Of a DNA stretch of 38,717 nt, positions 1 through 38,717 are shown in pieces; the first letter of the stretch is position 1; each line of letters starts with the position of its first letter. Source of the DNA: an uncultured Verrucomicrobiales bacterium (GTDB taxonomy: Bacteria; Verrucomicrobiota; Verrucomicrobiia; Verrucomicrobiales; DEV007). The DNA lies in the NCBI GenBank assembly GCA_937922595.1, contig CALAIY010000032.1, forward strand, positions 1-38,717, in the 5' to 3' direction. A model generated the notes under the pieces. The model was given only the letters and a program-made list of their open reading frames with translations, searched no databases and was not told where the DNA came from. The position numbers were made by a program, and so were the translations under genes.

Positions 1-2676
1 ATTCGAAGTAACATCTGCACGGAAGGTGTAGCTTCCTGCGGCAAGGTTGCGCAGTAGTGGATCGTTTTGCCCCGCCGCATTCCACTCGTAAGGAGCTCCT
101 CCTTCCACACGCACTAAAGTGCCGTTACGGAAGAGGCTTACTGTGGCGGTGTTACTCGGCGCATCGACCTCAATTGTGATGTCCGAGCCTACTGCTAAGT
201 TTGCGTTATTCGCCGGGCTTGGGGAGATGAAGCTCACATCAGAGCTTCCTCCACCGCCGAAGAAGGAAGTCCCGTCAATTGGCCCACTATCGCCAGCGGG
301 AGGCAGTGAAAGAAAATCTTCTATTGTTGCTACATTGCTCTCTCCAGGGCGGATCAAGCCGACTGACCAGCGCCTATTTGGCTGCCCACTAGAATGGTCT
401 ATGCGGAACCAATATCTTTGACCAGCGACAAGATCAATATCGATACTAAAGCGCTCATCAACACCGGGAGTATTACGAGCAATCACCTCATTATCCTGCC
501 AAACCCCATCTTGGTTGAGATCCAGATAGATATTCGTTCCACCGTGATAGATACGATAACTCAATTGATGCGTACCCGTCCTATCAGCCGTAAGAATGGA
601 GTCCATCTGCTGCAATCTGAATCCACGCTCAGAACTAAATCCAAGCAGAACTGGAAGCTCAAACTCCCGGAGCACAGGCTGCAAGCTATAGTCTGCTAGA
701 TACGGAATTGGGCGAAGGGTATCTTTTGCCTTTGGATCATACTCCACATAACGCACACGATTAGGAGCAAGCTTCCCTATCTTTTGCCATGTATCACCAT
801 CGACAACGGTTCCACCATTACCGAATAATTTAGCTCTGAAAGTTCCTCCATTTCTGGCATCGATCACGCCATTGTATCGAGTTGAGGATGAAGTAACCAT
901 CGAGGTGGATCGACCATCTGTATGCGTTGAAGCGCTTCCCCTCTCATAACGAATCACACCTGGAATCTTGGTTCGATTTACCATCGTCACCTGAGTTTCA
1001 GCCAAATTAGTCGAAGCGAAAAAATCACGCGGTGGATGCCTCGGGTCTGTGTCACCACGATATTCGTTCTCATAAGGCAAAATTGCAACAGGCTGAACCG
1101 TAGTCATTGCCCGATCATCAATTGCTAACCAACGAGACCTGAAGCTATCGTAGCTTTGGCCAGTACTCGGATTCCAAAGCCTCTCGGAAAGAACTGCAGT
1201 TCTTGAACGAAGCCGATCAACAAATGCAGCTTCACTGATTTCCCAAAGCTGCATGGAACCTCCAACAACCTGGTTCTGCCGATTGATATAGCTGGCATCC
1301 CAAATGCTGTCGGTTTGATCAGGATCATTTGGCCCGCGATCCTCAAAGACTGGGCGACCTCTCTCCCAGTGACTAAAACTATCTTTATCCCACTCGTAAA
1401 TATCTTCTAGATTGAATTTCAGATTACCAAGAACACCAACAACGTAGGTAGGCTTCCACGAAGCATTAATGACTTGGTAACCTGACTCAAGAAGATCCCA
1501 TGGCGCATTGTAAGTAGATTCCCAAGCCATCACAAGAACCCGATCATCTCCTGTTGCTGGAATTTCCGTAGTCGGGGAACCGCCAAAGCCCTCCCAAATA
1601 ATAAGCCTGCGCTTTCCTCCTGGAGGAGAACCACGTAGATGCTCATTGATCGATGCTGCCAGAGGCTCAAGGGCGCTTCCCGCACCCGACTCGTCGCCGC
1701 CCATGTGGAAGTAGGGACTATTAGGAAAGACGCCAAGCACATCATCAATCATGGTGTTGATCTTGCTGAAATTCTGAGGCGCAGCGATCTCACGATCGTT
1801 ATTATCGAAAGGACTCAGATATCCCGATTGCTTCAACTTGGTCGAGTGACCCGGAAGCTCAATTTCCGGAATCAGTGTCACACCGCGCGCATCTGCATAG
1901 CCGACTACATCGATAAGCTCCTGCCGACCGTAAGAGAAGTTAGTGACTCCATTAGCCGCTAGACCATCGATAACGGGAGCAAACGGGAATGTGAAACGCT
2001 GATCCTCAGTGAGGTGAAGATGAACGTATCGAATTTTGTAGACCCTTGCAAGACGGATGACATCCTTGATGATATCAGATGTGATCGTAGAGCGACCAAG
2101 ATCCAACATTATGGAACGATAGCCGGACGCTGGAGCATCAGCGATGACGAGACCAGGAATCCGATAGGAGCCGGAATTGTCTTGAATGGCTTGTAACAAG
2201 GTTGAAGTGCCATAGGCCACTCCTTTCGTATATTCACTACGGATAACAACACCACCAGAGGAGGAATTAAAAGTGTAACTTTGATCTTCTTCAGCCTCAG
2301 TAACGGCAAAGCCTCCACTGATTGAATCGAATCCGAGATCGATATCTCTTGAGCCTGGCTGATTTCCGCCAGACTTCCGAATGACTTGTGGCTTAATGCC
2401 GGTGACCATTTCAAGCTCCTCAGCTAAGACCGCAGCCAATGGCAGTAGCGACTCCTCAATGTCCCGAGGAAGATTCCCTCGAGTTTCATAAAAAATACGA
2501 GACGATCCATCATATGTGAAATTCGTGCCCTGCGTATTCACTTGAGCAGGCCAAGGGACAAAATTAGGAATAGACTGCGCGATTACCGAACTCGCAGAAG
2601 CGACTAGCGAGAAAACTAGCAGGAAAAGCGAAATGTATTTGCTTAGAAAAATTTGAGAGCGGGATCTGATGTTCAT
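1..2676 (-). CDS. Secreted GH20 beta-N-acetylhexosaminidase (3' end off window)
   Basis: 892 codons are open from the ATG at 2676 to the left edge, so the C-terminus is missing. An N-terminal signal peptide (about residues 1-34, hydrophobic core SLFLLVFSLVASASSVIA) predicts export. Residues about 45-150 fit the GH20 N-terminal alpha/beta domain and about 155-480 the catalytic barrel. The catalytic Asp-Glu pair is in FHMGGDE (D328, E329), and LHLTEDQRFTF and LIPEIELPGH are typical GH20 barrel strands. After the barrel come a stretch reminiscent of PA14 folds (AGQRYWFRID) and an Ig-like segment near the edge (NTATVSLFRNG). The family removes terminal GlcNAc or GalNAc from chitin, peptidoglycan or host/algal glycans; the substrate cannot be read here. 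The family call is secure; the accessory-domain names are tentative. No Shine-Dalgarno precedes the start, and the gene looks more AT-rich than its neighbours. Confidence 0.9.
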   Translation of the reverse strand, partial: MNIRSRSQIFLSKYISLFLLVFSLVASASSVIAQSIPNFVPWPAQVNTQGTNFTYDGSSRIFYETRGNLPRDIEESLLPLAAVLAEELEMVTGIKPQVIRKSGGNQPGSRDIDLGFDSISGGFAVTEAEEDQSYTFNSSSGGVVIRSEYTKGVAYGTSTLLQAIQDNSGSYRIPGLVIADAPASGYRSIMLDLGRSTITSDIIKDVIRLARVYKIRYVHLHLTEDQRFTFPFAPVIDGLAANGVTNFSYGRQELIDVVGYADARGVTLIPEIELPGHSTKLKQSGYLSPFDNNDREIAAPQNFSKINTMIDDVLGVFPNSPYFHMGGDESGAGSALEPLAASINEHLRGSPPGGKRRLIIWEGFGGSPTTEIPATGDDRVLVMAWESTYNAPWDLLESGYQVINASWKPTYVVGVLGNLKFNLEDIYEWDKDSFSHWERGRPVFEDRGPNDPDQTDSIWDASYINRQNQVVGGSMQLWEISEAAFVDRLRSRTAVLSERLWNPSTGQSYDSFRSRWLAIDDRAMTTVQPVAILPYENEYRGDTDPRHPPRDFFASTNLAETQVTMVNRTKIPGVIRYERGSASTHTDGRSTSMVTSSSTRYNGVIDARNGGTFRAKLFGNGGTVVDGDTWQKIGKLAPNRVRYVEYDPKAKDTLRPIPYLADYSLQPVLREFELPVLLGFSSERGFRLQQMDSILTADRTGTHQLSYRIYHGGTNIYLDLNQDGVWQDNEVIARNTPGVDERFSIDIDLVAGQRYWFRIDHSSGQPNRRWSVGLIRPGESNVATIEDFLSLPPAGDSGPIDGTSFFGGGGSSDVSFISPSPANNANLAVGSDITIEVDAPSNTATVSLFRNGTLVRVEGGAPYEWNAAGQNDPLLRNLAAGSYTFRADVTSN

Positions 2677-3209
2677 CTGTAGCGCTTTTTTGTTTATTAG
2701 AGGGGTTTTGAAAGGGTAAATTTTGCAGGAATTGCGAAAAATATTGGCATGACACAGAGACCTCAATATCCCTAGATCCACGCAACGCTAACGACAACAT
2801 TTCGACTCATGCTGAGCCTTTGGGGTCTGATTAAGTAACAGTGTATATCGAACATCGTGCCGATAGCTAGTCTTTTATCTAAAATTTGAACAATTGCAGC
2901 ACAAGAGAGACTCAATATCGAGAATAATAACAACTATCTTAAAATAAACAGGTTATACTTACTAAAAGCGCCCAAAGACATTCACATAACCAGCACAATG
3001 AATGATGCCGCCACCATTCACTTCGATATTCAGGCTCCCCCACAGCGATGTTATTACAGGGAGCACAGACTCGCCCCTCTCCTCGGCGCGCCTCATCCGG
3101 GAAAAGCACCCAGCGTCTGCGGCCTTTCAGCCCCCTCAATTCACAAAAAACGGGCGCTGCCACGAAGCATCCAAAGAATTAGATGCCTCAATTTAGCTGT
3201 GAAATTAGG
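2677..3209. other. Intergenic region, no recognised gene
   Basis: About 530 bases separate the GH20 gene from the CoA-ligase gene, both on the minus strand. 2820-2990 is clearly AT-rich and probably holds the GH20 promoter, but I cannot fix a -35/-10 pair. 2990-3170 is more GC-rich and carries a 74-codon minus-strand open frame (2939-3163) that matches no family I know and ends in hydrophobic residues. It reads more like a dispersed noncoding repeat than a gene. No convincing terminator hairpin was seen. Confidence 0.5.
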
Positions 3210-4475
3210 TTATTCTGTGACGATCCACCGATCAGACTTGAATTCGAAGCTTGGGAGCGTCCCCAAAGGAACAGCAATCACAGGAATTCGAAGGCCAAAT
3301 GCAGAGCGAAGTTCCCGGGCAATTTGTTCCGCATCCCCTTTAGGATCGAGCTCTACCACGACTTCCAATTCGGCCATCTCATTCTTTGAGGCCTGCCTTA
3401 CCTGGTACTCTCCGGCTTCGGCAAATGCTCTTATGATACTTTCAATTGCCGCGGGATAAATGTTCACGCCTCGCACGATGACCATATCATCAATCCGTCC
3501 GAGAATTCCTCCTTTGAGGCTAAGTGTGATCCCAAATTCAGGGTGCTCAAAATATTCTTTTTTTACAAGGTCCCCGGTGCGATAGCGTAAAAGAGGGCAT
3601 CCATCACGCTCGAGGGTGGTGAGGAGCAATTCCCCGGTCTCCCCTATCTCGACTTCTTTCCCAGAATCGAGATCCAAAATTTCCGCAAAGTAATGCGTTT
3701 CGATGACAGCAAGGGCGTCTCTTTCAGGAAAACTCACCGGCCCAACCTCAGTCATCCCGTGGTGATCAAAGACTTCTGCACCGCGCCATAATTCAGAGAT
3801 CCGCGCACGTGTGGCAGGAATACTCCCACCGGGCTCGCCGGCGACAATGATACGCTGAACATTTAAATCTGGGTAGTTATCTGCGGTGAGCTCGGATCCG
3901 AGACGGAGAGCGTAGGTGGGAGTGCAGCAAAGGACCGTCGCCGCATTCGTTTCCATGCACGCAAGCCTTGCGGCACCCGACATTCCACCTCCCGGATAGG
4001 TGAGACAGCCCATTCTAGCTGCCGCTTCGTAAGCCGTCCAAAAACCGAGGAACGGGCCGAATGAAAATGCGAAAAAAACGCGATCATAACTAGGGGTCAC
4101 CCCCGCTGCGCGGAAAACGGTTTCCCAGCAATCGAGCATTGATGCCCAGCTTTCATTGGTATCGAGCCATGGAAGCGGCTCACCACGGCTCCCACTTGTC
4201 TGGCAAAAGCGAGTGTAAGTCTCGGGGAGATAGGTGAGGTTCGAGCCGTAGGGAGGCTGCGATTCGCGGTCGGTGACTAGCTCCGCCTTTGATGTTGTAG
4301 GGACTTTTTCAACGAATTCAGCCAGCGATCTGGGAGGGGCAATCACCGAAGCTTCGGATAACTTCGTTTGGTAAAACGCATTCGAATCGAGGGCAGCCCT
4401 CACGATTCGGCGAATCTTGCCCAACTGCACTTCTCGAAGAACTGCACGGGGATCATCTGGTGCGGTGGTATTCAC
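3210..4475 (-). CDS. Phenylacetate-CoA ligase-like AMP-forming enzyme
   Basis: 421 residues, GTG start, 3 bases after the stop of the upstream membrane-protein gene. The ATP-binding loop of the adenylate-forming superfamily is at about residues 92-99 (QTSGSRGE), followed by FDHHGMTEVGP (substrate/AMP region), YRTGDLV (hinge region) and a C-terminal lid with GRIDDMVIVRGVNIYP. This pattern and the length match the PaaK branch of acyl-CoA ligases, which couple an aromatic or other carboxylate to CoA via an acyl-adenylate. The actual acid is unknown: none of the paa ring-hydroxylation genes are here. Its operon partner, a hotdog thioesterase at 5004-5438, would hydrolyse acyl-CoA, so the pair could act in opposite directions on one thioester pool. 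Confidence 0.85.
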   Translation of the reverse strand: MNTTAPDDPRAVLREVQLGKIRRIVRAALDSNAFYQTKLSEASVIAPPRSLAEFVEKVPTTSKAELVTDRESQPPYGSNLTYLPETYTRFCQTSGSRGEPLPWLDTNESWASMLDCWETVFRAAGVTPSYDRVFFAFSFGPFLGFWTAYEAAARMGCLTYPGGGMSGAARLACMETNAATVLCCTPTYALRLGSELTADNYPDLNVQRIIVAGEPGGSIPATRARISELWRGAEVFDHHGMTEVGPVSFPERDALAVIETHYFAEILDLDSGKEVEIGETGELLLTTLERDGCPLLRYRTGDLVKKEYFEHPEFGITLSLKGGILGRIDDMVIVRGVNIYPAAIESIIRAFAEAGEYQVRQASKNEMAELEVVVELDPKGDAEQIARELRSAFGLRIPVIAVPLGTLPSFEFKSDRWIVTE

Positions 4476-4478
4476 TGG

Positions 4479-4991
4479 CTAAGGCTGGACTTTGGCGGTA
4501 ATCGCCGGCTTGGCAGAAGCCGACGGGGCTGGCTTAAAAATGGTAACAAGTGTCCCGCCCGTGATCGCCATCAGCATGCCTACATAGAATTGCCAAGGAA
4601 TTCCAGAGAAGCCGCCCTGCGGGGGGTTCATTGCTATAAAGACGATCGCGTTCACTACCGGAGCTCCAGCGAAAATGATCGACATCACTACGGCTGGCGA
4701 CCCTTTAGCTCCGAAAGCCAATAGAATAAATAGAGCACCAACGGCACCAAGAATACCGGCGATCAAGCTCATCTTGAAGCCCGCACCGGTCATGCTCAAT
4801 GATGCCCCATTTGCGAGTAAAATCACAAGTGATCCCATAATCGCGATGATGTAGTAAGCGATGCCTACAACGAGAAATGCTTTGAAGCGGCCGTGAGTCG
4901 GGTCGGACATGCTAATCGAGCCCTTGTGGAGAAAAATTCCATAAAGGCCGAAGCAGACGACGGTGACGAGAGCAAAGAGGAGCCATTTCAT
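4479..4991 (-). CDS. Half-size EamA/DMT-like membrane protein
   Basis: 170 residues with five predicted membrane helices: about 1-17, 40-60, 73-95, 100-118 and 133-152, ending in an Ala/Lys/Pro-rich tail. The glycine- and alanine-rich helices and the length (about half of a ten-helix DMT transporter) suggest a single EamA-type repeat that would work as a dimer. Substrate unknown. It lies 12 bases after the thioesterase gene and 3 bases before the CoA ligase gene, so it is almost certainly cotranscribed and may move an acid, an amine or another metabolite connected with the ligase. The DMT assignment is by topology and general look, with no diagnostic motif. Confidence 0.6.
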   Translation of the reverse strand: MKWLLFALVTVVCFGLYGIFLHKGSISMSDPTHGRFKAFLVVGIAYYIIAIMGSLVILLANGASLSMTGAGFKMSLIAGILGAVGALFILLAFGAKGSPAVVMSIIFAGAPVVNAIVFIAMNPPQGGFSGIPWQFYVGMLMAITGGTLVTIFKPAPSASAKPAITAKVQP

Positions 4992-5003
4992 ATCTAAGAG
5001 GAT

Positions 5004-5438
5004 CTAAGACTCGAAAGGTGCTTCCGCGAGCTGTGATTTGAGTTTTTCAGGAATCATGATGCTGGTGAGCCTTCCCGTGGAAGGATCCACTGAAGAGCAT
5101 ACGGCAGTGACGCTTCCTTCTGCGCAGAGCGTTTCTCCCGGCCCCCAAACTTTATGGTGGTAGGTGATCGATTTGCGCCCCAAGCGACCGATCAATACTT
5201 CGATTAGCATCTCATCTTCGAACCTCAGCGGTGCGCGGTATTTACACTGCACCTCGACCCGCGGCCAGCCAGTGCGTGCCCCTGTCTCCCCTTGCGGGTG
5301 GACGGATTCGCCAAGCGAACGGAAAAGCGCGTGTTCGGCCTCCTCCATATATCGGAAGAAATTCGCAAAATGTGCAATCCCCGCCATATCCGTCTCGGAA
5401 AATGCGACGCGCCTACGGTATTCGAAGCGAGAGATCAC
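5004..5438 (-). CDS. Acyl-CoA thioesterase, 4HBT/YbgC hotdog family
   Basis: 144 residues, the usual size for a single hotdog domain. The N-terminal segment FSETDMAGIAHFANFFRYME carries the family's catalytic Asp (D17) and the His-x-x-Asn region that starts the central helix; the rest is beta-rich (RKSITYHHKVWGPGETLCAE). The family hydrolyses acyl-CoA esters in the cytoplasm; chain type is not predictable. The GTG start overlaps the TGA of the upstream lipoprotein gene (GTGA, 5435-5438), implying translational coupling. It sits two genes upstream of a PaaK-like ligase in the same operon. Confidence 0.88.
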   Translation of the reverse strand: MISRFEYRRRVAFSETDMAGIAHFANFFRYMEEAEHALFRSLGESVHPQGETGARTGWPRVEVQCKYRAPLRFEDEMLIEVLIGRLGRKSITYHHKVWGPGETLCAEGSVTAVCSSVDPSTGRLTSIMIPEKLKSQLAEAPFES

Positions 5439-6103
5439 TCGGCAGCAGGCGGTCGCCCGGGTGTATCTTTAATTCCAAGCGAAGCGCAAAATGCGTCGAA
5501 TTCGCTTTCGTTTGCCGTGATCAGATCGGCGGGACCAGTCATCTTCACGAAGAGGGTGAACTGATCGGTCGCTTTGATCGCGCCAAGCATTCTATATCCA
5601 TCTTTCGCCCCGGCCTGCGGTCCCATTCCGGCAAAACTGCCCGAAATATCGATCCGAGTGGCTCCTGCCCCAAAAAACTCCATTTTGGGAAGCGCCGAAA
5701 TTTCCTCTGAGGAAAGCTCAGGCTGCCCCATCTGTTTGCGCCAGCGATTCACATTGGCCGCCATACCACCCGCGCCTCCTGGAATGGCGACCAGATAACA
5801 CTCGCCTTGCCCGGACGCTCCAAGCTTGAAATTTACCGCACGCATGCTGCTCCCCGCTACTTCCACCCATCCTCCTGGAGTGACCCAACGAAATGGATTA
5901 TCAGCACCTTCGGAAACAGCCGGTGCCGTTTTACTGGGAGCAACAAGGCCAAAACGCTCTGCCGCAGAATTCACCGCGACGAGCCCCGCATCCTCATCAG
6001 TGTAAGGGCGGCTCTGAGTGATTTCGTGGGTCGCAGCTTCTTGCTTCCCGCAAGAAACTAGGGTGAATGCCGTTCCGGCGATAAAAAGGGTAGGAAGTTT
6101 CAC
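5435..6103 (-). CDS. Putative lipoprotein of unknown function
   Basis: 222 residues, GTG start. Residues 1-19 form a lipoprotein signal ending in the lipobox LVSC, so Cys19 would be lipidated. The mature part has no domain I recognise. It has the soluble, mixed alpha/beta look of a periplasmic protein (RWVTPGGWVEV, FTLFVKMTGP), with a Pro-rich C-terminus. It overlaps the gene before it by 4 bases (6100-6103) and the gene after it by 4, so it belongs tightly to this operon, next to a PSC1 cytochrome. An accessory or redox-partner role would be a guess. Confidence 0.75.
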   Translation of the reverse strand: MKLPTLFIAGTAFTLVSCGKQEAATHEITQSRPYTDEDAGLVAVNSAAERFGLVAPSKTAPAVSEGADNPFRWVTPGGWVEVAGSSMRAVNFKLGASGQGECYLVAIPGGAGGMAANVNRWRKQMGQPELSSEEISALPKMEFFGAGATRIDISGSFAGMGPQAGAKDGYRMLGAIKATDQFTLFVKMTGPADLITANESEFDAFCASLGIKDTPGRPPAAE

Positions 6104-7155
6104 GAAGATTTTTCAGTTTCCGGCTGTTTGTCGGTGCTCGCTGGAGCTGGTGATGCGCCCGGCACTTCATTATCCCAGCCAAGATTAATGGAAAGACCAG
6201 GCACTTCCTCGGCAAGCTTTTCTGCTGCCTCGCGGGTGACCCCAGTTTCCCAGACGAATAATTTTTTGAGACCTTTGAGCTTTGAGAGCGATGCGATGCC
6301 ATCGTTCGTCACTCCGGTTCCATAGAGATTGAGGTATTCAAGATCGCCAAGATTCACTAAGTGCTTGAGCCCTTCATCTCCTACTTTCGTATTTTCGAGA
6401 CGAAGCCTCTTGAGCGAGACCATCTTGCCTAACGTAGCAAGACCGGCATCAGTCACCTGAGTTCGTGCAAGATTCAAATCCACGAGTGATTCGCCGAGCG
6501 GTACAAGCTTCTCAATTTCTGAATCGCCGAATGTATCTCTCAGGTTCACGGCGCTGAAATGCACTTTGTCCGACCCACTTGCAATGGCCAACACTGGAGC
6601 ACCCAAAGTCTCAGAAACTGCCTGCGCCACAGCTGCTGCTTTTTCGGCATTCGCAGCAAGTGCTGCCCTGTCCACAGCAGGCTTAGCTGACACATCCCCT
6701 GCGATCACTCCAGCCGAAACTGCCGCGACGACCGATTGGATTTTTGCTACAAGCGCAGCATCGGGAGCAAGCTCCCCTACTTTCTTTTCCTCTTCGGCAC
6801 CGCTCACGACCCACCATTGGATAACCTCGATTTCCTCTGCGGAGAGTTGAGGCTTTTTGGCAGGCGGCATGTGGTCATCTTCATCATCGGTGATGATTCG
6901 GTAGATCAGCTCGCTATCTTCATCGCCGGGACTGATCGATTCACCGGAGGTGCCGCCCTTCATGAGAGCCTCGAAAGAATCCATTCGGAGTTTTCCTTTC
7001 ACTTTGTCTTCGCCGTGGCATGAGACACACTTCGATTCAAAGATCGGTGCGATCACCTCGTGATAGACTCCTAGAGCCTCCGTCTTTGGAGCATCTTCGG
7101 CGAAGGCGGCGAGCGGCGTAATGAAGGCCGTAAATACTAGTGCTGGAATGCGCAT
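6100..7155 (-). CDS. Periplasmic PSC1-type cytochrome c with leucine-rich repeats
   Basis: 351 residues. A signal peptide (about 1-19) is followed by a planctomycete-type cytochrome c domain (PSC1, about 28-120) with one heme site CVSCH and the C-terminal DDHMPPAKKPQLS, whose Met is the probable axial ligand. Residues about 125-190 are Ala-rich and likely a helical linker. About 195-335 holds leucine-rich repeats of roughly 24 residues (LVDLNLARTQVTDAGLATLG, then LKRLRLENTKVGDEGLKHL). The end is Pro/Glu-rich. Such proteins are common in Planctomycetes and Verrucomicrobia, but their electron partners are mostly unknown. The cytochrome domain is closely similar to that of the next protein upstream (7183-8241), so the two look like paralogues. 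Confidence 0.88.
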   Translation of the reverse strand: MRIPALVFTAFITPLAAFAEDAPKTEALGVYHEVIAPIFESKCVSCHGEDKVKGKLRMDSFEALMKGGTSGESISPGDEDSELIYRIITDDEDDHMPPAKKPQLSAEEIEVIQWWVVSGAEEEKKVGELAPDAALVAKIQSVVAAVSAGVIAGDVSAKPAVDRAALAANAEKAAAVAQAVSETLGAPVLAIASGSDKVHFSAVNLRDTFGDSEIEKLVPLGESLVDLNLARTQVTDAGLATLGKMVSLKRLRLENTKVGDEGLKHLVNLGDLEYLNLYGTGVTNDGIASLSKLKGLKKLFVWETGVTREAAEKLAEEVPGLSINLGWDNEVPGASPAPASTDKQPETEKSS

Positions 7156-7182
7156 GAATAGAAATTGGGGCGATTTAAAAGA

Positions 7183-8241
7183 CTACGACTCCTCAGCGAC
7201 CTTTTTTTCGGAAGCTTTCCGAGCCGGGGAAATTAGGAGTTTTTCGAGGTGGGGTATCATCTCGCTATCGGGATTTAGATCAGCGACCGTCACATGTTCT
7301 TTCGCCCCGTTCTGGATCCACCATTTCACAATCTGGATCTCGGAAGGCGTCATGGGATCCTTCCCTTCCGGCGGCATGATTTCATCCTCATCATCGGTGA
7401 CCATTCGGTAAAACAGCTCACTCTCATCTGGATTGCCGGGAATGATCGATTCCCTGCCCGATTCGCCGCCTGCTAGCAGTAAAGCAAAGGTATCCATTCG
7501 AAGCTCCCCTTTGATTTTACTCTCATTGTGGCACAACCAGCATTTCGCCTCCATCACCGGGACAATGAGATCGTGATAGACTTCCATCTCGCCCAATTTC
7601 TTTGGCTGATTTGGCGAAACCACCGGATCCTCAATGCCCTGCAATTTTTTTAGTAATGGAGGGGTGTGTTTTGTGAGGAAACCCTCTCCGTGGGTGAGTG
7701 AACCTCCGTGATGTGCAGAAAAAGCGAGGAGGCCTCCCGAAAGGAAAAGAAGGGCACGATAGGCAAGCCCGATCATTTTGGCTCTATCTCGATCAAAAAT
7801 TATCTTGGCCACCAATGTCAGTAGCGTCACTCCGACGAGAGTAATGCCGCCCCGCATATGATTATTGAGAAGTTCCTCACTATACCCACCAGTCTTGGAG
7901 AGCAAAAAGCCGCAGATCGTAGCTCCGACTCCACCAAAGAACGTGAGCCAAAGGACCGGCGTGATCGCAGCCCCTGCAGCCCGAAGCGGCTTCATAAACC
8001 ATCCCGCAACCTCAAGGAAGAGTGCAACCGTGAGGAACCCAATGGGCAAGTGGAGGATGAGAAAGTGAAATCTACCTAGAAATGCTACCCACTCGCTCGC
8101 TTCCGCCGCCTCGGAGCGTAGCACCACCCAGAGCAGGACCATCACTGCCAGATAGGACCCGCCCGCGACAATCGCGAGCGTCACCGAAGTGCGGACGCTT
8201 TTGCGCGAGGTCTGTTTTTGAGAGGAGGTGGATGAGGGCAT
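7183..8241 (-). CDS. DUF2231 membrane protein with PSC1 cytochrome c domain
   Basis: 352 residues. The N-terminal half is membrane-embedded: helices at about 20-40, 50-72, 85-110, 118-138 and 150-172, with RFHFLILHLPIGFLTVAL typical of DUF2231. A soluble cytochrome c domain follows (about 220-320) with one heme site CWLCH and the ligand region EIMPPEGKDPMTPSE. It is probably anchored in the inner membrane with the heme outside. 27 bases separate it from the PSC1-LRR gene downstream. DUF2231, PSC1 and LRR modules often occur in one polypeptide in this phylum, so the two genes may supply those parts separately. It may be the first gene of the 3210-8241 operon. Confidence 0.88.
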   Translation of the reverse strand: MPSSTSSQKQTSRKSVRTSVTLAIVAGGSYLAVMVLLWVVLRSEAAEASEWVAFLGRFHFLILHLPIGFLTVALFLEVAGWFMKPLRAAGAAITPVLWLTFFGGVGATICGFLLSKTGGYSEELLNNHMRGGITLVGVTLLTLVAKIIFDRDRAKMIGLAYRALLFLSGGLLAFSAHHGGSLTHGEGFLTKHTPPLLKKLQGIEDPVVSPNQPKKLGEMEVYHDLIVPVMEAKCWLCHNESKIKGELRMDTFALLLAGGESGRESIIPGNPDESELFYRMVTDDEDEIMPPEGKDPMTPSEIQIVKWWIQNGAKEHVTVADLNPDSEMIPHLEKLLISPARKASEKKVAEES

Positions 8242-8330
8242 GATCGAAGAGCTACAGTCCTTTACGTTCCCGAATCGGACTGAGTTACAACCGAATAGCC
8301 GCCCCTTCCACCCCCCAATCCGCCCCCTGC

Positions 8331-9683
8331 TTACTCCTGGCTCGTCTCGGGAGCTGGCGTAGGCATCGGAATCTCAATTGGATGTGTCACCGCCGAAATC
8401 GGTTTCCGGGGAGCTCCCGAATTATCCTCATCAGCCTCAAGAAGCTCCTCTTCTTCCTTGAGGAGATCAGAACGCTTTTTGAGAAGCGAATCGAGTGACC
8501 AGCTGCTTACGAGGTAAATGTGGCCTTGGTATTCTTTCTCCTTAGCCAGCTTCTCTTGAAGAGATTTCACGTTGGCCTCAAAGGCTTCTTTTTTTGCGAC
8601 TGCGGCAGCTTCTTTTGCTGCCTTTTTTTCAGCGATCTCTTTCTCTTTCGCGGCCTTATCTTCGTCGCTCATCTCTTCCGAAGCTTCTTCTACCGGTGTA
8701 TCCTCCACCTCGGGCTCGGCGGCATATTCGGTATCGATCTCTGCGGAGACTTCGATAGATACGGGATAGACATTATCCTCTTCGATTTTCGCACCGATTT
8801 TGATCGTGTAATTGAAGCCATCAGCAGTTTCGATTTCGAATACCGGACCACCTTCGACGATTGAAGGCTGGGCTTCATCACCGACGAGGATGTCTTTGAA
8901 GGCTGTGTTAGCGAAGCTGTTTTTCAGTGGGCCGGTCTTTGCCTCGTCGAGCATTTCATTCTCACGAGGATTCGCGAATTCGAATTTGCCGGTTGAATCT
9001 TCGCGGATGAGTTCAAAAGAATCAGCTTCATCGGGAGCAGTCACCTTCAAGCGAAGAATCTTGGATGTCTTCACCCAGGATTTGTCGAGCCAATCGGCTG
9101 GGCGGGGCTGAAAGCCAGCAAACGAAGTGGCTACTTTATAAACATCGCTTCCGCTAGCTTCGGGCTTCAGGAAAATCCCACCAGCATTTGAAGTGCCGGA
9201 ACCCACGGTAGTGCCAGACATCACAGATTCACCGATCACGAATTTGGCGGCATCACCGGCTTCAGACTTCCCGAAGAGCAGCTGTGTGCCCGTGGAGTCT
9301 TCGTCCTCAGGCTTCGCAGCATCAGCTACTGGAGGATCCAGCTTGAGGCGGGTAATTCCCGCTTTGCTTACCTTCTGTGCTTCTACGATTTCAATGCCCC
9401 ACACCTCTTGGAGGAATTCGCTTACTTTTTCGAAATCTGCAGGATACCCATCACGATCAGTGACGGTCCAGGAGCCCTCTTTTTTCTCGATAGTTACGGC
9501 TTCGCCTTCGTCAATCACGCTAGCGCTCGTAATGTCATTCACCGGGAAATCGGGGAATAGGCGCTCACCCACGTTTTTGGCGGGCTCGGTGTAAGTGGCG
9601 GATTTTTTCGAGCGAAGAATGGCGGCCACGAGGACGCACACCACGAGGATACCAATTAAGGTTACGATCTGTTTTGGCTTCAT
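8331..9683 (-). CDS. DUF4340 protein, partner of Gld-like ABC system
   Basis: 450 residues. An N-terminal helix (about 5-24, VTLIGILVVCVLVAAIL) anchors a periplasmic region of repeated beta/alpha units typical of DUF4340 (EAVTIEKKEGSWTVTDRDGY, LFGKSEAGDAAKFVIG). About 325-400 is a strongly charged Glu/Lys/Ala segment, likely coiled coil, and the end is Pro-rich. DUF4340 proteins are commonly encoded beside GldF/GldG-like ABC transporters, as here: it lies 37 bases after the GldG-like gene in the same direction. The role is presumably structural or substrate-binding on the outer face of the membrane; the biochemical function is unknown. Confidence 0.85.
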   Translation of the reverse strand: MKPKQIVTLIGILVVCVLVAAILRSKKSATYTEPAKNVGERLFPDFPVNDITSASVIDEGEAVTIEKKEGSWTVTDRDGYPADFEKVSEFLQEVWGIEIVEAQKVSKAGITRLKLDPPVADAAKPEDEDSTGTQLLFGKSEAGDAAKFVIGESVMSGTTVGSGTSNAGGIFLKPEASGSDVYKVATSFAGFQPRPADWLDKSWVKTSKILRLKVTAPDEADSFELIREDSTGKFEFANPRENEMLDEAKTGPLKNSFANTAFKDILVGDEAQPSIVEGGPVFEIETADGFNYTIKIGAKIEEDNVYPVSIEVSAEIDTEYAAEPEVEDTPVEEASEEMSDEDKAAKEKEIAEKKAAKEAAAVAKKEAFEANVKSLQEKLAKEKEYQGHIYLVSSWSLDSLLKKRSDLLKEEEELLEADEDNSGAPRKPISAVTHPIEIPMPTPAPETSQE

Positions 9684-9720
9684 TGTCTATGGAGTCAGGT
9701 AAAACGGATTTTTGTGAATT

Positions 9721-11661
9721 TTAGCGAGCGGAAGTTTTCTTTTTCCGCATTACGGAAATGAAGATTCCGACGACTGCGACGAGAAGTGGAGTGAGGGCAA
9801 CGTTGCCAGCTTTGATCCATGCGATCATGGAATTCAGCTTCTTCCGAGCGTCCTTTTGCAGCTGGCGCTGTTGCTTCATTGCTTCAGCCTGGGCTTCTTG
9901 GAATTTCTCGATCTCCTTCTGCTGCTCGGGAGTGAGGATCGTCTTTTGCGTATCGTCTTTTTGAGCCTGAAGAACATTGAGGCGAGCTTCTGCTTCTTTA
10001 CGTTTTTCATCAAGCTCGACGAGTTCCTCACGGATTTGCTCATTGGCTTCTTCCTCGAGTTCCTTAATCCGTGTGAACGGACGGATCGCAGAGGCTCGAC
10101 TACGGATCGAAACAAGGTTCGAATCACCAGCGAGGATCTCGGTCGAATTCTGGAAAAACGGGAGGTTTTGATTACGCATCTGAGCAATACGCTGGCCGAA
10201 GAAGTCCATCGTTTGGATGGCAAACTGATCGTTAATGAAATCGGAGTCACCAATAAGGATCACGATACCTTCGCCGTTTCCTTCGGTGAGCACTGCAGGC
10301 TTGGCGTCTTCTGCATCGGCAACGCCGTCTTCACCTTCTTCCGGTGCCGGTGCATCTGGGTTTTCCGGCTCACCTTCGGGGAATGCGGTGGGGAACTTAC
10401 CGGTGAGGCGAAGCGCTAGCTTTTTCTTCTCACCTGATTTTTCAAATTTCCGCATAATTTCCTGCGGGCTTTGTTGCGCCATCGTCTTGTCCGTGGTGGA
10501 CGAGGCTTCGGAGGTGTGGATGAGGACTTCTTCGTTGATCCCTTCTTTCGGCTCACCTTTGAATTCACCGGCGAAAAGGAGGAGCATATCGCTAAGACGG
10601 CTCGTGGCAGGGTCATCCTGATTGATAAAATCTCGGGTAAGTGAGAGGAGCGCTGGGTTTTCCTGACCTCCGCGAATTGGCGTGCGAAGATTGAGATCGG
10701 TCACGATCTCTTCGCCGAAGGTGTAGCCGTAAGCGGAGAGAATTTTTTCTAGGTTCGAATTTTCCGGGGCTCCACCAAGTGAGGGCTGCATCGGATTCGT
10801 CTGCTGGGACTTACTCATCTGTGCGGTGATGGAAAGCGGATCAACGCAGACCATCAACTTACCTCCCCCGAGCACGTATTGATCGATCGCGAAGAGGGCG
10901 GTGGGAGTGAACTTCCCGGTGTGAAGTAGAATAAGGACATCGATATCATCGGGGACGCGTTCGATGTCATCAGCGAGGGTGCGGACTTCGTAATCGCGCT
11001 CAAGATCTTCGTAGAAATACCACGCTGGAGTCCGCCCTCCTCCGCCCATCATTGGATTGCCGAAGCTACCGCTGATTTCGTAGGAACTTACCACAGCGAC
11101 CACGGGCTTATCCGTGCTTACGACCTGGCTGATGGCGCGCGAGACTTCGTATTCGAGCGTTTCCTGGGGAACTGCCGGAAGAAACGGGATCACTAGATTG
11201 TTCTCAAGATACGAGATTTTGAGGCCGAAGTAGTATTCACCACGTGCGCCACGCTGTGCCTGCATCCCGGCGAGGCGGGCACTATCTTCGTCGTCGGTGT
11301 CCGGCTCAGGGTTGTGGCGTTTCAGCTGGATTTTCTTGCCGCCAATCTGGGCGTATTGCTCAAGGAAACTCCCGATCCGCTCAGCGACGGTCTGAAGCTC
11401 GGTGGGAAGGATATCGGTATCGCGGGTGACGAAGTAATCGAGGGTGACGGGATCGACAACTTCATCGCTTTCATCACCGGGGATCTTTTTGATGATGGTG
11501 CGGGTGCCCTTAGAGAGGGTGTGGACTTTTTCTTCGGTGAAATCGATTCCTCCAGGAATCGCGCTGGCGATGTAATTCACCGCGACAAGAATTGCGATCA
11601 CGACGGCGAGGCCGATGGTGGAATAAAGGAAGGCCGAGGAACCTTTTTTAGGACTGCTCAT
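9721..11661 (-). CDS. GldG-like ABC transporter auxiliary protein
   Basis: 646 residues. It has an N-terminal membrane helix (about 10-33) and a large extracytoplasmic domain of the ABC_transp_aux/GldG type (about 45-500), with the characteristic DKPVVAVVSSYEISG, a Gly/Met-rich loop near residue 205 and IDVLILLHTGKFTP. A Pro/Glu/Asp linker lies at about 420-450. A long charged coiled coil (about 545-615) leads to a C-terminal helix (about 618-640) and a basic tail. GldG belongs to the ABC system needed for gliding in Bacteroidetes. Homologues in non-gliding phyla are widespread and their cargo is unknown, so the name is given by similarity only. The gene is 25 bases after the permease gene. 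Confidence 0.88.
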   Translation of the reverse strand: MSSPKKGSSAFLYSTIGLAVVIAILVAVNYIASAIPGGIDFTEEKVHTLSKGTRTIIKKIPGDESDEVVDPVTLDYFVTRDTDILPTELQTVAERIGSFLEQYAQIGGKKIQLKRHNPEPDTDDEDSARLAGMQAQRGARGEYYFGLKISYLENNLVIPFLPAVPQETLEYEVSRAISQVVSTDKPVVAVVSSYEISGSFGNPMMGGGGRTPAWYFYEDLERDYEVRTLADDIERVPDDIDVLILLHTGKFTPTALFAIDQYVLGGGKLMVCVDPLSITAQMSKSQQTNPMQPSLGGAPENSNLEKILSAYGYTFGEEIVTDLNLRTPIRGGQENPALLSLTRDFINQDDPATSRLSDMLLLFAGEFKGEPKEGINEEVLIHTSEASSTTDKTMAQQSPQEIMRKFEKSGEKKKLALRLTGKFPTAFPEGEPENPDAPAPEEGEDGVADAEDAKPAVLTEGNGEGIVILIGDSDFINDQFAIQTMDFFGQRIAQMRNQNLPFFQNSTEILAGDSNLVSIRSRASAIRPFTRIKELEEEANEQIREELVELDEKRKEAEARLNVLQAQKDDTQKTILTPEQQKEIEKFQEAQAEAMKQQRQLQKDARKKLNSMIAWIKAGNVALTPLLVAVVGIFISVMRKKKTSAR

Positions 11662-11686
11662 GTTAGTTAGTAGTGCTAGGTGAAGA

Positions 11687-12430
11687 TTAGGCGCGGCGAG
11701 CGCGGATGACGACGGAAGTGGCGAAGAGACAGAAAGTAATCACGCTGAGGAAGTAGACGAGATTTTGCATCCGGATGAGTCCTTGGCGCGGATCGTCGTA
11801 GTTCTCGTAGAAGCTGCTGCCTTGGAGGAAGGAGGCGAGGCCGCCTAGCCCAAGATCGCGGACAAATTCTATCAGTGGGGGGATCCCGATGAGTGTAAGA
11901 AGAAAGCAGACGAAGACGCTAACGATGAGACAGACGACTTGGCTGCGGGTGAATGCGGAGATCACGCTGGTGACAGCGAGTGTCGCAGCACCAATGAGGA
12001 AGCTTCCAATGTAGCCAGCCCAGATGGTGCCGTAATCCGGATCGCCTAGATACTCTACGGTAATGACGATCGGGAAGGTAAGCACGAGACCTGCGAGAAG
12101 AACGACGCAGGCAGCGAGGAATTTACCTACGATCGCCGTCCAGGGAGAGATTGGCATGGTGAGAAGGAGCTCACTGGTGCCGAGGCGGTTTTCCTCGGAC
12201 CACATGCGCATTCCGACCGCTGGCCCGAGAATCATGAAGAGCCATGGATGAAACTGGAAAAACGATGCGGAGAGATCGGCTTCCTGGCGCTCGATGAATC
12301 CACCGAGAAGGAAGGCAAATCCCATTGCAAATAGAATAAAGATGATGATGAAGACGTAGGCGAGCGGGCTATTGAAGTAGCCGCCTAGTTCACGCCGGAA
12401 GACGGACAGGATGTTTTTATGTGCGGGCAT
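11687..12430 (-). CDS. ABC-2 type permease, GldF-like
   Basis: 247 residues with about six membrane helices: 22-45, 60-78, 105-128, 140-162, 170-192 and 222-242. The N-terminal RRELGGYFNSPLAYVF and MRMWSEENRLGTSELLLTMP are hallmarks of the ABC-2/GldF branch. It forms the membrane channel for the ATPase encoded just upstream and stands next to the GldG-like gene, completing an ATPase-permease-auxiliary order. A single permease gene suggests a homodimer. Confidence 0.9.
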   Translation of the reverse strand: MPAHKNILSVFRRELGGYFNSPLAYVFIIIFILFAMGFAFLLGGFIERQEADLSASFFQFHPWLFMILGPAVGMRMWSEENRLGTSELLLTMPISPWTAIVGKFLAACVVLLAGLVLTFPIVITVEYLGDPDYGTIWAGYIGSFLIGAATLAVTSVISAFTRSQVVCLIVSVFVCFLLTLIGIPPLIEFVRDLGLGGLASFLQGSSFYENYDDPRQGLIRMQNLVYFLSVITFCLFATSVVIRARRA

Positions 12431-12467
12431 CTTGTGGAAGTGCTTCGAAGTTACTGAATTGAATGAA

Positions 12468-13421
12468 TTAGGCAGCCTCGGTATCCGGGCGGGTGATCTC
12501 GCGGAAGACGTCGTCGAGACGTCCTTCGACCTGATGGAGTTCGCTGAGAGTCCAGCCTTTTTCGCCGCAGAGATTGGCCACGGCGGCGGCGAGTTCGCCA
12601 GTTTGCGTTTTCTTGGCGGGGCAAAGCTCGGCAGAGAATCCAGGATTGGAGGATTCAGTGGGCGTCACGCTACCTACTGCGGGGTTTGCCGCGAGAGCAG
12701 CGCGGGCGACATCTGCTTCAGCGCCGATGGTGATGTGGACGTTTCCAGCCTTGCTGGACTTAGCTTTAAGGTCATTGGGAGTGCCATCAGCGACAACGCG
12801 GCCACGATCAATGATGATGGCGCGCGAGCAGGCCGCTTCGACTTCCTCGAGAATGTGCGTGGAGAAGATAATCGCCTTGGTCTCGCCCATGCGTTTAATC
12901 AATGAGCGCACTTCGTGCTTCTGATTGGGGTCGAGTCCGTCGGTGGGCTCATCCAAAATCAGAATTTCGGGGTCGTGCACGATCGATTGCGCAAGGCAGG
13001 TGCGGTGCCGGTATCCTTTTGAGAGCGTATCCACACTCTGATTGCGGACGGGCTGGAGAAAGGTGGTCTCGATGGCTTTATCGACGGCTTTGTCACGATC
13101 AGCGCCAAAGAGGCCGCGCATTTCTGCGCAGAAACCGATGAAGCCAGCGACCGTCATGTCTTCATAGAGTGGAGCGTTTTCCGGGAGGTAGCCGATCTTA
13201 AATTTTGCTGCGTTTGGATCAGCTTCAATATCGACGCCGCCGATGCGAATGGTGCCCTTGGTGGCGGGAATATATCCGGTGACCATGCGCATGGTGGTGG
13301 ATTTGCCGGCACCGTTGGGTCCGAGGAATCCGAGGACTTCGCCCTTTTTCACAGAGAAACTGAGATCGTCCACTGCGGTTTTGGGCCCGAATGTCTTCGT
13401 CAAGTTGGTGACTTCAATCAT
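12468..13421 (-). CDS. ABC transporter ATP-binding protein, GldA-like
   Basis: 317 residues. Walker A GPNGAGKST is at about 34-42, the Q-loop region at GYLPENAPLYEDMTV, the signature LSKGYRHR (a variant of LSGGQ seen in the GldA/CcmA-like group), Walker B ILILDEP, and the switch His in FSTHILEEVE. The C-terminal 90 residues extend beyond the ATPase core, as in ABC-2 exporters. It energises the permease at 11687-12430 and is the first gene of the four-gene set, so the promoter should lie in 13422-13593, which is also the upstream region of the divergent exonuclease gene. Confidence 0.93.
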   Translation of the reverse strand: MIEVTNLTKTFGPKTAVDDLSFSVKKGEVLGFLGPNGAGKSTTMRMVTGYIPATKGTIRIGGVDIEADPNAAKFKIGYLPENAPLYEDMTVAGFIGFCAEMRGLFGADRDKAVDKAIETTFLQPVRNQSVDTLSKGYRHRTCLAQSIVHDPEILILDEPTDGLDPNQKHEVRSLIKRMGETKAIIFSTHILEEVEAACSRAIIIDRGRVVADGTPNDLKAKSSKAGNVHITIGAEADVARAALAANPAVGSVTPTESSNPGFSAELCPAKKTQTGELAAAVANLCGEKGWTLSELHQVEGRLDDVFREITRPDTEAA

Positions 13422-13593
13422 CGTGAATCAGAAGGGTATGTAGGGGCTAAGGAACTTAAGAATCAGAGTATTTCTGAATTTTGGAGGGGAGCAAGAGTGG
13501 TGGGGGCGAAACCTCTTTCAAGAAGATTTTTTCCGCACAGCGCACCTTTTCCCATAGCTCCCTGCTAAACATCGGATTACCGAAGACATCAGA

Positions 13594-14361
13594 ATGTTCA
13601 AACTTTTTTCTTGGAATGTGAATGGCTTCCGTGCCGTGATGGGCAAAGGCTTTGCTGAATGGGTGGCACAGACGATGCCGGACGTACTCTGCCTTCAAGA
13701 GGTAAAGGCGATGTCGGAGCAGGTGGATCTCGCCTGGGCAGAGGAACTCGGATACTCAGCGCACTGGAATTCAGCGGATAAAAAGGGCTACTCGGGCACT
13801 TGCACGCTCACTAAAATTCCGACGGTTTCCGCGACAGCGGGCATCGGAATCGCCGAGCACGACACCGAAGGACGCGTCGTAACAACCGACCATGGCGCGT
13901 TTTATCTCGTAAATGTCTACACGCCAAATTCCCAGGCCGCGCTCAAGCGCCTTCCCTATCGCCTCGAATGGGACGCGGCATTTCTCGCCTATCTCAAGAA
14001 GCTCGAAGCAGAGAAACCAGTCATCTTCTGTGGTGATCTAAACGTCGCCCATGAGGAAATCGACCTTCGGAATCCCAAGACGAACAAGAAAAATCCCGGT
14101 TTTTCCCCAGAGGAGCGCGCCTCTTTCACCACACTTCTCGACGCCGGGTTCATCGATTCCTTCCGCCATCAGCACCCAGGCGAGCCCGACCACTATTCTT
14201 GGTGGAGCTATCGCGCCAATGCCCGAGCAAATAACGTGGGGTGGCGCATCGATTACTTCGGCGTCTCAAAAAGCCTCCTCCCTGCCGTGCAGGAAACTGC
14301 CATCCACCCCGATGTGTTGGGCTCCGATCACTGCCCAGTTTCGCTGTTTCTAGACATCTAA
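13594..14361 (+). CDS. xth: Exodeoxyribonuclease III (AP endonuclease)
   Basis: 255 residues, the family's normal size. It has the full EEP-fold signature: FSWNVNGFRAVMG near the N-terminus, VLCLQEVKA (metal-binding Glu), VYTPNSQ, FCGDLNVAHEEIDLRNPK (catalytic Asp/Asn), WRIDYFGVS and the C-terminal LGSDHCPVSLFLD with the catalytic Asp-His. It cuts DNA 5' of abasic sites and trims 3' ends in base-excision repair. It is transcribed divergently from the ABC operon. Downstream is a weak GGGG-AAA-CCCC hairpin followed by a T run (about 14396-14421), possibly a terminator. Confidence 0.95.
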   Translation: MFKLFSWNVNGFRAVMGKGFAEWVAQTMPDVLCLQEVKAMSEQVDLAWAEELGYSAHWNSADKKGYSGTCTLTKIPTVSATAGIGIAEHDTEGRVVTTDHGAFYLVNVYTPNSQAALKRLPYRLEWDAAFLAYLKKLEAEKPVIFCGDLNVAHEEIDLRNPKTNKKNPGFSPEERASFTTLLDAGFIDSFRHQHPGEPDHYSWWSYRANARANNVGWRIDYFGVSKSLLPAVQETAIHPDVLGSDHCPVSLFLDI

Positions 14362-14407
14362 ACCTCGACTCCATCCCCCGAAATCGCTGAACTCAAGGGG
14401 AAACCCC

Positions 14408-14570
14408 CGTCTTCATTTTTTATCCGAGACCAAGTTCCTCCTCAAGGAGACCATCGTCGCACCACCCGGATTCAACCGCTGACGCGTCCCGCCTGCATCG
14501 ATCGCAATCCACCTTTGCATCGGCTCAGCATACGCATGGAGCCTCCTCAGTGGCGCGCTCACCAAAAAAG
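14408..14570 (+). pseudogene. N-terminal remnant of OFA-family MFS transporter
   Basis: One frame reads LSETKFLLKETIVAPPGFNR, a stop (TGA, 14480-14482), then RVPPASIAIHLCIG and SAYAWSLLSGALTKK. This matches the conserved start of oxalate/formate- or L-lactate-type MFS transporters, which have Gly-Phe-Asn-Arg-Trp, Val-Pro-Pro-Ala and a His-Leu-Cys-Ile-Gly first helix. The TGA sits where the family has Trp, so one G-to-A change (TGG to TGA) explains it. No ATG is visible in frame before the fragment, and after about 14570 the similarity stops. The other eleven or so helices are absent, so this is a dead, truncated gene. The match is recalled from family knowledge and was not searched. Confidence 0.75.
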
Positions 14571-14797
14571 GGAGCATGGGGTCACACAAAACCACGTCCA
14601 CATCGATCAAGCCCTCGTCAGCTTCAGCTTCGTCGCCAATGAAGCTGGTGACTACCAGCCTTTGCCTGCGGCTCCCCTATCCACTCCGCCAATGGCCAAT
14701 GGATCAAGCTAGCCGTGAGCGACGACGCCGAAAAAACCTCCTGGGAAATCGAGGCAGCCTCCGAATAGCGCCTCAACACTCGATCACGCAAAGCAGT
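14571..14797 (+). other. Degenerate spacer with further coding remnants
   Basis: No intact gene. Short protein-like stretches appear in different frames: HVHIDQALVSFSFVANEAG at about 14600-14650, and QWIKLAVSDDAEKTSWEIEA, ending at a TAG near 14769, which has the look of a real C-terminus. Together with the transporter fragment before it, the spacer reads as a graveyard of one or more decayed genes between exonuclease III and the end of aguA. I cannot name the family of the last fragment. Confidence 0.4.
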
Positions 14798-15877
14798 CTA
14801 AAGCGGGCGCCTCAAAGGCGCCCCCTTCCCCGTACCACCCACCGGCACCTGCTGCGTAAGACAGTGAAAACTCCCCAGCCCCCAAATCAATCGCCCACTC
14901 TCCAGCCCCACGGCTTCACGATCAGGGAAACAGCTCGCAATGATTTCCAGCGCCCTCTCATCTGCAGGGTCTCCATAAGTCGGCACAAGGACCGCCCCGT
15001 TCGTCACTAGGAAATTTGCATACCCAGCAGGAGCCTGAGGCACACACCAGCTCTCACCACATTCCTCCGGCGGCTCTACAGAAAACGGCTCCGGCACCGG
15101 CAGCCGCACCACCTCAAATCCGCTGCGTGCCAGCTGTTCCGCATGCTCACGGAGCACTGAATAATCCGCATTCGCCTCCTTCTCCGCCACCGAGACCAAC
15201 ACCCGGTTACCAGGCACAAAACGCGTCGTGGTATCGATATGCCCATCCGTATCATCGCCCAGAATCGCCGCCTCCGCCCAATGCACACGATCCACCCCAA
15301 AAGCCATCCTCAGCTCATGCTCCACCTCAGATTGACTATAAGTCGAATTCCTACTCTCCGCCAAAAAACAACTTCCAGTAGACAAAAGCACCCCGCCACC
15401 ATTCACCTCAAGCCCGCCCCCTTCCCCAGTAAGCCTCGACCTATAGACCGGCACCCCTAGCGCTTCCGCCATTCGCGCCCCCGCCGCCGCATCATCGGCA
15501 TAAGGCTCATATTTTTCGCCCCACGCATTAAATCTCAAGCTCACCGCACGACGCCCACCCCTATCATCAACAACGAAAATACACCCATGATCTCGCACCC
15601 AAGGCTCGTTCGTAGGAATATCAAAAAACGTCACACGATCCAAAACCCCATCCAGAGCGACCTCCGCCGCCCTGCGATCATTATCCCCACGCACATTAAT
15701 ATAAACCCGCACCCACCTCGTGAGCTCGCGCACAAATCCCGCATATTCCGGCATCACCCAATCCAGCGTTTTCCCCGGATAACTTTCCCCATCAGCATGC
15801 GGCCAGCTCAGCCACACCGCCTCATGCCGCTCCCACTCCGCAGGCATACGGAAACCCTCTTCTCCAGGCGCGTTCAC
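14798..15877 (-). CDS. aguA: Agmatine deiminase
   Basis: 359 residues of the peptidyl-arginine deiminase-like fold. Key parts: MPAEWERHEAVWLSWPH at the start, NEPWVRDHGCIFVVDD (substrate Asp/Arg), EGGGLEVNGGGVLLST, DTDGHIDTTTRF (catalytic His/Asp) and the C-terminal GSFHCLTQQ with the nucleophile C339, where many relatives have GNIHC. It converts agmatine to N-carbamoylputrescine plus ammonia in the cytoplasm. The start overlaps the end of aguB by 4 bases (15874-15877), so the two enzymes of the agmatine-to-putrescine route are translationally coupled. Codons in this gene and its two upstream neighbours end in G far more than in the surrounding genes. Confidence 0.95.
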   Translation of the reverse strand: MNAPGEEGFRMPAEWERHEAVWLSWPHADGESYPGKTLDWVMPEYAGFVRELTRWVRVYINVRGDNDRRAAEVALDGVLDRVTFFDIPTNEPWVRDHGCIFVVDDRGGRRAVSLRFNAWGEKYEPYADDAAAGARMAEALGVPVYRSRLTGEGGGLEVNGGGVLLSTGSCFLAESRNSTYSQSEVEHELRMAFGVDRVHWAEAAILGDDTDGHIDTTTRFVPGNRVLVSVAEKEANADYSVLREHAEQLARSGFEVVRLPVPEPFSVEPPEECGESWCVPQAPAGYANFLVTNGAVLVPTYGDPADERALEIIASCFPDREAVGLESGRLIWGLGSFHCLTQQVPVGGTGKGAPLRRPL

Positions 15878-16773
15878 GGCTTCCCGAATCGTTCAGTGAT
15901 TCCGCCATAACTATCAATTCGGCGATCGCGGAGAAACGGCCACTCCTGCCGCTGCACCTCAATTTCATCCAGCGGGAGATCCGCAAAAAGCACCTCCACA
16001 TTTTCGACAGACGCCTCAGCAAGCAACTGCCCCGCCGGCCCCGAAATAAAGCTCTGCCCCCAAAATTGAATATGCCCCCCACCCGGATTCGGCTCATTCC
16101 CCACTCGATTCGCCGCCGCCACATAGCACCCATTCGCCACCGCATGGCCGCGCTGCACCGCCTGCCAAGCACCATGCTGCTCCACACCACGCGCCTCCTT
16201 TTCCTCCGGATGCCAACCAATCGCCGTCGGGTAAAACAACACATCAGCCCCCTGCAATGCCGTAAGCCGAGCCGCCTCGGGATACCACTGATCCCAACAA
16301 ATCAGCACCCCCACATTCCCGAACTTGGTCGCAAACGATTGGTAGCCCAAATCCCCCGGAGCAAAATAATACTTCTCGTAAAACCCCGGATCATCCGGGA
16401 TGTGCATCTTCCTATAAAGCCCCAAAATCTCACCATCCGCATCCACCACAAACGCCGAATTGTGATACACCCCCGCAGCCCGGCGCTCAAAAAACGGCAC
16501 CACCAGCACAATCCCCAGCTCCTTCCCCAGAGCCGCCATTCGCGGCGCAAGCTCACCAGGATACGCCACAGCTTGATCAAAAAACTGCCGATCCTCCGTC
16601 TGGCAAAAATAGCGCCCCAGATAAAGCTCCGGAAGACACACAATCTGCGCCCCACCAGAAGCCGCCTCACGGATCAGACGCTCAGCCTCCTCCTGATTCA
16701 CTTCAGCCCCCTCCGCCATCGCCATCTGAATGAGAGCGATGCGAATCGGTTTCTTATTCGAATTCATCACCAC
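15874..16773 (-). CDS. aguB: N-carbamoylputrescine amidohydrolase
   Basis: 299 residues, nitrilase superfamily. The catalytic triad is visible: E49 (CLPELYLGRYF), K122 (LYRKMHIPDDP) and C159 (VLICWDQWYPEAARL). ALIQMA near the start and the YEKYYFAPGD segment are typical of the AguB branch. It hydrolyses N-carbamoylputrescine to putrescine, CO2 and ammonia, the step after AguA, whose gene overlaps it downstream. The start could be M1 or M3 (MVMNSNKKP); they differ by two residues. Only 3 bases separate it from the TraB/GumN gene upstream. Confidence 0.95.
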   Translation of the reverse strand: MVMNSNKKPIRIALIQMAMAEGAEVNQEEAERLIREAASGGAQIVCLPELYLGRYFCQTEDRQFFDQAVAYPGELAPRMAALGKELGIVLVVPFFERRAAGVYHNSAFVVDADGEILGLYRKMHIPDDPGFYEKYYFAPGDLGYQSFATKFGNVGVLICWDQWYPEAARLTALQGADVLFYPTAIGWHPEEKEARGVEQHGAWQAVQRGHAVANGCYVAAANRVGNEPNPGGGHIQFWGQSFISGPAGQLLAEASVENVEVLFADLPLDEIEVQRQEWPFLRDRRIDSYGGITERFGKP

Positions 16774-16776
16774 AAT

Positions 16777-17664
16777 TCACGCCCCATCCCCCGCATCCGG
16801 CAAGCCTTTCCTATCAATCCGCCTCACCACCCAGCCCCGCTCACGAAATAACGCCAAAAGCCCACACTCACCAAAAAGGTGCGCGCCACCCACCGCCACA
16901 AAAGCCGTTTTCCCATCAGCCACAAGCACCTCAATCTTTCCCACCCAATCCCGATTGCGCTCCGAATGCAGCCGCTCCATCAACCCAGGAATCTCCTCCG
17001 CCCTCGCAAATAAGCGCTCGGTAAAAATTACCTCATCCCCATCCCTCCACGCCAAAAGAAGCGCCTCCCCCTGCCCACGCAGATCCCCTAAGTCACCAAC
17101 TACCGACCGCAGCATTCCCATCTTCGTCTCCAGTGGAAGCCCCCCAAAAAGCCCCGCCTGAAACTCCCCCGTCTCCAGCGGCACAATATCCACCCCACCG
17201 CGCCTCGCCCCCTCGCGCAGCCAACGATCCACCCCATACTCCGAATCCGCCCCCATCCTTCGATAAACCTCCATCGTGAGCGAGATCGCAATCATATGCG
17301 GAGGCATACGATCAACATAAGAAGGATCAAATCCCCCGTCCGAAAGGCTCCCGCGAAGCTCAGCACTCACATCATCTCCCAAAAGCACAGAAGTCGGCAC
17401 ATCATCCCCCGCCATCAGCGCAAATACCTCCCCAGCCTCCGAACTCCCATCCACCTCACACACGAGCCGATCCACTCGACCAAGAATCTCAGCATACACA
17501 GGATCAATTTTCCGATACTCTTCAGGAAGCACATGAATCGTGCCCCCAAGAAAAAACACCTCCCCCCTCCGCGTCAACTCATACACAAAACCTCCCCGCC
17601 CCACATCCCGCGAGCACCCCGCAAGACACCCCCACACAATCACCAAAAATATCATCCGAAGCAT
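16777..17664 (-). CDS. TraB/GumN family lipoprotein
   Basis: From the ATG at 17664 the protein has 295 residues. It begins with a lipoprotein signal ending in LAGC, so it is probably lipid-anchored. The open frame runs upstream to 17742, but that part crosses a tandem repeat and would mask the signal, so I chose 17664. TraB/GumN marks are FFLGGTIHVLPEEY (Gly-Thr-x-His), VCEVDG, GVDRWLREGARRGG, IVPLETGEFQAGLF and the C-terminal VAVGGAHLFGECGLL (Gly-x-x-His). The His/Glu set suggests a metal-dependent, Tiki-like peptidase fold; the substrate is unknown. It is the first gene of the aguBA group, but no direct link to polyamines is known to me. Confidence 0.85.
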   Translation of the reverse strand: MLRMIFLVIVWGCLAGCSRDVGRGGFVYELTRRGEVFFLGGTIHVLPEEYRKIDPVYAEILGRVDRLVCEVDGSSEAGEVFALMAGDDVPTSVLLGDDVSAELRGSLSDGGFDPSYVDRMPPHMIAISLTMEVYRRMGADSEYGVDRWLREGARRGGVDIVPLETGEFQAGLFGGLPLETKMGMLRSVVGDLGDLRGQGEALLLAWRDGDEVIFTERLFARAEEIPGLMERLHSERNRDWVGKIEVLVADGKTAFVAVGGAHLFGECGLLALFRERGWVVRRIDRKGLPDAGDGA

Positions 17665-17678
17665 CCACCACCCTGGAT

Positions 17679-17706
17679 CTGAAAACTGAAAACTGAAAAC
17701 TGAAAA
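17679..17706. repeat. Four tandem copies of heptamer CTGAAAA
   Basis: Four perfect head-to-tail copies of CTGAAAA (TTTTCAG on the minus strand) lie in the 51-base gap between the divergent starts of the TraB/GumN gene (17664) and the flavin reductase gene (17716). The array sits where both promoters would be expected, so copy-number change could alter spacing in either promoter. Similar TTTTCAG runs occur in many genomes, so it may be neutral. Confidence 0.9.
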
Positions 17707-17715
17707 CTCCCCTTC

Positions 17716-18318
17716 ATGCACCTCGATCTCACCACCACCCACGCAAAAGACGCCTACAAAATCCTCTCCGGAATCGTGACCCCTCGCCCAATTGCGCTCG
17801 TCACGACATTAAATGAGGATAAGTCAATAAATGCTGCACCGTTTTCATTTTTCAATGTTTTAGGCGCCAGTCCACCGATCATCGGATTCGCCCCAGGTGA
17901 TCGCGAACCCGGAATCCCCAAGGACACGGCGAAAAACATCCGCCGCACGAAGGAATTTGTCGTCCATCTGCCGGACGAATCCATTGCCCAGCAAATGGTC
18001 GGCTGCGCCGCCTCATGGCCATACGGCGTCAGCGAACTCGCCGCCGTCGGGCTCACCACCACCCCATCGACCGCCCTCTCCGTCCCCCGGATCACCGAAG
18101 CTCCCGTCGCCCTGGAATGCGAAGAATGGGGCACCCTCAATATTGGAGACAATCGCCTCATCATCGGACGCGTCCTCCACGTCCATACCCGCAGCGGAAT
18201 CCTCAATCCCGAGACCCTTCACATCGAAGAAAACGCCTACCACCCCATCGGACGCGTGCACGGACCAGACGGCTACTGCACCACGAGAGATCAATTCAAA
18301 GTAGAGCGCCCAGAATAA
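17716..18318 (+). CDS. Flavin reductase-like FMN-binding protein
   Basis: 200 residues. The split-barrel flavin reductase fold is recognised from ILSGIVTPRPIALVTTLNED, NAAPFSFFNVLGASPPIIGF and DTAKNIRRTKEFVVHLPDE, with the C-terminal HPIGRVHGPDGYCTTRDQF. This pattern is closest to the flavoredoxin branch, which binds FMN and transfers electrons from NAD(P)H or other donors; the partner is not evident. It is transcribed divergently from the TraB/GumN gene and converges with the AraC gene, 4 bases apart. Confidence 0.9.
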   Translation: MHLDLTTTHAKDAYKILSGIVTPRPIALVTTLNEDKSINAAPFSFFNVLGASPPIIGFAPGDREPGIPKDTAKNIRRTKEFVVHLPDESIAQQMVGCAASWPYGVSELAAVGLTTTPSTALSVPRITEAPVALECEEWGTLNIGDNRLIIGRVLHVHTRSGILNPETLHIEENAYHPIGRVHGPDGYCTTRDQFKVERPE

Positions 18319-18322
18319 AGCC

Positions 18323-19183
18323 TCAAAGCGGCTCAATCTTCATCGGCGTGCGCCGCCAGGCACTCGGAGTCATCCCAGCCTGCTTGCGGAACCACCTGGA
18401 AAAATAGTTCGCATCCTTCATCCCCACCGCTTTCGCCACATCCGCGATCGACTTCCGCTGGTCGCCAAGCATACGCTGAGAATGCTGGAGTTTCAGCCGT
18501 GCCCGGAGCTGGCCGAGCGTGAGCCCGCACTCCGAGCGCACCGCCCGATTCAGATGATCCTGCTGGTAGCCCGTCATCGCCGCAATATCGCCAAGAGTCG
18601 CGTCCCTACCCGCCCCCTGCCCTGCATCCGCCCGCTCAAAAGCACGCTCGACCATTCGCGTCATCCCCAGATTTCGCCGATCACCATAGCGATTCACCGG
18701 CCGCAACCAGCCCGAGCATTTCAACGCAATATGCAGGATCTCAAAAATGGCCACCCCCACCATCAGCTGCACCTCCTTCGCCCGCTCATCACGAATCAAA
18801 AAAAGCTTTCCCGCCGCCGCCCGCACCTTCGCCAATTCCGATTCTGGAAGATGCGTGCACACATGAACCGGCCAGGATGACTGCTCAAGATCCATATCGA
18901 TCACCAGATTTGTAGGCCTCCGTGCCGTGCTTTTTTCCAGCCGGCTCCGCACCCCCGGCGGCACCACAAAGACTGATCCCGGCCGCGCCGCAAACGCCTC
19001 CCCCTCGACTCGTTGATGCCCCGTCCCGAGCAGACAAATCATCATCCTCGTGTGATTCACATGGGAGTTCTCAGTCCATTTTGGCCCCGAAGTCTCCTGA
19101 TTAAGCTGAATTTTCTTCACCCGAAGACCGGGAGAGCGGAGATCAAGCCCCTGAATTAAGAGCGGACGATAATTCTTTAACAT
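18323..19183 (-). CDS. AraC-family transcriptional regulator
   Basis: 286 residues. The N-terminal part (about 1-150) is a cupin-like sensing arm (CLLGTGHQRVEGEAFAARPG, FVVPPGVRSRLEK). The C-terminal part (about 180-280) carries the two AraC helix-turn-helix units: TLGDIAAMTGYQQDHLNRAV, then SIADVAKAVGMKDANYFSRW followed by FRKQAGMTPSAWR. The gene is divergent from the TIM-barrel epimerase at 19327, with a 143-base gap that is AT-rich near 19183 (a TATAAT lies at 19187-19192). A natural guess is that it controls that gene in response to a sugar-like ligand, but no operator is recognisable. Confidence 0.93.
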   Translation of the reverse strand: MLKNYRPLLIQGLDLRSPGLRVKKIQLNQETSGPKWTENSHVNHTRMMICLLGTGHQRVEGEAFAARPGSVFVVPPGVRSRLEKSTARRPTNLVIDMDLEQSSWPVHVCTHLPESELAKVRAAAGKLFLIRDERAKEVQLMVGVAIFEILHIALKCSGWLRPVNRYGDRRNLGMTRMVERAFERADAGQGAGRDATLGDIAAMTGYQQDHLNRAVRSECGLTLGQLRARLKLQHSQRMLGDQRKSIADVAKAVGMKDANYFSRWFRKQAGMTPSAWRRTPMKIEPL

Positions 19184-19326
19184 TTATATAATACAGCCAA
19201 TACCTGGACTCTTTATTAGTCGCTTCAATCCAGAACTTCTAGCCTTTTCATCGCTCATTTTCTAAATCTTGCCCTTCCCTTCCCCCACAACCTGCACGAT
19301 CCCATAGCCAGCCCCAGAATCAAACA

Positions 19327-20148
19327 ATGCCACCGCGCCTCTCACTCCACACCATCACCACAAAACCCTGGTCTCCCCATCAGTGCATCGACCACTATTC
19401 GAAAGCCGGAATCAGCGGCATCACCTTCTGGCGCGAAGACTTCGAATCGACCTCTCCTAAGGATCTCGGCCAAGCCGCCCGCGACGCCGGACTTGAAGTG
19501 ACCTCCCTTGCCTGCGGCGGCAATTTCCCCGCCCCCACGGAAGCCGAGCGGGACAAGATCATCGACGAAAATTTCCACGCCATCGACCAGGCTGCCGAAT
19601 GCGGTGCTCCCACCCTCGTCCTCGTCTGTGGCTCCCGCACCGATCAATCGCTCGCAATGAACCGCGGCCAAATCATCGATGGCATCGCCGAATGCCTCGA
19701 TCACGCCGCCTCGATGGGCGTCATCCTCGCCATCGAGCCACTCCATCCAATTTACGCCGATACGCGCTCCGCAGTAAACACCATGCGATACGCCAATCAC
19801 ATCTGTGAAGTTCTCGGCCACCACGAATCCGTAGGAATCGCCTGCGACGTCCACCACACATGGTGGGATCCCGATCTCCTCAAGGAAATCGAGACCGCCA
19901 TCCGCGCAGGCGACTTCGCCTCATTCCACATCAGCGATTGGAAATCCCCCACTACAGATCGCCTCCACGACCGCGGTCTTCCAGGCGAAGGATGCATTCC
20001 CATTAAAGAAATCAGCGACACCATCTCAGCCAGCGGGTTCAAAGGCTTTACCGAAATCGAAGTATTTTCAGAGCACCATTGGGCGCGCCCACAAGAAGAG
20101 GTCCTGCAAGAGATCATCACCAACTGCGCCAAGATCTACGGCTCCTAA
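19327..20148 (+). CDS. Sugar phosphate isomerase/epimerase (AP endonuclease 2-type TIM barrel)
   Basis: 273 residues, xylose-isomerase-like TIM barrel. Metal-binding positions are seen in LAIEPLHPIYADTRSA (Glu), GIACDVHHTWWDP (Asp, His), ASFHISDWKSPTTDR (His) and GFTEIEVFSEHHWA (Glu). The Asp-Val-His-His-Thr-Trp-Trp stretch is typical of a subgroup of sugar isomerases/epimerases related to IolE and hydroxypyruvate isomerase; the substrate cannot be told. It faces a divergent AraC gene, a common arrangement for sugar catabolic genes. Confidence 0.85.
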   Translation: MPPRLSLHTITTKPWSPHQCIDHYSKAGISGITFWREDFESTSPKDLGQAARDAGLEVTSLACGGNFPAPTEAERDKIIDENFHAIDQAAECGAPTLVLVCGSRTDQSLAMNRGQIIDGIAECLDHAASMGVILAIEPLHPIYADTRSAVNTMRYANHICEVLGHHESVGIACDVHHTWWDPDLLKEIETAIRAGDFASFHISDWKSPTTDRLHDRGLPGEGCIPIKEISDTISASGFKGFTEIEVFSEHHWARPQEEVLQEIITNCAKIYGS

Positions 20149-20239
20149 ACTTCCCAAAGACTTCCAAGCGATTCGCAGTAAAAGAAAAAGATGCCCGGCC
20201 AGCCAGCGCCGCCCGACTCCCTGAGAAAACTTCCACGCC

Positions 20240-21079
20240 ATGCCTGCCCCCCTCCCCTCCTTCACCCTCGGTAAATACACGCTCGCCGAAAACGAAGCCC
20301 CCGCGCTCCCACTCTTCATCCTCGGCCCATGCGCCATCGAATCCCCAGATTTCACCTGGGAAATGGCACGCGAAATCAAAGCCATCGCAGAAAAGGTAGG
20401 CGTCTCCTTCGTCTTCAAAGCCTCCTACGACAAAGCCAATCGCACCTCCGTAGGCTCCTATCGCGGCGTGGGCATTGAAGACGGCTGCAAGCTCCTCGGC
20501 GAAATCGGCGAGGACCTCGGCGTCCCCGTCACCACCGATATCCACCTCCCCGAGCACGCAGCCATCGCCGGCGAGCACATCGATCTGCTCCAGATTCCCG
20601 CCTTCCTCTGCCGCCAAACTGATCTCCTCGAAGCTGCCGCAAAAACCGGTCGCGCCGTGAACGTGAAAAAAGGCCAGTTTCTCGCCCCCTGGGATATGAA
20701 GCCAGTGCTCGAAAAAATGGCACACTTCGGCTGCGAAAACGTCCTCCTCACCGAGCGCGGCACCACCTTCGGCTACAACAACCTCGTCGCCGACATGCGC
20801 TCGCTCCCCTGGATGCGCGACCTCGGCGCCCGCGTCTGCTTCGATGCCACCCACTCCGTCCAGCGCCCCGGCGGCCTCGGCGGAACCACCGGAGGCGATG
20901 GAGCCCTCGCCCCCGTCCTCGCAAAATCCGCAGTAGCAGCCGGCGTAGACGCCATCTTCATGGAAACCCACAAAGACCCCGCCAACGCCCTCTCAGACGG
21001 ACCAAACCAAGTCCCCCTAGCCAATCTCGAAAAAACACTCACCACCCTCGCCGCCGTCCACCGCGCCGCCCATGGGTAA
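20240..21079 (+). CDS. kdsA: 3-deoxy-8-phosphooctulonate synthase (KDO-8-P synthase)
   Basis: 279 residues, full length. Motifs: FILGPCAIESPDFTWEMA, FKASYDKANRTSVGSYRGVG (phosphate/PEP binding), DIHLPEHA, LQIPAFLCRQTDLLEAA, VNVKKGQFLAPWDMKPV and FDATHSVQRPGGLGGTTGGD. It condenses phosphoenolpyruvate with arabinose 5-phosphate to make KDO-8-phosphate for lipopolysaccharide, which shows a Gram-negative envelope. C31 in GPCAIES is at the position of the metal-ligand Cys of the metal-dependent class (Aquifex type), where the E. coli enzyme has Asn, so this is probably a metal-dependent KdsA. It follows the epimerase by 91 bases. Confidence 0.95.
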   Translation: MPAPLPSFTLGKYTLAENEAPALPLFILGPCAIESPDFTWEMAREIKAIAEKVGVSFVFKASYDKANRTSVGSYRGVGIEDGCKLLGEIGEDLGVPVTTDIHLPEHAAIAGEHIDLLQIPAFLCRQTDLLEAAAKTGRAVNVKKGQFLAPWDMKPVLEKMAHFGCENVLLTERGTTFGYNNLVADMRSLPWMRDLGARVCFDATHSVQRPGGLGGTTGGDGALAPVLAKSAVAAGVDAIFMETHKDPANALSDGPNQVPLANLEKTLTTLAAVHRAAHG

Positions 21080-21345
21080 CTAACGAGCGTTTAAGCTCTC
21101 AGCTGCCATTGCCCCTCCGCTAAAGGACGTTTCCCTGCCGGGTGCAGTAACGTCTTCTTCGTATGAGAACGATGAAAGCCAAGGCGCCTCGCCCGCTTTC
21201 ACAAAAGAGATGGTGCACTCACGCCACCCCCACGATCTCAACTAAGATCTCGCCTAAATAGACGTTTTACCCTTGAAGCTAGGTGGCTCGCCCGCTAGCC
21301 TAAAACCCGGGATTTAGCGCTCTCTGCGCCATTTCCCACGCAAAA
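21080..21345. repeat. Repeated foldable units upstream of prepilin-type gene
   Basis: The 293-base gap between kdsA and the prepilin-type gene contains diverged copies of one unit. The best block, G-Y-G-S-CTCGCCCGCT, occurs at about 21185-21198 and 21283-21296. A second block (TTTA, GCTCTC, GC, GCCATT, CCC) occurs at 21091-21115 and 21313-21337, with a weaker copy at 21208-21233. ACGTTT precedes the first block in both full units. Each full unit can form a stem around CTCGCCC: GAAAGC/GCTTTC at 21174-21179 with 21195-21200, and GCTAG/CTAGC at 21278-21282 with 21295-21299. The stems differ in sequence but both pair, as expected of a selected structure. It could be a structured leader RNA of the prepilin-type gene or a dispersed repeat; the strand is undecided. 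Confidence 0.6.
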
Positions 21346-21372
21346 AAACATACATAATAAAAACCACAAGTA

Positions 21373-22044
21373 ATGAAAACAACCAAACGCAATCGGGGTG
21401 GATTCACCCTGATCGAGCTCCTGGTCGTGATTACCATCATCGCGACCCTCGCAGGCCTCTCCGTTCCCGTCTTCGCACGAGTACAGGAAAACGGCAATAT
21501 CACCAAAGGCTCAAACAATGCCCGCCAGATTTATCTCGCATGCAGCCTCTACTCCAATGACAACGACGGTCGCTTCCCTCGCGGAGACAGCGCCAACGCG
21601 GCGTTCCGCAAGCTCGTCAAGGACAAGCTTATCGAGAAAGAAGACGTCTTCGGGTGCCCCGGTAGCCCTTACCTCCCCGACAACGATTTAGGAGAAGCTC
21701 CTAATTATGCCGAAGCCGTCGAATCAGGCGAAAACCACTGGATGATGGTCAATGGACTCACCTCCTCTTCTGGCGGAGCAATCCCCCTCATCTTCGAAAA
21801 CGCTCTTGATACAAACACCAACCCACAGTGGGACGGAGCCGCCGCTGGACAGACCCTGCGCGGACGCACCTGGTCCAATGGCCGCGTCATCATCTGCACT
21901 GGTGATGGATCTGTCGCTACCTACAAGACCGACAATCCTGATGGAGTCGGATCGATCGAGCCTGACGGTAAGAGCGACAAAAATGTCTTCACCAAAAAGA
22001 ACATCAGAAGCGTACTCGACGTCCTAGGCGACGGTAACGAGTAA
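21373..22044 (+). CDS. Prepilin-type (pseudopilin) protein
   Basis: 223 residues. A short basic leader ends at the type IV prepilin peptidase site, RGGFTLIELLVVITIIATLA: cleavage after Gly, Phe methylation, then Glu at mature position 5 within a hydrophobic helix (about 12-32). The remainder is a soluble head with YSNDNDGRFPRGDSA, a pattern of the many verrucomicrobial/planctomycete pseudopilin-like secreted proteins, and a Gly/Asp-rich tail. No pilus assembly genes are nearby, so it is probably one of many dispersed copies using a shared secretion system. It ends at a strong terminator and starts behind the repeated units. Confidence 0.9.
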   Translation: MKTTKRNRGGFTLIELLVVITIIATLAGLSVPVFARVQENGNITKGSNNARQIYLACSLYSNDNDGRFPRGDSANAAFRKLVKDKLIEKEDVFGCPGSPYLPDNDLGEAPNYAEAVESGENHWMMVNGLTSSSGGAIPLIFENALDTNTNPQWDGAAAGQTLRGRTWSNGRVIICTGDGSVATYKTDNPDGVGSIEPDGKSDKNVFTKKNIRSVLDVLGDGNE

Positions 22045-22065
22045 TCCTTCCTCTCTCACTCACAA

Positions 22066-22102
22066 GCCGGCCACTGGATATCCTCCAGTGGCCGGCTTTT
22101 TT
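22066..22102 (+). terminator. Rho-independent terminator of the prepilin-type gene
   Basis: A 13-base perfect stem (22066-22078 with 22084-22096, starting GCCGGCCACTGGA) with a 5-base loop is followed by six T. It lies 21 bases after the prepilin-type stop codon. Its outer AA/TT bases make it partly bidirectional, so it may also stop the convergent VOC gene. Confidence 0.93.
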
Positions 22103-22133
22103 GTGCCCAGCAGAATCCCCCGAGAAGGAGAAC

Positions 22134-22478
22134 CTAGCGCTTCCGTGTAAGCATGATCTGATTCCCCTCCGTATCCGAGCACATCGCCAGATGCGGAGCC
22201 TCCCCATCTTCATCCTGCGGCTCGCGATCACATGTCCCGCCAGCGGCTACTACCTCAGCCGCTCCCTCCACCACATCGGCTACCTGGAAACTCATCCCCG
22301 TCCACGTCTTTTTTCCCTCGCCGCCACCATGAATCCCGATAGTTGCACCCGCGATTGTGAGCTCACTCACCACCTCTGATTCCTTCACCACGTGCGCTCC
22401 GAGCGCATCTCGGTAAAATTTCACTGCCCGCCCCATGTCCGCTGCCCAGATGATATATTTTGTGCGTTCTACCTTCAT
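22134..22478 (-). CDS. VOC-family (glyoxalase/bleomycin-resistance fold) protein
   Basis: 114 residues from the ATG at 22478 (MKVERTKYIIWAADM). An earlier in-frame ATG at 22505 would add nine residues without similarity to the family. Segments YIIWAADMGRAVKFYRDALG and CSDTEGNQIMLTRK are the usual start and end of single-module VOC proteins. The metal-binding pattern is incomplete (Tyr/Ile replaces the usual first His; the last Glu/Gln region is GNQIML), so enzymatic function is uncertain. It is isolated, convergent with the prepilin-type gene and divergent from yebC. Confidence 0.85.
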   Translation of the reverse strand: MKVERTKYIIWAADMGRAVKFYRDALGAHVVKESEVVSELTIAGATIGIHGGGEGKKTWTGMSFQVADVVEGAAEVVAAGGTCDREPQDEDGEAPHLAMCSDTEGNQIMLTRKR

Positions 22479-22569
22479 TCGCCGAACGTGCTGCAGTCCG
22501 GCCACACGTCAAACTTGAGCTTCCCCCGATCCCTCCTATCGTCCGCCTCACACCAATTTTACTGACCCC

Positions 22570-23283
22570 ATGGGAAGAGCATTCGAATACCGCCGCGCCT
22601 CAAAAGAAAAACGCTGGGACAATATGTCCAAGCTATACCCTAAGCTCGCACGGGCGATCACCCTCGCGGCCAAAGAGGGAGGAGAAGACCCCGAGGCAAA
22701 CGGCAAACTCAAAGCCGCCATCGCCACCGCAAAAGCGCAAAACCTCCCGAAGGACAATATCGAGACCGCTATCAAGCGCGCCTCCGGCCGAGATGCAGAA
22801 AATATCTCCGAGGCCAACTACGAAGGAAAAGCCGCCCACGGCGTCCTCCTCTGGGTCGAGTGCGCCACCGACAACCCCACTCGCACGGTCGCAAACGTCA
22901 AAAACCACTTCAAAAAATGCGGCGGTGAAGTCGTCCAAAGTGGAGCCCTCGATTTCCTCTTCCAGCGCAAAACCGTCATCGAATTCGATATCCCCGAAGG
23001 CACCGAAGCGGACGACATCGAGCTCGGCCTCATCGATGGCGGCCTCGAAGAATTCGAAGTAAACGACGACGGAAAAGCCTCCGCCTACGGCGCCTTCGAA
23101 AGCTTCGGCCCCCTCAATGCCGCGCTAGAAGCACTCGGCATCGAGCCCACCAAATCGAGCCACCAACGCATCGCTACCTCTCCCATCGAGATCACCGAAG
23201 CACAGATGACCGAGGTAGAGGAACTCATCGACCGACTGGAAGACGATGACGACGTCCAGTCGGTCTACACGAATATCGCTTAA
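22570..23283 (+). CDS. YebC/PmpR-family protein, YebC2-like
   Basis: 237 residues. It begins MGRAFEYRRASKEKRWDNMS and continues KLYPKLARAITLAAKEGG and NLPKDNIETAIKRASG, the conserved N-terminal domain. The remaining two domains are present (LWVECATDNPTRTVANVKNH, FDIPEGTEADDIELGLIDGG). The Gly-Arg-Ala-Phe-Glu-Tyr opening resembles the YeeN/YebC2 subgroup, not the classic start MAGHSKWANIKHRK. The family was described as transcription regulators; later work links members to translation at difficult proline stretches. Which applies here cannot be read from sequence. It converges on fumC with only 6 bases between. Confidence 0.93.
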   Translation: MGRAFEYRRASKEKRWDNMSKLYPKLARAITLAAKEGGEDPEANGKLKAAIATAKAQNLPKDNIETAIKRASGRDAENISEANYEGKAAHGVLLWVECATDNPTRTVANVKNHFKKCGGEVVQSGALDFLFQRKTVIEFDIPEGTEADDIELGLIDGGLEEFEVNDDGKASAYGAFESFGPLNAALEALGIEPTKSSHQRIATSPIEITEAQMTEVEELIDRLEDDDDVQSVYTNIA

Positions 23284-23289
23284 GCAGGA

Positions 23290-24678
23290 TCAGCCACCCG
23301 CCATCGTGGCGGGATCAAGCGCTTCAGTGAGTTGAGCCTCGGTAATCCCGAGCTCATCAAGCTGTTCCATACAGAGTTCGCGGACCGTCTTGCCAGTTTT
23401 CACCGAATCTTTCGCAATCTTAGAAGCTGGATCATAGCCGATCACTGGGGCGAGACTTGTCACCATCGAGAGCGAAAATTCGATCAAGCTGGAGCAACGC
23501 TCACGATTCGCCACGATCCCGGAAACGCACTTCTCGTTAAAAATAGTCGAAACGTTAGTAAGAAGACGCACACTCTCCATGAATGCCTTTGCCATCACCG
23601 GCATAAACACATTGAGATCGAGGTGACCATTTGCTCCGGACCACGTGATCGTACTCTGGTTGCCAAAGACACGAGCGGAAACCATCGTCACCGCCTCGCA
23701 CATCACCGGGTTCACCTTGCCTGGCATAATGCTGCTACCCGGCTGTGTCGCCGGAAGGGAAATCTCTCCAATTCCGCAGCGCGGCCCTGAAGATAGAATC
23801 CGAATATCACTCGCAATCTTAAAGAGGCTTGCCGCAATCGTATTGAGCTGCCCGTGCGCCTCCACCAAGGCATCCTTCGCCGCTTGCCCTTCAAAGTGAT
23901 TGTCGGCCTCCACAAATTCGATCCCAGTTTTCTCCGCAATAAATGCGATCGCCGCTGGTGGAAAATCCGGATGGCAATTTAGCCCAGTGCCCACGGCCGT
24001 GCCACCAAGAGCCAATTCGTGGAGGGCTTTCAATGCCTTGCGCGCCCGATCAATCCCGAATTCAAGCTGTTTGGCGTAGCCACCAAATTCCTGGCCAAGC
24101 CGCACCGGAGTCGCATCCATCAAGTGAGTGCGCCCGATCTTGAGCACGTCATGAAATTCTTCCGCCTTCGCCGCCAACGCCTGATGCAACCCTTCAAGCG
24201 CGGGCAAAAGATCGTCCTTGAGCGCAACGCCCGCGGCGATGTGCATCGCAGTGGGAAAGGTGTCGTTCGAAGACTGCCCTTGATTCACATGGTCATTCGG
24301 GTGCACCGGATCTTTCGATCCTACAGGCTTTCCAGCGAGCTGGGAGCAGCGGTTCGCAATCACCTCATTCGCGTTCATATTTGTACTCGTCCCTGATCCA
24401 GTCTGGTAAACGTCCACCGGAAAATGCTGGTCAAGCTTCCCTTGATACACTTCTTCAGCGGCCTTCTCGATAAGCGAGGTGATCTCTTTCGGGACATGCC
24501 CAAGTTCGCCATTGGTCCTCGCAGCCGCCCATTTAACAAGCCCGAAAGCTCGCACCACACCAGGATCTACGGCTTCGCCAGAAACAGGAAAATTAAGCAC
24601 GGCACGCTGAGTAGAAGCGCCGTAAAGAGCATCGTCGGGGACTTGCATGTCGCCCATGGAGTCGGATTCAGTACGCAT
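23290..24678 (-). CDS. fumC: Class II fumarate hydratase
   Basis: 462 residues, complete. The superfamily signature GSSIMPGKVNP is at 314-324, THLMDATPVRLGQEF holds the catalytic His (H185), and GSGTSTNMNANEVIANR and HPNDHVNQGQSSNDTFPTA bind substrate. It interconverts fumarate and L-malate in the TCA cycle without an iron-sulphur cluster. A 41-base gap follows the DoxX gene upstream on the same strand. Confidence 0.97.
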   Translation of the reverse strand: MRTESDSMGDMQVPDDALYGASTQRAVLNFPVSGEAVDPGVVRAFGLVKWAAARTNGELGHVPKEITSLIEKAAEEVYQGKLDQHFPVDVYQTGSGTSTNMNANEVIANRCSQLAGKPVGSKDPVHPNDHVNQGQSSNDTFPTAMHIAAGVALKDDLLPALEGLHQALAAKAEEFHDVLKIGRTHLMDATPVRLGQEFGGYAKQLEFGIDRARKALKALHELALGGTAVGTGLNCHPDFPPAAIAFIAEKTGIEFVEADNHFEGQAAKDALVEAHGQLNTIAASLFKIASDIRILSSGPRCGIGEISLPATQPGSSIMPGKVNPVMCEAVTMVSARVFGNQSTITWSGANGHLDLNVFMPVMAKAFMESVRLLTNVSTIFNEKCVSGIVANRERCSSLIEFSLSMVTSLAPVIGYDPASKIAKDSVKTGKTVRELCMEQLDELGITEAQLTEALDPATMAGG

Positions 24679-24719
24679 GTTAAAAAATTAAATGTAAGGA
24701 TTAGGAATAAGTGAATGAA

Positions 24720-25211
24720 TTACGCAAGCGGTCGCTTTGGAGCCGACGGTTTCCGGTAGGTAAAAATGGCATCGAGCGAAAGAATGCCTGGACCGAGAAG
24801 GACAATTGCCCCAAAGATAAGAAGATAGAGTAGCCCTGTCTCTGCGAAGCCCACTGCATAAGCAGTGGGGAATGCAAGCACCGCGAGGATCGTAAGAATA
24901 ATAGCACTCACCCGTGTGATTAGCCCCAAAACGAGCGCCAAGATCGCAAGCGACACGACAAGAATATACACCGGGGCGACCACAGCAGGAAAAGGCGTCC
25001 CCGTCTCCGCGATCATCTCCACAAACGCCCAAGGCTGCTTATCCCAAACGAATCGCCATGCCGGAGCCAATTCAGGAATCACATGCTCAATCGCAAGGAG
25101 CACCCCTGCTCCTGCTCGAAGAAAGAGCGTCGCCAACGTACGTACGAACGTTCGCCATGGACTATCGGCAGACGCCGCCGAGGAGGTATATGAGGAAGTG
25201 TAGTGCAGCAT
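24720..25211 (-). CDS. DoxX-family membrane protein
   Basis: 163 residues from the ATG at 25211 (MLHYTSSYTSSAASADSPWR); an earlier in-frame start at 25268 is possible but adds sequence unlike the family. It has four helices: about 20-42, 70-92, 95-115 and 125-145. FLRAGAGVLLAIEHVIPELA and LILVVSLAILALVLGLITR-like stretches are typical of the DoxX/DoxD group. Members serve as subunits of quinone-linked redox enzymes or have unknown roles; no specific function can be given. It lies 66 bases after the SGNH hydrolase gene. Confidence 0.8.
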   Translation of the reverse strand: MLHYTSSYTSSAASADSPWRTFVRTLATLFLRAGAGVLLAIEHVIPELAPAWRFVWDKQPWAFVEMIAETGTPFPAVVAPVYILVVSLAILALVLGLITRVSAIILTILAVLAFPTAYAVGFAETGLLYLLIFGAIVLLGPGILSLDAIFTYRKPSAPKRPLA

Positions 25212-25277
25212 CCGATGTGTCTTCGCTAGGTGACACGACCCCACGCCAAAATCAACGCCGAACGGCATTCCTGCCGA

Positions 25278-27053
25278 CTACATTTTCGGAAGATACACCG
25301 GAAGCTCAAGGTTCACATCGAGATCATTGAATGTCTGCCACTGCGCCACCTGCGGGTAGGCACTGAGCACTTTGAGATCAAGGCTCCAGGTGCGCCCGAT
25401 TTTCCACCCCGCAGCACTTGTCGGTTTCCCTCCCCAATAGACAGTGTGGGCGATTCGGATATTCTTGGGCTCATAAGTGCCTGAGCGAACCTTCACCACT
25501 TCCCACTCGTAGACCGCGAGCGCCTTGCCGTAATTAATTTGATTCTTCGCAGGCGTCTTTGAAATACCGATGAGCTTAATATCTACGCTCACAGCATCAC
25601 TTGGAGCCGTGCTAGATTTGGCACGCTTCACTTTATACACATCGGGAGCCGAAGCTTCGGCGGCCTTGGGTTTCGCAGCGGCCGAGGCAAGCGCTTGCGC
25701 TTTCTTCTCAGCTGCAGCGCGAGCAGCTATGCGTGCTTCCACTTCGGCCTTCGCCTTCTTTTCCTCCTTCACCTTAAGCGCAGCCTTCGCATTCGCCTCG
25801 CGCTTAGCTTTTGCTGCAGCGATCATTTTTGCTCTCACAGCACTCTCAGCAGCCTTCTTCGCTTCAGCCTCTTTCTTTTTCTTAGCCTCGATCTGAGCAA
25901 GTTGCTTCGCCTTAGCTATTTCTTCAGCCTTGGCGAGTTCGGCAGCTCTCTTTTTGGCCTCAGCTTTCGCTTTTTTCTCTGCCGCAGCGATCTTTTTAGC
26001 TTCCGCTAACTTGCGAACCTTCTCCTTCGCCTCTTTTTCAAGGGCTTCTTTACGAATCCGCTCAGCTTTGGCAGAAGCCACCGCCAGAGCTTCCGCCGCA
26101 GCAATTGAGTCCTCTGTCTTTTTCATTGCTGCCGATATCATGACCTCACTCCCTGCCACGGAGACTCCCGTTTTTGGCGCTCCCTCCGCATCGCGAACGA
26201 GTGCTGCCACCGGCGTTGCGTTTTTCCCCAAAGCGACACCAGGTATCGAGGTGCCCAGCCCCGCGAAGGTAGCCAATCCGGGACCATCGAGCTGTTTTGC
26301 CCGGAAAGCCGCCATCAGTGGCCGAGAAGCAGACTTTCCTTTACGCTCCGTGAGCCACGCGTTCACCTCTTCGGCAACAAGTCCACCCCAGGCATTCGCC
26401 GCCCTCGATCCATAATGAATACCATCGGTGCGTGGGTAAGGATCAGTGTATGTAGTGACTTCCTGGCTATTAAATACAGGGCCGTAGCGCGATGCCGTGA
26501 GCTTCATAATCTGAAACATCTCGTCCTGGAGTTTGCGCGGATAGCGCGCCACATGAGAATCCGGCGGAGTGACCCAAAAACACTTCGCTCCCGACGCTTT
26601 AATTGTCTCTCCCATATTCCGAACAAGCATCGTCACCTCACGGATATTCTCTTTCTTCGAACGCTGCTTAGAACGAAGCTGCGCATAAAGATTCACCCCA
26701 GTCTGAACCACCACCACTTCCGGCCAATGCTTCTTGAGCAATTTCTCAACCTTCGGAACAGTGGCCGATTTCCGACGCGATTCCCTCTCCGGCGTTTTCT
26801 CCCAATGCCCAATGGTCGTCTTTTGGACGCCGTAAATACTCAACCAATAATAGGGTGTCGCCCCTCCAGTCACGTAAGTAAACACTTCGTGCCCCGCCTC
26901 ACGCATCTGAGCATCCATCGTGCGACCAAACGAACCCATACTAAGAGAATCTCCGAGATAGAGAATCTTTTCAGCACAGAGACTTCCAGTCGATAACACA
27001 AACACCACAAGGGCGCTGCTGACACGGCACATTTTCGCAAAACTGAGGTTCAT
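25278..27053 (-). CDS. Secreted SGNH/GDSL hydrolase with Ala/Lys-rich coil
   Basis: 591 residues from the ATG at 27053, giving a clean signal peptide (KMCRVSSALVVFVLSTGSLC). An upstream ATG at 27089 would add 12 residues. The SGNH domain (about 28-235) shows block I ILYLGDSLSMG (nucleophile Ser), VVVVQTGVNLY (Gly/Asn region) and block V YPRTDGIHYG (Asp-x-x-His). Residues about 315-480 are almost only Ala, Lys and Glu and should form one long charged helix. The end (about 490-590) is a beta-rich domain (IRIAHTVYWGGKP) I cannot name. SGNH enzymes remove acyl groups from lipids or polysaccharides; the coil may span or bind the envelope. Substrate unknown. Confidence 0.85.
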   Translation of the reverse strand: MNLSFAKMCRVSSALVVFVLSTGSLCAEKILYLGDSLSMGSFGRTMDAQMREAGHEVFTYVTGGATPYYWLSIYGVQKTTIGHWEKTPERESRRKSATVPKVEKLLKKHWPEVVVVQTGVNLYAQLRSKQRSKKENIREVTMLVRNMGETIKASGAKCFWVTPPDSHVARYPRKLQDEMFQIMKLTASRYGPVFNSQEVTTYTDPYPRTDGIHYGSRAANAWGGLVAEEVNAWLTERKGKSASRPLMAAFRAKQLDGPGLATFAGLGTSIPGVALGKNATPVAALVRDAEGAPKTGVSVAGSEVMISAAMKKTEDSIAAAEALAVASAKAERIRKEALEKEAKEKVRKLAEAKKIAAAEKKAKAEAKKRAAELAKAEEIAKAKQLAQIEAKKKKEAEAKKAAESAVRAKMIAAAKAKREANAKAALKVKEEKKAKAEVEARIAARAAAEKKAQALASAAAKPKAAEASAPDVYKVKRAKSSTAPSDAVSVDIKLIGISKTPAKNQINYGKALAVYEWEVVKVRSGTYEPKNIRIAHTVYWGGKPTSAAGWKIGRTWSLDLKVLSAYPQVAQWQTFNDLDVNLELPVYLPKM

Positions 27054-27199
27054 CTCTGCCAATTCTAGCAATTCTGGAAAACTCCGCAAGCAGAATTGAA
27101 CCTAACTAGTGAATTTTTTTATGCCCTACCGAAGAAAATGCCCTCCCCTCAATAAGATTGCTCTCTGGCTAAAAAACTGCTTTCTCCCAGCTTCCCCTC

Positions 27200-28936
27200 A
27201 TGCCCTCCGAACCCGATAATCAAAAATGGCAGCGAATCCGCTCACGCCTCGCCACCCTATATGGAGAGGATGACGCCCCCACACTGGAAGCGATCCTCAA
27301 GCAAACAGTAGCCGCGCATACTGCCACCGCTGCCTCGGCACCCTCAAAACCATTTTCCGAGGCCGATGCACTTCTCATCTCTTACGGAGACTCAATCACC
27401 CAAGGAAAAAAAACCACACTCCCCGTCCTCGAAAAATTCCTCTCCGATCACGTCGGCGATGCCATCACATTTCTCCATCTCCTTCCCTTCTTCCCCTACT
27501 CATCCGATGATGGCTTTTCGGTAATCGATTTCGAAAAACTCCGCAGCGACCTCGGAAGCTGGGAAGACATTCGCCACCTCAGCTTAAACTACCGAATCGT
27601 CTTCGATGCCGTCCTCAACCACGTCTCCGTCGAAAGTAAATACGCCCAAGGCTACCTCAAAGGTGACCCCGAGTTTGCAGATTTTCTCGTTTCCCCAGAC
27701 CCCAGTGATGACCTCAGCCAAGTCGTCCGACCTCGAGATCTCCCCCTCCTTCACGAATTCACCCTCGCCTCCGGCGAAAAACACCCCCTCTGGACGACGT
27801 TCAGCCCAGACCAAGTCGATCTCAATTTCCGCAATCCGCGCGTTTTCCTCGAGATCATCCGCATCCTCCTCTTCTACGCCGCCTCGGGAGCCTCCATGCT
27901 ACGGCTTGATGCCATTCCCTACCTCTGGAAAACAACCGGCACACGCTGTGTTCACCTCAAGGAGACCCACCTCATCATCAAGCTCATTCGAGACATCTAC
28001 GACCTTGCTGCGCCACACATGATCCTCCTCTCGGAGACCAACGTCCCCCATGAAGAAAATATCAGCTACTTCGGCCAAGGAGGCGATGAAGCACAAATCA
28101 TTTACAACTTCTCCCTGGCACCACTCACACTCTTCGCCATCACCGCAGGAGACACCAAAAAGCTCACTCGCTGGGCTCAAGGACTCGGCCCCTATTGGCG
28201 CGGCTGCACCTGGCTCAATATTACCGCCACCCATGATGGCATCGGCATGCGCCCCACCGAAGGAATATTAAATGAAGACGAGCGCCAGCTACTCGTAGAC
28301 ACCACGAAAGCCCACGGTGGCCAAGTGAGCTATAAGCGCAATCCCGACGGCTCCACCACCCCCTACGAGCTAAACGTCACCTACTTCGATGCCGTAAACG
28401 ACCCCAGGCCGGAAACCCCACCCGAAGTCGAAGTTGCCCGTTTCCTAGTCACTCAAGCCATCGCCATGACCATCCGCGGCATCCCCGGAATCTACATCCA
28501 CAGCCTCCTCGGCTCACGCAACGACAACACCCGCGTCGCGGAAACCGAGCGCCTCCGCAGCATCAACCGCTCCCAACTCGACCACACCACCCTCGAAGCT
28601 GAACTAAAAATCCCAACCTCGCTCCGCCACCGCGTCCTCACCGGCATGCGCCGCCTCCTCGATACCCGAAGAAAGCTTCGCGCATTCCACCCAGATACCG
28701 ACCAACAAATCCTGGATTTAAACAACCAAATCTTCGCAGTCCTCCGCCGCTGCACCGATACCGGCGAACGCATCCTTGCCCTACACAACGTCACCGCAAA
28801 ACGCATCCGCATCGACCGACACACCATCCCACTCCGCGGCCCACTCACCGATACTCTCACCGGCCAACTCATCTGGCTAGGAGCCGAAGGCGAAGACATC
28901 GTCCTTCTCCCCTACCAAATCGCCTGGCTATCATAA
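27200..28936 (+). CDS. GH13_18 glycoside phosphorylase (sucrose phosphorylase family)
   Basis: 578 residues. Catalytic residues of the alpha-amylase clan: D237 (nucleophile, MLRLDAIPYLWK), E279 (acid/base, ILLSETNVPHEENISYFG) and D346 (TATHDGIGMRP). The early stretch LLPFFPYSSDDGFSVIDF and DAVLNHVSVES are typical of sucrose phosphorylase and its relatives. The family uses phosphate to release glucose 1-phosphate from sucrose, glucosylglycerate or similar glucosides; the acceptor cannot be determined. The 60-residue N-terminal lead and overall length fit glucosylglycerate/sucrose-6-phosphate phosphorylase relatives better than classic sucrose phosphorylase (about 490-500 residues). The gene is divergent from the SGNH gene. 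Confidence 0.88.
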   Translation: MPSEPDNQKWQRIRSRLATLYGEDDAPTLEAILKQTVAAHTATAASAPSKPFSEADALLISYGDSITQGKKTTLPVLEKFLSDHVGDAITFLHLLPFFPYSSDDGFSVIDFEKLRSDLGSWEDIRHLSLNYRIVFDAVLNHVSVESKYAQGYLKGDPEFADFLVSPDPSDDLSQVVRPRDLPLLHEFTLASGEKHPLWTTFSPDQVDLNFRNPRVFLEIIRILLFYAASGASMLRLDAIPYLWKTTGTRCVHLKETHLIIKLIRDIYDLAAPHMILLSETNVPHEENISYFGQGGDEAQIIYNFSLAPLTLFAITAGDTKKLTRWAQGLGPYWRGCTWLNITATHDGIGMRPTEGILNEDERQLLVDTTKAHGGQVSYKRNPDGSTTPYELNVTYFDAVNDPRPETPPEVEVARFLVTQAIAMTIRGIPGIYIHSLLGSRNDNTRVAETERLRSINRSQLDHTTLEAELKIPTSLRHRVLTGMRRLLDTRRKLRAFHPDTDQQILDLNNQIFAVLRRCTDTGERILALHNVTAKRIRIDRHTIPLRGPLTDTLTGQLIWLGAEGEDIVLLPYQIAWLS

Positions 28937-28974
28937 GCACTTGAGTTCACCACGATAAACCACACCTTCCAAAC

Positions 28975-29601
28975 GTGGCGGATACAGAAGACATCTCAGA
29001 CGAGCCAGCCCTCATCAAAGCCGCCCAGGCCGGAGACACCCGAGCCTTCGACACCCTCGTCACCCGCTATCGCAGCCGCATCTACGGCATGCTCGTCAAT
29101 CTCGTCAAAGACGACACCGAAGCCTGGGACCTCGCCCAGAAAGTATTTATCAAAGCCTGGAAGGCCCTGCCTCGATTCGAAGCCAGATCAAAATTCTTCA
29201 CCTGGCTCTACCGCATCACCCACAACGTCGCCCTAGACTACCACCGCCGCCGCAAAATCACCGGAGATGGAGAACTCGACGACCGCCAGCTCAACGCAAA
29301 AACCGTCATCTCAAGCGCCCCCACCGCCCCCTCGGAAACCCCACGCCCCGACGAAGCACTCGCCCGCACCGAACTCGGCGACCACATCCAAGCAGCCCTC
29401 GCCGAGCTCTCCCCCGAGCACCGCGAAGTCATCCTCCTCCGCGAAGCCCAAGGCATGACATACGATGAAATCGCCGAAATCATGGACTGCGCCAGCGGCA
29501 CCGTAATGTCACGCCTCTTTCACGCCCGAAAAAAACTCCAAGCAACCCTCGCCGAAGCCCGCGCCAATTTTCTCGAAAAAACTGCCGCCCCCGGTGAATG
29601 A
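28975..29601 (+). CDS. ECF-type RNA polymerase sigma factor
   Basis: 208 residues, GTG start 38 bases after the phosphorylase stop. Sigma region 2 is at about 15-90 (AFDTLVTRYRSRIYGMLVNL, DLAQKVFIKAWKALPRFEAR, FFTWLYRITHNVALDYHRRR) and region 4 at about 140-195 (LAELSPEHREVILLREAQGM, YDEIAEIMDCASGTVMSRLF). It directs RNA polymerase to a specific promoter set. The next gene overlaps by 4 bases and looks like its anti-sigma factor. ECF operons often autoregulate, but no promoter motif could be picked out. Confidence 0.95.
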   Translation: MADTEDISDEPALIKAAQAGDTRAFDTLVTRYRSRIYGMLVNLVKDDTEAWDLAQKVFIKAWKALPRFEARSKFFTWLYRITHNVALDYHRRRKITGDGELDDRQLNAKTVISSAPTAPSETPRPDEALARTELGDHIQAALAELSPEHREVILLREAQGMTYDEIAEIMDCASGTVMSRLFHARKKLQATLAEARANFLEKTAAPGE

Positions 29602-30251
29602 CCCGAACGCCCCAACCGTCCCACCCCCAGAACCTCTTCATGGATCACGAACACCACATCACCCAATGGGCCGACGGCACGCTCAGCGGCGAAGCCCTCA
29701 CCAACTTCGAAAAAGCCATGGCCACCGACTCCGAGCTACGAGCCGAAGCCGAAGAAGCCCGAGAGATGCACAAAATCCTCTCAGGAAACCTCACCATCGA
29801 GCGAGACATTCCAAACGCCCAATCTTTCAATTCCGGAATCCTCAAAGCAATTGAAGCAGAGAAAATCGCACCATTCGTCGCCCCCACCACCCAAAAAACG
29901 AACCTCCTCCCATGGGCCATCGCAGCCGCAGCCTGTATCGCCGCCGCCTCCACCCTTTTCCTAAACTCAGGGAACAACTCTGCCGCGACCACCCGAATCA
30001 CCTACACCCCAGACCCCAGCATCGACGCAAAGGTCTACATAGACGAAGAAGCCGGAGCCACCGTCATCCTCCTAGATGGCATCGCCAGCATCCCCGACGA
30101 CCAACCCATCGCCCCCAAAACCCTCATCAGCCGAGCCCTCCCCGGAGGCTCTGGCAGCCGCGCCTTCTTCGCAAAGCACGACCAAGCCCAGCCCTCCATG
30201 GTTCTCACTCGAACCTCCGGCGGCCAAGTCCGCATTCAAGATGTTTACTAG
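29598..30251 (+). CDS. Putative membrane anti-sigma factor
   Basis: 217 residues from the ATG at 29598 (overlapping the sigma stop, ATGA). Similarity to an anti-sigma N-terminus really begins at a second ATG at 29640 (MDHEHHITQWADGTLSGEAL). The cytoplasmic part (about 15-95) is Glu/Ala-rich helical, like other anti-sigma domains, but lacks the His-x3-Cys-x2-Cys of zinc anti-sigma factors. One membrane helix (LLPWAIAAAACIAAASTLFL, about 105-125) is followed by a periplasmic domain of about 90 residues. The function is inferred mainly from position and topology. Confidence 0.75.
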   Translation: MTRTPQPSHPQNLFMDHEHHITQWADGTLSGEALTNFEKAMATDSELRAEAEEAREMHKILSGNLTIERDIPNAQSFNSGILKAIEAEKIAPFVAPTTQKTNLLPWAIAAAACIAAASTLFLNSGNNSAATTRITYTPDPSIDAKVYIDEEAGATVILLDGIASIPDDQPIAPKTLISRALPGGSGSRAFFAKHDQAQPSMVLTRTSGGQVRIQDVY

Positions 30252-30711
30252 ACGCTCCTACCTAGCCCTCATCGGCGCACTAGCCATTCCAGCCGCCGCC
30301 TCGGACACCAAACCTCCGCAAACCATCGCGTGGGGCGGCCTAATCTACGCAGGCCCCACCGATACCGATGTAGAAGGCGTCCCCACCGCACACATCCCAA
30401 AATCTTTCACTCCCCTTCAAACAAGGCTCAAAAAAGTTTTCCCCGCCGAGCGCTACACCCTAATCGCCCAGCACACCGAACAGATTTTCAAAGACTACGA
30501 AAGCTGGGTCGCCCCAGGAAAAGAACTCTTCCTAAAAATCGATTCCCGCGGCCCCACCCCATCGGGAGGCACCCTCATCGACCTCCAAGTCTGGTCCGGA
30601 GAAAAAGTGCTCGTAAAAACCGACGCCACCCTCCACCCCGATCGCCCCCTAATCGTAGTCGGCCCAGCCTGGCGCAGAGGAAGACTCCTCGTCGCAGTCA
30701 GCCTCCAATAA
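30241..30711 (+). CDS. Exported protein of unknown function in sigma/anti-sigma operon
   Basis: 156 residues. I place the start at the ATG at 30241, which overlaps the anti-sigma gene by 11 bases and opens a signal peptide (MFTRRSYLALIGALAIPAAA) with two Arg before the hydrophobic core. A longer frame begins at 30076 inside the anti-sigma gene but reads as low-complexity Ser/Pro. The mature part (IAWGGLIYAGPT, ELFLKIDSRGPTPSGGTLID, RPLIVVGPAWRRGRLLVAV) is beta-rich and unknown to me. Its place suggests a periplasmic partner or an output of the sigma pathway. Confidence 0.7.
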   Translation: MFTRRSYLALIGALAIPAAASDTKPPQTIAWGGLIYAGPTDTDVEGVPTAHIPKSFTPLQTRLKKVFPAERYTLIAQHTEQIFKDYESWVAPGKELFLKIDSRGPTPSGGTLIDLQVWSGEKVLVKTDATLHPDRPLIVVGPAWRRGRLLVAVSLQ

Positions 30712-30791
30712 AGCGCCCCCAAAGCCACAATCCAGAGCCCCAAAACACCTCGTTCCCCTCCCCCACAACCCACAAAACAAACCACCCCAAG

Positions 30792-30816
30792 AAATTTGGT
30801 GACAGTCACCAAATTT
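30792..30816. repeat. Perfect 12-base palindrome
   Basis: AAATTTGGTGAC and its exact reverse complement flank a single A. The core GGTGACAGTCACC is of a kind I have often seen beside REP-associated (Y1/HUH) transposase genes, and the transposase-like gene begins 145 bases downstream. It overlaps the -35 region of the best promoter candidate, so it could serve as a nucleic-acid target of the transposase relative or as an operator. Confidence 0.95.
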
Positions 30817-30824
30817 TATATAAT
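30796..30824 (+). promoter_or_regulatory. Candidate sigma-70-like promoter over the palindrome
   Basis: TTGGTG (30796-30801), 17 bases, then a perfect TATAAT (30819-30824). The -35 matches the consensus only in TTG. Transcription would begin near 30831, just ahead of the small ORF at 30839. The -35 lies wholly inside the palindrome. Confidence 0.5.
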
Positions 30825-30838
30825 AATGGTACGACGGC

Positions 30839-30964
30839 ATGATTCACCTCAATTTCATTATCCCTCAAGCTATCGACCATTCACTTCACCTCGATCGTGA
30901 CATACATGAAATGAAGACCCTGCTCAGATACCTCACTCCAAAACACATCGAAAAGTTCGCATGA
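30839..30964 (+). CDS. Small ORF (41 residues) coupled to the RAYT-like gene
   Basis: The ATG at 30839 opens MIHLNFIIPQAIDHSLHLDR and continues through HEMKTLLRYLTPKHIEKF to a TGA that overlaps the next start (ATGA, 30961-30964). Size and overlap would permit translational coupling, and the peptide has a normal amphipathic composition. There is no Shine-Dalgarno and no family I know. It may be a real leader peptide, or chance. Confidence 0.4.
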   Translation: MIHLNFIIPQAIDHSLHLDRDIHEMKTLLRYLTPKHIEKFA

Positions 30965-31899
30965 GAATAGCACGAGTGACGGGAGTTTCGGGGAAAGAGC
31001 ACGTTTACCTCGTCTCGACGAGGCTGCTCGACGGCGTTCGCTCATTCGGAGCAATGGAACGCAATGTTTTCCTCCGTGGAGTCCTCAAGGGAGCTGAATT
31101 TTGTGGAATCGAGGTGCTCACCTTTTGCCTGGCCGAGCGCGAAATCAGGCTACTCGTTCGCGTCCCCCACAAGCGGGCAGCGGACGCCACCGTCGATGAC
31201 CTAGAGCTGAAGCGGCGGCTCACCGTTCTCTACGGAGAAGAAGAGACAGCAGAGCGTTGGGATATTCTTGAGACGAAAAACAAGCTCGGTGAGCGCGGTC
31301 GCTACCTCGCACGAATGCACGATCTTGGCCTCTTCATGAAGGAAGTGAAACTCCGCTATTCAAAATGGGTAAACCGCCGCGCAAAACGCGTCGGCACAGC
31401 GTGGTGCGAGCGCTATCAAAGCACCCTTATCGATAGCCAAGACCGCGCCGCTATGCTTGAAGCTGCGCGTGAGGTCGAGCAATTTGCCGTCCGCGAAGGC
31501 CTCGCGAAATCCCCTCGCATGTGGCCTTGGTGCGGAGCCTGCCTTGCCGCGCGTGGGACACACCCCGAAGCGGTCGCCGGAATCTGCACCCTCCTTGGTG
31601 CTTCAATCGAGCAATCCATGGAAGCCGTGAGATCCTACGTCGAATGGGTCTGTGACGAAGTGCGCTCAATGCCTTCGGCCAGCCCCAAGCGTTCGCGAGG
31701 AGCGGAATGGGAAGGCGACTTCGATTGCGTAGTCCCCCTCAGTATGCAAGCGCCCAATCTTATTGCCGGCGCAATCGTCTATGGAGCTGGAGCCTTCGTC
31801 GACGCCATGGCAGAGCGCTCCGCACGCAAAAAGCGAGAGAGCGGAATCGAAGGTCGCGCACTACTCCAGCGAGCGCGAGAGCGCCCACGGCGCAAGTGA
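30961..31899 (+). CDS. REP-associated tyrosine transposase (RAYT)-like protein, active site lost
   Basis: 312 residues. It follows verrucomicrobial RAYT proteins along its length: EHVYLVSTRLLDGVRSFGAM, FCGIEVLTFCLAEREIRLLV, LKRRLTVLYGEEE, RYLARMHDLGLFMKEVKLRY, then NRRAKRVGTAWCERYQSTLI and a C-terminal region (PWCGACLAARGT). In active members the second motif reads roughly CLMSNHFHLLL, and its two His (HUH) bind the metal. Here these are E61 and R63. Where relatives have WYNRR this one has WVNRR (V137), so the tyrosine expected there is also missing. The frame is nonetheless intact, so the protein was probably kept for a non-transposing role such as nucleic-acid binding. A perfect palindrome and a promoter lie upstream. 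Confidence 0.8.
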   Translation: MRIARVTGVSGKEHVYLVSTRLLDGVRSFGAMERNVFLRGVLKGAEFCGIEVLTFCLAEREIRLLVRVPHKRAADATVDDLELKRRLTVLYGEEETAERWDILETKNKLGERGRYLARMHDLGLFMKEVKLRYSKWVNRRAKRVGTAWCERYQSTLIDSQDRAAMLEAAREVEQFAVREGLAKSPRMWPWCGACLAARGTHPEAVAGICTLLGASIEQSMEAVRSYVEWVCDEVRSMPSASPKRSRGAEWEGDFDCVVPLSMQAPNLIAGAIVYGAGAFVDAMAERSARKKRESGIEGRALLQRARERPRRK

Positions 31900-31912
31900 T
31901 CGCTTTTTTGAA

Positions 31913-32905
31913 TTAAACTGCTGCCACCATCGCCGCTGCCCCCACCGCAGCGGCATCATCACCAAGCTCGGCCACCACGACCTCCAGCTCTTCGACGTAT
32001 TCTTCCGAGACGTGTTTGCAGACGCGCTTCCGCAGCCCCTTCACGAATACATCAGGCATCGCCTCCGCAAGCCCACCACCAAGCACAATGCGATCTGGAG
32101 CCAGCATATTCACTGCCGTCCCCACAGTCATCGCCAAATAATCTAGCGCATTATCGATCACCGCGCGTGTCCCCTCATCTTTCGCCGCATAAGACTGCAT
32201 TAGTGCCTTGCTCTTGATCTTTAACAGATCTGCACCGGTTTTTTTCATTAAATGCGGAGCTCTCCCACGAAATGCCTCAGCTGCAGCACTACTCGCGATA
32301 GCGAGTCGGCTACAATAAGCCTCGACGGTAGGATATTCACCCTTCGCCGAGATCAGCGCCGCCGCAGGCCAACGCACTCGCCCAATCTCCATCGCAGAAA
32401 AACGGCTCCCCTGAAAAACCTTCCCATCATAGACAAACCCCGCCCCCACGCCCGTTCCGGGAAACACTCCCAATAGCGAGCGCACGCCCATCCCCGCTCC
32501 CGCCACATATTCGCCATACGTCCCCGCATCCACATCATTTGCGACCACCACCTTCACACCAAATTCCTTCTCCAAGACCTTTCGTATCGGCACATCATCC
32601 CAGCCCAAATTTGGAGTCGTCCGCAAGATTCCCTCGCGAATATCGATGACCCCCGGACAGCCAATCCCGATCCCCACCAGCTCCGAAGCATCCACATTCG
32701 CATCAGCCAGCGCCGCCTTCATTACTTCGATAATCCGTTGCACCCCCTTCTCCGTACCTCGATGCCCTTCCGTCGGCTGGCGATCCGTGCCAATCGGCTT
32801 CAGCTTCTCATTGAAAACTCTCGCATACATTTTCGTACCACCGAGATCGAATCCGAGCGTCTTACCCGGAAGAGTAGAAGGAAATGAATTTTTATTATTG
32901 CTCAT
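31913..32905 (-). CDS. ROK-family sugar kinase (glucokinase-like)
   Basis: 330 residues from the ATG at 32905 (an upstream in-frame ATG at 32929 adds eight). The phosphate loop is LGFDLGGTKMYARVF, the catalytic Asp is in VVVANDVDAGTYGEY, and the second phosphate motif is VFPGTGVGAGFVYDG, followed by the adenosine-side IVLGGGLAEAMPDV. It would phosphorylate glucose or a related sugar with ATP. The usual ROK zinc site is absent: the Glu-Ile-Gly-His is EIGR here, and the Cys-rich stretch is replaced by KGEYPTVEAYCSRLAI. Its role could link to the phosphorylase at 27200 or the polyphosphate kinase next door, but this is speculation. The gene converges with the RAYT-like gene, 13 bases apart. Confidence 0.88.
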   Translation of the reverse strand: MSNNKNSFPSTLPGKTLGFDLGGTKMYARVFNEKLKPIGTDRQPTEGHRGTEKGVQRIIEVMKAALADANVDASELVGIGIGCPGVIDIREGILRTTPNLGWDDVPIRKVLEKEFGVKVVVANDVDAGTYGEYVAGAGMGVRSLLGVFPGTGVGAGFVYDGKVFQGSRFSAMEIGRVRWPAAALISAKGEYPTVEAYCSRLAIASSAAAEAFRGRAPHLMKKTGADLLKIKSKALMQSYAAKDEGTRAVIDNALDYLAMTVGTAVNMLAPDRIVLGGGLAEAMPDVFVKGLRKRVCKHVSEEYVEELEVVVAELGDDAAAVGAAAMVAAV

Positions 32906-33024
32906 ATCGCTGAAATTTGATCCTTCCACACCGCCCCTCTATTGTCACACAAAACCCGTTGCCCCTCCAAGCCAAAGCCCCTTTGTAACGAATCCGTCAC
33001 ACCCGTCCCCTTTCCTCCACCTCA

Positions 33025-35184
33025 GTGCCCTCCTCCCCCGATCCAATCCTTCCCCTTCCTATCCCCAAAGACTCGGTCGAACTCGTCCATTCGCCCCTCT
33101 TTCGGAGTAAAGAAGCAAGCTGGCTCGCCTTCAATGCACGCGTCCTTCAAGAAGGAGCCGACCCCGCGAATCCCCCCGTCACTCGACTGCGATTCCTTGG
33201 AATCCACTCGTCGAATATGGACGAGTTTTTTCGTGTCCGCGTCGCCACCCTCAAGCGCCTCGTCCGCCTAGGGAAACATTACAAAAAGCTCAACGTCCCC
33301 GATCCCAAAAAGACACTTAAAGAGGTAAACGCCCTCATTCTCGAGCAAAACGCAGCCTCCTCGAAAGCCTACGGCAAAGCCTTCAAAGATCTCGCCGAAG
33401 AAAATATCCACATCATCACCGACACCGAAATCCCCGAGGAATTTGTCGGTTTTGTAAACGATTACTTCAGACGCAAAGTAAAGCCCCACATCATGCCCAT
33501 CATGGTGAAAGGCACCTCCCTGCTCACCGGCCTCCGAGACAATCCAATGTATCTCGCCGTGCGCCTTTCTAAGTCCGAAAAACGCTCGCGCCCCGCCCAC
33601 GCACTTCTCGAAATTCCCACGAATCTCCTCCCCCGTTTCACCGTTCTCCCTGAGACCGATGGCGTGCGACGCGTCATGTTTCTCGACGATATCATCCGGC
33701 ACGGCCTCCCCGATATTTTCTTCGGCCTCCCCTACAATACCTTCGATTCCTACGCCGTGAAATTCACTCGCGACGCCGAAATGGAATTCGACGACGACAT
33801 CACCGAATCCCTCTACGAGAAAGTCGCCGATGGCCTCCGCGAACGCCAACTCGGCAACCCCGTCCGCCTCAATTACGACGCTGAGCTTCCCGGAGCCATG
33901 CTCAAGCTCCTCCAGAAAAAACTCAAGCTCACCGCCGAAGACACCCTCTTCCCCGGCGGCCGCTACCACAACCGGCGGGACCTCCTCAAATTTCCCAATT
34001 TTGGGCTCGATCACCTCGTCTCCCCCAGCCTCCGCCAGATCCCCCACCCCATCGAAGTAAATCGGGAAAACGGGAAAAACACCACATCAAACCCCAGCTC
34101 CCTCTTCTCCCGCATCCGGAAAAACGACGTCCTCCTCCACTTCCCCTACCACTCATTCTCCACCTTCATCGACCTGCTTCGCGAAGCCAGTATCGATCCC
34201 CTCGTCCGCACCATCCAAGTCACCGTCTACCGCCTCGCAGAAGACTCCAGCGTAGCACGAGCCCTCATCGCAGCCGTGCAAAATGGGAAGCACGTCACCG
34301 TCGTCATCGAGCCCCGCGCTCGCTTTGATGAAGGGCAAAACATGCACTACGCAAATCTCTTCCAAGAATCCGGCGTCCACGTCATTCTTGGCATCCCCGG
34401 CCTTAAAGTACACGCCAAGCTCTGCCTCATCACCCGCGCTGAAGGCGGCAATGAGCGCGCCTACGCCTGCGTCGGCACCGGAAATTTCAATGAATCCACC
34501 GCTGGCCTCTACACCGATCACCTCCTCCTCACTGCCGATCGGCGCATTGGCGACGATGTCGCCCGCGCATTCCGCTACTTTCAAAGTAGCTTCCGCCCCC
34601 CGCGCTTTCACCATCTCGTCGCCGCGCCTCACACTCTCCGGATCTTCCTCCACAAAGCGATCTGCAATGAAATCGCCAATGCCCAAGCCGGAAAGAATGC
34701 CGAGATATTCCTCAAGCTGAATAACCTCGCCGATCCCGAGACCACCGCCATGCTCTACGAAGCTTCACGCGCTGGAGTAAAAGTGAAGCTCATCATTCGC
34801 AGTATGTTCTCAGTCGTCCCCGACGAGCCCGGCCACAGCGAAAACATCCAAGCCATAGGCATCGTCGATGGACTCCTCGAGCACACTCGGATCTTCCGCT
34901 TCGCAAACGGCGGCGCCCCCACCTACCACATCTCAAGCGCGGACTTCCTCCCCCGCAACTTCGATTCGCGCTTCGAAATCGTCTGCCCAATCTTCGCCAA
35001 GCCCCTCCAGAAGGAATTCGATAAATACCTCGACCTCCAGTGGCGCGACAACGTCAAAGCACGCGTCCTCGATCACGATCTCCAAAACATCTACCGGAAG
35101 CAGAAGAAAAAGGACGAGCCCCTCAGAGCCCAAGCCGCAATTCCCAACTTCCTGGCAAGCCGAAAGAAATCAAAAAAGAGCTAG
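33025..35184 (+). CDS. ppk: Polyphosphate kinase 1
   Basis: 719 residues, GTG start, normal PPK1 length. Domains in order: N-terminal helical (SKEASWLAFNARVLQEGADP), head, and two phospholipase-D-like catalytic domains. The phosphorylated His is H463 in GLKVHAKLCLIT and the second conserved His is H620 in LLEHTRIFRF. TVYRLAEDSSVARALIAA and GTGNFNESTAGLYTDHLLLT are invariant-type blocks. It reversibly makes polyphosphate from ATP at the membrane or in the cytoplasm. It is divergent from the ROK kinase, 119 bases apart, and converges with sco. Confidence 0.96.
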   Translation: MPSSPDPILPLPIPKDSVELVHSPLFRSKEASWLAFNARVLQEGADPANPPVTRLRFLGIHSSNMDEFFRVRVATLKRLVRLGKHYKKLNVPDPKKTLKEVNALILEQNAASSKAYGKAFKDLAEENIHIITDTEIPEEFVGFVNDYFRRKVKPHIMPIMVKGTSLLTGLRDNPMYLAVRLSKSEKRSRPAHALLEIPTNLLPRFTVLPETDGVRRVMFLDDIIRHGLPDIFFGLPYNTFDSYAVKFTRDAEMEFDDDITESLYEKVADGLRERQLGNPVRLNYDAELPGAMLKLLQKKLKLTAEDTLFPGGRYHNRRDLLKFPNFGLDHLVSPSLRQIPHPIEVNRENGKNTTSNPSSLFSRIRKNDVLLHFPYHSFSTFIDLLREASIDPLVRTIQVTVYRLAEDSSVARALIAAVQNGKHVTVVIEPRARFDEGQNMHYANLFQESGVHVILGIPGLKVHAKLCLITRAEGGNERAYACVGTGNFNESTAGLYTDHLLLTADRRIGDDVARAFRYFQSSFRPPRFHHLVAAPHTLRIFLHKAICNEIANAQAGKNAEIFLKLNNLADPETTAMLYEASRAGVKVKLIIRSMFSVVPDEPGHSENIQAIGIVDGLLEHTRIFRFANGGAPTYHISSADFLPRNFDSRFEIVCPIFAKPLQKEFDKYLDLQWRDNVKARVLDHDLQNIYRKQKKKDEPLRAQAAIPNFLASRKKSKKS

Positions 35185-35189
35185 AGACA

Positions 35190-35996
35190 TCAGGCTCCCC
35201 GCTTCTTCCCAAGGATGCTCACGCCGATAATGAAAGCTGCAGCACAAATCACAATCGCATAGAAAACCACCGGAGGAATCCCGCTCGATCCCTTATTCTT
35301 CGATTCCTTCAGCAGCGTTTTAATATCTTTCGCCAGCTTATTATTGATCAGCTCACCCGCCTGAGCATTCAGCACCTGGTAAAGCCCACGCACATTCCCC
35401 TGGTGATCCACAAGGCCGAGGCGCATATCGTGCTGGAAGAGATCAAAATCATTGAGACGCTCCGCCTCAGGCACATCGCTGATCGGCTCAAAGCGTAGCT
35501 GGCTCGTGAGATACTTCTCGATAGCATCGGGATTTTCCTGATCCGTAAGGAACCACCAATTATCCCCATCGATTTTAAAATTCTTGGTAAACTCCCGGAG
35601 CTGCTCCGGTCCATCTCCCGTCGGGTTCACCGTGAAGGACAAGAGATGGAAATTTTCATTCTTCCCGAATTGCTCCTGATAGCTCTTCATAATCTCCGCA
35701 AGCCCCGAGCAACCACGAGGACACTGCGTATAGATATGTCCCACCAAAAGCACCTTACCTCGCAGCGTCTTCAGCTCCACCTTTTCGCCACTCCGCTCAG
35801 TGGCCACTAAATTATCTTCGAGCCGAGAAATCTTCGGCAACGCCTGCTTCTTCGCCTGGCTCCCTGAGTAATTCAGATAGCTAAACGTCACCAAAACACC
35901 GCCCACAAGTGCAACGACGAGTAGACCAATCGCTAGCGCGACTGAGCGCTGGCGTTTTTCGGCTAGGGTAGGATCGGGAGAGGCTGGGGATTCCAT
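35190..35996 (-). CDS. SCO1/SenC copper chaperone for cytochrome oxidase
   Basis: 268 residues. An N-terminal membrane helix (about 18-40) anchors a thioredoxin-like domain facing outward. Copper ligands are the Cys pair in QCPRGC (C92, C96) and His in FQHDMRLGLVDH (H189). A C-terminal segment ends in another hydrophobic helix (VVFYAIVICAAAFIIGVSIL, about 242-262), which is unusual; most SCO proteins have only the first. It delivers copper to the CuA site of subunit II, encoded at the right end of the window. Its start overlaps the end of ctaB by 34 bases. Confidence 0.9.
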   Translation of the reverse strand: MESPASPDPTLAEKRQRSVALAIGLLVVALVGGVLVTFSYLNYSGSQAKKQALPKISRLEDNLVATERSGEKVELKTLRGKVLLVGHIYTQCPRGCSGLAEIMKSYQEQFGKNENFHLLSFTVNPTGDGPEQLREFTKNFKIDGDNWWFLTDQENPDAIEKYLTSQLRFEPISDVPEAERLNDFDLFQHDMRLGLVDHQGNVRGLYQVLNAQAGELINNKLAKDIKTLLKESKNKGSSGIPPVVFYAIVICAAAFIIGVSILGKKRGA

Positions 35997-36895
35997 AAGA
36001 CAAGGGCGGCGGCTAAAATAAGGGGAAGGTAAATGAGAGTGTAGAAAAACAACGTCCTAGCGGACTTCACAGTATGCTCTTTGGAGAACTTTACGGCTAG
36101 AGCCACCATCGGGACTGTCAGTAAAGCAGCAGGAATCGCAAACCACCATGAAGTATCTCCCGCAATCGGCGCAATTCCCATGGTCGCTAAAAGGCAGAGC
36201 GAAAAAAGCACCGCCAACTTGCCGGTCTTCTTTCCCGATTCATCATCGTTCGCCCACATCTTAAAGCCTCCTTTGATATATTCCTCACGGTAGATCCAAT
36301 TGATCGCCACAAAATGCGGAAGCTGCCAAAAGAAGAGCAGGCAGAAAAGAAAAATCGCACCCGGCTCGAAGAGCAAGCCAAACCGAACAAACGTCCCCTC
36401 TGGAGCCGCTCCCGCAGCCCCCACCCACCCGATCACCGGAGGAATCGCTCCCGATACGGCACCCACCAGCGTATTCATCCCCGAACGCTGCTTCATCGGA
36501 GTATAAACGAAAATATACACCGCGATCGTAATCCCAGTGAGAAGCACCGCCTCCAAATTCACCAGTTTCCCCAGGTGAACGAGGGCAAAGCCTGAAAGGA
36601 GAAAGCCCAGGACAAACGCCCCCGCCGGAGGAATTCGGTTTGCCGGGAGCGGCCGCGATTCCGTGCGCCGCATTTTTGCATCCGGCGAAATCTCCATCAG
36701 TTGATTAAACACCGCAGCCCCCAGCGCCGCCAAAGTCGTCCCAATAACCGTGTGCAACATCCGCATCGGATCCTCCACCACCCCCGCCTGCCCCGCCCGG
36801 AGGAAATAGCCGAACACTGTCGTCACCACGACCATCGCGCTAAGACGCGCTTTCGTCAGCGACATCAAATCGTCTTTAAGAGTAGGAGTAGGCAT
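35963..36895 (-). CDS. ctaB: Protoheme IX farnesyltransferase (heme O synthase)
   Basis: 310 residues from the ATG at 36895 (MPTPTLKDDLMSLTKARLSA). The open frame extends to 36946, but the extra 17 residues are unlike the family. About eight to nine membrane helices. The prenyl-diphosphate site is the N-x3-D-type motif in FNQLMEISPDAKMRRTESRP followed by LPANR; a second conserved block is LPHFVAINWIYREEY. It adds farnesyl to heme B to make heme O, which CtaA (37207-38148) oxidises to heme A. cyoE is an equivalent name. Confidence 0.93.
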   Translation of the reverse strand: MPTPTLKDDLMSLTKARLSAMVVVTTVFGYFLRAGQAGVVEDPMRMLHTVIGTTLAALGAAVFNQLMEISPDAKMRRTESRPLPANRIPPAGAFVLGFLLSGFALVHLGKLVNLEAVLLTGITIAVYIFVYTPMKQRSGMNTLVGAVSGAIPPVIGWVGAAGAAPEGTFVRFGLLFEPGAIFLFCLLFFWQLPHFVAINWIYREEYIKGGFKMWANDDESGKKTGKLAVLFSLCLLATMGIAPIAGDTSWWFAIPAALLTVPMVALAVKFSKEHTVKSARTLFFYTLIYLPLILAAALVLWNPQPLPILP

Positions 36896-36938
36896 TGGGG
36901 AGGAAATAATGAAAGGCGGACATTCCTGCCCGCCACAA

Positions 36939-37220
36939 TTAGGCACTTAGCTGAGGAGGATTAATCACGGTATAAGACCCAGGTCGAATGGTATTGGCCG
37001 CCGCAACAATCCCCGCTTCTAGTGCTTTAAGAACGGGCCAGCGGTTTGTCCGTAGCTCAATAATCGCTATTGAGCGATCTGCCAGATTTTGTTGATACCT
37101 CAAATTCTTGTCGGCGAACGCGAAGACGTCGAACCTGCCTCCAAGCAGCAATAAAAGATGAGCCCTGAAAGCTTGATTTTCCATTCTAGCTGCGGACAAG
37201 AATCTGCTAAGCAGGCTCAT
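36939..37220 (-). pseudogene. N-terminally truncated DUF5615/PIN-like fragment
   Basis: 93 residues. From about residue 12, MENQAFRAHLLLLLGGRFDV then FAFADKNLRYQQNL and IAIIELRTNRWPVLK and PGSYTVI match the last 70-80 residues of DUF5615-like PIN-fold proteins, where a typical stretch is Asp-Val-Phe-x-Thr-x-Asp-x-Asn-Leu. The family is about 110-125 residues long, with its first acidic residues in an N-terminal strand (Leu-x-Asp-Glu) that is missing here. A start at 37220 overlaps the end of ctaA by 14 bases and has a perfect AGGAGG (37225-37230) four bases upstream. So it may still be translated, but as a protein lacking the first part of the active site. The family match is from memory. Confidence 0.65.
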
Positions 37221-38148
37221 GCGTCCTCCTATTTAAAATGAGAACAAGTAGAAACGACGTTGAGCTCAGCACCGTCGAAAAACCAAGATGCAAAATCTGA
37301 GCCGCCGGGGGCAGCGCCAGATAAGCCATCGCAGCACCCGTAGCAGCTTGAGCCAAGACACCCGCAGCAGACGCCCAGATGAGCGGGCGGACTCCGGGAG
37401 CATTCACTGCCTTCCTACTATAAAAAATCAGCGCAATCACCGCCGCCACCAATGCCCAGGCGGCAGTACGATGACTGGTAAACACTCTTCCCGTCGCCTC
37501 GATCCAGCTCTCTCGCGCAATGGATGCAGCTGCAGCATCCGCTACCGCATCCACCGCTTCACGCACTTGCGCGCCAAGGAGAATCTGCCCAACCGTGAGA
37601 AGAAACAACACCAGAGCCGCCGCACGAAGCGGTTTGCGAATGGACTCCACCAAGCCCGTGCCATTTTTGAAATACGATGATGTCCGATAAACGATCCAGA
37701 GAAGAAGGCTGAGAAGAATCACCGCAAGAGCCATGTGAAGCGTGATCATCCCGGAATGCAGGCCGCTCTTCACCACGCGCCCACCAAGCCACCCTTGGAA
37801 GATCACCAAAACCAATGACGCCACCCCTCCCCAAAAAACGGGTGGATCCGATTTGCGGAAACGGAACCCAAGAATTGCCGTCACCAACACGAAGATCCCC
37901 ACCGCCACGCCAACGAGACGGTTCGCATACTCCACCCACATGAGGGTCTTATTAAATTCCGCAATCTTGTAGAGTGCGGGATCCACATTCTCCATCGAAG
38001 AAGGCGGCCACCAAGAGCCCCAACAACGAGGCCAGTCCGGGCAGCCGAGTCCCGCGCCACTAGCGCGGACGAAGCCACCAACAAAGATCAGGAAAAGGGT
38101 CGCGAAAAACGTCGCAAGCGCCCACTTCTGGAATGAGTTCAGGCGCAT
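37207..38148 (-). CDS. ctaA: Heme A synthase
   Basis: 313 residues from the ATG at 38148 (MRLNSFQKWALATFFATLFL); a GTG at 38160 would add four. Eight helices in two four-helix halves. The conserved Cys pair and quinone-side loop appear in GLGCPDWPRCWGSWWPP, and heme-ligand His are in MITLHMALAVILL, SHRTAAWALVAAV and ILHLGFSTVL. It converts heme O to heme A in the membrane. It follows coxB by 63 bases and precedes the DUF5615-like fragment. Confidence 0.93.
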   Translation of the reverse strand: MRLNSFQKWALATFFATLFLIFVGGFVRASGAGLGCPDWPRCWGSWWPPSSMENVDPALYKIAEFNKTLMWVEYANRLVGVAVGIFVLVTAILGFRFRKSDPPVFWGGVASLVLVIFQGWLGGRVVKSGLHSGMITLHMALAVILLSLLLWIVYRTSSYFKNGTGLVESIRKPLRAAALVLFLLTVGQILLGAQVREAVDAVADAAAASIARESWIEATGRVFTSHRTAAWALVAAVIALIFYSRKAVNAPGVRPLIWASAAGVLAQAATGAAMAYLALPPAAQILHLGFSTVLSSTSFLLVLILNRRTHEPA

Positions 38149-38211
38149 TGTCGGATGCACAGGCCTTAGCCCATGAAATTGGCGAATCGTATCAAAGTAA
38201 TCGCCTCCACA

Positions 38212-38717
38212 CTATTTCGCGGCAACTGCTGGCTCCACTTTATCAGCTCGAAGCGGTTTAAGGCTGCTGATCCAACCATCGTAACCGGCTTCGTCATAAA
38301 CGAATAGCTTGGCACCCATGTTCGCGTGCCCGACTCCACAGAGCTGGCCACACAGAATGTCCCAACCATCTTCGGGGCTTTGCTTATTGGGTGTAAACCA
38401 GATGTGTGCCTTAAGGCCAGGAATTGCATCCTGGGCAATTCGCATTGGATGGAGTGCCAAATTGTGAATCACGTCTTTAGCGGTGATCTCAACAATAATT
38501 TCCTTATCCACCGGCAGCGCCATGACGTTCTTGGAAAGCAAATCATCGAATCCATTCGGATCTTCGGGATCAATTCCCTGAGGATTGCTTGGAGAGATCA
38601 AGAAATTGTCTACACGACCGAATTTTCCATCTGCTCCCGGATAGTGGAAGGTCCAGAAGAATTTTTCACCCACGGCACGAACACGTACCACGTCCGCACC
38701 AGTCGGATAGGAATCAT
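38212..38717 (-). CDS. coxB: Cytochrome c oxidase subunit II, C-terminal part (5' end off window)
   Basis: The frame is open past the right edge, so only the C-terminal 168 or so residues are visible and the membrane helices are missing. The visible part is the CuA cupredoxin domain: KFFWTFHYPGADGKFG, DVIHNLALHPMR (first CuA His), GLKAHIWFTPNKQ and CGQLCGVGHANMGAKLFVYD (Cys, Cys, His, Met). Gln replaces the more usual Glu between the two Cys, a position that binds through its backbone, so copper binding should hold. With ctaA, ctaB and sco downstream this marks an aa3-type terminal oxidase operon. Confidence 0.95.
   Translation of the reverse strand, partial: DSYPTGADVVRVRAVGEKFFWTFHYPGADGKFGRVDNFLISPSNPQGIDPEDPNGFDDLLSKNVMALPVDKEIIVEITAKDVIHNLALHPMRIAQDAIPGLKAHIWFTPNKQSPEDGWDILCGQLCGVGHANMGAKLFVYDEAGYDGWISSLKPLRADKVEPAVAAK

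Follow-up and report, generated by a model that had tools for sequence, protein, structure and literature searches.

The 293-base gap studied here (21080-21372) separates two plus-strand genes in a 38,717-nucleotide stretch of DNA, hereafter the window. The upstream gene (20240-21079) is kdsA, encoding 3-deoxy-8-phosphooctulonate synthase (KDO-8-P synthase), and is matched over cut-off by the NCBIfam equivalogs NF003543 and TIGR01362; the downstream gene (21373-22044) is a prepilin-type, pseudopilin-like gene with matches to PF07963 (33.2 bits) and TIGR02532 (27 bits), each over its cut-off. Within the gap we distinguish (i) a partial block, GCTCTCAGCTGCCATTGCCCC, on the plus strand at 21094-21115; (ii) unit 1, at 21104-21219; and (iii) unit 2, a weaker relative of unit 1, on the plus strand at 21278-21345. 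ARAGORN detected no tRNA or tmRNA in the window, and Tandem Repeats Finder reported no repeat in 21000-21450.

Each of the two units contains the core CTCGCCCGCT, which has exact matches at 21188 and 21287 and at no third site in the window. In unit 1, a GAAAGC/GCTTTC stem pairs 21174-21179 with 21195-21200; in unit 2, a GCTAG/CTAGC stem pairs 21278-21282 with 21295-21299. Both cores, both stems, and the GCTCTC/GCCATT/CCC blocks lie where the original prediction had placed them. The likeness of the two units over ∼65 columns (local score 37) was equalled by no shuffle out of 2000 and by two of the 1442 real pieces of the window, and corresponds to a probability of ∼0.002 per 200 nucleotides in simulated sequence of the genome's composition; a looser end-to-end alignment was less clear, scoring 62 where 2000 shuffles averaged 42.5 and rose to 66.5 at most. 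A GCTCTC/GCCATT/CCC block had been described as common to the repeats. This holds for 21094-21115 against 21318-21337 (score 28, reached by 0 of 2000 shuffles), whereas the stretch after unit 1 resembles neither block significantly (21% and 13% of shuffles scored as well). The right half of the partial block at 21094-21115 lies inside the insertion-sequence-like stretch described below. Unit 2 also contains a near-perfect palindrome, CTAAAACCCGGGATTTAG, at 21300-21317, which is absent from unit 1.

A search of the window's own genome with the gap identified five other places, with E-values from 3.6e-5 to 0.003, all of them on 21186-21219 (minus strand). Besides these, it returned the window's own sequence and a further 13 matches whose E-values were 0.4 or worse. 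Identity was 86-88% throughout, over 34 bases in the C105, C73, C18, and C45 copies and over 32 bases in the C52 copy. This segment, comprising a terminal repeat and adjoining bases, is the best conserved part of the stretch, and a 23-base tip is exact in six places of the genome. The left end of the C45 copy aligned to the minus strand of the window from 21219 to 21104 with a score of 72 (shuffles at most 39; 0 of 1000 as high), and the alignment past the first 36 bases still scored 35 (shuffles at most 28; 0 of 1000), indicating that the sub-terminal DNA is collinear with the element. Moreover, a profile of the five other copies, built with the window left out, matched unit 1 over 21120-21219 with 37.2 bits (E 1.4e-10); on shuffles of unit 2 it gave at most 0.8 bits. 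The likeness continues beyond the terminal repeat into the transposase leader, with the blocks in the same order. We delimit the relic (terminal repeat, sub-terminal DNA, and transposase leader) at 21104-21222 on the minus strand, of which 21220-21222 are assigned by position only, the five other copies having GCT and the window GTG. Taken together, 21104-21219 very probably represents the left end of an IS256-family insertion sequence (IS), most likely surviving from an old insertion as inert DNA rather than acting as a regulatory RNA.

The C45 copy resembles known members of the IS256 family (Mutator-type transposase; PF00872 and NF033543) in several respects. It measures ∼1.38 kb by our own count and carries three pieces of a PF00872 transposase, one of which scored 157.1 bits with NF033543 against a cut-off of 150; its terminal repeats are imperfect, with 20 of 28 bases alike between the two ends (also our own count). 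By comparison, ISPaes3 of this family measures 1393 bp and has repeats of 39/27 and an 8-base duplication (PMC3281130). The C105, C73, and C18 copies consist of the left end and leader, with no transposase match, and the C52 copy has the tip followed by a C-terminal piece of the transposase. Given these contents, all of the copies found are broken, and an intact copy of the element was not found in the window's own genome. In the C73 copy (G000, 9684-9897), an insert of ∼60 bases with the inverted repeat CCGTTCCGGCACAGG/CCTGTGCCGGAACGG stands between tip and leader.

Unlike an IS256-family element, the window has one end only and lacks both a transposase and a second repeat. The C45 right end matched the tip of unit 1 at 19 of 24 bases (score 28, reached by 10 of 1000 shuffles). 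Its scores against the rest of the gap, where a second, inverted terminal repeat was sought, were reached by 458-934 of 1000 shuffles. PF00872 had no match on the window's contig, C32; its matches in the genome lie on C45, C52, and C87. Since the gap holds no second inverted repeat, we regard unit 1 as a relic and not as an element, and because the window holds one end only, neither a target duplication nor a second repeat can be shown there. Inspection by eye of the DNA flanking the C45 and C52 copies showed no plain target duplication of 8-9 bases. The relic is also comparable to MITE-type dispersed repeats, in that it is short, lacks a coding gene, and is related to an insertion sequence of the same genome. 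A MITE by definition has both terminal repeats, however, and here one end only is seen.

The tip is confined to the window's own genome among the genomes searched. With up to two mismatches allowed, none of 386 further genomes from the phylum contained the 23-base tip. Within the same family, 73 other genomes were searched and gave no match over the tip; in two of these, weak matches 23-28 bases long lay further inside (E 0.001-0.003). A tip pattern run over genome contigs gave six matches, with ∼2 expected by chance (own estimate). Five lie inside long open frames, two of these being the same gene in two archaea, and one, L070, lies between genes; on reading, no transposase was noticed. Because it occurs in its own genome only, among those searched, the tip is better treated as a local marker than as a regulator to chase. 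Of the two readings offered by the original prediction, a tandem cis-acting RNA and a lineage-specific dispersed repeat, the latter is the better one. It stands for unit 1, which can be named as an IS256-family left end with five other copies in the genome.

Unit 2 shows no direct match to the insertion-sequence copies. Unit 1, used as a profile, scored 3.8 bits on unit 2 (reached by 1 of 1000 shuffles); the five-copy profile gave no match there, and unit 2 aligned to the C45 left end with a score of 16, which was reached by 696 of 1000 shuffles. We also considered unit 2 as the right end of the insertion sequence, and rejected this. In a multiple alignment, the block order of unit 2 is the same as that of the IS ends. 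Unit 2 is possibly an older and more decayed copy of the same end, which we offer as a guess.

Another account would make unit 1, unit 2, and a site at C46 copies of a small host repeat that the insertion sequence partly took up as its end. The likeness between units 1 and 2 indeed extends slightly beyond the point at which the insertion sequence ends, as does that between unit 1 and C46. The C46 site (G000, L117:1285-1344) lies in a short gap between an OpcA-like gene and a gene with a weak, below-cut-off match of the squalene-cyclase type. It aligned to unit 1 over 61 columns with a score of 46, which no shuffle of the site attained in 2000, and scored 21.3 bits with a covariance model of the two units (rough E 0.0014). 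However, scores as high arose in 6 of the 3257 stretches, each of 20 kb, that made up 65 Mb of simulated sequence, so that 0.6-1 such matches are expected per genome. As C46 was picked from the whole genome, we count it as chance rather than as a third copy, with some doubt in view of the model's E-value. Against a host repeat, further, unit 2 as a DNA query gave no second match in the genome with an E-value of 0.01 or below, and beyond C46 the two-unit model gave matches there at only about 13 bits or less. We consider such an origin extremely improbable.

The original prediction took compensating changes to suggest selection on structure, and in its first reading the tandem units would act as a structured RNA within the prepilin leader and control expression of the gene. 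Like cis-acting RNAs and riboswitches in Rfam, the gap has hairpins upstream of a gene and on the coding strand. Two stems flank one common core, and the units are alike beyond chance. The seven-pair stem of unit 1 is, moreover, uncommon, as stems this long arose in 0.3% of shuffled flanks and at 0.2% of window positions, and this speaks for the prediction; the five-pair stem of unit 2 arose in 3.6% of shuffled flanks and at 3.2% of window positions. As a single strand, the gap folds mildly better than its shuffles (z -2.2, 6 of 200, on the plus strand; z -1.5, 14 of 200, on the minus strand). Both stems exist, but the compensating changes that were said to relate them were not confirmed. In a sequence alignment of the units, a single stem pair of the six is free of gaps at both of its positions in both units, and none of the six shows a double change, in an alignment of two sequences only. 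The 3' arms of the two stems align and the 5' arms are not homologous, so that the stems line up only when the 5' arm is shifted freely. Since two sequences permit a claim of compensating changes only where the same columns pair, covariation is not borne out. Nor is the stem kept among the five other IS-end copies, in which the local fold varies from copy to copy. The hairpin around CTCGCCC may be a product of chance, or perhaps a transposon feature of the sub-terminal DNA. More generally, two copies of a transposon end, one of them possibly decayed, can mimic a covarying repeat.

Searches for relatives point away from an RNA as well. None of 4227 Rfam families matched the window, and none matched 21000-21450 at E up to 5. 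The two-unit covariance model, which scored 84 and 76 bits on its own units, reached at best 23 bits in other genomes, and 25 of 188 gave a match at E up to 0.1 against ∼19 expected (E-values being rough), which places the searched relatives at chance level. The 18 foreign matches that were assessed (from 27 matches, with 19 loci fetched, of which L093 was too short for the assessment) each overlap an open frame of at least 100 codons, an overlap that is weak evidence in GC-rich DNA. In the window's own genome, the model gave four further matches at E up to 10: C46, C142 (13.1 bits), and the IS ends at C73 and C52. When it was run on the loci at hand, the IS ends at C73, C52, C18, and C105 scored weakly (8.0-13.5 bits), and the C45 copy gave no match. 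In order-wide DNA searches, which scored the best 2-3 candidates per genome only and could miss weak copies, unit 1 had matches with E-values of at most 0.01 in 3 of 287 other genomes, and unit 2 had matches in 4 of 287. Two of the three unit 1 matches lie in open frames of at least 150 codons, and the third, G093, near a contig end, lies in none so long; three of the four unit 2 matches likewise lie in frames of at least 150 codons, and the fourth, G026, with 29 bases, lies in none of at least 120. The genomes searched include none of the same genus as that of the window. The core pattern, at up to two mismatches, occurred at 24 places in 22 of 238 other genomes, compared with ∼59 for the reversed control (own count), and its exact matches were the two in the window only. 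A link to prepilin genes, also part of the prediction, did not clearly emerge. Among the regions upstream of 29 prepilin homologues, 4 resembled the gap at 0.05 or below (∼1.5 expected; lowest 0.005), which amounts to no clear likeness, and kdsA and yebC stood beside 0 of the 29, most loci covering ∼1.5 kb on each side. With unit 1 derived from a transposon, we judge an RNA that controls the prepilin gene to be very improbable, and the unit 1 candidate to be settled as transposon DNA.

We propose that the space between kdsA and the prepilin gene once received an IS256-family element whose transposase read in the direction of kdsA, and that this element would since have lost all but ∼120 bases of its left end. 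If this relic has any activity at present, it would most likely alter transcription into the prepilin gene to a small extent, for instance if the outward-facing IS end provided part of a promoter. The hexamer TTCACA (21198-21203) points towards the prepilin gene and agrees with the -35 consensus at five of six positions. A promoter scan restricted to the sigma-70 type, however, found no promoter-like site in 21000-21420, and the sequence has no -10-like hexamer at the right distance; the terminator scan of the same interval was likewise empty. The activation of genes close by has been described as a typical trait of the IS256 family (PMC3281130), and the terminal repeats of copy-out/paste-in elements can hold half of a fusion promoter (PMC7780238). 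We find a working promoter part of this kind highly unlikely, and take the relic as inert because its -35-like hexamer has no partner and the scan found no promoter. A more elaborate version, in which the host would have co-opted the IS256 end, so that it serves together with a drifted second copy as a two-hairpin leader or operator setting the pseudopilin level in one lineage, is similarly a long shot. The relic would gain wider interest only if the prepilin gene uses it.

Directly 3' of the prepilin gene lies a perfect 15-base inverted repeat, in which 22064-22078 pairs with 22084-22098. The full span (22064-22102) ends in a run of six T residues and resembles an intrinsic terminator.
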